From Bacteroidota bacterium (GTDB lineage: Bacteria; Bacteroidota; Bacteroidia; Bacteroidales; B39-G9), in the NCBI GenBank assembly GCA_015222055.1, contig JADFUR010000034.1, positions 1-38,644 on the forward strand: a DNA stretch of 38,644 nt, read 5' to 3'. Of the stretch, positions 1-38,644 are shown piece after piece (within the stretch, counting starts at the first letter, position 1; every line of letters starts with the position of its first letter). The position numbers were made by a program, and so were the translations under genes. The notes under the pieces were generated by a model. It made no database searches and was not told where the DNA came from. It saw only the letters and a program-made list of their open reading frames with translations.

Positions 1-6
1 AAATAT

Positions 7-79
7 GATTCAGTAGCTCAGCTGGTAGAGCACATCCCTTTTAAGGATGGGGTCCTGGGTTCGAAACCCAGCTGGATCA
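7..79 (+). tRNA. tRNA-Lys (anticodon UUU)
   Basis: A full cloverleaf can be folded. The acceptor stem pairs GATTCAG with CTGGATC through one G-U pair. The D arm is GCTC...GAGC. The anticodon stem CATCC/GGATG encloses loop CTTTTAA, so the anticodon is TTT (UUU, lysine). The T arm is CTGGG-TTCGAAA-CCCAG. The discriminator base is A at 79. No CCA is encoded, so the 3' end must be added by a nucleotidyltransferase. Its promoter lies outside the window. Confidence 0.96.
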
Positions 80-80
80 C

Positions 81-114
81 AAAAAAAAGTTGTCGTTTGA
101 CAGCTTTTTTTTTG
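81..114 (+). terminator. Rho-independent terminator after tRNA-Lys, probably bidirectional
   Basis: The stem is A8-GTTGTC (81-94) with GACAGC-T8 (99-112) around loop GTTT, with one G-U pair. It begins right after the tRNA and ends in a T-run. On the minus strand it lies 18 bases beyond the stop of the MORN-repeat gene and there too ends in a T-run, so it could serve both convergent transcripts. Confidence 0.85.
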
Positions 115-131
115 TGATTAAAATTTATGTA

Positions 132-1229
132 TTATTTAACTCTATTTCCCTGATTATAAGTAATTTTGTTTACCAACTTCCCTTTTTCATTATATTCTTT
201 CCACAAACCCTGCTCTAAATCTTCGTAATATTTTCCTTTTTTGTTTATTCTTTTATTTTCATGATAGAAAACCCATTCACCATTGGCTTTACCATCTTTG
301 TAATCTCCAATCTGCTTTAAATTACCGTTCTGATAATAAACTTTCCAATTACCATCATATACATTATGTTTAAAGTTTCCTGTTGAATAAACTTTCCCAT
401 CAGGATAATACCCTTTCCACTCTCCTTCTTTTTTATCGTTTTTATAATTTCCTTTTTGTGCAATTTTACCGTTTTCAAAATACTCTAAATATTCACCCTC
501 AATTTTATTTTTCACATATTTACATTTAGTCATTTTTTTCCCATCTTCATAATATGAAACAAAACCACCATCTAAAAGTCCATTAACATAAAAAGCTACT
601 CTTTCGAGTTTACCAGTATTATAATAAACATATAAACTGTCGACAAATTTACCACCAATTTTTTTTCCTTTATAGTTTATACTTCCGTCTTTATAATATG
701 ACCTCCACAATCCTTGATTGATGTTATTTTTAAAACTAGTCTTTTGTTCAATCTTACCGTCTTCTCTAAAACTTTTAATTATACCATGTAAAGCACCTTT
801 TCTATAAGTATATTCAGTTTTAATCTTTCCTGAAGGATAATAAACAGACAAAGTTCCATCTAGCTTTCCATTTACATAATTACCTTTTTGACATAATATT
901 CCATTTTCGTTATAATTCTCGAACAAACCATTTTTCAAATTATGTTTAAACGTAATTCTGTTTTTTAATTTCCCCAATTTTGAATATATTATCCAAACAC
1001 TATCCAATTCATTATCTAAAAAATTCCCTTTTTCCATAAGTATTCCATCTTCATAAAAAAAATGGTACTCACCATGCTTAATAGTATCATTATTAATGAT
1101 ATGAGCGGAAAAAGCTTCTTTAACTTGCTTTTTATCATTATAATAAAAAACAATTTTTTTTGTTTGAGCCTGTAACACCAAACCATAAAATTGAAAGAAA
1201 ATAACGAATAAGGCGATGAATTTTTTCAT
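132..1229 (-). CDS. Secreted MORN-variant repeat protein
   Basis: 365 residues. The first 20-odd residues form a signal peptide (Lys-Lys, hydrophobic core, cleavage probably after LQAQ). The rest is about 13 tandem units of roughly 23 residues, each with a core like G-x-W/Y-x-x-Y-Y-x-[DN]-G-K followed by a KGNY-like strand; clear examples are GEWKGYYPDGK and GNWKVYYQNGN. This is the MORN repeat variant (MORN_2, YwqK-like) family, common in Bacteroidetes, where the repeats build a solenoid or hairpin sheet. The specific function is unknown. The name 'YwqK antitoxin' given to some homologues is not supported here, because no toxin partner is adjacent and the protein is exported. It is probably monocistronic and ends at the terminator shared with tRNA-Lys. 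Confidence 0.85.
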   Translation of the reverse strand: MKKFIALFVIFFQFYGLVLQAQTKKIVFYYNDKKQVKEAFSAHIINNDTIKHGEYHFFYEDGILMEKGNFLDNELDSVWIIYSKLGKLKNRITFKHNLKNGLFENYNENGILCQKGNYVNGKLDGTLSVYYPSGKIKTEYTYRKGALHGIIKSFREDGKIEQKTSFKNNINQGLWRSYYKDGSINYKGKKIGGKFVDSLYVYYNTGKLERVAFYVNGLLDGGFVSYYEDGKKMTKCKYVKNKIEGEYLEYFENGKIAQKGNYKNDKKEGEWKGYYPDGKVYSTGNFKHNVYDGNWKVYYQNGNLKQIGDYKDGKANGEWVFYHENKRINKKGKYYEDLEQGLWKEYNEKGKLVNKITYNQGNRVK

Positions 1230-1328
1230 GAGTTTATTTAATTACTGTTTAGAAATTATAGCTATTTGAACTTTTTACAATTTTAATGACACTTCCTAAT
1301 TTCCATTTTCATTATATAATCATTCCCT

Positions 1329-1344
1329 TCCCGATTTTTCGGGA
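1329..1344. repeat. Short perfect hairpin TCCCGA-TTTT-TCGGGA
   Basis: A 6-bp perfect stem with a TTTT loop lies between the 3' end of the Ig-like gene (stop at 1387, minus strand) and the start of the MORN gene. No T-run follows on either strand, so it is not a classical terminator. It could be a 3'-end stabiliser or a small repeat unit. The function is unknown. Confidence 0.45.
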
Positions 1345-1386
1345 CAAGTAATGTGTCTAAATTAATTCATAATTTTCAATCACCAA

Positions 1387-2190
1387 TTACGGCACTGTAA
1401 TTAACAATTGAGTTCCTTCCAAATTCGTTCTACTTCCAAAATCAAGCACAGCTGCTAATGCATATTTACCAGTAGGTAAAATATTTTTGGGTATTTTCAA
1501 ATCAACTGTTTGAGACGATTTTGGATAAGATTCGATTGTAACAGGGTCAAAATTTACTTCTTCTGCAGTTTCAATATTTGATGCAATAAGATATACTTTG
1601 CATTGCATAATTTTATCACCAATATTATCAATATTAGCAGTAAACCTACGAACGGTATCTTTTGCCTCGGTAGTCTCTATCAAGTTATTAATTGTTGCCG
1701 AATAGTTAGTGTTTGATTTTGGCGATTGAAAAACCAAAACACCAATACGTCCAGAAACGGTCACACCAGCTCTTAATTCTTTGTCTGCTGAAAAAGCTGT
1801 TTGTTCTTGAGTAGTTTTAACATAAATCATAGCCCAACGGGTTGAATAATCATCAACAGGAACCTGCATATTAATTGTAATAGTTTTTTCATCGTTAGGG
1901 TTTAACTCAAAAAAAGCCGGACTAATACTAATCCAATTTGCACAAGAGTGTTTTGTTGTATTAGCTTTCATTTTTTGTTTATTACCCTTACTGTCGGGCT
2001 GAAAATCACCAAGAGTAACAACAAATGCAGTCTTGCGATTTGCATGGTTTCTTATTGTGATAGTTTTTGATTGTGTTTCTCCTGGTTCTGCAGAAAAATC
2101 CAATTTAACCGGTGCCACTTCAAAATCTTGGGCATTAACACAAAAAAAATTAAATAAAATTATGCTGATTAAAATTAACTTTGCTTTCAT
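1387..2190 (-). CDS. Periplasmic protein with Ig-like (DUF916/chaperone-like) domains
   Basis: 267 residues with a signal peptide ending around VNAQ. After it comes an Ig-like domain of the kind seen in DUF916 and pilus-chaperone-like proteins: DFEVAPVKLDFSAEPGETQS, then a KTITIRNHANRKTAF strand, with 'W(I/V)SISPAFFELNPNDEKTITI' character around residues 85-105. A second beta domain follows (about 140-265: GRIGVLVF, TANIDNIGDKIMQ, PTGKYALAAVLDFG). The family is common in Bacteroidetes as an exported protein that may bind envelope or surface structures. No usher or pilin gene is nearby, so a true fimbrial chaperone role is not supported. It lies upstream of, and collinear with, the MORN gene with about 157 bases between them. 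Confidence 0.75.
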   Translation of the reverse strand: MKAKLILISIILFNFFCVNAQDFEVAPVKLDFSAEPGETQSKTITIRNHANRKTAFVVTLGDFQPDSKGNKQKMKANTTKHSCANWISISPAFFELNPNDEKTITINMQVPVDDYSTRWAMIYVKTTQEQTAFSADKELRAGVTVSGRIGVLVFQSPKSNTNYSATINNLIETTEAKDTVRRFTANIDNIGDKIMQCKVYLIASNIETAEEVNFDPVTIESYPKSSQTVDLKIPKNILPTGKYALAAVLDFGSRTNLEGTQLLITVP

Positions 2191-2382
2191 TATTAGTTGT
2201 TATTTTAAAATATTAAAATTCTATTAAATGCTTCCTTCAAAAGTAAATAAAATAATTTAATTAAAAAAGATTAAACTTAAAGCGAATATTTATTTTTAAT
2301 TTCTAATTATAAATTATTATATTGCAATTATATATTAATATGAATTTATTAAGGCGTTTAATTATTTTTTATAGAATTATTG

Positions 2383-4356
2383 ATGAGAAAAAATATAGAA
2401 TTATTTGGTTATTTAATGCTGTTAATATTTTCGTTTTACGCATCTCCACTTAAATCACAACAAATAATCCCATTATCGTCTGAGAAACAACAAAAAGTTG
2501 ATGAATTAAAAGAATATGCTGAAATAAATAAAAATAATCGAGATCACCTTCATGCAGCTTTTTATTATAATAAAATTGCATTTATTTATTGGGGAAACGA
2601 TTCTCCCCGACAAGCAATAAACTACTTTTTACAATCTGTAGAAGAAAACAAAAAAATTGAAAATTTAGAAGAAATAAAAGCTATATATAGTAATATTGGT
2701 GTAATATATACTGAGATAGAAGATATTGAAAATGCTTATAATTATTTTAACGAAAGTCTTAATATTAGGCGACAAATTGGAAATAAAACAGAAATAGCAT
2801 CAGGTCTGTTTGATGTAGCATATATATTATTTATATTAAGTAAGTCAGAAGAATCTAATGAAAAACTTGAGGAAGCTTTAAAAATTTCTGAAAAGGAAAA
2901 CAATCCTCGTCTTACACTAAGTATTTACGGATTACTGGCACAAAACCACAGCAAATTAGGAAACACTCAAATTTCTCAAAATTATATGAATAAGTATCAA
3001 TCTTACAAAAAACATAGTGAGACTGAACAGATAAAAGAAAAATTTGAAGAAAAAGAAATTAAAAATTTAGCTGAAATTAAACGTACTCAAGCCGAAAAAC
3101 GTGCTAAACAATTAGAACTTGAGCTTAGAAAATTACAATTTAGCATAGCACAAGATTCTCTCAATGTTACCATTCAATCCACTCAAGATTCTTTAAGTAT
3201 TGTTGAAATAATAAACCGTGAAAAACAAAGAAAAATTGAATTACTTAATCAAAGAAAAAAAATTACAGACCTTACTATAAAAGAACAAAAAACAAAAGCT
3301 AAAAATCAACAAAATCTTATTTTTTCGGGTTTACTTGGAATCGTTTTAATGATAATAATTGTATATGTATTATATAGAAACAATAGGGCTAAAAAAGCTA
3401 CAAACGTTAAATTAGAAAAACAAAATAAAGAAATTGAAGAAAAAAATGATGAATTGCAAACTGCATCTGAAAAAATTACAAAACAAAATATTAATATTAC
3501 TCAAAGTATTAATTATGCAAAAGGTATACAGCAAGCAATGTTGCCTCCAATTGAAAATTTCATTTCAATAATACCTGAATCTTTCATATTTTTTAAACCT
3601 CGCGATGTTGTAAGTGGTGATTTCTACTGGTTTAAAGAAGTTGACAGTAAATCAAACATTTACAAAGTAATGAATTTATTCAAATCATCTTCAAAAAAAG
3701 AAAATAAAGAGGAAGAAAATACAAATCACTCAGATAAAAATTTATTAATATCAGCGATTGACTGTACAGGGCATGGTGTTCCGGGAGCATTTATGTCAAT
3801 GATTGGATATAACCTTTTAGATGAAATTATTGGTAAAGGTATTAACAGACCTAACCTTATACTTGAAGAGATGAATCGTGGCGTCCAATCCTCTCTTAAA
3901 CAAGATACTACGGACAATAAAGATGGAATGGATATGGCAATTTGCTCTTACAGCAAAAAAAAGAATATACTCGAATATTCAGGTGCTAAAAACCCTTTAG
4001 TATATATTAAAAATAATAAAGTTTTTCAAATTAAAGGAGATAAATTTGCTATTGGTGGAGCACAAAGTGAAGATATTAAATTCGCTTCTCATAAAATTGA
4101 AATTAATGGTCCAACATGGTTTTATATCTTTTCTGACGGCTTTGTTGACCAATTTGGCGGTCCCGACGGAAGGAAATTCATGATTAAAAAATTCCGTCAG
4201 CTATTACTTGAAATTCATGAACAACCCATGGAGGAACAAAAAGAAATTCTTGATGTAACCTTAGAAGGATGGAAAGGTTCTAATTTTAGTCAAATTGACG
4301 ATATTCTTGTAATGGGTTTTAAATTAGACAAATATATTGAAGAAGTAAAAAAATAA
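2383..4356 (+). CDS. TPR / coiled-coil / SpoIIE-type PP2C phosphatase, membrane-bound
   Basis: 657 residues from the ATG at 2383; a TTG codon sits directly before it, and ATG is the more likely start. In order: signal peptide or N-terminal membrane segment; TPR units (about 30-210); a long charged coiled coil (about 215-310); a membrane segment (about 313-332, FSGLLGIVLMIIIVYVLY); a second coiled coil; and a SpoIIE/PP2C domain (about 395-650). The phosphatase motifs are complete: VVSGDFYW, then IDCTGHGVPGAFMS, DGMDMA, FSDGFVDQ and QIDDI, whose Asp residues bind the two metals. A Lys/Glu/Ser-rich insert of about 30 residues separates SGDFYW from DCTGHG. In this family the periplasmic TPR region is thought to sense a signal and the cytoplasmic phosphatase to act on an anti-sigma or anti-anti-sigma partner. 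No such partner is adjacent, so the target is unknown. Confidence 0.9.
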   Translation: MRKNIELFGYLMLLIFSFYASPLKSQQIIPLSSEKQQKVDELKEYAEINKNNRDHLHAAFYYNKIAFIYWGNDSPRQAINYFLQSVEENKKIENLEEIKAIYSNIGVIYTEIEDIENAYNYFNESLNIRRQIGNKTEIASGLFDVAYILFILSKSEESNEKLEEALKISEKENNPRLTLSIYGLLAQNHSKLGNTQISQNYMNKYQSYKKHSETEQIKEKFEEKEIKNLAEIKRTQAEKRAKQLELELRKLQFSIAQDSLNVTIQSTQDSLSIVEIINREKQRKIELLNQRKKITDLTIKEQKTKAKNQQNLIFSGLLGIVLMIIIVYVLYRNNRAKKATNVKLEKQNKEIEEKNDELQTASEKITKQNINITQSINYAKGIQQAMLPPIENFISIIPESFIFFKPRDVVSGDFYWFKEVDSKSNIYKVMNLFKSSSKKENKEEENTNHSDKNLLISAIDCTGHGVPGAFMSMIGYNLLDEIIGKGINRPNLILEEMNRGVQSSLKQDTTDNKDGMDMAICSYSKKKNILEYSGAKNPLVYIKNNKVFQIKGDKFAIGGAQSEDIKFASHKIEINGPTWFYIFSDGFVDQFGGPDGRKFMIKKFRQLLLEIHEQPMEEQKEILDVTLEGWKGSNFSQIDDILVMGFKLDKYIEEVKK

Positions 4357-4758
4357 ATATAGCATTTTGTCTCAACAGTTCTCTTATCAAAAATTAGACA
4401 TATATACTTGTAAGAAAATAACATACAATCTCAATTCACAATTAAAATCTATATGTTTTTGCTTACATAATATTATTATCTATGTCAACAGAAAAAAAAA
4501 TCTCTATTGAACTAACTAAATTCATAATAAATCTTGTTGTGAAACATTCATGTAGCGATCCGGAAATAACTTTTTAAAAAAAACACGAATTAGACTGGTG
4601 TTTTAAAAAAGAGATTTGGGCTTACCATTAATCGTTCCTCCAATAATTTCTTCGGGATTTTCATAATTACAAATTCAAAAATTCTGTAAATAATGTCTGT
4701 AAAATTTTTTAGTAATAGATTCACTTTATATCTTTAAAAACTTTTAAATTAAATTAAT
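4357..4758. other. 402-base gap: one tiny ORF and a possible gene scrap
   Basis: No convincing gene is present. On the plus strand, 4482-4577 could encode 31 residues starting MSTEKKISIELTKF and ending SDPEITF. On the minus strand, around 4610-4675, a short open stretch reads like protein (NYENPEEIIGGTINGKP) but has a stop a few codons upstream and no start. Either could be the residue of a lost gene. No terminator hairpin was found after the phosphatase. Confidence 0.3.
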
Positions 4759-4761
4759 GTG

Positions 4762-6720
4762 ATGGATACAATAATTCAATTGTTTGAAGAAAGTGTAAAT
4801 AAATATAGTGATAATCCATTGTTATGGGAAAAAACAAGCAATGAATTTGAAAGTATCTCTTATAAAGAAACTCAAAAATTAGTTTACGAATTTGCTGCCG
4901 GATTATTAAGCCTTGGGGTTCAAAAAAAAGATAAAATCGCATTGCTTTGTGAAGGAAGAAACAATTGGATTATAAGTGAATTAGGCGTTTTATATACAGG
5001 TGCAGTAAATGTACCATTATCTGTAAAATTAGAAGCAAAAACAGAACTATTATTCAGATTAAATCACTCTGAATGTAGCATGGTTATTACATCAAAAAAT
5101 CAGTCTAAAAAAATACAAATTATAAAAGACAAATTACCCAGTCTAAAAAAAATAATTTATTTAGATTCTCTGGATGAATATAAAAAAAACGAGATTGGCT
5201 TTAACGAAATTTTAAAATTGGGCGAAGATTATTTGAAAACAAAATTTAATGAATTTGAAAAAAATTGGAAATCAATAAAACCTAATGATTATGCTAATAT
5301 AAGCTATACATCAGGGACAACTGCCGACCCAAAAGGAATTATTTTATCTCAACAAAATTATGCTGCAAATGTTGAACAAGCTGCCAGTTTAATGTATATA
5401 CCAGAACATTACAGAACTTTATTAATATTACCCTTAGATCATTCATTTGCACACACAGCAGGTATTTATAGCTTTATGTATTATGGAGCAAGCATTGCGA
5501 CGGTTCAGCTTGGAAAATCATCTTTAGAAACATTAAAAAATATTCCAAAAAATATAAAAGAAATTAAGCCGAACATACTGTTAAGCGTTCCTGCTTTGGC
5601 GAAAAATTTCAAAAAAAATATTGAAAAAGGAATACACGAAAAGGGCTCTAAAGTTGAAAACTTATATAACAAAGCTATGAAATTAGCTTATGCATATAAC
5701 AAAGAAGGATGGAATAGAGGCAAAGGATTGCAAATATTAAAAAAACCTTTGTATGCAATATACGATAAATTAATTTTTAGCAAGATACGTGAAAACTTTG
5801 GCGGCGAACTAAAATTTTTTATTGGCGGCGGTGCTTTACTGGATATTGAATTACAAAAATTCTTTTATGCCATTAATATGCCGATGTTTCAGGGATACGG
5901 ACTATCAGAAGCATCTCCAATTATTTCATCAAATGGATTAGAAAAACATAAATTAGGTTCTTCGGGTTATCTTGTAAAAAACATGGAACTTAAAATTTGT
6001 GATGGTAAAGGAAATACTTTGCCTACAGGTGAAAAAGGTGAGATTGTTATTAAAGGCGATAATGTTATGGTTGGCTATTATAAAAACGAGAAATCTACTA
6101 AAGAAACTATTAAAGATGGCTGGTTATATACAGGAGATTTGGGATATATGGATAAAGACAAATTTTTATATGTTCTTGGTAGATTTAAAAGCCTGTTAAT
6201 AAGTAATGATGGCGAAAAATTTAGTCCAGAATCAATTGAAGAAGCTTTTGTGCAGCAATCACCTTTTATTAATCAATGTATGTTACATAACGATCAAAAT
6301 CCTTATACCGTAGCATTATTTGTAACTGATAAACAAGCCGTTTTGCATTACTTAACAAATAATAATTTATCTGCGGATACAGAAGAAGGACAAAAAGTTG
6401 CTTTAAATAAAATTCAATCGGAAATTAATGAATATCGAAAAGGCGGAAAATACAAAGAAATGTTTCCTGAAAGATGGCTGCCAAGTGCTATTGCAATTCT
6501 TGAAGAAGCTTTTTCTGAAGAAAATCATTTTATTAACAGCACTGTTAAAATGGTTAGAGGCAAAATTACCAAATATTATCATAAACGTATTGAATATCTT
6601 TACACTCCAGAAGCAAAAAATATTCATAACGATCTAAATATGAAAGCAATAAAAATACTTGAAGAGAAACGTAATTTAATTGCTAAGGAAGCAAAAAAAG
6701 AACCTGTTAAAGCAAATTAA
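4762..6720 (+). CDS. Long-chain fatty acid CoA ligase (AMP-forming)
   Basis: 652 residues from ATG 4762; a GTG three bases upstream is less likely. It is a member of the ANL adenylating superfamily, FadD15-like by length and layout. It activates a fatty acid to acyl-AMP and then acyl-CoA. Motifs: phosphate loop YTSGTTADPKG (about residue 180), aromatic/adenine motif GYGLSEASPI (about 380), the YTGDLGYMDKD Asp (about 455), and the hinge GRFKSLLISNDGEKFSP leading to the C-terminal lid. The usual hinge 'K-E-L-I' is K-S-L-L here, a mild divergence. The C-terminal lid is long and ends in a Lys/Glu-rich tail. The protein is probably cytoplasmic or membrane-associated. The gene stands alone, with no beta-oxidation genes beside it, so membrane-lipid recycling or exogenous fatty acid use are equally possible. 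Confidence 0.9.
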   Translation: MDTIIQLFEESVNKYSDNPLLWEKTSNEFESISYKETQKLVYEFAAGLLSLGVQKKDKIALLCEGRNNWIISELGVLYTGAVNVPLSVKLEAKTELLFRLNHSECSMVITSKNQSKKIQIIKDKLPSLKKIIYLDSLDEYKKNEIGFNEILKLGEDYLKTKFNEFEKNWKSIKPNDYANISYTSGTTADPKGIILSQQNYAANVEQAASLMYIPEHYRTLLILPLDHSFAHTAGIYSFMYYGASIATVQLGKSSLETLKNIPKNIKEIKPNILLSVPALAKNFKKNIEKGIHEKGSKVENLYNKAMKLAYAYNKEGWNRGKGLQILKKPLYAIYDKLIFSKIRENFGGELKFFIGGGALLDIELQKFFYAINMPMFQGYGLSEASPIISSNGLEKHKLGSSGYLVKNMELKICDGKGNTLPTGEKGEIVIKGDNVMVGYYKNEKSTKETIKDGWLYTGDLGYMDKDKFLYVLGRFKSLLISNDGEKFSPESIEEAFVQQSPFINQCMLHNDQNPYTVALFVTDKQAVLHYLTNNNLSADTEEGQKVALNKIQSEINEYRKGGKYKEMFPERWLPSAIAILEEAFSEENHFINSTVKMVRGKITKYYHKRIEYLYTPEAKNIHNDLNMKAIKILEEKRNLIAKEAKKEPVKAN

Positions 6721-6805
6721 AATTATTTTTTTCTATTAAAATGTGACTTAGCTCTTCCTGATTTGCAATCAAAAAGTTTATACTTGATATTAGATTCTTT
6801 ATTAT

Positions 6806-6832
6806 AAAAGCTCAGGATTTCAAATCCTAAGC
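6806..6832 (-). terminator. Terminator of the POT transporter gene
   Basis: On the minus strand a stem GCT(T)AGGATTT / AAATCCT(G)AGC, with one mismatch, is followed by TTTTATAAT. It lies about ten bases after the stop of the minus-strand transporter. The same hairpin faces the end of the convergent acyl-CoA ligase, but no good T-run follows on that strand. Confidence 0.65.
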
Positions 6833-6842
6833 AGCAGATTCT

Positions 6843-8297
6843 CTAAACATTTTCAACCTTTTCTTTTAACAAAAATTTATCATAAATTAATAAACCTATA
6901 ACTGTAATGATTCCAATTGCTGTAATAATATACCAAATATTTGAGGGATGATATTTTTCCCAAAGCATATTTGTTAAAGTTTGCTTATCAACCCCAATAA
7001 GTTCAGCCGCTCTATTAAAATAATCGTTTTGAGTAAAGTTAGCTGATATTTGAGGAATATCCAATCCTCTGCTTGCTACTTCCGTTTTTAGAAGACTTAT
7101 TTTATCAGATATTGAGCCATATAAATTCCCTGATATTAAACCTGCAAAAAAGTTCCCGCCTGCCATTGGTATAAATGAACATCCCATATATAAAGCCGTT
7201 TTGCCTTCAGGTGCAATTTTACCAATATACTCAGTAATTTTTGGTGAACTTGTCATTTCACCAACAGAAAACATAAAAATTGAAATAAATAAATAAAATC
7301 CGTTTTGTGTTGCAAAAGTTAATCCCATGCCAATAGAACAAATAAAAATCCCCGTAATCATTGTGTTTAAGGGTTTCCATTTCATTACAATTGATGATAT
7401 TAATATCTGAAAAATTATAATATAACCAGCATCAATATCAGTAATTACCTCAGGTGGAATAATACCATCTTTTGTTCCTATTGCGGCGGCAAAATTTGGT
7501 GAAATTGAGGCTATTGCATCATATATAGTTGATGTGTCAATCCATTGATCAATAAAAACGGGAAGTGTATAAAATAGCTGATTATACATTGTCCAAAACC
7601 CGATAATCAGTAATAAAAAAATCACGAACTTAAAGTCCATCAATGTGTTACCAATATTTCGTAATATTGTATAAATTGATTTGCCAAGAGAATCTTCATT
7701 TCTTTCACGATCAGGTTCTTTATAAAAAAACAAAACAACAATAAAATTTATTGCTATAACCACAGAAGACATAATAAAAACATAATGCCAATTATGAACT
7801 CTAAGCTTTGAAGCAATTAAAGGAGCTATAAATGCACCAATGTTTACCATCATATAATAAATACCAAAACCTATTGATGAATTTTCGTCTGTAGTTGTTT
7901 TGCTAATAGTTGCTGCAATGATAGGTTTAAATAATGCTGCACCAATTGCAACATATAAAAAAACTATGAACATTGAAGTATAGGTTTTAAAACATCCCAT
8001 CATAAAATATCCAGTTGATAGCATAGCAAAGGATATTAACAAAACTTTCTTATAACCCACTTTATCAGCAATAGCACCAGTAAAAACCGGTAAAAAATAA
8101 AGTATAGCGGTACCAATTCCCATTATTAATCCTTTTTGAACCTGAGAAAACCCCAACGCTCCAGTATCTCTCGAGCCTGTTAAATAAAGTGCAAAAACCA
8201 TAAACATACCATACCATGCCCATCGTTCAAACAATTCCATAGTGTTTGCAGACCAAAAAGTTTTAGGAAATTTCTTAAATACTTTACTTAATCCCAT
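6843..8297 (-). CDS. POT-family (proton-dependent oligopeptide) MFS transporter
   Basis: 484 residues with about 12 or more hydrophobic segments. The first segment carries E-L-F-E-R-W-A-W-Y-G, the E-x-x-E-R motif that couples protons in POT/PTR2 carriers. It is followed by GAIADKVGYKK (MFS motif A loop) and by VNIGAFIAPLIAS, the fourth/fifth-helix POT signature. A long extracytoplasmic loop (about 385-435: SDKISLLKTEVASRGLD..., NDYFNRAAELIGV) precedes the final helix. The expected role is uptake of di- and tripeptides with protons across the inner membrane. The gene diverges from another MFS gene across 287 bases that hold a 14-bp inverted repeat. The substrate is inferred from family only. 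Confidence 0.85.
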   Translation of the reverse strand: MGLSKVFKKFPKTFWSANTMELFERWAWYGMFMVFALYLTGSRDTGALGFSQVQKGLIMGIGTAILYFLPVFTGAIADKVGYKKVLLISFAMLSTGYFMMGCFKTYTSMFIVFLYVAIGAALFKPIIAATISKTTTDENSSIGFGIYYMMVNIGAFIAPLIASKLRVHNWHYVFIMSSVVIAINFIVVLFFYKEPDRERNEDSLGKSIYTILRNIGNTLMDFKFVIFLLLIIGFWTMYNQLFYTLPVFIDQWIDTSTIYDAIASISPNFAAAIGTKDGIIPPEVITDIDAGYIIIFQILISSIVMKWKPLNTMITGIFICSIGMGLTFATQNGFYLFISIFMFSVGEMTSSPKITEYIGKIAPEGKTALYMGCSFIPMAGGNFFAGLISGNLYGSISDKISLLKTEVASRGLDIPQISANFTQNDYFNRAAELIGVDKQTLTNMLWEKYHPSNIWYIITAIGIITVIGLLIYDKFLLKEKVENV

Positions 8298-8353
8298 AAT
8301 AAATTTATTTTAATATTATTAATGAGTAATATGACAAAACACATTAATTCATT

Positions 8354-8397
8354 TTAATATATTTGATTGAAAATTCATAAAATATCAAATATATTAA
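8354..8397. repeat. 14-bp perfect inverted repeat between divergent transporter genes
   Basis: Arms TTAATATATTTGAT (8354-8367) and ATCAAATATATTAA (8384-8397) match perfectly with 16 bases between them. The repeat lies 57 bases upstream of the minus-strand POT gene and about 190 upstream of the plus-strand MFS gene. Each arm holds TATATTTG, a match to the Bacteroidetes -7 box TAnnTTTG, one per strand. I found no TTTG at the right distance on either side, so the promoter reading is weak. An operator or a cruciform is an alternative. Confidence 0.5.
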
Positions 8398-8584
8398 TAA
8401 TAGATAATTTTTTTCTAAAAGTAGACTAATTAATTTTGTTTGCTTACTCAATTTATTTATAAGTATATCTTTAAACAAGATACTAAAAAAGTAATTTATA
8501 AATCTAAAAAATTTTTATAATCAACATATTATTATAAATTCGCAACATCATTAAAAAAATAACATTAAAAAAATATTATCAATT

Positions 8585-10174
8585 ATGACAGAAACGATTA
8601 GAAAAACTATTAAAGATTCTGCTGCAATGCGGTGGTTTGTCTTGATACTAATTAGTGCATTATTATTTAGTACTTATTGGTTTCAAGATTTTTATGGAGG
8701 ATTAAAAGGTTTGATGGAAAGCGAAATGGGCTTTACCAGCGAAGAATTTGGAAGAATGATTGGCTTGACTACGATAGCAAACATGTTTGGTATGATTATC
8801 GTTGGTGGAATAATTCTTGATAAGTGGGGTATAAGAGTTGCAGGACTTATCTTTGGTGGCATGGCTGTTTTAGGTGGTGCAATTTCGGCACTTGCTTCTG
8901 CGGGCTATTTCGGACAAGATCATTCAACAATGTTGAATATGATGATTGTTGGTAGAATATTCTTTGGTTCAGGATTAGAAGTTATTTGTGTTGTTGCTAC
9001 GAGAACAATTGTAAAGTGGTTTAAAGGATATGAACTTGCACTTGCAATGGCTATTAATATGGGATTTGGTAGATTAGGTAGTGCAATGGGTATTGCTCTT
9101 TCAGGTGATATTGCAGGTGGACATGTTTCTGCTGCTGTTAGTTTTGCAGCAACTTTAATTGCTATAACTTTATTATTCTTCGTTATATATTTAGTTTTCG
9201 ATATTAAATTAGATAAGCAATTAAAAGCTGAGAAAAGTGGAGATGCAGATGAAGATGAAGAATTTAAATTTTCTGACCTTTTCAAACTTATTTCAAATAA
9301 ATCATTTCTATATATTGCTTTATTATGCGTGTCTTTTTATGTTGCAGTATTTCCATTTATGCAATATGCACCCGATTTATTAATTAATAAATTTAATTTC
9401 ACGAGTGAATTGTCTGCTCAAGGCAATATTATTTTATTTGGTAGTTCTACACTAGGAAATGCAAGTGTTTATTTAATGTTTTTCATTTTTGCAATTGCTT
9501 TTTCTGTTGTTCCGGGCAAAATTCAAGAAAAAACAAATAGAACAATTTATTTTGTTGTCATCATTGCTGCGTTTATAGCCTATATCTACGGAATACATAC
9601 TCAGTTACAATTATGGCTTAATAACGGTCAAAAAACAGCTAGTTTAATCCCTGTTGGATCAATATTCTTTACTCCAATATTTGGTAATTTTGTTGATAAA
9701 AAAGGTAAAGCTGCTTCTCTGATGATTCTTGGAGCATTATTATTAATTTTTGCACATATATCTTTATCTCTGTTTAATAATGTTTATTTAGCTTATGCAG
9801 GATTACTTAGTCTTGGTATTGCTTTTTCACTAGTACCTGCTGCAATGTGGCCTTCAGTTTCTAAAATAGTTTCAGAATCTCGTCTTGGTACTGCTTATGC
9901 TACAATGTTTACAATTCAAAATTGGGGTCTAGGTCTTTTCTTTTGGGGTATTGGTGCTTTACTTGATTTTGTAAATAAAGGTAATATTACAGCTATTCGT
10001 AACGGAGAAGCTGTTTATGACTATACTATTCCCATTTTAGTACTTGTTGTTTGTGGTGTTGTATCTATTTTCTTAGCATTTAAATTAAAACGTGCTGATT
10101 TAAAACAAGGCTATGGTCTTGAATTACCTTCAAGTGCAATAGCACCAAGAGATATAGAAGGATTTAAAAAATAA
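8585..10174 (+). CDS. MFS transporter (MFSD1-like / OFA-like)
   Basis: 529 residues with 12-14 predicted membrane segments. Features: a WF-QDFYGGLKGLME opening, the first-half cytoplasmic loop GIILDKWGIRVAG (MFS motif A-like: G-x-x-x-D-K-x-G-x-R), and the second-half copy FGNFVDKKGKAAS. A charged linker (AEKSGDADEDEEFKF) between the halves is typical of MFS. PAAMWPSVSKIV and GTAYATMFTIQNWGLG resemble proteins related to eukaryotic MFSD1, annotated in Bacteroidetes as unspecified MFS transporters. The substrate is unknown; MFSD1 relatives suggest dipeptides, which would fit the peptide carrier next door, but this is inference. It ends at a strong terminator. Confidence 0.85.
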   Translation: MTETIRKTIKDSAAMRWFVLILISALLFSTYWFQDFYGGLKGLMESEMGFTSEEFGRMIGLTTIANMFGMIIVGGIILDKWGIRVAGLIFGGMAVLGGAISALASAGYFGQDHSTMLNMMIVGRIFFGSGLEVICVVATRTIVKWFKGYELALAMAINMGFGRLGSAMGIALSGDIAGGHVSAAVSFAATLIAITLLFFVIYLVFDIKLDKQLKAEKSGDADEDEEFKFSDLFKLISNKSFLYIALLCVSFYVAVFPFMQYAPDLLINKFNFTSELSAQGNIILFGSSTLGNASVYLMFFIFAIAFSVVPGKIQEKTNRTIYFVVIIAAFIAYIYGIHTQLQLWLNNGQKTASLIPVGSIFFTPIFGNFVDKKGKAASLMILGALLLIFAHISLSLFNNVYLAYAGLLSLGIAFSLVPAAMWPSVSKIVSESRLGTAYATMFTIQNWGLGLFFWGIGALLDFVNKGNITAIRNGEAVYDYTIPILVLVVCGVVSIFLAFKLKRADLKQGYGLELPSSAIAPRDIEGFKK

Positions 10175-10200
10175 TTCTTATTAAAATATTATATATTCAA

Positions 10201-10236
10201 AAAAGCTGTTTCAATTAATGAAACAGCTTTTTTTTT
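10201..10236 (+). terminator. Rho-independent terminator of the MFS gene
   Basis: The stem AAAAGCTGTTTC pairs with GAAACAGCTTTT around loop AATTAAT and ends in nine Ts. It lies 26 bases after the stop. Confidence 0.9.
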
Positions 10237-10262
10237 GGAATAATTCAAAATGAATTTAAAAT

Positions 10263-10300
10263 AATAAAACCGCAAGAAAATTTTCTCTTGCGGTTTTATT
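10263..10300 (-). terminator. Rho-independent terminator of purA
   Basis: The arms AATAAAACCGCAAGA (10263-10277) and TCTTGCGGTTTTATT (10286-10300) match perfectly. On the minus strand the GC-rich part is followed by GGTTTTATTAT. It lies 37 bases after the purA stop and is convergent with the MFS terminator. Confidence 0.85.
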
Positions 10301-10337
10301 TAAAAGATAGTTTGTTAATTTAAATTCTATTAAAATA

Positions 10338-11600
10338 TTATTTAAATATTGTTTGATTTCTGTCAGGCCCTATTGAAATAATTCTTATCGGCACATTTGT
10401 CTCTTCTTCAATAAATTTAATGTAATCTTTAAGTTCATCAGGAAGATCATTAGCATCTGAAAAATTAGATAAATCTTTTTTCCAGCCTTTAAATTCTTTA
10501 TAAATTGGTTCAATATTATCATCAATTTCGAAAGGCAAATAATCAATTTTTTCATTGCCATATTTATAACCAACTGCAACTTTAATAGTTTCAAAGCTAT
10601 TAAGAACGTCTCCTTTAGTCATTATAAGCTGAGTAACTCCATTAAGCATAATTGAATATTTCAAGGCAACTAAGTCTAACCATCCACATCGACGAGGACG
10701 ACCTGTGGTTGCACCAAATTCATTTCCGAGATCTTGTAATTCTTTACCTGTTTTGTCAAATAATTCAGTAGGGAATGGACCGGCACCAACTCGTGTGCAA
10801 TAAGCTTTAAAAATTCCAAACACCTCTCCTATTTTGCTCGGAGCAACACCTAGTCCTGTACATGCTCCTGCACAAATAGTATTCGAAGATGTGACAAAAG
10901 GATATGAGCCAAATTCAAGGTCTAGCATTGTGCCTTGAGCTCCCTCAGCCAAAATTTTTTTACCTTGATTAAGATAATTATTTATTACTATTTCACTATC
11001 AATAATTTTAAAAGATTTGATTAGTTCGATAGCTTCAAACCATTTTTTTTCATATTCAGTAATATCATATTTAAAATTATACTGATTAAGAATCTGTTTA
11101 TGCTTCTCTACAAGTTTATTGTATTTTTCTAAAAAATTTTTTGAGAGAATATCTCCAACTCTTAATCCTGTTCTGCTTGCTTTATCTGTATAAGTTGGTC
11201 CAATACCTTTTAGAGTAGAACCAATTTTCGTTTTTCCTTTTGATTGTTCATAAGCAGCATCAAGAATTTTGTGAGTCGGTAATATCAAATGAGTTTTTTT
11301 CGATATACTAAGCTTCTCTACTGAATTTACACCTAGTTCAGTTAAGGCATCAATCTCTTCCTTAAAGATAACCGGATCTATTACAACCCCATTACCAATT
11401 ATATTTATTGATTGTTTGTGAAAAATTCCTGATGGAATTTGGTGCAAAACATGTTTAATATTATTAATTTCTAGTGAATGCCCAGCATTTGGACCTCCTT
11501 GAAATCGTGCGACTACATTGTATCTTCTTGTAAGAACATCTACAATTTTTCCCTTTCCTTCATCGCCCCATTGGAGGCCAAGTAATACATCAATTTTCAT
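10338..11600 (-). CDS. purA: Adenylosuccinate synthetase
   Basis: 420 residues, the usual length. It catalyses IMP + Asp + GTP to adenylosuccinate, the first step from IMP to AMP, in the cytoplasm. Near the N-terminus it has GLQWGDEGKGKIVD (phosphate loop with the catalytic Asp) and GGPNAGHSL (catalytic His). Further on are KGIGPTYTDKASRTGLRVGD, EGAQGTMLDLEFGSYPFVTSS and the TTGRPRRCGWLD stretch with the Asp-binding arginines. It is the last gene of a minus-strand block rel-fur-purA. The gap to fur is 307 bases, so it probably has its own promoter. (p)ppGpp inhibits this enzyme in other bacteria, which gives the neighbourhood functional sense. Confidence 0.97.
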   Translation of the reverse strand: MKIDVLLGLQWGDEGKGKIVDVLTRRYNVVARFQGGPNAGHSLEINNIKHVLHQIPSGIFHKQSINIIGNGVVIDPVIFKEEIDALTELGVNSVEKLSISKKTHLILPTHKILDAAYEQSKGKTKIGSTLKGIGPTYTDKASRTGLRVGDILSKNFLEKYNKLVEKHKQILNQYNFKYDITEYEKKWFEAIELIKSFKIIDSEIVINNYLNQGKKILAEGAQGTMLDLEFGSYPFVTSSNTICAGACTGLGVAPSKIGEVFGIFKAYCTRVGAGPFPTELFDKTGKELQDLGNEFGATTGRPRRCGWLDLVALKYSIMLNGVTQLIMTKGDVLNSFETIKVAVGYKYGNEKIDYLPFEIDDNIEPIYKEFKGWKKDLSNFSDANDLPDELKDYIKFIEEETNVPIRIISIGPDRNQTIFK

Positions 11601-11907
11601 AGCTTTTAATGATATAAATTAGAGCACAATTTACTAATTATTTTTAAGCAAATATTATGCTGTTAACAAAATTTTAAAAAAAGATAATTTAACCGCTAAC
11701 TATTTTAAATTATTATACTAAAAATTTTTGAAATGAATTGTTATTTAGATGAGACGACTCTAAAATGTCATATTTTTAAATTAATATACCTAACAGGTTT
11801 TTTATTATTCAGATTATCAGTAAAAAAACATCTAATTTTTTTATCACAAAACTGTACATTTTTTTCGGAGCGAACTAATGAATAAATTGTTAAAATGCAA
11901 TTCTTAA
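11601..11907. other. 307-base gap between purA and fur: presumed purA leader
   Basis: No gene and no clear riboswitch or hairpin pair was found. On the minus strand AATATTTG lies roughly 50-60 bases upstream of the purA start; it is one base off the TAnnTTTG -7 box and has no TTTG at the right spacing. The purA promoter is presumably here, but I cannot place it. Confidence 0.3.
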
Positions 11908-12357
11908 TTATTTATTCTGACAATTAGCACAAATTCCAAAGCAATAAATAGAGTGGCTGTTAATTTGAAATTCAGATGGTTTAATTGTAGATTTTAATAT
12001 TTCGGTAAATCGGGAATCACAAAACTCAGAAATTTTTCCACATTTAGTGCAAATTAAATGGTAGTGCTGCTTACAGTTAAAGGTCTTTTCATATTGAGCA
12101 ATATTTTTCCCAAATTGATGCTTAATAACTAAGTTGCAATCTAATAATAAATCAATTGTGTTATAAAGCGTAGCTCTACTAACGCGATAGTTCTTATTTT
12201 TCATTAAAATATAAAGGGATTCAATATCGAAATGGCCTTCGTGTGAATATATTTCTTCCAGAATTGAAAATCTTTCAGGAGTTTTTCTATGTTTTTTTTT
12301 CCCTAGATATTCTGTAAATATAGTTTTTACATCTTTATTATCAATCTTTTTCTCCAT
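11908..12357 (-). CDS. Fur-family metal-responsive transcriptional regulator
   Basis: 149 residues. The N-terminal winged helix (about 15-85) contains [13 protein letters not shown] and the recognition region [21 protein letters not shown]. The dimerisation domain has [12 protein letters not shown] (first CxxC) and [11 protein letters not shown] (second CxxC), a structural zinc site as in Fur, PerR and Zur. A His-rich regulatory site (KQHYH, NSHSIY) is present, but the metal cannot be told from sequence. It lies 70 bases after the rel gene and is probably co-transcribed with it. A TATTTTTG (-7-like) occurs in the minus strand of that gap, so an internal start is possible. Iron-, peroxide- or zinc-responsive control are all open. 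Confidence 0.93.
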
Positions 12358-12427
12358 GTCATATTATTTAAAGAAAATATAAAAATACAAAAATAATTTT
12401 TAATTAGAATAATTAAAAACAAGAAAT

Positions 12428-14662
12428 TTATTCACTGACTTCTATTCTTTTTACGGAATCTATTCCCTTAATCTTAATAAGGTTCATAATCATATTATTT
12501 AAATCCGTTGTATTGTGAACATATAAATCAATGTAGCCTTCAAAAATACCATCATGACTTTCAAAATTAATAGCTCTCATATTAACATTTAAGTCCTTGT
12601 AAATAACATCTGTAATCTTATTTACTAGTCCCATCTTATCAAACCCATCAATTTTTATGCGAGCAAGAAATGATAATGCTTTATGAGTAGTCCATTTTGC
12701 TTTTACAATTTTATTGGCAAAACTTGAGTTAAGTTTAATAGCATTAGGGCAATTTGTTTTATGAATTATTATGGTGCTTTTATCGCTCTGATAACCTATT
12801 ATATCATCTCCAGGAATAGGGTTACAACATTTTGCAATTTTGTAAGTTTTTTCTTCAAAATCTTCACTAATAATTAATGGCTTTTTTTTGTCAACATTAA
12901 TTCCCTCACTTTTTTGAATCTTGCCTTTTTCTATTAATTTTCTGTTGCTTGAGCGAGTTGATTGCAGTTGCCAATATCTTATTAATTTATTTTTGCTTTT
13001 TTTTGTTAATATTTTTTTTAAGCTCTTTACCTCTATATTTTGAAGTCCTATTTTGTTGTAAAGAGAATTTTTGTTATCTGTATTATAATAAGAAAATAAT
13101 TTTCTGTAAATATTTGCTGTGGGGTGTAGTTTAAGCTCTTTTAATTTTTCATTTAGTATTTTTTGACCTTTTAAAATATTCTTTTTCCGTTCTTCTTTAA
13201 ATGCACTTTTAATTGCGTGTTTTGCTTTTGCGGTTGTTATAAAATCAATCCATTCACGCTGAGTTTGTTGTTTTTCTGAAGTAATAATTTCAATTTGGTC
13301 TCCACTTTTCAAAACATGATTTAATGAAACCAATTTATGATTAACTTTTGCACCAATTGCGTGATTTCCAATTTCAGTATGAACATCATAAGCAAAATCA
13401 AGAGCCGTTATTCGTTTTGGAAGTTGTATGGTTTGTCCTTTTGGAGTAAATACAATTATTTCAGAAGTAAATAGATTAAGTTTAAATTCATCAAGAAACT
13501 CAAGGGCATCTGATTGAGGATTTTCAAGAAGTTCACGAATTTTTTTTATCCAATTATCAAGCTCAGTTTCCTGCGAATTTATCCCTTTATATTTCCAATG
13601 AGCAGCATAGCCTCTTTCAGCTATTTCATCCATTCTTTTCGACCTTATTTGCACTTCCACCCATTGTCCGGTTGGACCCATCACCGTTGCATGTAATGCC
13701 TCATAACCATTAGCCTTTGGTTTACTTATCCAATCTCTTATTCTATCAGGTCGAGGGATATATATATCTGTTATAATTGAATAAATATTCCAACATTTAG
13801 TTTTTTCATTTTCTCCTTGTTCTGTATCAAAAATTATTCTTATAGCAAATTGGTCGTATACCTCTTCAAAAGGAATATTTTTCGTTTGCATCTTTTGCCA
13901 TATCGAAAAAATTGATTTTGAACGACCGTTGATGTTAAATTTAAATCCCTGATCAGTTAATTTATTTATTATTGGTAGTGAAAATTTATTTATTATAAAA
14001 TTTCTTCTTTCTTCCGAGTTGTTAATTTTGCTTTTTATTTCTTTAAAAATCTCAGGTTGACGATATTTTAAACTCAAATCTTCTAACTCTGTTTTTATTG
14101 TATATAAGCCTAATCTGTGAGCTAATGGTGCATATAAAAACATTGTTTCTCCTGCAATTTTTAATTGTTTATTGGCAGGCATTGAACTTAGAGTTCTCAT
14201 ATTGTGCAAGCGGTCAGCTAATTTTATTAGTATTACCCTAACATCGTCGGATAAGGTTAGTATTAACTTCCTGAAATTTTCTGCTTGTATTGAAGTGTTT
14301 GTGTCAAATATATTAGATAGTTTGGTTAAACCATCAACTATTGTAGCAATTCTTTTATTAAATAGGTGTTCAATATCTTCTATTGTATAATCAGTATCTT
14401 CAACAATATCGTGAAGAAGAGAAGATATAACAGATTTTGTGCCGAGTCCCAACTCATTTGTTACAATTATTGCAACAGCCAAAGGGTGAAAAATATATGG
14501 TTCTCCTGACCTTCGTCTAATACCCTTATGAGCCTCATTGGCAAATTTAAAAGCTTTAGTTATTTGTTCTTTGTCATTTTTGTCTGAACGCGAACAGGAT
14601 TTTAACAAATTATCAAACTTTTGTTGTATTTCTTCCTGTTCTTCTTTTGTTTGTTGATACAT
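12428..14662 (-). CDS. Bifunctional (p)ppGpp synthetase/hydrolase (Rel/SpoT)
   Basis: 744 residues with the full long-RSH layout. The HD hydrolase (about 35-190) has FHPLAVA, LLHDIVEDTDY with the metal-binding His-Asp, and KLADRLHNMRTL. The synthetase (about 235-370) has VYDQFAIRIIF, DWISKPKANGYEALHATV and EVQIRSKRMDEIAERGYAAHWKYK. TGS (about 400-465) has VFTPKGQTIQLP and FAYDVHTEIGN. A Cys-containing region follows (KIAKCCNPIPGDDI), then a C-terminal ACT domain (about 665-744). Both catalytic domains look intact, so it should make and degrade the alarmone; ribosome sensing goes through TGS/ACT. TAACTTTG on the minus strand (14694-14701), about 30 bases upstream, fits a -7 box, but no matching -33 was found. 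It is the first gene of rel-fur-purA. Confidence 0.95.
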   Translation of the reverse strand: MYQQTKEEQEEIQQKFDNLLKSCSRSDKNDKEQITKAFKFANEAHKGIRRRSGEPYIFHPLAVAIIVTNELGLGTKSVISSLLHDIVEDTDYTIEDIEHLFNKRIATIVDGLTKLSNIFDTNTSIQAENFRKLILTLSDDVRVILIKLADRLHNMRTLSSMPANKQLKIAGETMFLYAPLAHRLGLYTIKTELEDLSLKYRQPEIFKEIKSKINNSEERRNFIINKFSLPIINKLTDQGFKFNINGRSKSIFSIWQKMQTKNIPFEEVYDQFAIRIIFDTEQGENEKTKCWNIYSIITDIYIPRPDRIRDWISKPKANGYEALHATVMGPTGQWVEVQIRSKRMDEIAERGYAAHWKYKGINSQETELDNWIKKIRELLENPQSDALEFLDEFKLNLFTSEIIVFTPKGQTIQLPKRITALDFAYDVHTEIGNHAIGAKVNHKLVSLNHVLKSGDQIEIITSEKQQTQREWIDFITTAKAKHAIKSAFKEERKKNILKGQKILNEKLKELKLHPTANIYRKLFSYYNTDNKNSLYNKIGLQNIEVKSLKKILTKKSKNKLIRYWQLQSTRSSNRKLIEKGKIQKSEGINVDKKKPLIISEDFEEKTYKIAKCCNPIPGDDIIGYQSDKSTIIIHKTNCPNAIKLNSSFANKIVKAKWTTHKALSFLARIKIDGFDKMGLVNKITDVIYKDLNVNMRAINFESHDGIFEGYIDLYVHNTTDLNNMIMNLIKIKGIDSVKRIEVSE

Positions 14663-14735
14663 AAACTAATCTATCATTCAATCTTAATTTATACAAAGTT
14701 AATATTTTTTAAATAAAGTGTGTATGCTATTCAAA

Positions 14736-16205
14736 TTAATGATAAAAAACTGTAACATGACCGTTTTTTTGATATAATTTGTTTTTGGAAGTATAGAACT
14801 TTATATAATACATATATGACCCTTCTTGAACTGGTTCACCCTTATATCTTCCATACCAAGCTTGCTGCGAATCTTTGGTCTCAAAAATTTTCTCTCCCCA
14901 TCTATTATAAATTATAAAAGAATATTTACTTGGTGATGCAAATGATATGGCAGGACAAAATTTTCGATTCTCTTGTATATTACTATTTGGAGAAAAAGCA
15001 TTGGCTATATAGACTATAGGCATTTGATAAACACATGTAATATTTGATTTGCTTAATTCAAAATTACCAGTATAATTAATCTGGGCTTCAATATAATAAC
15101 AAAATTTGCCTTGTATTTTGCTTTGTATATAATTTGAAATATTATCCGTATAACTGGTTTCTTCGGTATTTGCTATTAAGTTAGTATCTCCATCGTCAAT
15201 AATTCTATATATTGAGTAACTCTCAGATTCTTTCTTAAATAGTATATTCCATTGCAAATTATTTTTTAATGAATCATGACTATTTTTTGTATTTAAAACA
15301 ATGTTTGAAACTATTTCTGAAGAATCAGTATTAAGGTGACATGTATTAACTGCAATAAGTTTATAATAATATTGTTTTTTAATGTCAACCTCTTTGTCTC
15401 TATATTCTAGTGGATCTGAGAAATCTGTAAAAGTATAGATTGTATCAAAATTATTTATTGAGTTATCCGATCTTAAAAGTTTATAGCTTGTTATATCGGC
15501 ATTTAAATCAATATGATATGATAAATTTACAGAATTGTTATTAACAATATTAACAGAATTAATATCTACATACTGAGGCGGTTTTGGCATATTTGTAATT
15601 CTGAAAGCTTCATTTGAGCTTGAAGTTTTACCATCGTTACTTGTTGCCATTACGTAATAGGAATATTGCTTTTCTCTTTGTAAGTTATTTTGAGTGTAAG
15701 TAGTATCATCTTCTACAGAAGCTAATAATTTATAATCACTCTTGTTTATACTGTAATATATTTTATAATTTTTCACTCCTGCTTCCCAGTTTTTATATGA
15801 ATTCCAATTTATTGTAATATTTGCATTACAGGAATCGTAGTTTGCTACATAAACATAAATTGTGGAATGTCTGCTACTCAATTCAGAATATTTCTGTCCA
15901 TCATAAGTTGCTACACGATATTTCTCAATGTTATCATAGGGCTTAGATATTTTATCAATATAAAATGTAGTATTAATATTTTTTATTGAATCAAGAAATT
16001 CAAACGTATTATCATTAACTCGTCCTTTATAAATAATATATCCATTAATTTTTACTGTCGTATTTTTATACCAACTTATTGTCGCTTTCTTGCTAAAATG
16101 ATTTACGCTTACACTATCAATTTTTGGTGTCTCAAGAGTGTTTTGTGTGAAACTTAAAAAAAACGAGAAGATAAATACTAATAATATGTAAACCTTTTTT
16201 TGCAT
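14736..16205 (-). CDS. Secreted FN3-like protein with T9SS type B (gliding motility) C-terminal domain
   Basis: 489 residues. A signal peptide (MQKKVYILLVFIFSFFLSF) is followed by about four fibronectin type III-like repeats (about 25-390; e.g. VKNYKIYYSINKSDYKLLASV, ITSYKLLRSDNSI). The C-terminal domain of about 90 residues (AFSPNSNIQENRKFCP, SFIIYNRWGEKIFETKD, WYGRYKGEPVQEGSYMYYIKFY) is the CHU_C/gliding motility-associated domain. That domain directs export through the type IX secretion system and, for type B, surface attachment that depends on PorV/SprF-like partners. The protein is therefore expected on the cell surface or in the medium. No SprF/PorP gene follows it, so any type B partner must be elsewhere. 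It lies 39 bases after the second M16 gene and may be co-transcribed with it. Confidence 0.88.
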   Translation of the reverse strand: MQKKVYILLVFIFSFFLSFTQNTLETPKIDSVSVNHFSKKATISWYKNTTVKINGYIIYKGRVNDNTFEFLDSIKNINTTFYIDKISKPYDNIEKYRVATYDGQKYSELSSRHSTIYVYVANYDSCNANITINWNSYKNWEAGVKNYKIYYSINKSDYKLLASVEDDTTYTQNNLQREKQYSYYVMATSNDGKTSSSNEAFRITNMPKPPQYVDINSVNIVNNNSVNLSYHIDLNADITSYKLLRSDNSINNFDTIYTFTDFSDPLEYRDKEVDIKKQYYYKLIAVNTCHLNTDSSEIVSNIVLNTKNSHDSLKNNLQWNILFKKESESYSIYRIIDDGDTNLIANTEETSYTDNISNYIQSKIQGKFCYYIEAQINYTGNFELSKSNITCVYQMPIVYIANAFSPNSNIQENRKFCPAISFASPSKYSFIIYNRWGEKIFETKDSQQAWYGRYKGEPVQEGSYMYYIKFYTSKNKLYQKNGHVTVFYH

Positions 16206-16244
16206 GCAATAAATTTAAATCTTTTTTGAGTATTAAAAAAAATA

Positions 16245-17534
16245 TTATTCATATTTTCCTGCAATAACATTATAAAAAGTCTCTTCTTGGAAATATTTAT
16301 TAGCTAACTGATTTAATTTTTCTGCTGTAATATTTTTTACTGTGTCAATATATGTCTCAAAATACTCATAGCTTAAATTATTGTTAATTAAGACTCTAAA
16401 ACTTTCTGATAATGCAAATGGGCCATCAAAATAATTAATTAAATCGCCCATCATATAATTTTTTACAATTTCAAGTTCAGCTTCAGGTATTAACTCATCT
16501 TTTAATTTTTTTATTTCTTTAAAAATTTCATTAACAGCATTTTTGCTAGCTTCTGATTTTACTTCAGAAACTATTGAGAAATAACCTGAATTTTGAAAAG
16601 ATGTTAAAAACGATTGTATCCCATAACTGTAACCTTTGTCTTCTCTGATGTTTGACATTAATCGAGAACCAAAATAACCTCCAAGTACAGTGTTTAAAAC
16701 CTGCATTCCGGAAAAATCTGAATTATTACGATTGAATAAAATTTTCCCAATTCTAATTGTTGATTGAACAGCGTCTTCTTTTTGTTCAACATATTTTCTC
16801 TGTTGCGATGATGCTATTTCATAAGTTAATTGTTTTTTGTCGTAAGACTTTTCCCAATCATTACCGCCAAAATGGCTATTAATTAAATCATAAAAAGAAT
16901 CTTTTATTTTTCCCGATGCTATTATTCTACAATTTTGCGATGTGTAAAATTTATTGTAAAAATCAATTATCTGATTTTGTTTTATTTTATCAAAATCTTC
17001 GATATTTATTTTATTTGAATAAGGATGATCTTTACCAAAATTAACTTCTAAAAATTTGCGTTGAGCTATAATGCTTGTTTTTAAACAATTAGTTACGAAT
17101 CTTTGTTTTTTATTTGTTATATTAATGTCAAGCTCTTTTTGTTGAAATATTGAATTTTTTAATAAATCTTCAATAATTGGGAAAACACTATTCAAATGTT
17201 TATTTAAACAAATAAAGCTAACTATTCCAAAATCATTATCAATATTTAGTTGCAATATTGCACCATAATAATCTAATTTTTCGGCAATCTGTTTCGAAGA
17301 TAAATTTTTAGTACCTTCATTTATAAGTGAATTCGTTGTTGATGAAATGATTGGAGCATTTTGATACCATACGCCTGCAGTAAAAATAAAATCTATTTTT
17401 ACTGCATCTTGTGAACCTGCGTTTATAGTATATAATGGGATATTATTACTCAATCTATTTTTGTTGGCTTTAATAATATCAATTTTTTCAATATTACTAT
17501 AAACCGGTTGTATTTTTCTATTTAACTCTTGCAT
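16245..17534 (-). CDS. M16-family peptidase-like protein, non-catalytic partner
   Basis: 429 residues with both M16 half-domains. Where catalytic members carry HxxEH, this protein has T-N-S-L-I-N-E-G-T, so the zinc ligands are missing. The C-terminal half keeps the substrate-binding R...Y pair (SNIREDKGYSYGIQSF). This split, one subunit with zinc and one with R/Y, is known for mitochondrial processing peptidase and bacterial M16B heterodimers. It is 12 bases downstream of the zinc-bearing partner and clearly in its operon. It lacks a signal peptide, so the pair should act in the cytoplasm unless exported otherwise. Confidence 0.9.
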   Translation of the reverse strand: MQELNRKIQPVYSNIEKIDIIKANKNRLSNNIPLYTINAGSQDAVKIDFIFTAGVWYQNAPIISSTTNSLINEGTKNLSSKQIAEKLDYYGAILQLNIDNDFGIVSFICLNKHLNSVFPIIEDLLKNSIFQQKELDINITNKKQRFVTNCLKTSIIAQRKFLEVNFGKDHPYSNKINIEDFDKIKQNQIIDFYNKFYTSQNCRIIASGKIKDSFYDLINSHFGGNDWEKSYDKKQLTYEIASSQQRKYVEQKEDAVQSTIRIGKILFNRNNSDFSGMQVLNTVLGGYFGSRLMSNIREDKGYSYGIQSFLTSFQNSGYFSIVSEVKSEASKNAVNEIFKEIKKLKDELIPEAELEIVKNYMMGDLINYFDGPFALSESFRVLINNNLSYEYFETYIDTVKNITAEKLNQLANKYFQEETFYNVIAGKYE

Positions 17535-17546
17535 ATTATCTAATTA

Positions 17547-18788
17547 TTATTGTTCTTCTGAATAATAAAACAATGTTGAACTGTTAGTTTCTTTAAAAAT
17601 ATCTTTCGCTATATTATTAATTTGCTCAGGTCTTACCTTTGAATAATTTTCAGACTCGAAATTAATATATTTAGCATCACCCAACAATTCATGATAAGAG
17701 AGATTCATTGCCTTGTTCAAAACGCTCATTTCTGATAACTCAAGTATTGTTTCAACCTTATTCTTAACTTTTGTTAATTCATATTCTGAAATATAATTGT
17801 TTTTTATCAAATCTAATTCTTTTTCAATAGATTTATTGGCAACAGTCATATCTATGCCTTTAATTAGTTGTCCGGTTATTACAAACAAACCGTTATCTAT
17901 ATCGCCGGTAATATAAGCATCTATGTTGCTAAATATTTTTTGTTTTTTAACTAATGATTGATACAGCCTAGATGACTTACCGTTTGAGAGTACATCAGAT
18001 AATAAGTCTGTAGCATAATAATTTTCATCATTGCGAGAACACATATGATATGCTTTATATATTGCATTAAAAGGAACATCTTTTTTAACAGACAATTCTC
18101 TTTTCTCAACCTGTTCAGGTTCTTTAATTAAATTTCTGACAGGCACATTTCTTTTTTCGATTGCACCAAACCATTTTTCAGAAAGCTCCTTAATTTGCTC
18201 AGTCTCTACGTCTCCAGCAATAGTTAATATTGCATTATTTGGTGCGTAATATTTATAAAAAAAATCTTTAACATCATCTAAATTTACATTTTCAATATGT
18301 GAGATGTCTTTACCAATTGTAGACCAACGATATGGATGTTTTTTATAAGCTAATGGTTTTAACATTAGCCAAACATCTCCATAAGGCTGATTCAAATATC
18401 TTTGTTTATATTCTTCAATAACAACATTGCGTTGAACATTAAGACTTTTTTCTGAAAAAGCTAAACTCAACATCCTGTCTGATTCAAGCCAGAAACCAGT
18501 CTCAATATTATCTTTAGGAAGCGTAAGGTAATAATTTGTTATATTACTGTTTGTAAAAGCATTATTTTCTCCACCAACCTTTTGTAGCGGTTTGTCATAT
18601 ATTGGAATATTTTTTGAGCCACCAAACATTAAATGTTCAAACAGATGTGCGAATCCTGTTTTATTAGGATTTTCATCTCGCGATCCAACATCGTATAAAA
18701 CATTTATTGCAACAATTGGTGTCGATTTATCTTTATGTACAATTACTTTTAGTCCGTTTTTTAATGTGAACTTGTCGAATTTTATCAT
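17547..18788 (-). CDS. M16-family zinc metallopeptidase, catalytic subunit
   Basis: 413 residues. The inverted zinc motif H-L-F-E-H-L-M-F-G-G lies near residue 48, with the downstream ligand region NVVIEEYKQRYLNQPYGD about 75 residues later. N-terminal features GLKVIVHKDKSTPIVAINVLYDVGSRDE are typical of M16A/B peptidases. There is no signal peptide. It is the first gene of the M16 pair. Its start lies only about 20 bases beyond the T-run of a terminator-like hairpin, leaving little room for a promoter between them, so the hairpin may sit in its leader or the operon may be fed by read-through from the carboxylase gene. Confidence 0.93.
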   Translation of the reverse strand: MIKFDKFTLKNGLKVIVHKDKSTPIVAINVLYDVGSRDENPNKTGFAHLFEHLMFGGSKNIPIYDKPLQKVGGENNAFTNSNITNYYLTLPKDNIETGFWLESDRMLSLAFSEKSLNVQRNVVIEEYKQRYLNQPYGDVWLMLKPLAYKKHPYRWSTIGKDISHIENVNLDDVKDFFYKYYAPNNAILTIAGDVETEQIKELSEKWFGAIEKRNVPVRNLIKEPEQVEKRELSVKKDVPFNAIYKAYHMCSRNDENYYATDLLSDVLSNGKSSRLYQSLVKKQKIFSNIDAYITGDIDNGLFVITGQLIKGIDMTVANKSIEKELDLIKNNYISEYELTKVKNKVETILELSEMSVLNKAMNLSYHELLGDAKYINFESENYSKVRPEQINNIAKDIFKETNSSTLFYYSEEQ

Positions 18789-18810
18789 AATAATTTGAAC
18801 TTATCAGCTT

Positions 18811-18847
18811 ATAAAAAAAGCAAAATGATATTTAACCATTTTGCTTT
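18811..18847 (-). terminator. Terminator or attenuator between carboxylase and M16 genes
   Basis: The arms AAAGCAAAATG (18817-18827) and CATTTTGCTTT (18837-18847) match perfectly around a 9-base loop. On the minus strand the stem is followed by CTTTTTTTAT. It lies about 30 bases after the carboxylase stop and 22 before the M16 start. Confidence 0.85.
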
Positions 18848-18875
18848 AAATAATTAATACTTATATAAAACTAAG

Positions 18876-20660
18876 TTATTTGTCATCTTCTTTTTTTGAG
18901 CCTTTAACTTTTTTATTTTTTATATCATCTTCAATTTCAGGATTTGCTTCCATTGAACCCCAATTATAATTATAAAGACCTCTAATTAAGCGTTCTTCTT
19001 TTTCTTTTGGGCTCAGTTTAAGGTAACTTTCTCTGCTTTCTCTCTGTGCTCGAATTTGCTCGTCAACAATTTGTTTTTTAACCTCATAAACTTCTTTTTC
19101 TTTCTTATTTTTTAAGTAATTTTTAGCTACAGATGGAAAAAGTTCAAGCAACAATTCTTCTTTTTCATTAGCGGCTAATTTGAAGCCACCAAAATCTTCA
19201 CAAATAGTTTCATTTATTTGTTTTTTGTAGTTGCTAGAATCATAATCTTCAGCTTCTCTTACTCCACAAATTTTTTCTCTAAAGTTTGGGTCAATATTTA
19301 TAGGTGTTTTCCCATAATTACCTTTTACAAGATTTTTAAATTGTGTTGATATATTCGTATAATGAGGTTTTCCTCCATTAGCATCAATAACGCAATTAAC
19401 AGCCTGATTACCTACTATTTGACTCGAAGGAGTAACTAAAGGTGGACAACCTGCGTCAATTCGTACAAGTGGCACAGTCTCAAGCACTTTATTAACTAAT
19501 TTTTCTAATTTAAGTTGTTTTAGTTGAGCCAACATATTCGTATACATTCCTCCCGGAATTTCTGCGTTTTTAACTCTTTCGTTTGGCCCAATAAAATTAA
19601 AATAATTTTCAATTTGATGAATAACAACAAGCAATTCATTTTCTTTGTCATTCTTAGCTAATTCAATTGCTTTGTCAAATAAATTATCAATTTTTTTAGG
19701 TAGAGTGTCTTTAGTAATATCAAATTCGATAGGGAATACTTGCTTATAGTTATCAAACTCAGAAAGCTCTTTTCTGATTGTTCTCAGTTCATTATTAATT
19801 TTAACAACAGAATCTAAATCTACACCTGTATCTAATCCTAATTTGTTTGCAAACAGTTGAATAACTTCAAAAGCTGGAGCTGCAGGACCGCTTGAAAAAT
19901 TCATCATGTTTGTATCAATAATATCAGCACCATTAATAATAGCCATTAAAACAGAAGCTAAACCATATCCTGGAGTACAATGAGTATGAAAATCAATAGG
20001 TACTTTTACTTCTTTTTTTAAACGTCTAATAAGTTGTCCTGATAGTGACGGAGTAATTAAACCCGCCATATCTTTTATTGTAATTATATCAGCACCAAGC
20101 TTTTCAAGTTCCTTAGCTTTGTCAATAAAATAATCTATTGAAAAAATATCATGAGGTAATTTTTTCCCTTTTAAAAATGCTTTCGCTTTTTGCTTCTTTG
20201 TAAATCGTGGATTAACTGTATAGCAAATAGCACAATCAACCTCTCCTTTATTTTTTTTAACATATTTGATTGTTGATTTCATGTTATTAATATCATTTAA
20301 GCAATCAAATATTCTCATTATGCTAATGCCCGATTCAATAGAATTTTTATTAAAACCTTCAATAACTTCTTCGGGATATGGATTATAACCAAATAGATTT
20401 CTTCCTCTTGAAAGAGCTGTCAGTTTTGAGCTATTACCTACTTCTTTTTTTATTTTTTTAAGTCTGTTCCAAGGATCTTCGTTTAAAAAACGCATTACAG
20501 AATCCGGAACAGCACCACCCCAAACTTCCATAGCATAAAAATTCGCTTTTTTATAAAAAGGTAAAATTTTGTCAATCTGTTCCTGCTTCATTCTTGTAGC
20601 AAATAATGATTGCTGACCATCCCTTAGGGTTAAATCCCTAACTAACAACTTATTACTCAT
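18876..20660 (-). CDS. Biotin-dependent carboxylase/decarboxylase carboxyltransferase subunit (PycB/OadA type), no biotin domain
   Basis: 594 residues. The DRE-TIM barrel carboxyltransferase domain (about 1-290) has VRDLTLRDGQQS (metal-binding Asp), MEVWGGAVPDSVMRFL, ADIITIKDMAGL (the reactive Lys) and DFHTHCTPGYG (metal-binding His pair). The conserved PYC_OADA domain follows (about 310-500: IPGGMYTNM, VRIDAGCPPLVTPSSQIVG, GNYGKTPI). The protein ends in a Lys/Glu-rich tail with no AMKM biotin site, so biotin must be on a separate carrier protein. It could be pyruvate carboxylase subunit B or the alpha subunit of a sodium-pumping oxaloacetate decarboxylase; sequence alone does not decide. No carrier or membrane subunit is adjacent. 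Confidence 0.88.
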   Translation of the reverse strand: MSNKLLVRDLTLRDGQQSLFATRMKQEQIDKILPFYKKANFYAMEVWGGAVPDSVMRFLNEDPWNRLKKIKKEVGNSSKLTALSRGRNLFGYNPYPEEVIEGFNKNSIESGISIMRIFDCLNDINNMKSTIKYVKKNKGEVDCAICYTVNPRFTKKQKAKAFLKGKKLPHDIFSIDYFIDKAKELEKLGADIITIKDMAGLITPSLSGQLIRRLKKEVKVPIDFHTHCTPGYGLASVLMAIINGADIIDTNMMNFSSGPAAPAFEVIQLFANKLGLDTGVDLDSVVKINNELRTIRKELSEFDNYKQVFPIEFDITKDTLPKKIDNLFDKAIELAKNDKENELLVVIHQIENYFNFIGPNERVKNAEIPGGMYTNMLAQLKQLKLEKLVNKVLETVPLVRIDAGCPPLVTPSSQIVGNQAVNCVIDANGGKPHYTNISTQFKNLVKGNYGKTPINIDPNFREKICGVREAEDYDSSNYKKQINETICEDFGGFKLAANEKEELLLELFPSVAKNYLKNKKEKEVYEVKKQIVDEQIRAQRESRESYLKLSPKEKEERLIRGLYNYNWGSMEANPEIEDDIKNKKVKGSKKEDDK

Positions 20661-20710
20661 TTCATTGATAATTTAATCTGTTATACAAATAACTGTTTTT
20701 AATAAAAATT

Positions 20711-20741
20711 CAAAAATATAGATTATAGTTTGATTAACGAA
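20711..20741 (-). promoter_or_regulatory. Probable promoter of the carboxylase gene (Bacteroidetes -33/-7)
   Basis: On the minus strand TTCG (20741-20738), one base off TTTG, is followed by exactly 19 bases and then TATTTTTG (20718-20711), a full TAnnTTTG match. It is about 50 bases upstream of the start codon at 20660. Confidence 0.55.
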
Positions 20742-20880
20742 ATAATAAACAATTTAATATAAAAAAATGTTAAAATATAGATTGTTTTTCCACCTGTGTT
20801 TAAGACACAAAATAATTCATCCGAAAATTATTTTTGATTATTTAATGTTTTTAAAACTTAAATGGTATTTTTGCAACATT

Positions 20881-22656
20881 ATGGCGAAAACTAATTTTAT
20901 TGGAAAGTTCTTATTATGGCGTGTTAAACATATTAAACAAAGACAATTTATTTTGTTTTTGAGTTTTATTGTTGGGATTTTAAGTGGATTAGCTGCAGTT
21001 ATTTTAAAAAACACAATTCATTATACTCGAATTTTACTAACTCACGGTTTTGATGTTCAAAATGAAAATATTTGGTATTTCGCCTTTCCAATATTCGGAT
21101 TATTTTTAACAGTAATTTTTGTTAAGTATATTGTAAAAGATCAAATTGGACATGGTGTAAGTAGAATTCTATATGCTATTTCAAAAAAGAATAGTATAAT
21201 TAAATCACATAATAATTTTTCTTCAATTATTGCCAGTACTTTCACTATTGCTTTTGGTGGTTCTGTAGGTTCTGAGGCTCCAATTGTTTTAACCGGGGCT
21301 TCTTTAGGTTCTTCACTGGGGCGATTATTTCATTTAGATTATAAACAAGTTACCCTACTCGTAGGCTGTGGTTCAGCAGGAGCTATTGCCGGAATTTTTA
21401 ATGCCCCTATTGCTGGATTAGTTTTTACTCTTGAAGTATTGATGCTTGATTTAACAATGGCTTCTTTAATTCCATTATTGATTTCTGCTGTAACGGCAAC
21501 AATGGTTTCGTTTTTTTTAATGGGAAAAGATGTATTATTAACATTTGATTTAACCCATGCGTTTATTTTTAATAATATACCTTACTATATTTTACTTGGT
21601 GTTTTTACGGCATTCATTTCAGTATATTTTACTAGAGCATCAATGTTTGTCGAAAATAAGCTGGATAAAGTAAAAAATTCATTCCGAAAATTAATCTATG
21701 GAGGGCTTATTCTCGGTTTGTTAATTTTTATTTTCCCTTCTTTATTTGGTGAAGGATATGATACTTTAAAAATAATTTTGAGTGGACATGGTCCAGATAT
21801 TTTAAATAACAGTCCATTTTATTCCATTAAAGATAACTATTGGTTATTCATTATTTTTCTTAGCTTAATTTTAATATTTAAAGTTATTGCTATGGCTGTT
21901 ACTAATGGTGCTGGTGGAGTTGGAGGCGTTTTTGCCCCATCTTTGTTTATGGGAGGATTATCAGGATATCTCTTAGCACTTATTATTAATAAAAGTAAAT
22001 ACATTAATGTCCCTGAAAGTAACTTTGCTCTTGTTGGTATGGCTGGTGTTATGGCTGGTGTTATGCATGCACCAATGACATCAATTTTCCTTATTGCCGA
22101 AATTACTGGGGGATACGATTTGTTTATTCCTTTAATTATTACCTCAACTATATCGTTTATTACGATTAATTATTTCGAGCCTCATTCTATTTATACTAAA
22201 CGTTTAGCAAAAAGAGGGGAACTTATTACTCATAATAAAGACCGGGCAGTTCTTACTTTAATGAAACTAGGTAAGGTTATTGAAACTGATTTAAAAACTA
22301 TCAGCCCCGACAGTACTTTAAAAGATTTAGTTAATATTGTTTCAAAATCAAAACGAAATATTTTTCCTGTTGTTGATGAAAAAAACATATTGCTTGGTAT
22401 TGTTTTATTAGATAATATTAGAGAAATTATGTTTAATCCAGATATGTATGAAACAACTTATGTGCATGAGTTAATGATAATGCCACCGACATATGTATCT
22501 TCGAATGAACCAATGGATTGCGTGATGAAAAAATTTGAAGAATCAAGAGCCTGGAATCTTCCAGTTATTGATGATGATGTTTATGTTGGATTTGTTTCAA
22601 AATCAAAAATATTTTCAGCTTATAGAAGAATTTTAGTATATTTCTCTGATGAATAG
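20881..22656 (+). CDS. CLC anion channel/transporter with C-terminal CBS pair (copy 1)
   Basis: 591 residues from ATG 20881. The open frame runs 38 codons further upstream, but this start aligns with the second copy (FLLWRVKHIKQR against FLIWRMKHISRR) and gives equal length. The membrane domain (about 15-435) has the selectivity motif G-H-G-V-S in place of GSGIP; FGGSVGSEAP, keeping the gating Glu in the GREGP motif; GGVGGVFAP for GxFxP; and the central Tyr in GGYDLFIPL. The inner proton-relay Glu of E. coli ClcA aligns with Val (FTLEVL). Two CBS domains follow (about 455-585). The expected role is chloride or other anion movement across the inner membrane, with CBS sensing of nucleotide or ionic state. 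Whether it is channel or exchanger is open. Confidence 0.9.
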   Translation: MAKTNFIGKFLLWRVKHIKQRQFILFLSFIVGILSGLAAVILKNTIHYTRILLTHGFDVQNENIWYFAFPIFGLFLTVIFVKYIVKDQIGHGVSRILYAISKKNSIIKSHNNFSSIIASTFTIAFGGSVGSEAPIVLTGASLGSSLGRLFHLDYKQVTLLVGCGSAGAIAGIFNAPIAGLVFTLEVLMLDLTMASLIPLLISAVTATMVSFFLMGKDVLLTFDLTHAFIFNNIPYYILLGVFTAFISVYFTRASMFVENKLDKVKNSFRKLIYGGLILGLLIFIFPSLFGEGYDTLKIILSGHGPDILNNSPFYSIKDNYWLFIIFLSLILIFKVIAMAVTNGAGGVGGVFAPSLFMGGLSGYLLALIINKSKYINVPESNFALVGMAGVMAGVMHAPMTSIFLIAEITGGYDLFIPLIITSTISFITINYFEPHSIYTKRLAKRGELITHNKDRAVLTLMKLGKVIETDLKTISPDSTLKDLVNIVSKSKRNIFPVVDEKNILLGIVLLDNIREIMFNPDMYETTYVHELMIMPPTYVSSNEPMDCVMKKFEESRAWNLPVIDDDVYVGFVSKSKIFSAYRRILVYFSDE

Positions 22657-22724
22657 AAAAAAAACTATTACACAAATATCTTTACACGGTAATAATTTTA
22701 ATTTATTTTACTTTAAAGGGTAAT

Positions 22725-22830
22725 TAATTGTCATTAAGTCATTTATTGACATTCATTTTTAAATCATACAATGAAATTGTAATGAATGACACAAAGTTAA
22801 TGACGTGAAACAAAATGACAAATAGTAAAT
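22725..22830. repeat. AATGAC short repeat cluster A
   Basis: This gap after CLC copy 1 has GTCATT words on the left (TTGTCATTAAGTCATT) and AATGAC words on the right. It includes one full unit at 22799-22819: AATGAC, mini-hairpin core GTGAAAC (22805-22811), then AAAATGAC. The outward-facing halves could pair into a larger stem. It belongs to the same family as the clusters at 23284 and 28099. Confidence 0.6.
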
Positions 22831-22890
22831 TTAATTTATCTCCCGAAAAAACATTTTGCTATTGCCTTAAAAAATTATTGCTGTAAAGAA

Positions 22891-23136
22891 TTATTTTACA
22901 AACTTATTGTATAAGCATGTAAATATTGCTCCACAAATAACACCTTCAACAAATCCCCAGATTAGTCCAATAAATGCACCTCCCCAAGTTACAGAATAGC
23001 CCAGGTAAATTTTCCCTAATAAAGAAAGAGTATTTCCGTCATATCCAAAACAAATAAACCAAATTGTTAAAAAAAATACAGCAATACCCCATAAAATACC
23101 AGCGGCTAAAGAAAAAGCTTTTACATTTAATTTCAT
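22891..23136 (-). CDS. Small holin-like membrane protein
   Basis: 81 residues with two hydrophobic segments (about 8-32, AGILWGIAVFFLTIWFICFG, and 48-76, rich in Gly: GGAFIGLIWGFVEGVICGAI). It resembles short proteins labelled 'bacteriophage holin' or DUF5676-like in databases, which start MKLNVKAF...CGI(L/V)WG. No phage genes are near, so the holin name is a family label and not evidence of lysis. It has a near-perfect Shine-Dalgarno, unlike its neighbours, and sits between two CLC genes within repeat-rich gaps. Its role is unknown; a small accessory to membrane transport is one guess. Confidence 0.8.
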   Translation of the reverse strand: MKLNVKAFSLAAGILWGIAVFFLTIWFICFGYDGNTLSLLGKIYLGYSVTWGGAFIGLIWGFVEGVICGAIFTCLYNKFVK

Positions 23137-23141
23137 AACGA

Positions 23142-23147
23142 CCTCCT
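23142..23147 (-). promoter_or_regulatory. Strong Shine-Dalgarno AGGAGG
   Basis: On the minus strand AGGAGG-TCGTT-ATG gives five bases between the site and the start of the small membrane protein. It fixes the start at 23136. Sites of this strength are rare in Bacteroidetes, and I saw none in front of the other genes checked here. Confidence 0.85.
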
Positions 23148-23283
23148 AATTTTTTGTTTAAGTAAATTTACAAAATAAAAATACTTAAAAAAAATATTTT
23201 AAATTACCGAATAATTATTGATTTATTTTTATTATAGAATGTTGATGTTCCGTGCTTTACGAAAATAAATTTATATTATATGA

Positions 23284-23440
23284 TTACCAATAGGCATTAA
23301 TAGGCATTGATTGTCAATGATTGTCATTAATAATAGCCATTAAATTGTCATTTTATATAAACAATAAAATGACGCGAAGCAAATGACAACAATGACGTGA
23401 AACAAATAGCGGCGAAGCCAAATGACTATCAATGACGAAT
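23284..23440. repeat. AATGAC short repeat cluster B
   Basis: This is the densest of three related clusters. It holds three mini-hairpin cores: GCGAAGC (23374-23380), GTGAAAC (23397-23403) and GGCGAAGCC (23411-23419). They are flanked by AATGAC and/or CAAATGAC (the 5' flank of the third core and the 3' flank of the second are degenerate). Several TGTCATT words lie to the left. GTCATTTTAT (23347-23356) and ATAAAATGAC (23364-23373) form a perfect 10-bp hairpin around ATAAACA. The left end has AGGCATT repeated (TAGGCATTAATAGGCATTGATTG). No ORF of note is present. Confidence 0.7.
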
Positions 23441-23476
23441 TAAATAAGTATCTAAATATTTATTTTACTAACAGTC

Positions 23477-25255
23477 TTAATCCTCAGAAAATTTTTTTAG
23501 TAATAATCGGTATGATGAAAACACTTTTGCTCGCGAAACAAATCCCATATATTTTCCATCTTTTAAAACAGGTAAATTAAAATTGTCGGATAACTGAAAT
23601 TTTTCTGCAACGCTTTCCATTAATTCGTCAGGATCAACAGTAGGCTCTGGCATAAACATTAAATCTCTTACATCTGTTGTGTTGTATAATTCGGGCTTAA
23701 AAATTATATGTCTAATATCGTTAACAAAAACAATACCTACCATTGTATTATCATTTTCTAAAACCGGAAAAATATTCCTGCTTGATTTTGAAATTATTTG
23801 CACTAAATCGCCTAAACTAGCATCAGAATTTACACAACTAAAATTCGTTTCTATTAAACTCGTTACTTTCATTCTTGAAAGTGCTGCTTTGTCTTTGTCG
23901 TGAGTAATTAGTTCTTTTCTATTTGCTAATTGAATAGTATAAACTGAATTTTTTTCAAATAGTTTTATTGTAATATATGAAAATGCAGCAGTAATCATAA
24001 GAGGAACAAATAATTGATAACCTTTTGTAATATCTGCTATTAAAAATATTCCCGTTAAGGGTGCATGAAGAACTCCAGCAATTAATCCTCCCATACCTAT
24101 TAATGCAAAATTTGCTCTTGACAAATGAGTTATGCCGAGTCTATTTACAATTAAAGAAAATAATAAACCTACGTTTGACCCAATAAATAAGGTAGGAGCA
24201 AATATTCCACCAACTCCTCCACTTCCAAATGTTACTGATGTTGCTACAACTTTTAATAATATTATTGATACTAAAAGAATTATTAAAACAATAAAATTAT
24301 CTGAATATGAAGAAAAAATATTATTTTCAAATAAAAAAGTATAATCGCCTGCTAAACAGGAATTTATTGCATCATATCCCTCACCGTATAAGGCTGGAAA
24401 AAAAAATATTAAAGTCCCTAATGAAAGTGCACCAATTATTAATTTTTTATAAATATTATTTATCTTTTTAAAATAGCCTTCAATAAACATAAACATTCGT
24501 GTAAAATAGACAGAAACTAATCCGGCGAGTATTCCTAGAGCTATATAGTAAGGAATATTTGTCATATCAAAAGCTTCATTTATAACATCAGGAGAAAATA
24601 TGGTTGTTTGTCCAAGAAACAAATAAGATACCACTGTTCCCGAAATTGAAGCCAATAATAAAGGAACTAACGAATATGTTGTTAAGTCAATCATTATAAC
24701 TTCTATGGTAAAAACAAGGCCGGCAATAGGAGCTTTAAAAATTGCAGCCATTGCTGCTGTTGAAGCACATCCTAATAATAATGTTATTTGTTTATAATTT
24801 AAATGAAATAGTCTCCCAATATTTGCTCCAATAGAAGCTCCCGTTGCCACAGTTGGGCCTTCTAGCCCTACGGAACCACCAAAACCAACGGTTAAAGAAC
24901 TTGTTATAATTGACGAAAACATATTATGAGATTTAATTCTTCCGTTTTGCTTTGCTATGCTGTGTAATACAGTTGGTATGCCATGATGTACCGGTTGTTT
25001 TAAAAAAACTTTAATAAATATTATTGCCAATGAAATACCAACTACTGGATAAATAAAATATAAATAACTATCATAATCATTAGTTATTCCATGTTTAAGC
25101 ATCTCTTTAATAAGATGAACAGAATTTTTAATTAATACCGCCCCTAATCCCGCCGTAATACCAACAATAACGCTCATTATTAGCATAAAAGGTCTACGAC
25201 TGATATGCTTCATTCTCCAAATTAAAAATTTTTTAAACAAATCTCGGATAAGCAT
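23477..25255 (-). CDS. CLC anion channel/transporter with C-terminal CBS pair (copy 2)
   Basis: 592 residues, collinear with copy 1 over its whole length and roughly half identical by eye. Selectivity region H-H-G-I-P; gating motif GGSVGLEGP with the Glu; GGVGGIFAP; Tyr in KGYQLFVPL. As in copy 1, the position of the E. coli ClcA inner Glu is Val (FTIEVI). The CBS pair is at about 455-590, ending LLLKKFSED. It is in the opposite direction to copy 1, with the small membrane protein gene between them. The GREGP-like motif is closer to consensus here (GLEGP against GSEAP), so the two copies may differ in gating or anion choice. Confidence 0.9.
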   Translation of the reverse strand: MLIRDLFKKFLIWRMKHISRRPFMLIMSVIVGITAGLGAVLIKNSVHLIKEMLKHGITNDYDSYLYFIYPVVGISLAIIFIKVFLKQPVHHGIPTVLHSIAKQNGRIKSHNMFSSIITSSLTVGFGGSVGLEGPTVATGASIGANIGRLFHLNYKQITLLLGCASTAAMAAIFKAPIAGLVFTIEVIMIDLTTYSLVPLLLASISGTVVSYLFLGQTTIFSPDVINEAFDMTNIPYYIALGILAGLVSVYFTRMFMFIEGYFKKINNIYKKLIIGALSLGTLIFFFPALYGEGYDAINSCLAGDYTFLFENNIFSSYSDNFIVLIILLVSIILLKVVATSVTFGSGGVGGIFAPTLFIGSNVGLLFSLIVNRLGITHLSRANFALIGMGGLIAGVLHAPLTGIFLIADITKGYQLFVPLMITAAFSYITIKLFEKNSVYTIQLANRKELITHDKDKAALSRMKVTSLIETNFSCVNSDASLGDLVQIISKSSRNIFPVLENDNTMVGIVFVNDIRHIIFKPELYNTTDVRDLMFMPEPTVDPDELMESVAEKFQLSDNFNLPVLKDGKYMGFVSRAKVFSSYRLLLKKFSED

Positions 25256-25410
25256 ATAATTTTATTAATAAATTAAAATTAAACAATAGCTAACTTGATT
25301 TTCTTTATCCTCTCTCCTACTACAATTCTTTAATAAAAAAATTCAGAATAGTATCAATATTTTTTTGCTAATATAATGTTTAATTTATTTTTAGTGAGAG
25401 AATTGTGTGA

Positions 25411-25815
25411 AAATTTTGAAAAAAAAATCAACCAGATTCCATTTTTACAGTTCATTTAGCTAAGAAAGGTAAGTTAATAACACATAATAAAAAAAAAGTT
25501 GTTGCTAAATCGAAACGTGCTATTTAACCTGTTGTTGATGAATAGAATTATCTTAATGTGATTGTTTATTTAAATAATATTCGTGAAATCTTGTTCAATA
25601 CTGATATTTACAATTTTTTTTTGTGCATAATTAAATCGTTCTTTCCCCGCTTATATTTCATATTTTGATACAATGAATGATATAATTAATAAATTTAATG
25701 ATACTAATGCAAGACCCCTCCCCATTATAAATAAAGCAAAGTATGTTAGATTTGTTTCAAAAAAAAACTTTTTTCCTTTTACCGTCAACTGTTGGATGAT
25801 ATCTCACAAGAATAT
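25411..25815 (+). pseudogene. Decayed third CLC gene: only the CBS tail remains
   Basis: In the 732-base gap between CLC copy 2 and the ABC genes, the plus strand encodes a broken version of the CLC C-terminus. From 25429 it reads PDSIFTVHLAKKGKLITHNK, matching PHSIYTKRLAKRGELITHNK of copy 1. There is then a deletion, then SKRAI-stop-PVVDE-stop and VYLNNIREILFNTDIY (copy 1: NNIREIMF-like, FNPDMY). After a frameshift it reads YVRFVSKKNFF and, in another frame, FSFYRQLLDDIS, matching the end of both intact copies. There are at least two in-frame stops, two frameshifts and an internal deletion. The membrane domain upstream is gone. It is closer to copy 1 than to copy 2 (LITHNK, PVVDE). Confidence 0.88.
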
Positions 25816-25987
25816 TTTTTTATTGTGTATGAAACTAAATTAAAATTATTTAATTTTACTGTAACATTTTTTATTTTCTTTTCGTCTTAAAAACATAAAG
25901 ATTTTTTTATAATTTAAACAATTCATTTTTTCATTTAACGTTTTATTTAATTGACCATTAATAATTAACAATTCATAATTTAGCAAT

Positions 25988-26656
25988 ATGATTACAATCA
26001 AAAATTTACACAAATCATATAATATAGGAAAAAACAAATTAGATGTTCTAAAGGGTATTGATGTACAAATTGAAGATGGAGAACTTGTTTCAATAATGGG
26101 ATCTTCTGGTTCAGGCAAGTCCACTTTATTAAACATTCTTGGAATTCTCGATAACTATGACATAGGGTCATATCATTTAGATGACATCTTAATTAGTAAC
26201 ATGAGCGAAAAAAAAGCAGCAAATTACAGAAATAAATACTTTGGTTTTGTATTTCAATCATTCAATCTTATTGCATTTAAAAATGCCATGGAGAATGTAG
26301 CTTTGCCTCTTTACTATCAAAAAGTTAGTCGAAAAAAACGCAATAAGATAGCTATGGAATATCTCGATAAAATGGGTATTTTAGATAGAGCTACTCATTT
26401 ACCAAGTGAAATGTCGGGAGGAGAAAAACAACGTGTTGCCATATCGAGAGCTCTTGTTACTCAACCAAAAGTAATTTTGGCTGACGAACCAACTGGAGCA
26501 TTAGATACTACTAATTCTTATGAAGTAATGGATATTCTAAAATCTATTAACGAAACAGGAATGACTGTAATTGTAGTTACTCACGAACAAGATATTTCTG
26601 AAAAAACAAATAGGGTAATAAGATTAAAAGACGGATTAATTGAAAATCACAATTGA
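25988..26656 (+). CDS. ABC transporter ATP-binding protein (MacB/LolD type)
   Basis: 222 residues. Walker [10 protein letters not shown] (about 37-45), Q-loop FVFQSFNLI, signature MSGGEKQRV (usual form LSGGQ-Q-R-V), Walker B VILADEP with the catalytic Glu, D-loop GALD and switch His in VVTHEQD. This is the LolD/MacB/FtsE-like class, which powers extrusion or mechanotransmission and not import. It is the first gene of a plus-strand set with two FtsX-like permeases and an adaptor. The gaps are 132, 222 and 46 bases, so a single transcript is likely but not proven. Confidence 0.95.
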
Positions 26657-26788
26657 AAAATTTGTTTACCTGTGTAGCCCATTATTCTTATTTCCTAAAA
26701 ATTATATTTTAGATGAGATTATTAATTACTGAAATTATTTTGTACAGAGAAATAACTTTTTAAACATTTAACTTTAAAACGATTATCA

Positions 26789-28021
26789 ATGTTTGATATA
26801 GACAGTTGGCAAGAAATATTTGGCACTATTAAAAAAAATAAGCTACGGACTTTTTTAACAGGCTTTAGTGTTGCGTGGGGTATTTTTATGCTTATAATTT
26901 TACTAGGCTCTGGTAAAGGTTTTGAAAATGGCGTGAAAAAACAGTTTGCCGGTGATGCTGTTAATAGCATTTGGGTATACAGCGGAAGCACTTCAATGGC
27001 TTATAAAGGTTTTAAACCGGGCAGAAGAATTCGATTTACGAACAACGATTATGACGAGACAAAACTTAAAGTGAAACAAGTAGAAGAAATTTCTTCTCGT
27101 TATGGAATTGGTGGAAATCATAGTATTACTTATAAAGAGAAATATGGAGCATTCAATATTGTTACTGTTCATCCTGCCACTAAGCATATTGAAAAAATCC
27201 AAATGAAAGAGGGGCGATTTATTAATGAAATTGACATTAATAAATATAGAAAAATTACTTCAATAAGCAAAATAGTAAAAGATGCATTATTCGATAAAAA
27301 AGAGGAAGCTATAGGAAAATATATTAATATTAATAATATTCCTTTTAAAGTAGTTGGTATTTTCGAAGATAAAAACGAAAGAGATAATCGTCGTATTTAT
27401 ATTCCAATAAGTACAGCCCAAAAAGTTTTCAACGGAAACAATAGGATTCGGAACCTTGCTTTTACAACAAAAAACGTTTCTCCAAAACAAAGTAAAAAAT
27501 TAGAAGAAAAGGTAAGAGAACAATTTGCTTCACGTCATAAATTCGACAAAGAAGATAAGAGTGCAATCTATATAAATAATAATATAGATAATTTTAGACA
27601 AGCTAATAATTTATTTACAGGAATAAGTATTTTTATATGGATTATTGGAATAGGAACAATAATTGCTGGTATTGTAGGGGTAAGTAATATTATGATTATT
27701 GTTGTAAAAGAAAGAACTAAAGAAATAGGAATTAGAAAAGCTATTGGAGCAACACCAAATTCAATAATTTTTCAAATTTTATCAGAAGCAATATTGATTA
27801 CCGGAATTGCAGGCTATGTAGGATTAGTGCTTGGCGTTGGTTTACTGGAATTGATTTCGACTAATTTAAAAGGCACTGACTTTTTCTTAAATCCTCAGGT
27901 AGATTTTAGAATAGCTATTAGTGCAACATTATTATTAATATTTTCAGGTGCTTTAGCAGGATTTTTTCCTGCAAAAAGAGCTTCGAAAATTAAACCAATA
28001 ATTGCTCTTCGCGATGAGTAA
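26789..28021 (+). CDS. MacB-type ABC permease 1
   Basis: 410 residues. N-terminal helix at about 20-45 (LRTFLTGFSVAWGIFMLIILLGSG), then a periplasmic MacB_PCD domain (about 45-270; TKHIEKIQMKEGRFINEIDI, IPFKVVGIFED, RRIYIPISTAQ), then three helices of the FtsX domain (about 280-400). The conserved cytoplasmic motif IIVVKERTKEIGIRKAIGATP and the closing FFPAKRASKIKPIIALRDE are present. It is a paralogue of the next permease (both open MFD-D-WQEIF). The two may form a heterodimer with the ATPase. The function in export of a peptide, lipid or drug is inferred from family. Confidence 0.93.
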   Translation: MFDIDSWQEIFGTIKKNKLRTFLTGFSVAWGIFMLIILLGSGKGFENGVKKQFAGDAVNSIWVYSGSTSMAYKGFKPGRRIRFTNNDYDETKLKVKQVEEISSRYGIGGNHSITYKEKYGAFNIVTVHPATKHIEKIQMKEGRFINEIDINKYRKITSISKIVKDALFDKKEEAIGKYININNIPFKVVGIFEDKNERDNRRIYIPISTAQKVFNGNNRIRNLAFTTKNVSPKQSKKLEEKVREQFASRHKFDKEDKSAIYINNNIDNFRQANNLFTGISIFIWIIGIGTIIAGIVGVSNIMIIVVKERTKEIGIRKAIGATPNSIIFQILSEAILITGIAGYVGLVLGVGLLELISTNLKGTDFFLNPQVDFRIAISATLLLIFSGALAGFFPAKRASKIKPIIALRDE

Positions 28022-28098
28022 TAGTTATAAAGTATCTGTGTATATGAAAGTATTAATTTGATTTGTGTGGTTATTTTTATATGGAATATGATTTATTT

Positions 28099-28210
28099 TT
28101 TGTCATTAATTGTCATTTGACTTCGCCGTCATTCAACTATTTAATAATGAAAACAATACAATTATTTCTCATTACAGAGTAGGCAATTAATGACTACTAA
28201 TGACTATTTA
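28099..28210. repeat. AATGAC short repeat cluster C, inside the ABC gene set
   Basis: It lies in the 222-base gap between the two permease genes. On the minus strand a full unit reads AATGAC-GGCGAAGTC-AAATGAC (28133 to 28112); the core is GGCGAAGCC of cluster B with one C to T change that leaves a G-T pair. Further TGTCATT and AATGAC words surround it (TTGTCATTAATTGTCATT; TTAATGACTACTAATGAC). Confidence 0.6.
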
Positions 28211-28243
28211 TAGTATAATAAGCACTAAATAAATATTTAAACT

Positions 28244-29509
28244 ATGTTCGATTTAGATAGATGGCAAGAGATATTCAGCTCATTAAAACATAACAAGTTA
28301 AGAACTTTCTTGACTGTTTTTGGAGTTTTTTGGGGAATTTTTATGCTTATGATAATGTTGGGCTCCAGCAGTGGTCTAACTAATGGAGTAACTGAAGGAA
28401 TGAAAGACTTTGCAACAAACAGTGCTTTTGTTTGGACACAAAGAACAACCCAGCCATATAAAGGTTTTCAGCGAGGTAGAAGATGGAATTTTACTAATGA
28501 TGACATGACAGGTATCAAAAAGAATATTCGTGAAATTAATATTCTTGCACCTCGATTGAATGGATGGGGCGGTGATGGAGCAAACAATGCTGTCAGAGGT
28601 ATTAAATCAGGAGCTTTTACTATTTCTGGAGATTATCCCGAAATTAATAAAATTGATCCTGTATTAATGGTAAAAGGTCGTTTCTTGAATAATGTTGACA
28701 TTGCGGAAAAACGCAAAATTGCAGTTATTGGAAACCATGTGTTTGATGTTCTCTTTAAACAGGATGAAGACCCAATTGGAAAATACATTAAAATTAAAAA
28801 TGTCTACTTTAAAGTTGTTGGCGTATTTAAACCTAAAAATCCAAATGTAAATATGGGAGGAGATAAAGGACAAACAATTTTTTTACCCTTTACAACTTTA
28901 CAGCGAACATATAATTTTGGAGATGTTGTTCACTATTTCGGTATAACAGCAAAAGAAGGTGTTCCTGTTTCTCAAATCGAAGATAAAGTAGTCACATTAT
29001 TAAAAAAACGGCATAAAATTGCACCTAATGATGAACAGGCTGTTGGACATGTTAATATTGAAAAAGAAGTAAAAAAAATATATATTCTATTTACAGGAAT
29101 GCACTTTTTAATTTGGATAGTTGGTATTGGCACTTTACTTGCAGGCGTTATTGGCATTAGTAATATCATGCTTGTAATTGTTAAAGAACGAACTAAAGAA
29201 ATTGGTATTCAACGTGCTATAGGAGCAACACCAAAAAAAGTAATAGGACAAATAATTACAGAATCGGTATTTTTAACTACCCTTGCCGGATACTCCGGAT
29301 TAGTAGCAGGAGTTGGAATTATTCAGGCTATTAATCTTATTTTAGTAAAATCTGGTGTCGATACAGGTATGTTTAAAAACCCAGGGGTCGATTTCAACAT
29401 CGCAATTATTTCTTTAATAATAATAATTTGCAGTGGTGTTTTTGCAGGATTATTACCTGCTTATAGAGCAGTAAAAATTAAGCCCATTGATGCTCTCCGC
29501 AGTGAATAA
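28244..29509 (+). CDS. MacB-type ABC permease 2
   Basis: 421 residues with the same plan as permease 1: N-terminal helix (LRTFLTVFGVFWGIFMLMIMLGS), periplasmic domain (about 45-285; MVKGRFLNNVDIAEKRKIAVIG, VYFKVVGVFKPK, GQTIFLPFTTLQ) and three C-terminal helices with VIVKERTKEIGIQRAIGATP and LLPAYRAVKIKPIDALRSE. Close similarity to the preceding gene shows a tandem duplication. Most MacB exporters are homodimers, so two permeases point to a heterodimer or to two alternative assemblies sharing one ATPase. Confidence 0.93.
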   Translation: MFDLDRWQEIFSSLKHNKLRTFLTVFGVFWGIFMLMIMLGSSSGLTNGVTEGMKDFATNSAFVWTQRTTQPYKGFQRGRRWNFTNDDMTGIKKNIREINILAPRLNGWGGDGANNAVRGIKSGAFTISGDYPEINKIDPVLMVKGRFLNNVDIAEKRKIAVIGNHVFDVLFKQDEDPIGKYIKIKNVYFKVVGVFKPKNPNVNMGGDKGQTIFLPFTTLQRTYNFGDVVHYFGITAKEGVPVSQIEDKVVTLLKKRHKIAPNDEQAVGHVNIEKEVKKIYILFTGMHFLIWIVGIGTLLAGVIGISNIMLVIVKERTKEIGIQRAIGATPKKVIGQIITESVFLTTLAGYSGLVAGVGIIQAINLILVKSGVDTGMFKNPGVDFNIAIISLIIIICSGVFAGLLPAYRAVKIKPIDALRSE

Positions 29510-29555
29510 TTTTTAATTAAAAATTAAATATAAATAACTACAAAAAAATAAAAAG

Positions 29556-30644
29556 ATGAAAAAAATTTTAAAAATGGTATTTGGAGTTTTAATTATTGTG
29601 ATTTTTATAGGAACAATTGTTTTTTTATATAATCGTTCAAAATCCAAACCAGTTATTTATGAAACAGAAACACCTTTTGTTTCTAATATTGTAAAAAAAA
29701 CTGTAGCAACAGGTTCAATAGTACCAAGAAAAGAAATTGAGATTAAACCTCAAGTATCTGGTATTATTCAAGAAATTTATGTTGAGCCGGGAAACAAAAT
29801 AAAAACAGGAGATCTTATTGCAAAAGTTAAGGTAATTCCAAATATGATTAACCTAAATAATGCTGAAAATCGTTTAAATAGAGCCAAAATTAGTTTTGCC
29901 GATTCTGAAAAAATTTACAAACGTCAAAAACAATTATTTGCTGATGAAGTTATTGCCGAAGGTGAGTTCCAACAATACGAACTATCTTTTTTAAACTCAA
30001 AAGAAGAATTAGATGCTGCAGAGAATAACTTTCAGATTATTAAAGAAGGCGTTTCTAAAAAAGCCGACCAATCTACAAATACTTTAGTACGTTCGACTAT
30101 TGATGGTACAATTTTAGATGTGCCTGTTGAAGAAGGGAATTCTGTGATTGAATCTAACACTTTTAATGCCGGCACAACAATAGCAACAATAGCAAACCTA
30201 GGTGAAATGATTTTTAAAGGAAATGTTGATGAAGCCGAAGTAGGTAAACTAAACGAAAATATGCCACTCTTACTTACCGTTGGTGCACTAGAAGATGCTA
30301 AATTTGAAGCTAAACTTGAATACATATCGCCAAAAGGAGTTATAGAAAATGGTGCTGTTCAATTTGAAATTAAAGCTAAAGTTAACTTGCAGGATACTTT
30401 ATTTATTAGAGCTGGTTATAGTGCTAACGCAGATATTGTTCTTGAAAAAAAGGATAGCATACTTGTTATTCATGAAAGCCTATTAAATTTCAGAAAAAAT
30501 TCAGATTCTGCTTTTGTAGAAATTGAAACCGAAGCTCAAAAATTTGAAGAGCGTGATGTAATACTTGGCATTTCTGACGGTATTAATATTGAAATAATCT
30601 CTGGCCTTAACGAAAAAACTAAAATTAAAATTCCCAAACTCTAA
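29556..30644 (+). CDS. Periplasmic adaptor (membrane fusion) protein, MacA/HlyD type
   Basis: 362 residues. An N-terminal membrane anchor (about 5-27) has no lipobox Cys. A lipoyl-like half motif follows (GSIVPRKEIEIKPQVSGIIQEIYVEPGNKIKTGDLIAKV), then a short alpha hairpin (about 95-170), the second lipoyl half (VRSTIDGTILDVPVEEGNSV), and a beta barrel and proximal domain to the C-terminus. It would link the MacB-like permeases to an outer membrane channel. No TolC-like gene is present in the window, so a shared channel is expected. It is the last gene of the set, ending at a good terminator. Confidence 0.93.
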   Translation: MKKILKMVFGVLIIVIFIGTIVFLYNRSKSKPVIYETETPFVSNIVKKTVATGSIVPRKEIEIKPQVSGIIQEIYVEPGNKIKTGDLIAKVKVIPNMINLNNAENRLNRAKISFADSEKIYKRQKQLFADEVIAEGEFQQYELSFLNSKEELDAAENNFQIIKEGVSKKADQSTNTLVRSTIDGTILDVPVEEGNSVIESNTFNAGTTIATIANLGEMIFKGNVDEAEVGKLNENMPLLLTVGALEDAKFEAKLEYISPKGVIENGAVQFEIKAKVNLQDTLFIRAGYSANADIVLEKKDSILVIHESLLNFRKNSDSAFVEIETEAQKFEERDVILGISDGINIEIISGLNEKTKIKIPKL

Positions 30645-30660
30645 ATAGTTGTACAAAAGA

Positions 30661-30694
30661 CCTTCCTTTAGTTTAAACTTAGGAAGGCTTTTTG
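30661..30694 (+). terminator. Terminator of the ABC exporter set
   Basis: The stem CCTTCCT...AGGAAGG contains an inner palindrome AGTTTAAACT and is followed by CTTTTTG. It starts 16 bases after the adaptor stop. Confidence 0.85.
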
Positions 30695-30817
30695 ATTCTA
30701 AAAAAATTTCAATAATAATTTATTTCTCAAAATTCTATTGCAATAACTCACATATTTTTTTATATATTTGTATGAAATAGTCAATTAATATTTATAATAA
30801 AAAATCAATCTCTTTTA

Positions 30818-31912
30818 ATGAAAATTAAAAACATTGTTACATATTTAGAAACCGTTGCACCATTATCTTACCAAGAATCTTATGATAATTCAGGATTAAT
30901 TGTTGGAGATTTACAACAGGAACTCACATCAGTGTTAATTACTATAGACACAATTGAGGGAGTTGTTGACGAAGCAATTGAACTTGGAGCAAACCTTATT
31001 GTTTCACATCATCCTATTGTATTTAGTGCTTTAAAAAAAATTACCGGTGCCAATTATATTGAACGAACAATAATAAAAGCTATAAAAAATAATATTTCAA
31101 TTTACGCATGCCATACAAATCTTGACAGTATTATTGGTGGCGTGAATTCAAAAATTTGTGAAAAACTCGAATTGGTGAATTGTAAAATACTAGCACCAAA
31201 ACAAAATGAATTGCAAAAATTGATAACTTTCGTCCCTGTTTCGCACCTAAATAACATTCAAGAAGCTCTGTTTAAAGCAGGTGCTGGAAATATTGGCAAT
31301 TATGATAAATGTGGATTTTCCACACAAGGGAACGGCTCGTTTAAAGCATCTCAAGGCACTAAACCTTTTGTTGGCGAAATTGGCAAGGTTCATATTGAAA
31401 AAGAAGCTCGATTTGAAACTGTATTTCCAAAAAATATTCAAAATAAAGTAATCTCTGCATTAATAAAAGCACATCCTTACGAAGAAGTCGCTTATGATAT
31501 TTATGCTTTACAAAATGAATATTCAAAAGTAGGAATGGGAATGATTGGTGAGTTAAAAAATGAAATAAATGAACTGGACTTTCTCAAAAAAATTAAAAAT
31601 GTTTTTAAAACAGAATCAATAAGATATACTGATTTACTAAATAAAAAAATAAACAAAGTTGCGGTTTGTGGTGGCAGTGGTAATTTTTTACTAAAAAATG
31701 CAATAGTCGCAAAGGCTGACATCTTTGTATCATCTGACTTTAAGTATCACCAATTTTTTGATGCAGAAAATAAAATTTTAATAGCAGATATTGGTCATTA
31801 TGAAAGTGAACAATACACAAAGGATGTCTTTTATTCTTTACTTACAAAAAAATTCCCTAACTTTGCATTTTATTTTTCAAAAATAAACTCAAATCCCATA
31901 AATTATTTGTAG
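30818..31912 (+). CDS. Nif3-like dinuclear metal-centre protein
   Basis: 364 residues, the long form of the NIF3/YbgI/YqfO family with a central PII-like insert (about 130-240: LQKLITFVPVSHLNNIQEAL ... AHPYEEVAYDIY). Metal ligands are visible in IVSHHPIVF (about 63-71), HTNLD (about 99-103) and, at the C-terminal end, DIGHYESE. Some members are annotated as GTP cyclohydrolase I type 2, but the cellular role is unsettled. TATATTTG at 30763-30770 fits a -7 box, with TTG 22 bases before it. The gene is followed four bases after its stop by the zinc-ribbon gene, an association common in Bacteroidetes and also seen in other phyla, which suggests a joint role. Confidence 0.93.
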   Translation: MKIKNIVTYLETVAPLSYQESYDNSGLIVGDLQQELTSVLITIDTIEGVVDEAIELGANLIVSHHPIVFSALKKITGANYIERTIIKAIKNNISIYACHTNLDSIIGGVNSKICEKLELVNCKILAPKQNELQKLITFVPVSHLNNIQEALFKAGAGNIGNYDKCGFSTQGNGSFKASQGTKPFVGEIGKVHIEKEARFETVFPKNIQNKVISALIKAHPYEEVAYDIYALQNEYSKVGMGMIGELKNEINELDFLKKIKNVFKTESIRYTDLLNKKINKVAVCGGSGNFLLKNAIVAKADIFVSSDFKYHQFFDAENKILIADIGHYESEQYTKDVFYSLLTKKFPNFAFYFSKINSNPINYL

Positions 31913-31916
31913 CAAA

Positions 31917-32684
31917 ATGGTAAATAAAAATTCAAATCAATCAAGTACCGAATTAACTGTTGAAGATAAATTAAGAGCATTGTATACTCTACAACAAGTT
32001 GATACAGATATTAATAAAATTAAAATTCTTAGGGGCGAATTGCCATTAGAAATTCAAGATCTTGAAGATGAGTTAGTTGGACTCGAAACAAGAATCAATA
32101 ATTTTAATGAAGAAGTTGAAAAATTAGATTCTGAATTAAAAAACAGAAAAAACGAGATAATTAATGCTGATACTTTGATTAAAAAATACAAAGCTCAACA
32201 AATGAATGTTCGCAATAATCGTGAATACGACTCTCTTTCTAAAGAAATCGAATTTCAAACATTAGAAATAGAGCTCTACAATAAAAAGAACAATGAGTAT
32301 AGTTCTATAATTGAACAAAAGAACTTGATTATTGCTAAATCGAAAGAAAATTTTGAAGAAAGAAAAGGAGATTTAGATACAAAAAAAGCTGAACTAGAAA
32401 ATATTATTGAAGAAACAAAAAAAGAAGAAGAACGTTTAGTAAAAAAGGCTGAAGAAATTGAGCATAAAATTGATGAACGTTTAGTAACAGCATATAATAG
32501 AATTAGAAAAAATGCCAGAAATGGATTAGCAGTAGTAACTGTTCAAAGGGATGCTTGTGGTGGTTGTTTTAACAAAATACCTCCTCAAAGACAAGTTGAT
32601 GTTCGTTCTCGTAAAAAAATTATAGTTTGTGAATATTGTGGTCGAATACTTGTTGACGATGATATTATTAAAGTCGAAGAATAA
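31917..32684 (+). CDS. C4-type zinc-ribbon coiled-coil protein (DUF164 family)
   Basis: 255 residues. A long coiled coil (about 20-190, rich in Glu/Lys/Leu heptads) precedes a C-terminal zinc ribbon with two pairs: DACGGCFNKIPPQ and VCEYCGRILV. The middle has the conserved VRNNREYDSLSKEIEFQ. The family is annotated as a nucleic-acid-binding zinc-ribbon protein; the exact role is not established. It is translationally close to nif3 (four bases between genes) and ends at a perfect 14-bp terminator hairpin. Confidence 0.92.
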   Translation: MVNKNSNQSSTELTVEDKLRALYTLQQVDTDINKIKILRGELPLEIQDLEDELVGLETRINNFNEEVEKLDSELKNRKNEIINADTLIKKYKAQQMNVRNNREYDSLSKEIEFQTLEIELYNKKNNEYSSIIEQKNLIIAKSKENFEERKGDLDTKKAELENIIEETKKEEERLVKKAEEIEHKIDERLVTAYNRIRKNARNGLAVVTVQRDACGGCFNKIPPQRQVDVRSRKKIIVCEYCGRILVDDDIIKVEE

Positions 32685-32700
32685 AATTAAAAAAATTTAT

Positions 32701-32732
32701 AAAAAACTATTAGACTTTTCTAATAGTTTTTT
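32701..32732 (+). terminator. Terminator of nif3/zinc-ribbon operon
   Basis: The arms AAAAAACTATTAGA and TCTAATAGTTTTTT match perfectly (14 bp) around loop CTTT. It starts 16 bases after the zinc-ribbon stop. Confidence 0.9.
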
Positions 32733-32760
32733 ATATTATAAATAATATTTTATTCTGAGA

Positions 32761-32819
32761 AATCATCAAACAAAAGCTTGATGTATTTTCAATTTTTAAA
32801 ATATACTTGTTTGATGATT
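32761..32819 (+). promoter_or_regulatory. Inverted repeat overlapping the TPR gene start, with a competing hairpin
   Basis: AATCATCAAACAA (32761-32773) is the perfect complement of TTGTTTGATGATT (32807-32819), which contains the likely start codon ATG 32814. The inner word CATCAA (32764-32769) can instead pair with TTGATG at 32778-32783, which holds the alternative in-frame ATG 32781. The two pairings exclude each other. It could be an RNA control element or a protein operator. Confidence 0.5.
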
Positions 32820-34295
32820 AAAAAATTAATCATAATTTTAGTTTATTTCTTTATCCCTGAATTAATTTTTGCAAATTTTGATTTTAATAAGAATTGCAAT
32901 AATACTTTTAAACTTATCTTAGATTTACAATTTGATGAGGCTATAAAATTTACAAAAGTTGAAAAACAAATAAATCCTGACAATAAACTTGTTTATTATT
33001 TCGATAATTACGTTTATTTTTTAAAAACGATTGCTTCCGATTCCGAAAATGATTACTTAATATTTAAAAATAAATTTGATTTTAATTATAATAAATTAAA
33101 AAAAGCAAATCAGAATTCTCCATACTTTTTATATACTCAGGCCGACATTCATTTTCAGTCAGCAATACTTTCTTATAAATTTAAAGACTTTATTTTAGCT
33201 TCCTATCACTTTTATAAAGCCTATAAATTAATATCTTTAAATTTTAAAAAACATCCCGATTTTTACCAAAATTACAAATTAACAGGAAGTTTTAATTTAT
33301 TACTTGCATCTATACCACAAAATTATGAGTGGTTTAAAAATTTGTTTAACATTAATGGGAATATTAATCTAGGAATAAAAGAATTGGAATATTATTATTT
33401 GCAGAGTAAAAATTCTGCATATAATACAGAAAGCATTATTCTTTTATCGTTTGCCTATCAACATTTTTTATCTAATAACAAAAGAGCATATATTTTTTTA
33501 AACCATACAAATCAAATTAATTTACAAAATCCACTAATCTGTTTTTTATATGCCAACTCATGCGTCAAAGTTGATAAAAATAATGAAGCAATAGCTGTAT
33601 CAGAAAATTGCCTAAAGAATTCAAAAATTTATACTATAAAATATTTATACTATTTTTTAGGAATAATGAAATTAAACAGACTAGATAATGATGCAGATAT
33701 TTATTTTTTTAAATATTTAGACTTGTATAAAGGAAAGAACTATATAAAATCATCATACCAAAAATTAGCATGGTATTATTTAATAAATAAAGATTATTTA
33801 AAATATAATATTTATTTTAATAAAGTTAAACAATTGGGTTTTGTTAACACAGAAGCTGACAAACAAGCATATATAGAAGCAAATCAATCTGTTAAAATAA
33901 ATAAAGAATTATTAAAAGCAAGGCTTTTGTTTGATGGAGGAAATTTTGCTGAAGCAGAACAATTACTACTAAAAAATTCAGATATCTCAAATAATAAATC
34001 AAAAAAAGATAACATTGAATATCTGTATAGACTTGCTAGAATTTTTCATAAAAAAAACCGATTAGAAGAAGCAAAGCAACAATATGAGCTTGTGATTTCA
34101 AAAGGAAGCGAATTGCCTTATTATTATGCCAAAAATTCAGCTTTACAATTAGCATTAATTTATGAAAACGAAAATGATTTTAAATACTCAGACTTTTATT
34201 TTCATAAAAGTCTGAGTATTAAATCAAATGAATACAAAAATAGTATTAATTTCAATGCTAAATCCGGTTTAAATAGGATTCATTTACAAAACTAA
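32814..34295 (+). CDS. Exported TPR-repeat protein of unknown function
   Basis: 493 residues from ATG 32814, chosen because it gives a clean signal peptide (MIKKLIIILVYFFIPELIFA). The frame is open to ATG 32781 and TTG 32778, which would add 11-12 residues in front. The rest is helical, very rich in Asn, Lys, Tyr and Phe, with TPR-like units (about 85-130, 205-300 and 365-480; e.g. ARLLFDGGNFAEAEQLLLKN, YRLARIFHKKNRLEEAKQQYELVISKG). No enzyme motif is visible. It is probably a periplasmic or outer membrane scaffold. Its end holds a 17-bp perfect hairpin and it converges on the helicase gene with only 22 bases between stops. Confidence 0.78.
   Translation: MIKKLIIILVYFFIPELIFANFDFNKNCNNTFKLILDLQFDEAIKFTKVEKQINPDNKLVYYFDNYVYFLKTIASDSENDYLIFKNKFDFNYNKLKKANQNSPYFLYTQADIHFQSAILSYKFKDFILASYHFYKAYKLISLNFKKHPDFYQNYKLTGSFNLLLASIPQNYEWFKNLFNINGNINLGIKELEYYYLQSKNSAYNTESIILLSFAYQHFLSNNKRAYIFLNHTNQINLQNPLICFLYANSCVKVDKNNEAIAVSENCLKNSKIYTIKYLYYFLGIMKLNRLDNDADIYFFKYLDLYKGKNYIKSSYQKLAWYYLINKDYLKYNIYFNKVKQLGFVNTEADKQAYIEANQSVKINKELLKARLLFDGGNFAEAEQLLLKNSDISNNKSKKDNIEYLYRLARIFHKKNRLEEAKQQYELVISKGSELPYYYAKNSALQLALIYENENDFKYSDFYFHKSLSIKSNEYKNSINFNAKSGLNRIHLQN
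34183..34220. repeat. 17-bp perfect hairpin inside the TPR gene
   Basis: AATACTCAGACTTTTAT (34183-34199), loop TTTC, ATAAAAGTCTGAGTATT (34204-34220). It is a perfect match, about 75 bases before the stop codon. No T-run follows on either strand. Such a long exact stem inside coding sequence is unexpected by chance. Confidence 0.85.
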
Positions 34296-34317
34296 CATTT
34301 ACGGCCTAATTTTTATA

Positions 34318-35775
34318 TTATTCGAAAAACTCACTCTTAAAATTCACTAAATACAATTTTTCTGTTGAACGAGTAATCGCAGTATATAACCATCTTAAAT
34401 ATTCAACATTAAGCATATCATCATTCAAATATCCTTGATCAACAAAAACAGCTTTCCACTGACCACCTTGTGATTTGTGGCAAGTTATTGCATACGAAAA
34501 TTTAACTTGTAAAGCATTAAAAAAAGGATCTTTCTTTACCAATTCATATTGTGTTTTTTTCGATTTAATATCTGAATAATCTGCCAATACAGAGTAATAT
34601 AACTTTTTATTTTGTTCATAATTTAACGATGCCGTTTCAATAGATAAAGTGCTTAGCATTATTTTTGTATCTATCTCCAAATCATAATCAACAAAACGAA
34701 TTGTAACGTCAGCAAACCTAATACCATATTTCTCTTGATAACTTTTTATCCTAGTTATTTCTACAATATCTCCATTTGCAATAAAATCTATTTTTTCATC
34801 TTCGCCAAGCCAATGATAATTATTTTTAACAATCATTAAATAATCACCGGCAGATATTTCCTCTTCTCTATATAAAATTGAGTTTCTAATTCCTTGATTA
34901 TATTTATTAGCTCTTTTATTTGAGCGACTTACGACTATTGTTTCTTCAATTCCATACTTATCATAAGCCGTCGATATTTCATCAATTAAGTCTTCTCCAC
35001 TTATTTTATTAATGTCTTCAAAACCCTTTAATTTTATTTTAGGGAAAAAGAATTCCATTGGCTTCTCTTTTATTTGTACTCTAAGCTTTGTTGCATTAAA
35101 TAAAATCCCACTATTAAACGACTGTCTAATAACCTCTGTAAGTTCAAGTTCATTAACTTTTAAATTGTATCCCTCTAAAATATCACATTCTAAAGCCGGA
35201 CTTGTGTCAATGCCAACAGGAGGTAGTTGGGCAGTGTCTCCAACTATAATAAGCATACATTTTTTATCATTATATACATATTCAATTAAGTCCTCTAATA
35301 ATCTTCCACTGCCAAACATTGTTGCTTCATTTGACGAATTCGAGATCATAGATGCTTCGTCGACTATAAAAAAAGTATAAGAATGAAGATTCTTGTTTAA
35401 AACAAATTTCCCAAATCCATCTTTTGCTGATTTTTGTCTATAAATTTTTTTGTGAATAGTATATGCGTTTTTACCAGAATAAAAAGATAAAACCTTTGCA
35501 GCTCTTCCTGTAGGGGCTAATAAAACTGTTTTAAGATGAAGATTATTTAGTATTTTAACAAATGAACTAATTATTGTTGTTTTTCCTGTACCAGCATATC
35601 CTTTAAGTAAAAAAATTTCATTATCTTTATGTTGCCTTTCAAAATTTATAATCAAATTTGTTAATTCATAAATGAGTTTTTCTTGATTTTTTGTTGGCTT
35701 ATACTTAAAATTTTCTTTAAAGAGATCTAAAATATTATTTTTTATCATTTTATTTAAATAAATTTGCATTTTCAA
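34318..35775 (-). CDS. RecD-like superfamily 1 DNA helicase (AAA_30 / UvrD_C_2)
   Basis: 485 residues from 35775; a start at Met10 (35748, MIKNNILDLFKENF) is as likely, since the family's conserved part begins there. Walker A GYAGTGKTT (about 59-67), PTGRAAKVL (motif Ia), FFIVDEASMIS (Walker B), VGDTAQLPPVG (motif III), and the C-terminal FSYAITCHKSQGGQW and WLYTAITRSTEKLYLV (motifs V/VI). It is an ATP-driven 5'-3' helicase by family (RecD2/Dda-like) but lacks the long N-terminal part of RecD2. RecB/RecC genes are not adjacent, so it likely acts alone in repair or replication restart. It diverges from the next gene across 58 bases. Confidence 0.92.
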   Translation of the reverse strand: MKMQIYLNKMIKNNILDLFKENFKYKPTKNQEKLIYELTNLIINFERQHKDNEIFLLKGYAGTGKTTIISSFVKILNNLHLKTVLLAPTGRAAKVLSFYSGKNAYTIHKKIYRQKSAKDGFGKFVLNKNLHSYTFFIVDEASMISNSSNEATMFGSGRLLEDLIEYVYNDKKCMLIIVGDTAQLPPVGIDTSPALECDILEGYNLKVNELELTEVIRQSFNSGILFNATKLRVQIKEKPMEFFFPKIKLKGFEDINKISGEDLIDEISTAYDKYGIEETIVVSRSNKRANKYNQGIRNSILYREEEISAGDYLMIVKNNYHWLGEDEKIDFIANGDIVEITRIKSYQEKYGIRFADVTIRFVDYDLEIDTKIMLSTLSIETASLNYEQNKKLYYSVLADYSDIKSKKTQYELVKKDPFFNALQVKFSYAITCHKSQGGQWKAVFVDQGYLNDDMLNVEYLRWLYTAITRSTEKLYLVNFKSEFFE

Positions 35776-35833
35776 ACTGTAAATTTAAAAAAAATTATAA
35801 ATTTGTATTCAAACTTAACTAAATAATTTAAAA

Positions 35834-36451
35834 ATGAGAAAAGCAATTCAAATTCTATTAGTGATACTAATTGTAGCAATTTCATACTTTACTTACCAAA
35901 GTGTCATGGAGCCCATTAGATTTAAAAAAGAAAAAACATATCGATATGGCAAGGTTATTCAAAGATTAAAAGATATTAGAACTGCCGAATTATCTTACAA
36001 AGATGTAAATCAAGTATTTACAGGAAATTTTGACACTTTAATTAATTTTGTCAAATACGATTCAATGCCTATTATAAAAGCTATTGGTAGAATTCCTGAT
36101 GAATTATTAGATTCTATTACTGAAGAAGAAGCTGTTAAAAGAGGTCTTATTATTCGTGATACTATTAAAATAAGTGTTTTAGATTCAATTTTCCCAGATA
36201 ATTACAAAATTGATTCTTTGCGTTATGTTCCTTGTGCTGAAAAAAATGTTGAATTTAAATTAGGTGCAGGTTTTGTTGTTACTGGCTCAAAAGTAAAAGT
36301 AAAAGTTTTTGAAGCTACTGCTTTAAACATTGAAATTTTACATGGCTTAGATAAACAATCAATAATAAATTTAAACGATTTAGCCAAATTCCCTGGATTA
36401 AAAGTTGGTTCTCTTGAAGAAGCGAACAATAATGCAGGTAACTGGGAATAA
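35834..36451 (+). CDS. Conserved Bacteroidetes membrane-anchored protein, unknown function
   Basis: 205 residues. One N-terminal membrane helix (about 5-25, IQILLVILIVAISYFTYQSV) is followed by a soluble region with an ISYK-like stretch KTYRYGKVIQRLKDIRTAELSYKD. This reminds one of pseudopilin-like proteins, where a helix leads into a beta domain (about 120-205). There is no canonical prepilin peptidase site. It sits directly before DUF3822 (19-base gap) and rsmD in one operon, as in many Bacteroidetes. DUF3822 has a PilM/actin-like fold by family, so a membrane partner for it is a reasonable guess. TAAATTTG at 35798 fits a -7 box 29 bases upstream of the start. Confidence 0.78.
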   Translation: MRKAIQILLVILIVAISYFTYQSVMEPIRFKKEKTYRYGKVIQRLKDIRTAELSYKDVNQVFTGNFDTLINFVKYDSMPIIKAIGRIPDELLDSITEEEAVKRGLIIRDTIKISVLDSIFPDNYKIDSLRYVPCAEKNVEFKLGAGFVVTGSKVKVKVFEATALNIEILHGLDKQSIINLNDLAKFPGLKVGSLEEANNNAGNWE

Positions 36452-36470
36452 TATTTAAAAATTATACGTT

Positions 36471-37325
36471 TTGGATAATTTTAATATAATTGACCCAAAT
36501 TTTAGTACTAATAATACTTTTAGATATCACATATCCCTTCAACTTATGCTGAAGGGATTTTCATTTTGTATTTTTGATACTTCTGTACAAAAATATATTG
36601 CATTACGTCATTATAAATTTGATAAAATATCATCATATTCATCTTTTTTTAAAAAATTTCAAGAAATACTTGATAATGACGAATTGTTAAATAATAATTA
36701 TAAAAGTGTTAAAGTAATTTTTGCTTCTCAGAGAGAAACTCTTGTCCCTTTACCTTTATTTGAAAATAAAAATATTAATAAATATTTTTATTTTAATCAA
36801 ACTGAAGAAAAAAATGAGGATATTCTGTTTAATAATCTCAAAAATGCAGATGCCGTTAATATTTTTTCTATACCAAGCAAATTTACTAAACTGTTAAAAA
36901 ACAAATACAACAATATAAATTTTTATCATCAATCTTCACCATTTATTGAAAATGCATTAATTGAAAATAAAAATCAAAAATTTGAACATAAAGTTTATGT
37001 TTATAATTATGAAGATTTTTTTGATATTATTGTAATTACCCCACAAAAATTATTATTATATAATTCATTCAAATGTCAAAACGAAAATGATTTTATTTAT
37101 TATATTATGAATGTGTTTGAGCAACTCAATTTAAACCCAGCACAAACACCAGTCTTTTTAATGGGTAATATCACAAAATTATCTGCTTATAATGAAGTAA
37201 TGAAAAAATTCATTAGTAAAATTTATTTTAAGAAAAACAGTAATAATTTTGACTACAGTTATGTTTTTAATCAAATACCCGAACACTATTTTCTTAATCT
37301 GTTAAATTTATATCAATGCGAATAA
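36471..37325 (+). CDS. DUF3822 family protein (actin/PilM-like), TTG start
   Basis: 284 residues starting at TTG 36471. The next ATG would remove 25-odd residues (DNFNIIDPNF...YHISLQ) that are typical of the family start. Family signs: LQLMLKGFSFCIFDTSVQKY near the N-terminus and the tail LNLYQCE just before rsmD. The fold is predicted to be like the actin/PilM ATPases, but no clean phosphate motif is visible. The function is unknown. The gene overlaps rsmD by 10 bases, so translation is coupled. The persistent link with rsmD in Bacteroidetes is not explained. Confidence 0.85.
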   Translation: MDNFNIIDPNFSTNNTFRYHISLQLMLKGFSFCIFDTSVQKYIALRHYKFDKISSYSSFFKKFQEILDNDELLNNNYKSVKVIFASQRETLVPLPLFENKNINKYFYFNQTEEKNEDILFNNLKNADAVNIFSIPSKFTKLLKNKYNNINFYHQSSPFIENALIENKNQKFEHKVYVYNYEDFFDIIVITPQKLLLYNSFKCQNENDFIYYIMNVFEQLNLNPAQTPVFLMGNITKLSAYNEVMKKFISKIYFKKNSNNFDYSYVFNQIPEHYFLNLLNLYQCE

Positions 37326-37861
37326 TTAGTGGTATATATAAAAAAAAATTAATTTCTCCACCTAAAAATTTTAAGCTTCGTCCAACAACAGATATTGCGA
37401 AAGAAGCCTTATTTAATATAATATCAAATAATTTTGATTTTGAGGATATAGCTGTTCTCGATTTATTTTCAGGAACAGGAAGCATTAGTTATGAATTTGC
37501 CTCTCGAGGGTGTAATAGTATTATTAGTGTTGAAAATAATTACAAACATGCTTCGTTTATAAAAGGTACCGCAAAGCAGCTTAATTTCGACCAAATTAAA
37601 ACAATTAAAATAGATGCCTTTTCATATCTGAAATCATGTCAATCTTCTTTTGACTTAATTTTTGCTGATCCACCTTACGATTTAAAGGAAATTGAGAAAA
37701 TACCGGAATATGTGTTCACAAACAATTTATTAAAAAATAATTCATGGTTAATAGTTGAACATTCAGAAAAAACCAATTTCTCGGAAAGCCCTTATTTTAA
37801 AGAGCTTAGGAACTACAGTAAAGTACATTTCTCTATTTTTGAAAAAACTTTCAAAAAATAA
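37316..37861 (+). CDS. rsmD: 16S rRNA (guanine966-N2)-methyltransferase RsmD
   Basis: 181 residues, the family's usual length. It methylates G966 of 16S rRNA in the small subunit using S-adenosylmethionine. Visible: N-terminal RIISGIYKKKLISPP and RPTTDIAKEALFNII, the SAM-binding loop LDLFSGTGSISYEFASRG (about 48-65), the acidic VENN after strand 2, and the catalytic D-P-P-Y (118-121). It overlaps the end of DUF3822 by 10 bases and is the last gene of that operon. tRNA-Asp with its own promoter follows. Confidence 0.95.
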   Translation: MRIISGIYKKKLISPPKNFKLRPTTDIAKEALFNIISNNFDFEDIAVLDLFSGTGSISYEFASRGCNSIISVENNYKHASFIKGTAKQLNFDQIKTIKIDAFSYLKSCQSSFDLIFADPPYDLKEIEKIPEYVFTNNLLKNNSWLIVEHSEKTNFSESPYFKELRNYSKVHFSIFEKTFKK

Positions 37862-37881
37862 TAAAAAAAAGTGCTTAGTCC

Positions 37882-37912
37882 TTTGGAAGTAATAAAAAAT
37901 ACGCTATTTTTG
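37882..37912 (+). promoter_or_regulatory. Bacteroidetes-type promoter of tRNA-Asp
   Basis: TTTG (37882-37885), exactly 19 bases, then TATTTTTG (37905-37912): both the -33 and -7 boxes match the consensus fully. Transcription would start about 10 bases before the tRNA. Confidence 0.88.
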
Positions 37913-37930
37913 CATCGCAATTGACAGAAT

Positions 37931-38004
37931 GGTCTGGTAGTTCAGTTGGTTAGAATATCGGCCTGTCACGCCGAGGGTCGCGAGTTCGAGTCTCGTCCAG
38001 ACCG
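37931..38004 (+). tRNA. tRNA-Asp (anticodon GUC)
   Basis: Acceptor GGTCTGG/CCAGACC, D arm GTTC...GAAT (with a G-T pair), anticodon stem TCGGC/GCCGA with loop CTGTCAC (anticodon GTC, aspartate), T arm GCGAG-TTCGAGT-CTCGT with one G-T pair. Discriminator G at 38004. CCA is not encoded. A consensus promoter lies upstream and a strong terminator downstream, so it is a single-gene transcript. Confidence 0.96.
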
Positions 38005-38017
38005 CCCAAAATGCACT

Positions 38018-38046
38018 AAGCCCCTTGATTTTCAAGGGGCTTTTTT
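38018..38046 (+). terminator. Terminator of tRNA-Asp
   Basis: The perfect 11-bp stem AAGCCCCTTGA / TCAAGGGGCTT around TTT is followed by Ts. It begins 13 bases after the tRNA. Confidence 0.93.
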
Positions 38047-38125
38047 ATTTTCGTATTGCACTTAACTTATCCTCTTTTATTCTTTCTTGTCCTACTAATT
38101 TTTTCATATATTTATAAAAAAAATT

Positions 38126-38236
38126 ATGAGAAAATTTATTGAATTCTTAAAAAATTTTATCAAATACTTTTTAATAGAATTAAGACCATATTTCTTTTTA
38201 AAAGACGGAAATTACGAATTGCATTTTTTGCTTTAA
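38126..38236 (+). CDS. Possible 36-residue peptide
   Basis: An ATG-started frame encodes a short basic, aromatic peptide (starts MRKFIEFLKNFIKYFLIEL, ends ELHFLL), amphipathic in its first half. There is no Shine-Dalgarno and no recognised family. It may be chance in AT-rich DNA. It is listed because it is the only start-to-stop frame of any character in the last 600 bases. Confidence 0.2.
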   Translation: MRKFIEFLKNFIKYFLIELRPYFFLKDGNYELHFLL

Positions 38237-38644
38237 CTTAAGAAGTTTAACAACTCTATTAAAAATGAACCAAACTTGGGGTAATATAAAAATTAGGGTG
38301 GACTAAGCATAAATTTTAGCAATCCTAAATAAAAAAATTATTTAAACAAACATCATTTCTTTACAAAAGCAAAAAAACGCATTCCCAATTTTTGAACTCG
38401 ATACCTAAAAATTGCTAAAGACCAAGACAAGTGCTCTGCCGCAGGCACAACACAGAACAGTCTTGACAGCTTCTTTAATTTGACAAAAGAGTGGCTTAAT
38501 AGTTTGAATTAAGGGATGATGTATTGGGTATTCTAATTAAACTGCTAATAATCAGATATTTCTTCGGGTCAAGTACAAAAGTTGTGGAGTGACAAAATTT
38601 CAAGCATAAATTTTAGTTAATCTAAACAAGAAAAAATTGATATC
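38237..38644. other. Gene-free tail with a 15-bp direct repeat
   Basis: No gene is seen. AAGCATAAATTTTAG occurs at 38305-38319 and again at 38602-38616. Each copy is followed by a similar A-rich stretch with AATC and CTAAA. Between them, about 38421-38470 is much richer in G+C than the surroundings and holds a small hairpin (GTGC-CTG...CAG-GCAC, 38431-38448, one bulged T). It could be a small non-autonomous element, the edge of an island next to the tRNA, or a non-coding RNA. The window ends before this can be settled. Confidence 0.4.

Follow-up and report, generated by a model that had tools for sequence, protein, structure and literature searches.

The window, a 38,644-nucleotide stretch that is contig C116 of a Bacteroidota genome (G000; 3.75 Mb in 118 contigs, 98.56% complete), contains three intergenic gaps with short AATGAC-framed repeats. 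Gap 1 separates a ClC channel gene from an 81-codon ORF, gap 2 separates that ORF from another ClC gene, and gap 3 lies between two MacB/FtsX-type permease genes. A first-pass annotation had described five repeat units in these gaps, and all five were located with the cores it gave, four on the plus strand and one on the minus strand. The first unit (core GTGAAAC, 22799–22819, plus strand) was read directly in the window and lies inside element 1 (22669..22854, plus strand). On the basis of BLAST and of its insertion relative to related genomes, element 1 is a diverged copy of a dispersed MITE-like element, with a left arm of GTCATT words, a centre and AATGAC hairpin units. A sixth, related unit, AATGAC-ACAAAGTT-AATGAC (22785–22804, plus strand), is the homologue of ACGAAGTT in other copies of the element. 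Element 2 (23284..23440, plus strand) is the main array, with GTCATT-like words on its left arm and AATGAC hairpin units on its right arm. These units have the cores GCGAAGC (23368–23387, plus strand), GTGAAAC with AATAGC as the right word (23391–23410, plus strand) and GGCGAAGCC with AATAGC as the left word (23405–23426, plus strand). Element 3 (28060..28215, minus strand) is an array at a site common to this genome and G001, a genome of the same genus; its frame resembles the G001 element ends, and it holds the unit with core GGCGAAGTC (28112–28133, minus strand).

Counts within the window lie close to expectation, with no enrichment of AAATGAC (10 found, 9.69 expected) and weak enrichment of the longer pattern (3 found, a number reached by 9 of 100 shuffles). 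Despite this, the suspected excess over chance was borne out genome-wide. Allowing up to two mismatches, AATGACGNGAANCAAATGAC has 14 matches in the window's own genome and 34 in G001, against 0 for the reversed pattern in each. The looser pattern AATGAC-N1..20-AATGAC exceeds its control in the own genome (111 vs 15), G001 (584 vs 17), G002 (18 vs 11) and G003 (151 vs 51), and is rarer than its control in G005, a member of the same family (30 vs 62). At up to one mismatch, AATGACNNNGAANNNAAATGAC is present in 46 of 395 genomes drawn from the phylum; 36 of the 46 have a single match, and G256 has 25 against 0 for the control. A scan of species genomes with AATGACNNCGAAGNNAAATGAC matched at least 112 stretches, and 80 listed loci were examined further. 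The record titles of these 80 name Bacteroidota, Ignavibacteria, Calditrichaceae, Desulfobacterota/Deltaproteobacteria and Nitrospinota, plus one Curtobacterium, in which the core is unpaired. With the core left free, 287 matches vs 20 reversed were summed over eight further genomes, chosen since the AATGACNNCGAAGNNAAATGAC scan had already matched them, with an excess in all eight; the 150 matches listed comprise three genomes in full and 57 of the 86 in G437, the other four genomes being unlisted. The repeats are confirmed as a genome-wide family.

Arrays are unevenly spread in G001. In the 20 G001 contigs picked for their motif matches, 165 spacers occur in 231,578 bases, and the stretches of the own genome were likewise picked around matches. 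A further 20 G001 contigs, drawn by number from the remainder (C1–C23 range), have 5 spacers and no hairpin units in 154,749 bases.

Comparison with relatives reveals lineage-specific presence. Element 1 is absent from the syntenic gap of G002 and from G001, relative to which it comprises 175–176 extra bases, with a junction uncertain within about 10 bases. Element 2 is likewise absent from the syntenic gap of G002, where a lone GATGAC is found; the extra stretch measures 110–114 bases by the script's best junctions and up to about 150 by eye, the junction being ambiguous. G001 is rearranged in this region, with a short AATAAC-like piece. The site of element 3 is also occupied in G001, by an array far richer in GTCATT words and with a different core; element 3 is absent in G003 and G005, and the G004 sequence consists of N at this position.

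A 174-base query, put together by visual comparison of four copies, identified by BLAST ten copies at 91–96% identity over at least 100 bases in G003. In the own genome it matched one copy at 90% identity, on contig C33, and the window at 22684–22829 at 86%. Of 23 BLAST matches, 18 (at least 90 columns) were aligned, and 14 of these entered a comparison of one homologous slot. Homology of most copies starts near TATACTTTAAACGGTCATT and stops near GCCCGAGAGCAGTATA; a longer left part, which begins with TATACTTCAC in intact or decayed form, is found in a full-length relative (L339), in one copy from G001 and in the two copies of the own genome. The end pattern TATACTTCRCWCGGTWATAAWTT, at up to three mismatches, has 35 matches in G001, 8 in G003, one each in G000 and G002, and none in G004 or G005; its control has two matches, both in G004, and none in G001. 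Within 450 bases inward of the end, at least three GTCATT/AATGAC words occur in 23 of the 30 loci found by TATACTTCRCWCGGTWATAAWTT, so that many arrays in this family form the inner part of a MITE-like element. Thirteen distinct elements have both ends at up to four mismatches and span 179–329 bases (12 in G001, 1 in G003); one of them, L373, contains a single GTCATT/AATGAC word. In the window, the ends are degraded for elements 1 and 3 and absent for element 2, at which (23284–23440) no TATACTT-type ends were recognised. The ends carry TA on both sides, likely a TA target-site duplication as judged from the sequence, where such a duplication is indistinguishable from part of the inverted repeat. 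No pairs of ends 700–3000 bases apart, such as would mark an autonomous parent insertion sequence, were present in the fetched loci, which reach about 1.5 kb from most ends, and no plasmid or phage carrier was found for one full element.

Read along the hairpin strand, an array begins with a series of GTCATT words, each usually followed by 4 bases, and continues through a short centre into AATGAC-core-AATGAC units. Some cores form hairpins (GTGAAAC, GGCGAAGCC, AGCGAAGCT, CGCGAAGCG and others), and others are plain short spacers (AACA, TATT). Because the two arms are complementary via GTCATT and AATGAC, the whole object is an imperfect palindrome that bears mini-hairpins on one arm; in Calditrichaceae loci, both arms can bear them. 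The 83 merged units of the 80 listed loci are mostly intergenic (62), with 15 at locus edges and 6 overlapping an ORF of at least 90 codons. Folded as single-stranded DNA, element 2 (z −3.38), element 1 (z −2.53) and the full-length relative L339 (z −4.75) are more stable than shuffled sequence, and L379 has a fold z of −2.04; many shuffles fold at least as well as element 3 does (z −1.32; 21/200). Just before position 6640 of L248 (Mucilaginibacter flavus), GTCATTG is repeated head to tail over a long stretch, its period being 7 compared with 10 in the window's genus, so a fixed helical phase is no common feature.

The first-pass annotation had proposed that the bases on either side of a GAA triloop (N and N′) change together. 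Of the 14 AATGACGNGAANCAAATGAC matches in the own genome, 9 have Watson–Crick N/N′ pairs, as proposed, and 5 break the strict rule (A/A twice, A/G twice, T/C once). The 34 G001 matches (28 T/A, 4 T/G, 1 C/G, 1 C/A) are nearly invariant and so hold little information on covariation. In the homologous slot of the 14 element copies, the core is GTGAAAC in 3, GTGAAGC in 7, GCGAAGC in 2, CTGAAAC in 1 and decayed in 1, and the loop-adjacent pair is T-A in 3, T.G in 7 and C-G in 2; both GCGAAGC copies come from one duplicated segment.

We then measured covariation by re-dealing arms among distinct cores and counting paired cells, a procedure that overstates significance because distinct cores are related by descent. 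Neither the own genome (90/2000 for cores of length 7, 398/2000 for length 9) nor G001 (713/2000 and 344/2000, respectively) is significant, allowing for the number of tests in the former. In the 80 listed loci, which include 16 loci whose records resemble those of G001 itself (the G001-like loci) and 22 further Bacteroidota loci, cores outside the bait class pair in excess, with 54 of 75 cells paired vs 41.8 re-dealt at length 9 (0/2000; repeat 0/2000) and 25 of 32 vs 16.4 at length 11 (0/2000; repeat 1/2000). The excess is maintained in the 64 loci left on removal of the G001-like loci (45/60 vs 33.6 at length 9 and 25/32 vs 16.3 at length 11, both 0/2000), in which 7-base cores are not significant (292/2000). 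It is also present in the 42 loci left when the other Bacteroidota are removed too (39/51 vs 27.6, 0/2000, at length 9; 19/24 vs 12.7, 15/2000, at length 11). Among the 87 bait matches in the listed loci, the outer pairs are fully complementary in 62; without the G001-like loci the figure is 46 of 67, the main exception being ten A..G mismatches.

Leaving the core free gave the clearest case in a single genome, the Calditrichaceae genome G437, where 39 of 42 stem cells in the listed units are Watson–Crick vs 27.0 re-dealt (0/5000). The middle pair over its 14 distinct cores is G-C in 7 and C-G in 7. G440 also shows an excess (24/42 vs 17.3; 15/5000), G441 and G442 taken singly are not significant, and the four genomes pooled give 69/99 vs 46.3 (0/5000) over the 150 listed of 287 matches. 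The proposed pairing of stem changes is thus clear in the multi-taxon sets and in G437, and falls short of significance when the own genome or G001 is taken alone; it is real, with the proof coming from other genomes rather than from the window's own. The loop is small and conserved, as the first-pass annotation had it, and is better named GNA than GAA. In the four genomes, 95 of 115 inner-paired units have a GNA triloop (GAA 49, GCA 39, GTA 5, GGA 2), and AAA is the chief loop outside this class (12 of 115). Differently built yet pairing stems in several phyla suggest that the fold itself matters.

A family with this architecture and these ends, near-identical dispersed copies, lineage-specific presence, and stems that covary around a constrained loop is best read, with a confidence only just above even, as modular DNA mini-hairpins within REP/BIME-like intergenic palindromes, often inside MITE-like elements in the window's genus. 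The REP-like, non-autonomous character suspected at first is supported. A nucleoid-protein site and an RNA-processing signal, both put forward in the first-pass annotation, are candidate roles at most. In this model, mini-hairpins with 2–4 bp stems and GNA-type triloops, placed between AATGAC words, form one arm of an imperfect palindrome, and the AATGAC strand would fold when single-stranded, probably in replication. The element would be moved in trans by a putative transposase. The GTCATT arm would grow by local duplication, and hairpin units would be exchanged between arrays as modules. Stems would stay complementary because only foldable units are kept or re-copied, whether through template switching from one arm to the other, through recognition of the folded form, or through a mixture of the two.

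In the G001 arrays, the arm with 4-base spacers contains two-unit duplications, with identical spacers two units apart in 15 of 28 cases vs 5.4 expected (0/2000). Adjacent hairpin units resemble each other no more than randomly chosen ones do (3/28 vs 2.6), and local duplication of hairpin units was not found in G001. They therefore look more like modules passed between arrays than like copies made on the spot, although 28 pairs make a small sample; the G000 counts are too low for this comparison.

The strongest competitor is a purely mutational origin, which we regard as possible at roughly half the weight of the modular reading. Satellite-like AATGAC arrays would grow by slippage, stems would become complementary as small palindromes undergo template switching from arm to arm, and the hairpins would go unrecognised. 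The duplications in the GTCATT arm and the fast change of the array at the shared element 3 site are both consistent with such growth. Furthermore, G.T cells show no excess over A.C cells (13 vs 20 of 227 in the 150 listed units), a result that makes selection for pairing less convincing as the sole force and allows for template switching. However, a process of this kind does not account readily for GNA loops that are retained while stems vary, or for hairpin units that are not local duplicates. The T.G intermediate in 7 of the 14 copies of the homologous slot also speaks against it, though one lineage could explain these copies. A bolder extension of the modular reading, which we consider doubtful and less probable than the mutational origin, would make AATGAC-framed GNA mini-hairpins a cross-phylum vocabulary of the smallest mobile DNA modules (about 13–18 bases, word included). 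Each would be gained, swapped and kept complementary singly via a single-stranded hairpin and a common putative enzyme, with arrays and MITEs as mere carriers.

Were the units classical REPs, a RAYT (Y1) transposase would read the hairpin together with the AATGAC tag and move the repeats, and the tag-plus-hairpin plan is compatible with such a system. Y1_Tnp matches are also available in the relevant genomes (11 in the own genome, at least one in each of the seven genomes searched). The link to a RAYT or other Y1 transposase that the first-pass annotation had raised nevertheless failed to appear. AATGAC-N3..15-AATGAC pairs occur beside Y1 genes at 0 of 30 loci, covering 30 of the 34 Y1 matches, so that a Y1 gene flanked by its repeat, as in REPs with RAYT, is not seen at these loci, nor at any of those that belong to the own genome. 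Conversely, across 140 array or control loci, a Y1 profile built from 11 Y1 proteins on the plus strand of their loci gave two matches, one 8.8 kb from a unit and one in a locus without a unit. With no Y1 gene near the arrays examined, we consider this explanation improbable.

An equally improbable alternative places the function in RNA, with units serving, once transcribed, as signals for processing, stability or translation. Among the same-strand gaps of G000 and G001, 23 of 28 have the hairpin strand oriented with the genes (two-sided binomial 0.0009), a count that leaves out five contig-edge arrays and uses a 100-codon ORF caller that misses the window's 81-codon ORF. This preference is absent in the 80 listed loci (27 vs 23), both without the G001-like loci (21 vs 19) and within them, another pick of G001-like records (6 vs 4); since the wider set lacks the bias, the 23/28 figure may not hold, and it is not used here as support for RNA. 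L339 also folds as RNA (z −3.00), but its fold as DNA is stronger. The lack of a G.T excess argues against selection at the RNA level, and Rfam has no match in window positions 22500–28400 at E values up to 1, nor in eight loci at gathering scores. Chance similarity of AT-rich intergenic sequence, compatible with the near-expected counts within the window, is refuted by the genome-wide excess over controls, the dispersed homologous copies and the recurrence in other taxa, and can be given almost no weight.

The closest described kind is that of CGTC-tagged REPs and BIME-like mosaics, with a different stem, loop and frame. As characterised by Di Nocera et al. (2013; PMC3733652), CGTC-tagged REPs are palindromic, intergenic sequences in Bacteroidetes and other phyla, lacking a dedicated transposase, with 8–9 bp stems that begin with AT pairs, loops of 4–5 bases, an unpaired terminal CGTC, TGTC or CCTC tag and a CCA tail. 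The other strand of our units begins with NGTCATT, which reads as CGTC or TGTC if the core starts with G or A; this holds for 134 of the 150 listed units, in which the tag is part of the repeated word. Like those REPs, the units have no associated Y1 gene in the loci examined. In contrast, unit stems are 2–4 bp (cores of 7, 9 and 11 bases) closed by triloops, ATT lies outside the mini-hairpin stem, and units are arrayed between AATGAC words. Given these stems and loops, the units are not filed under CGTC REPs. At L130:2820–2870 in the own genome (contig C66), a CGTC-REP-type sequence GTCATTCC...GGAATCCCA adjoins an AATGAC array, an adjacency that hints at kinship between the two kinds of repeat.

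The elements share with MITEs a short, non-coding sequence, inverted ends, dispersed copies and a site that is empty in relatives. They differ in that the interior is a fast-changing mosaic of words, and the array design is also found in taxa in which such ends were not seen. The TAACTGA heptamers, seven-base direct repeats scattered between genes in some Bacteroidetes (MacGregor 2015, PMC4679880), have a comparable intergenic distribution, but the word differs and hairpin units are lacking; AATGAC is absent from the main text of that paper. GNA mini-hairpins are known as exceptionally stable oligonucleotides; according to PMC10527192, one with a 2-bp stem melts at 76.5 °C and CGCGAAGCG at 88.5 °C. 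Both GCGAAGC, as in d(GCGAAGC), and CGCGAAGCG occur literally as cores. In the open-licence PMC literature, we found no description of AATGAC-framed mini-hairpins or of a natural repeat family of GNA mini-hairpins, and the main text of a 2025 REP survey (PMC12306157) contains neither AATGAC nor GTCATT. The analysis indicates a scarcely described repeat class in genomes of Bacteroidota, Ignavibacteria, Calditrichaceae, Desulfobacterota and Nitrospinota. Unlike usual palindromic repeats, which are defined by sequence, the stem sequence here is free, and the GNA-triloop fold and AATGAC frame are retained across phyla. Template switching at quasi-palindromes is reported in E. coli (PMC7202029), and the arrays offer a natural test of how hairpins are preserved, by recognition of the folded strand or by template switching.

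Additional words share these settings. In L105, L108, L109, L119 (just after position 5662) and other G001 arrays, larger palindromic words such as CCCGTGAAATATTGCTTCGCAATTTCACGGGG and CCTGATAAATCAGG occupy the AATGAC frame, and in CCCGTGAAATATTGCTTCGCAATTTCACGGGG a stem longer than 10 pairs is capped by a GAA/TTC triloop. Further short-word arrays, with words such as TCGTTAAATCGTT and GTCCAACGTCCAACGTCCAA, lie in the same gaps in L190, L229 and L264 (Deltaproteobacteria/Desulfobacterota), and AATGAC may be one among several such word families.
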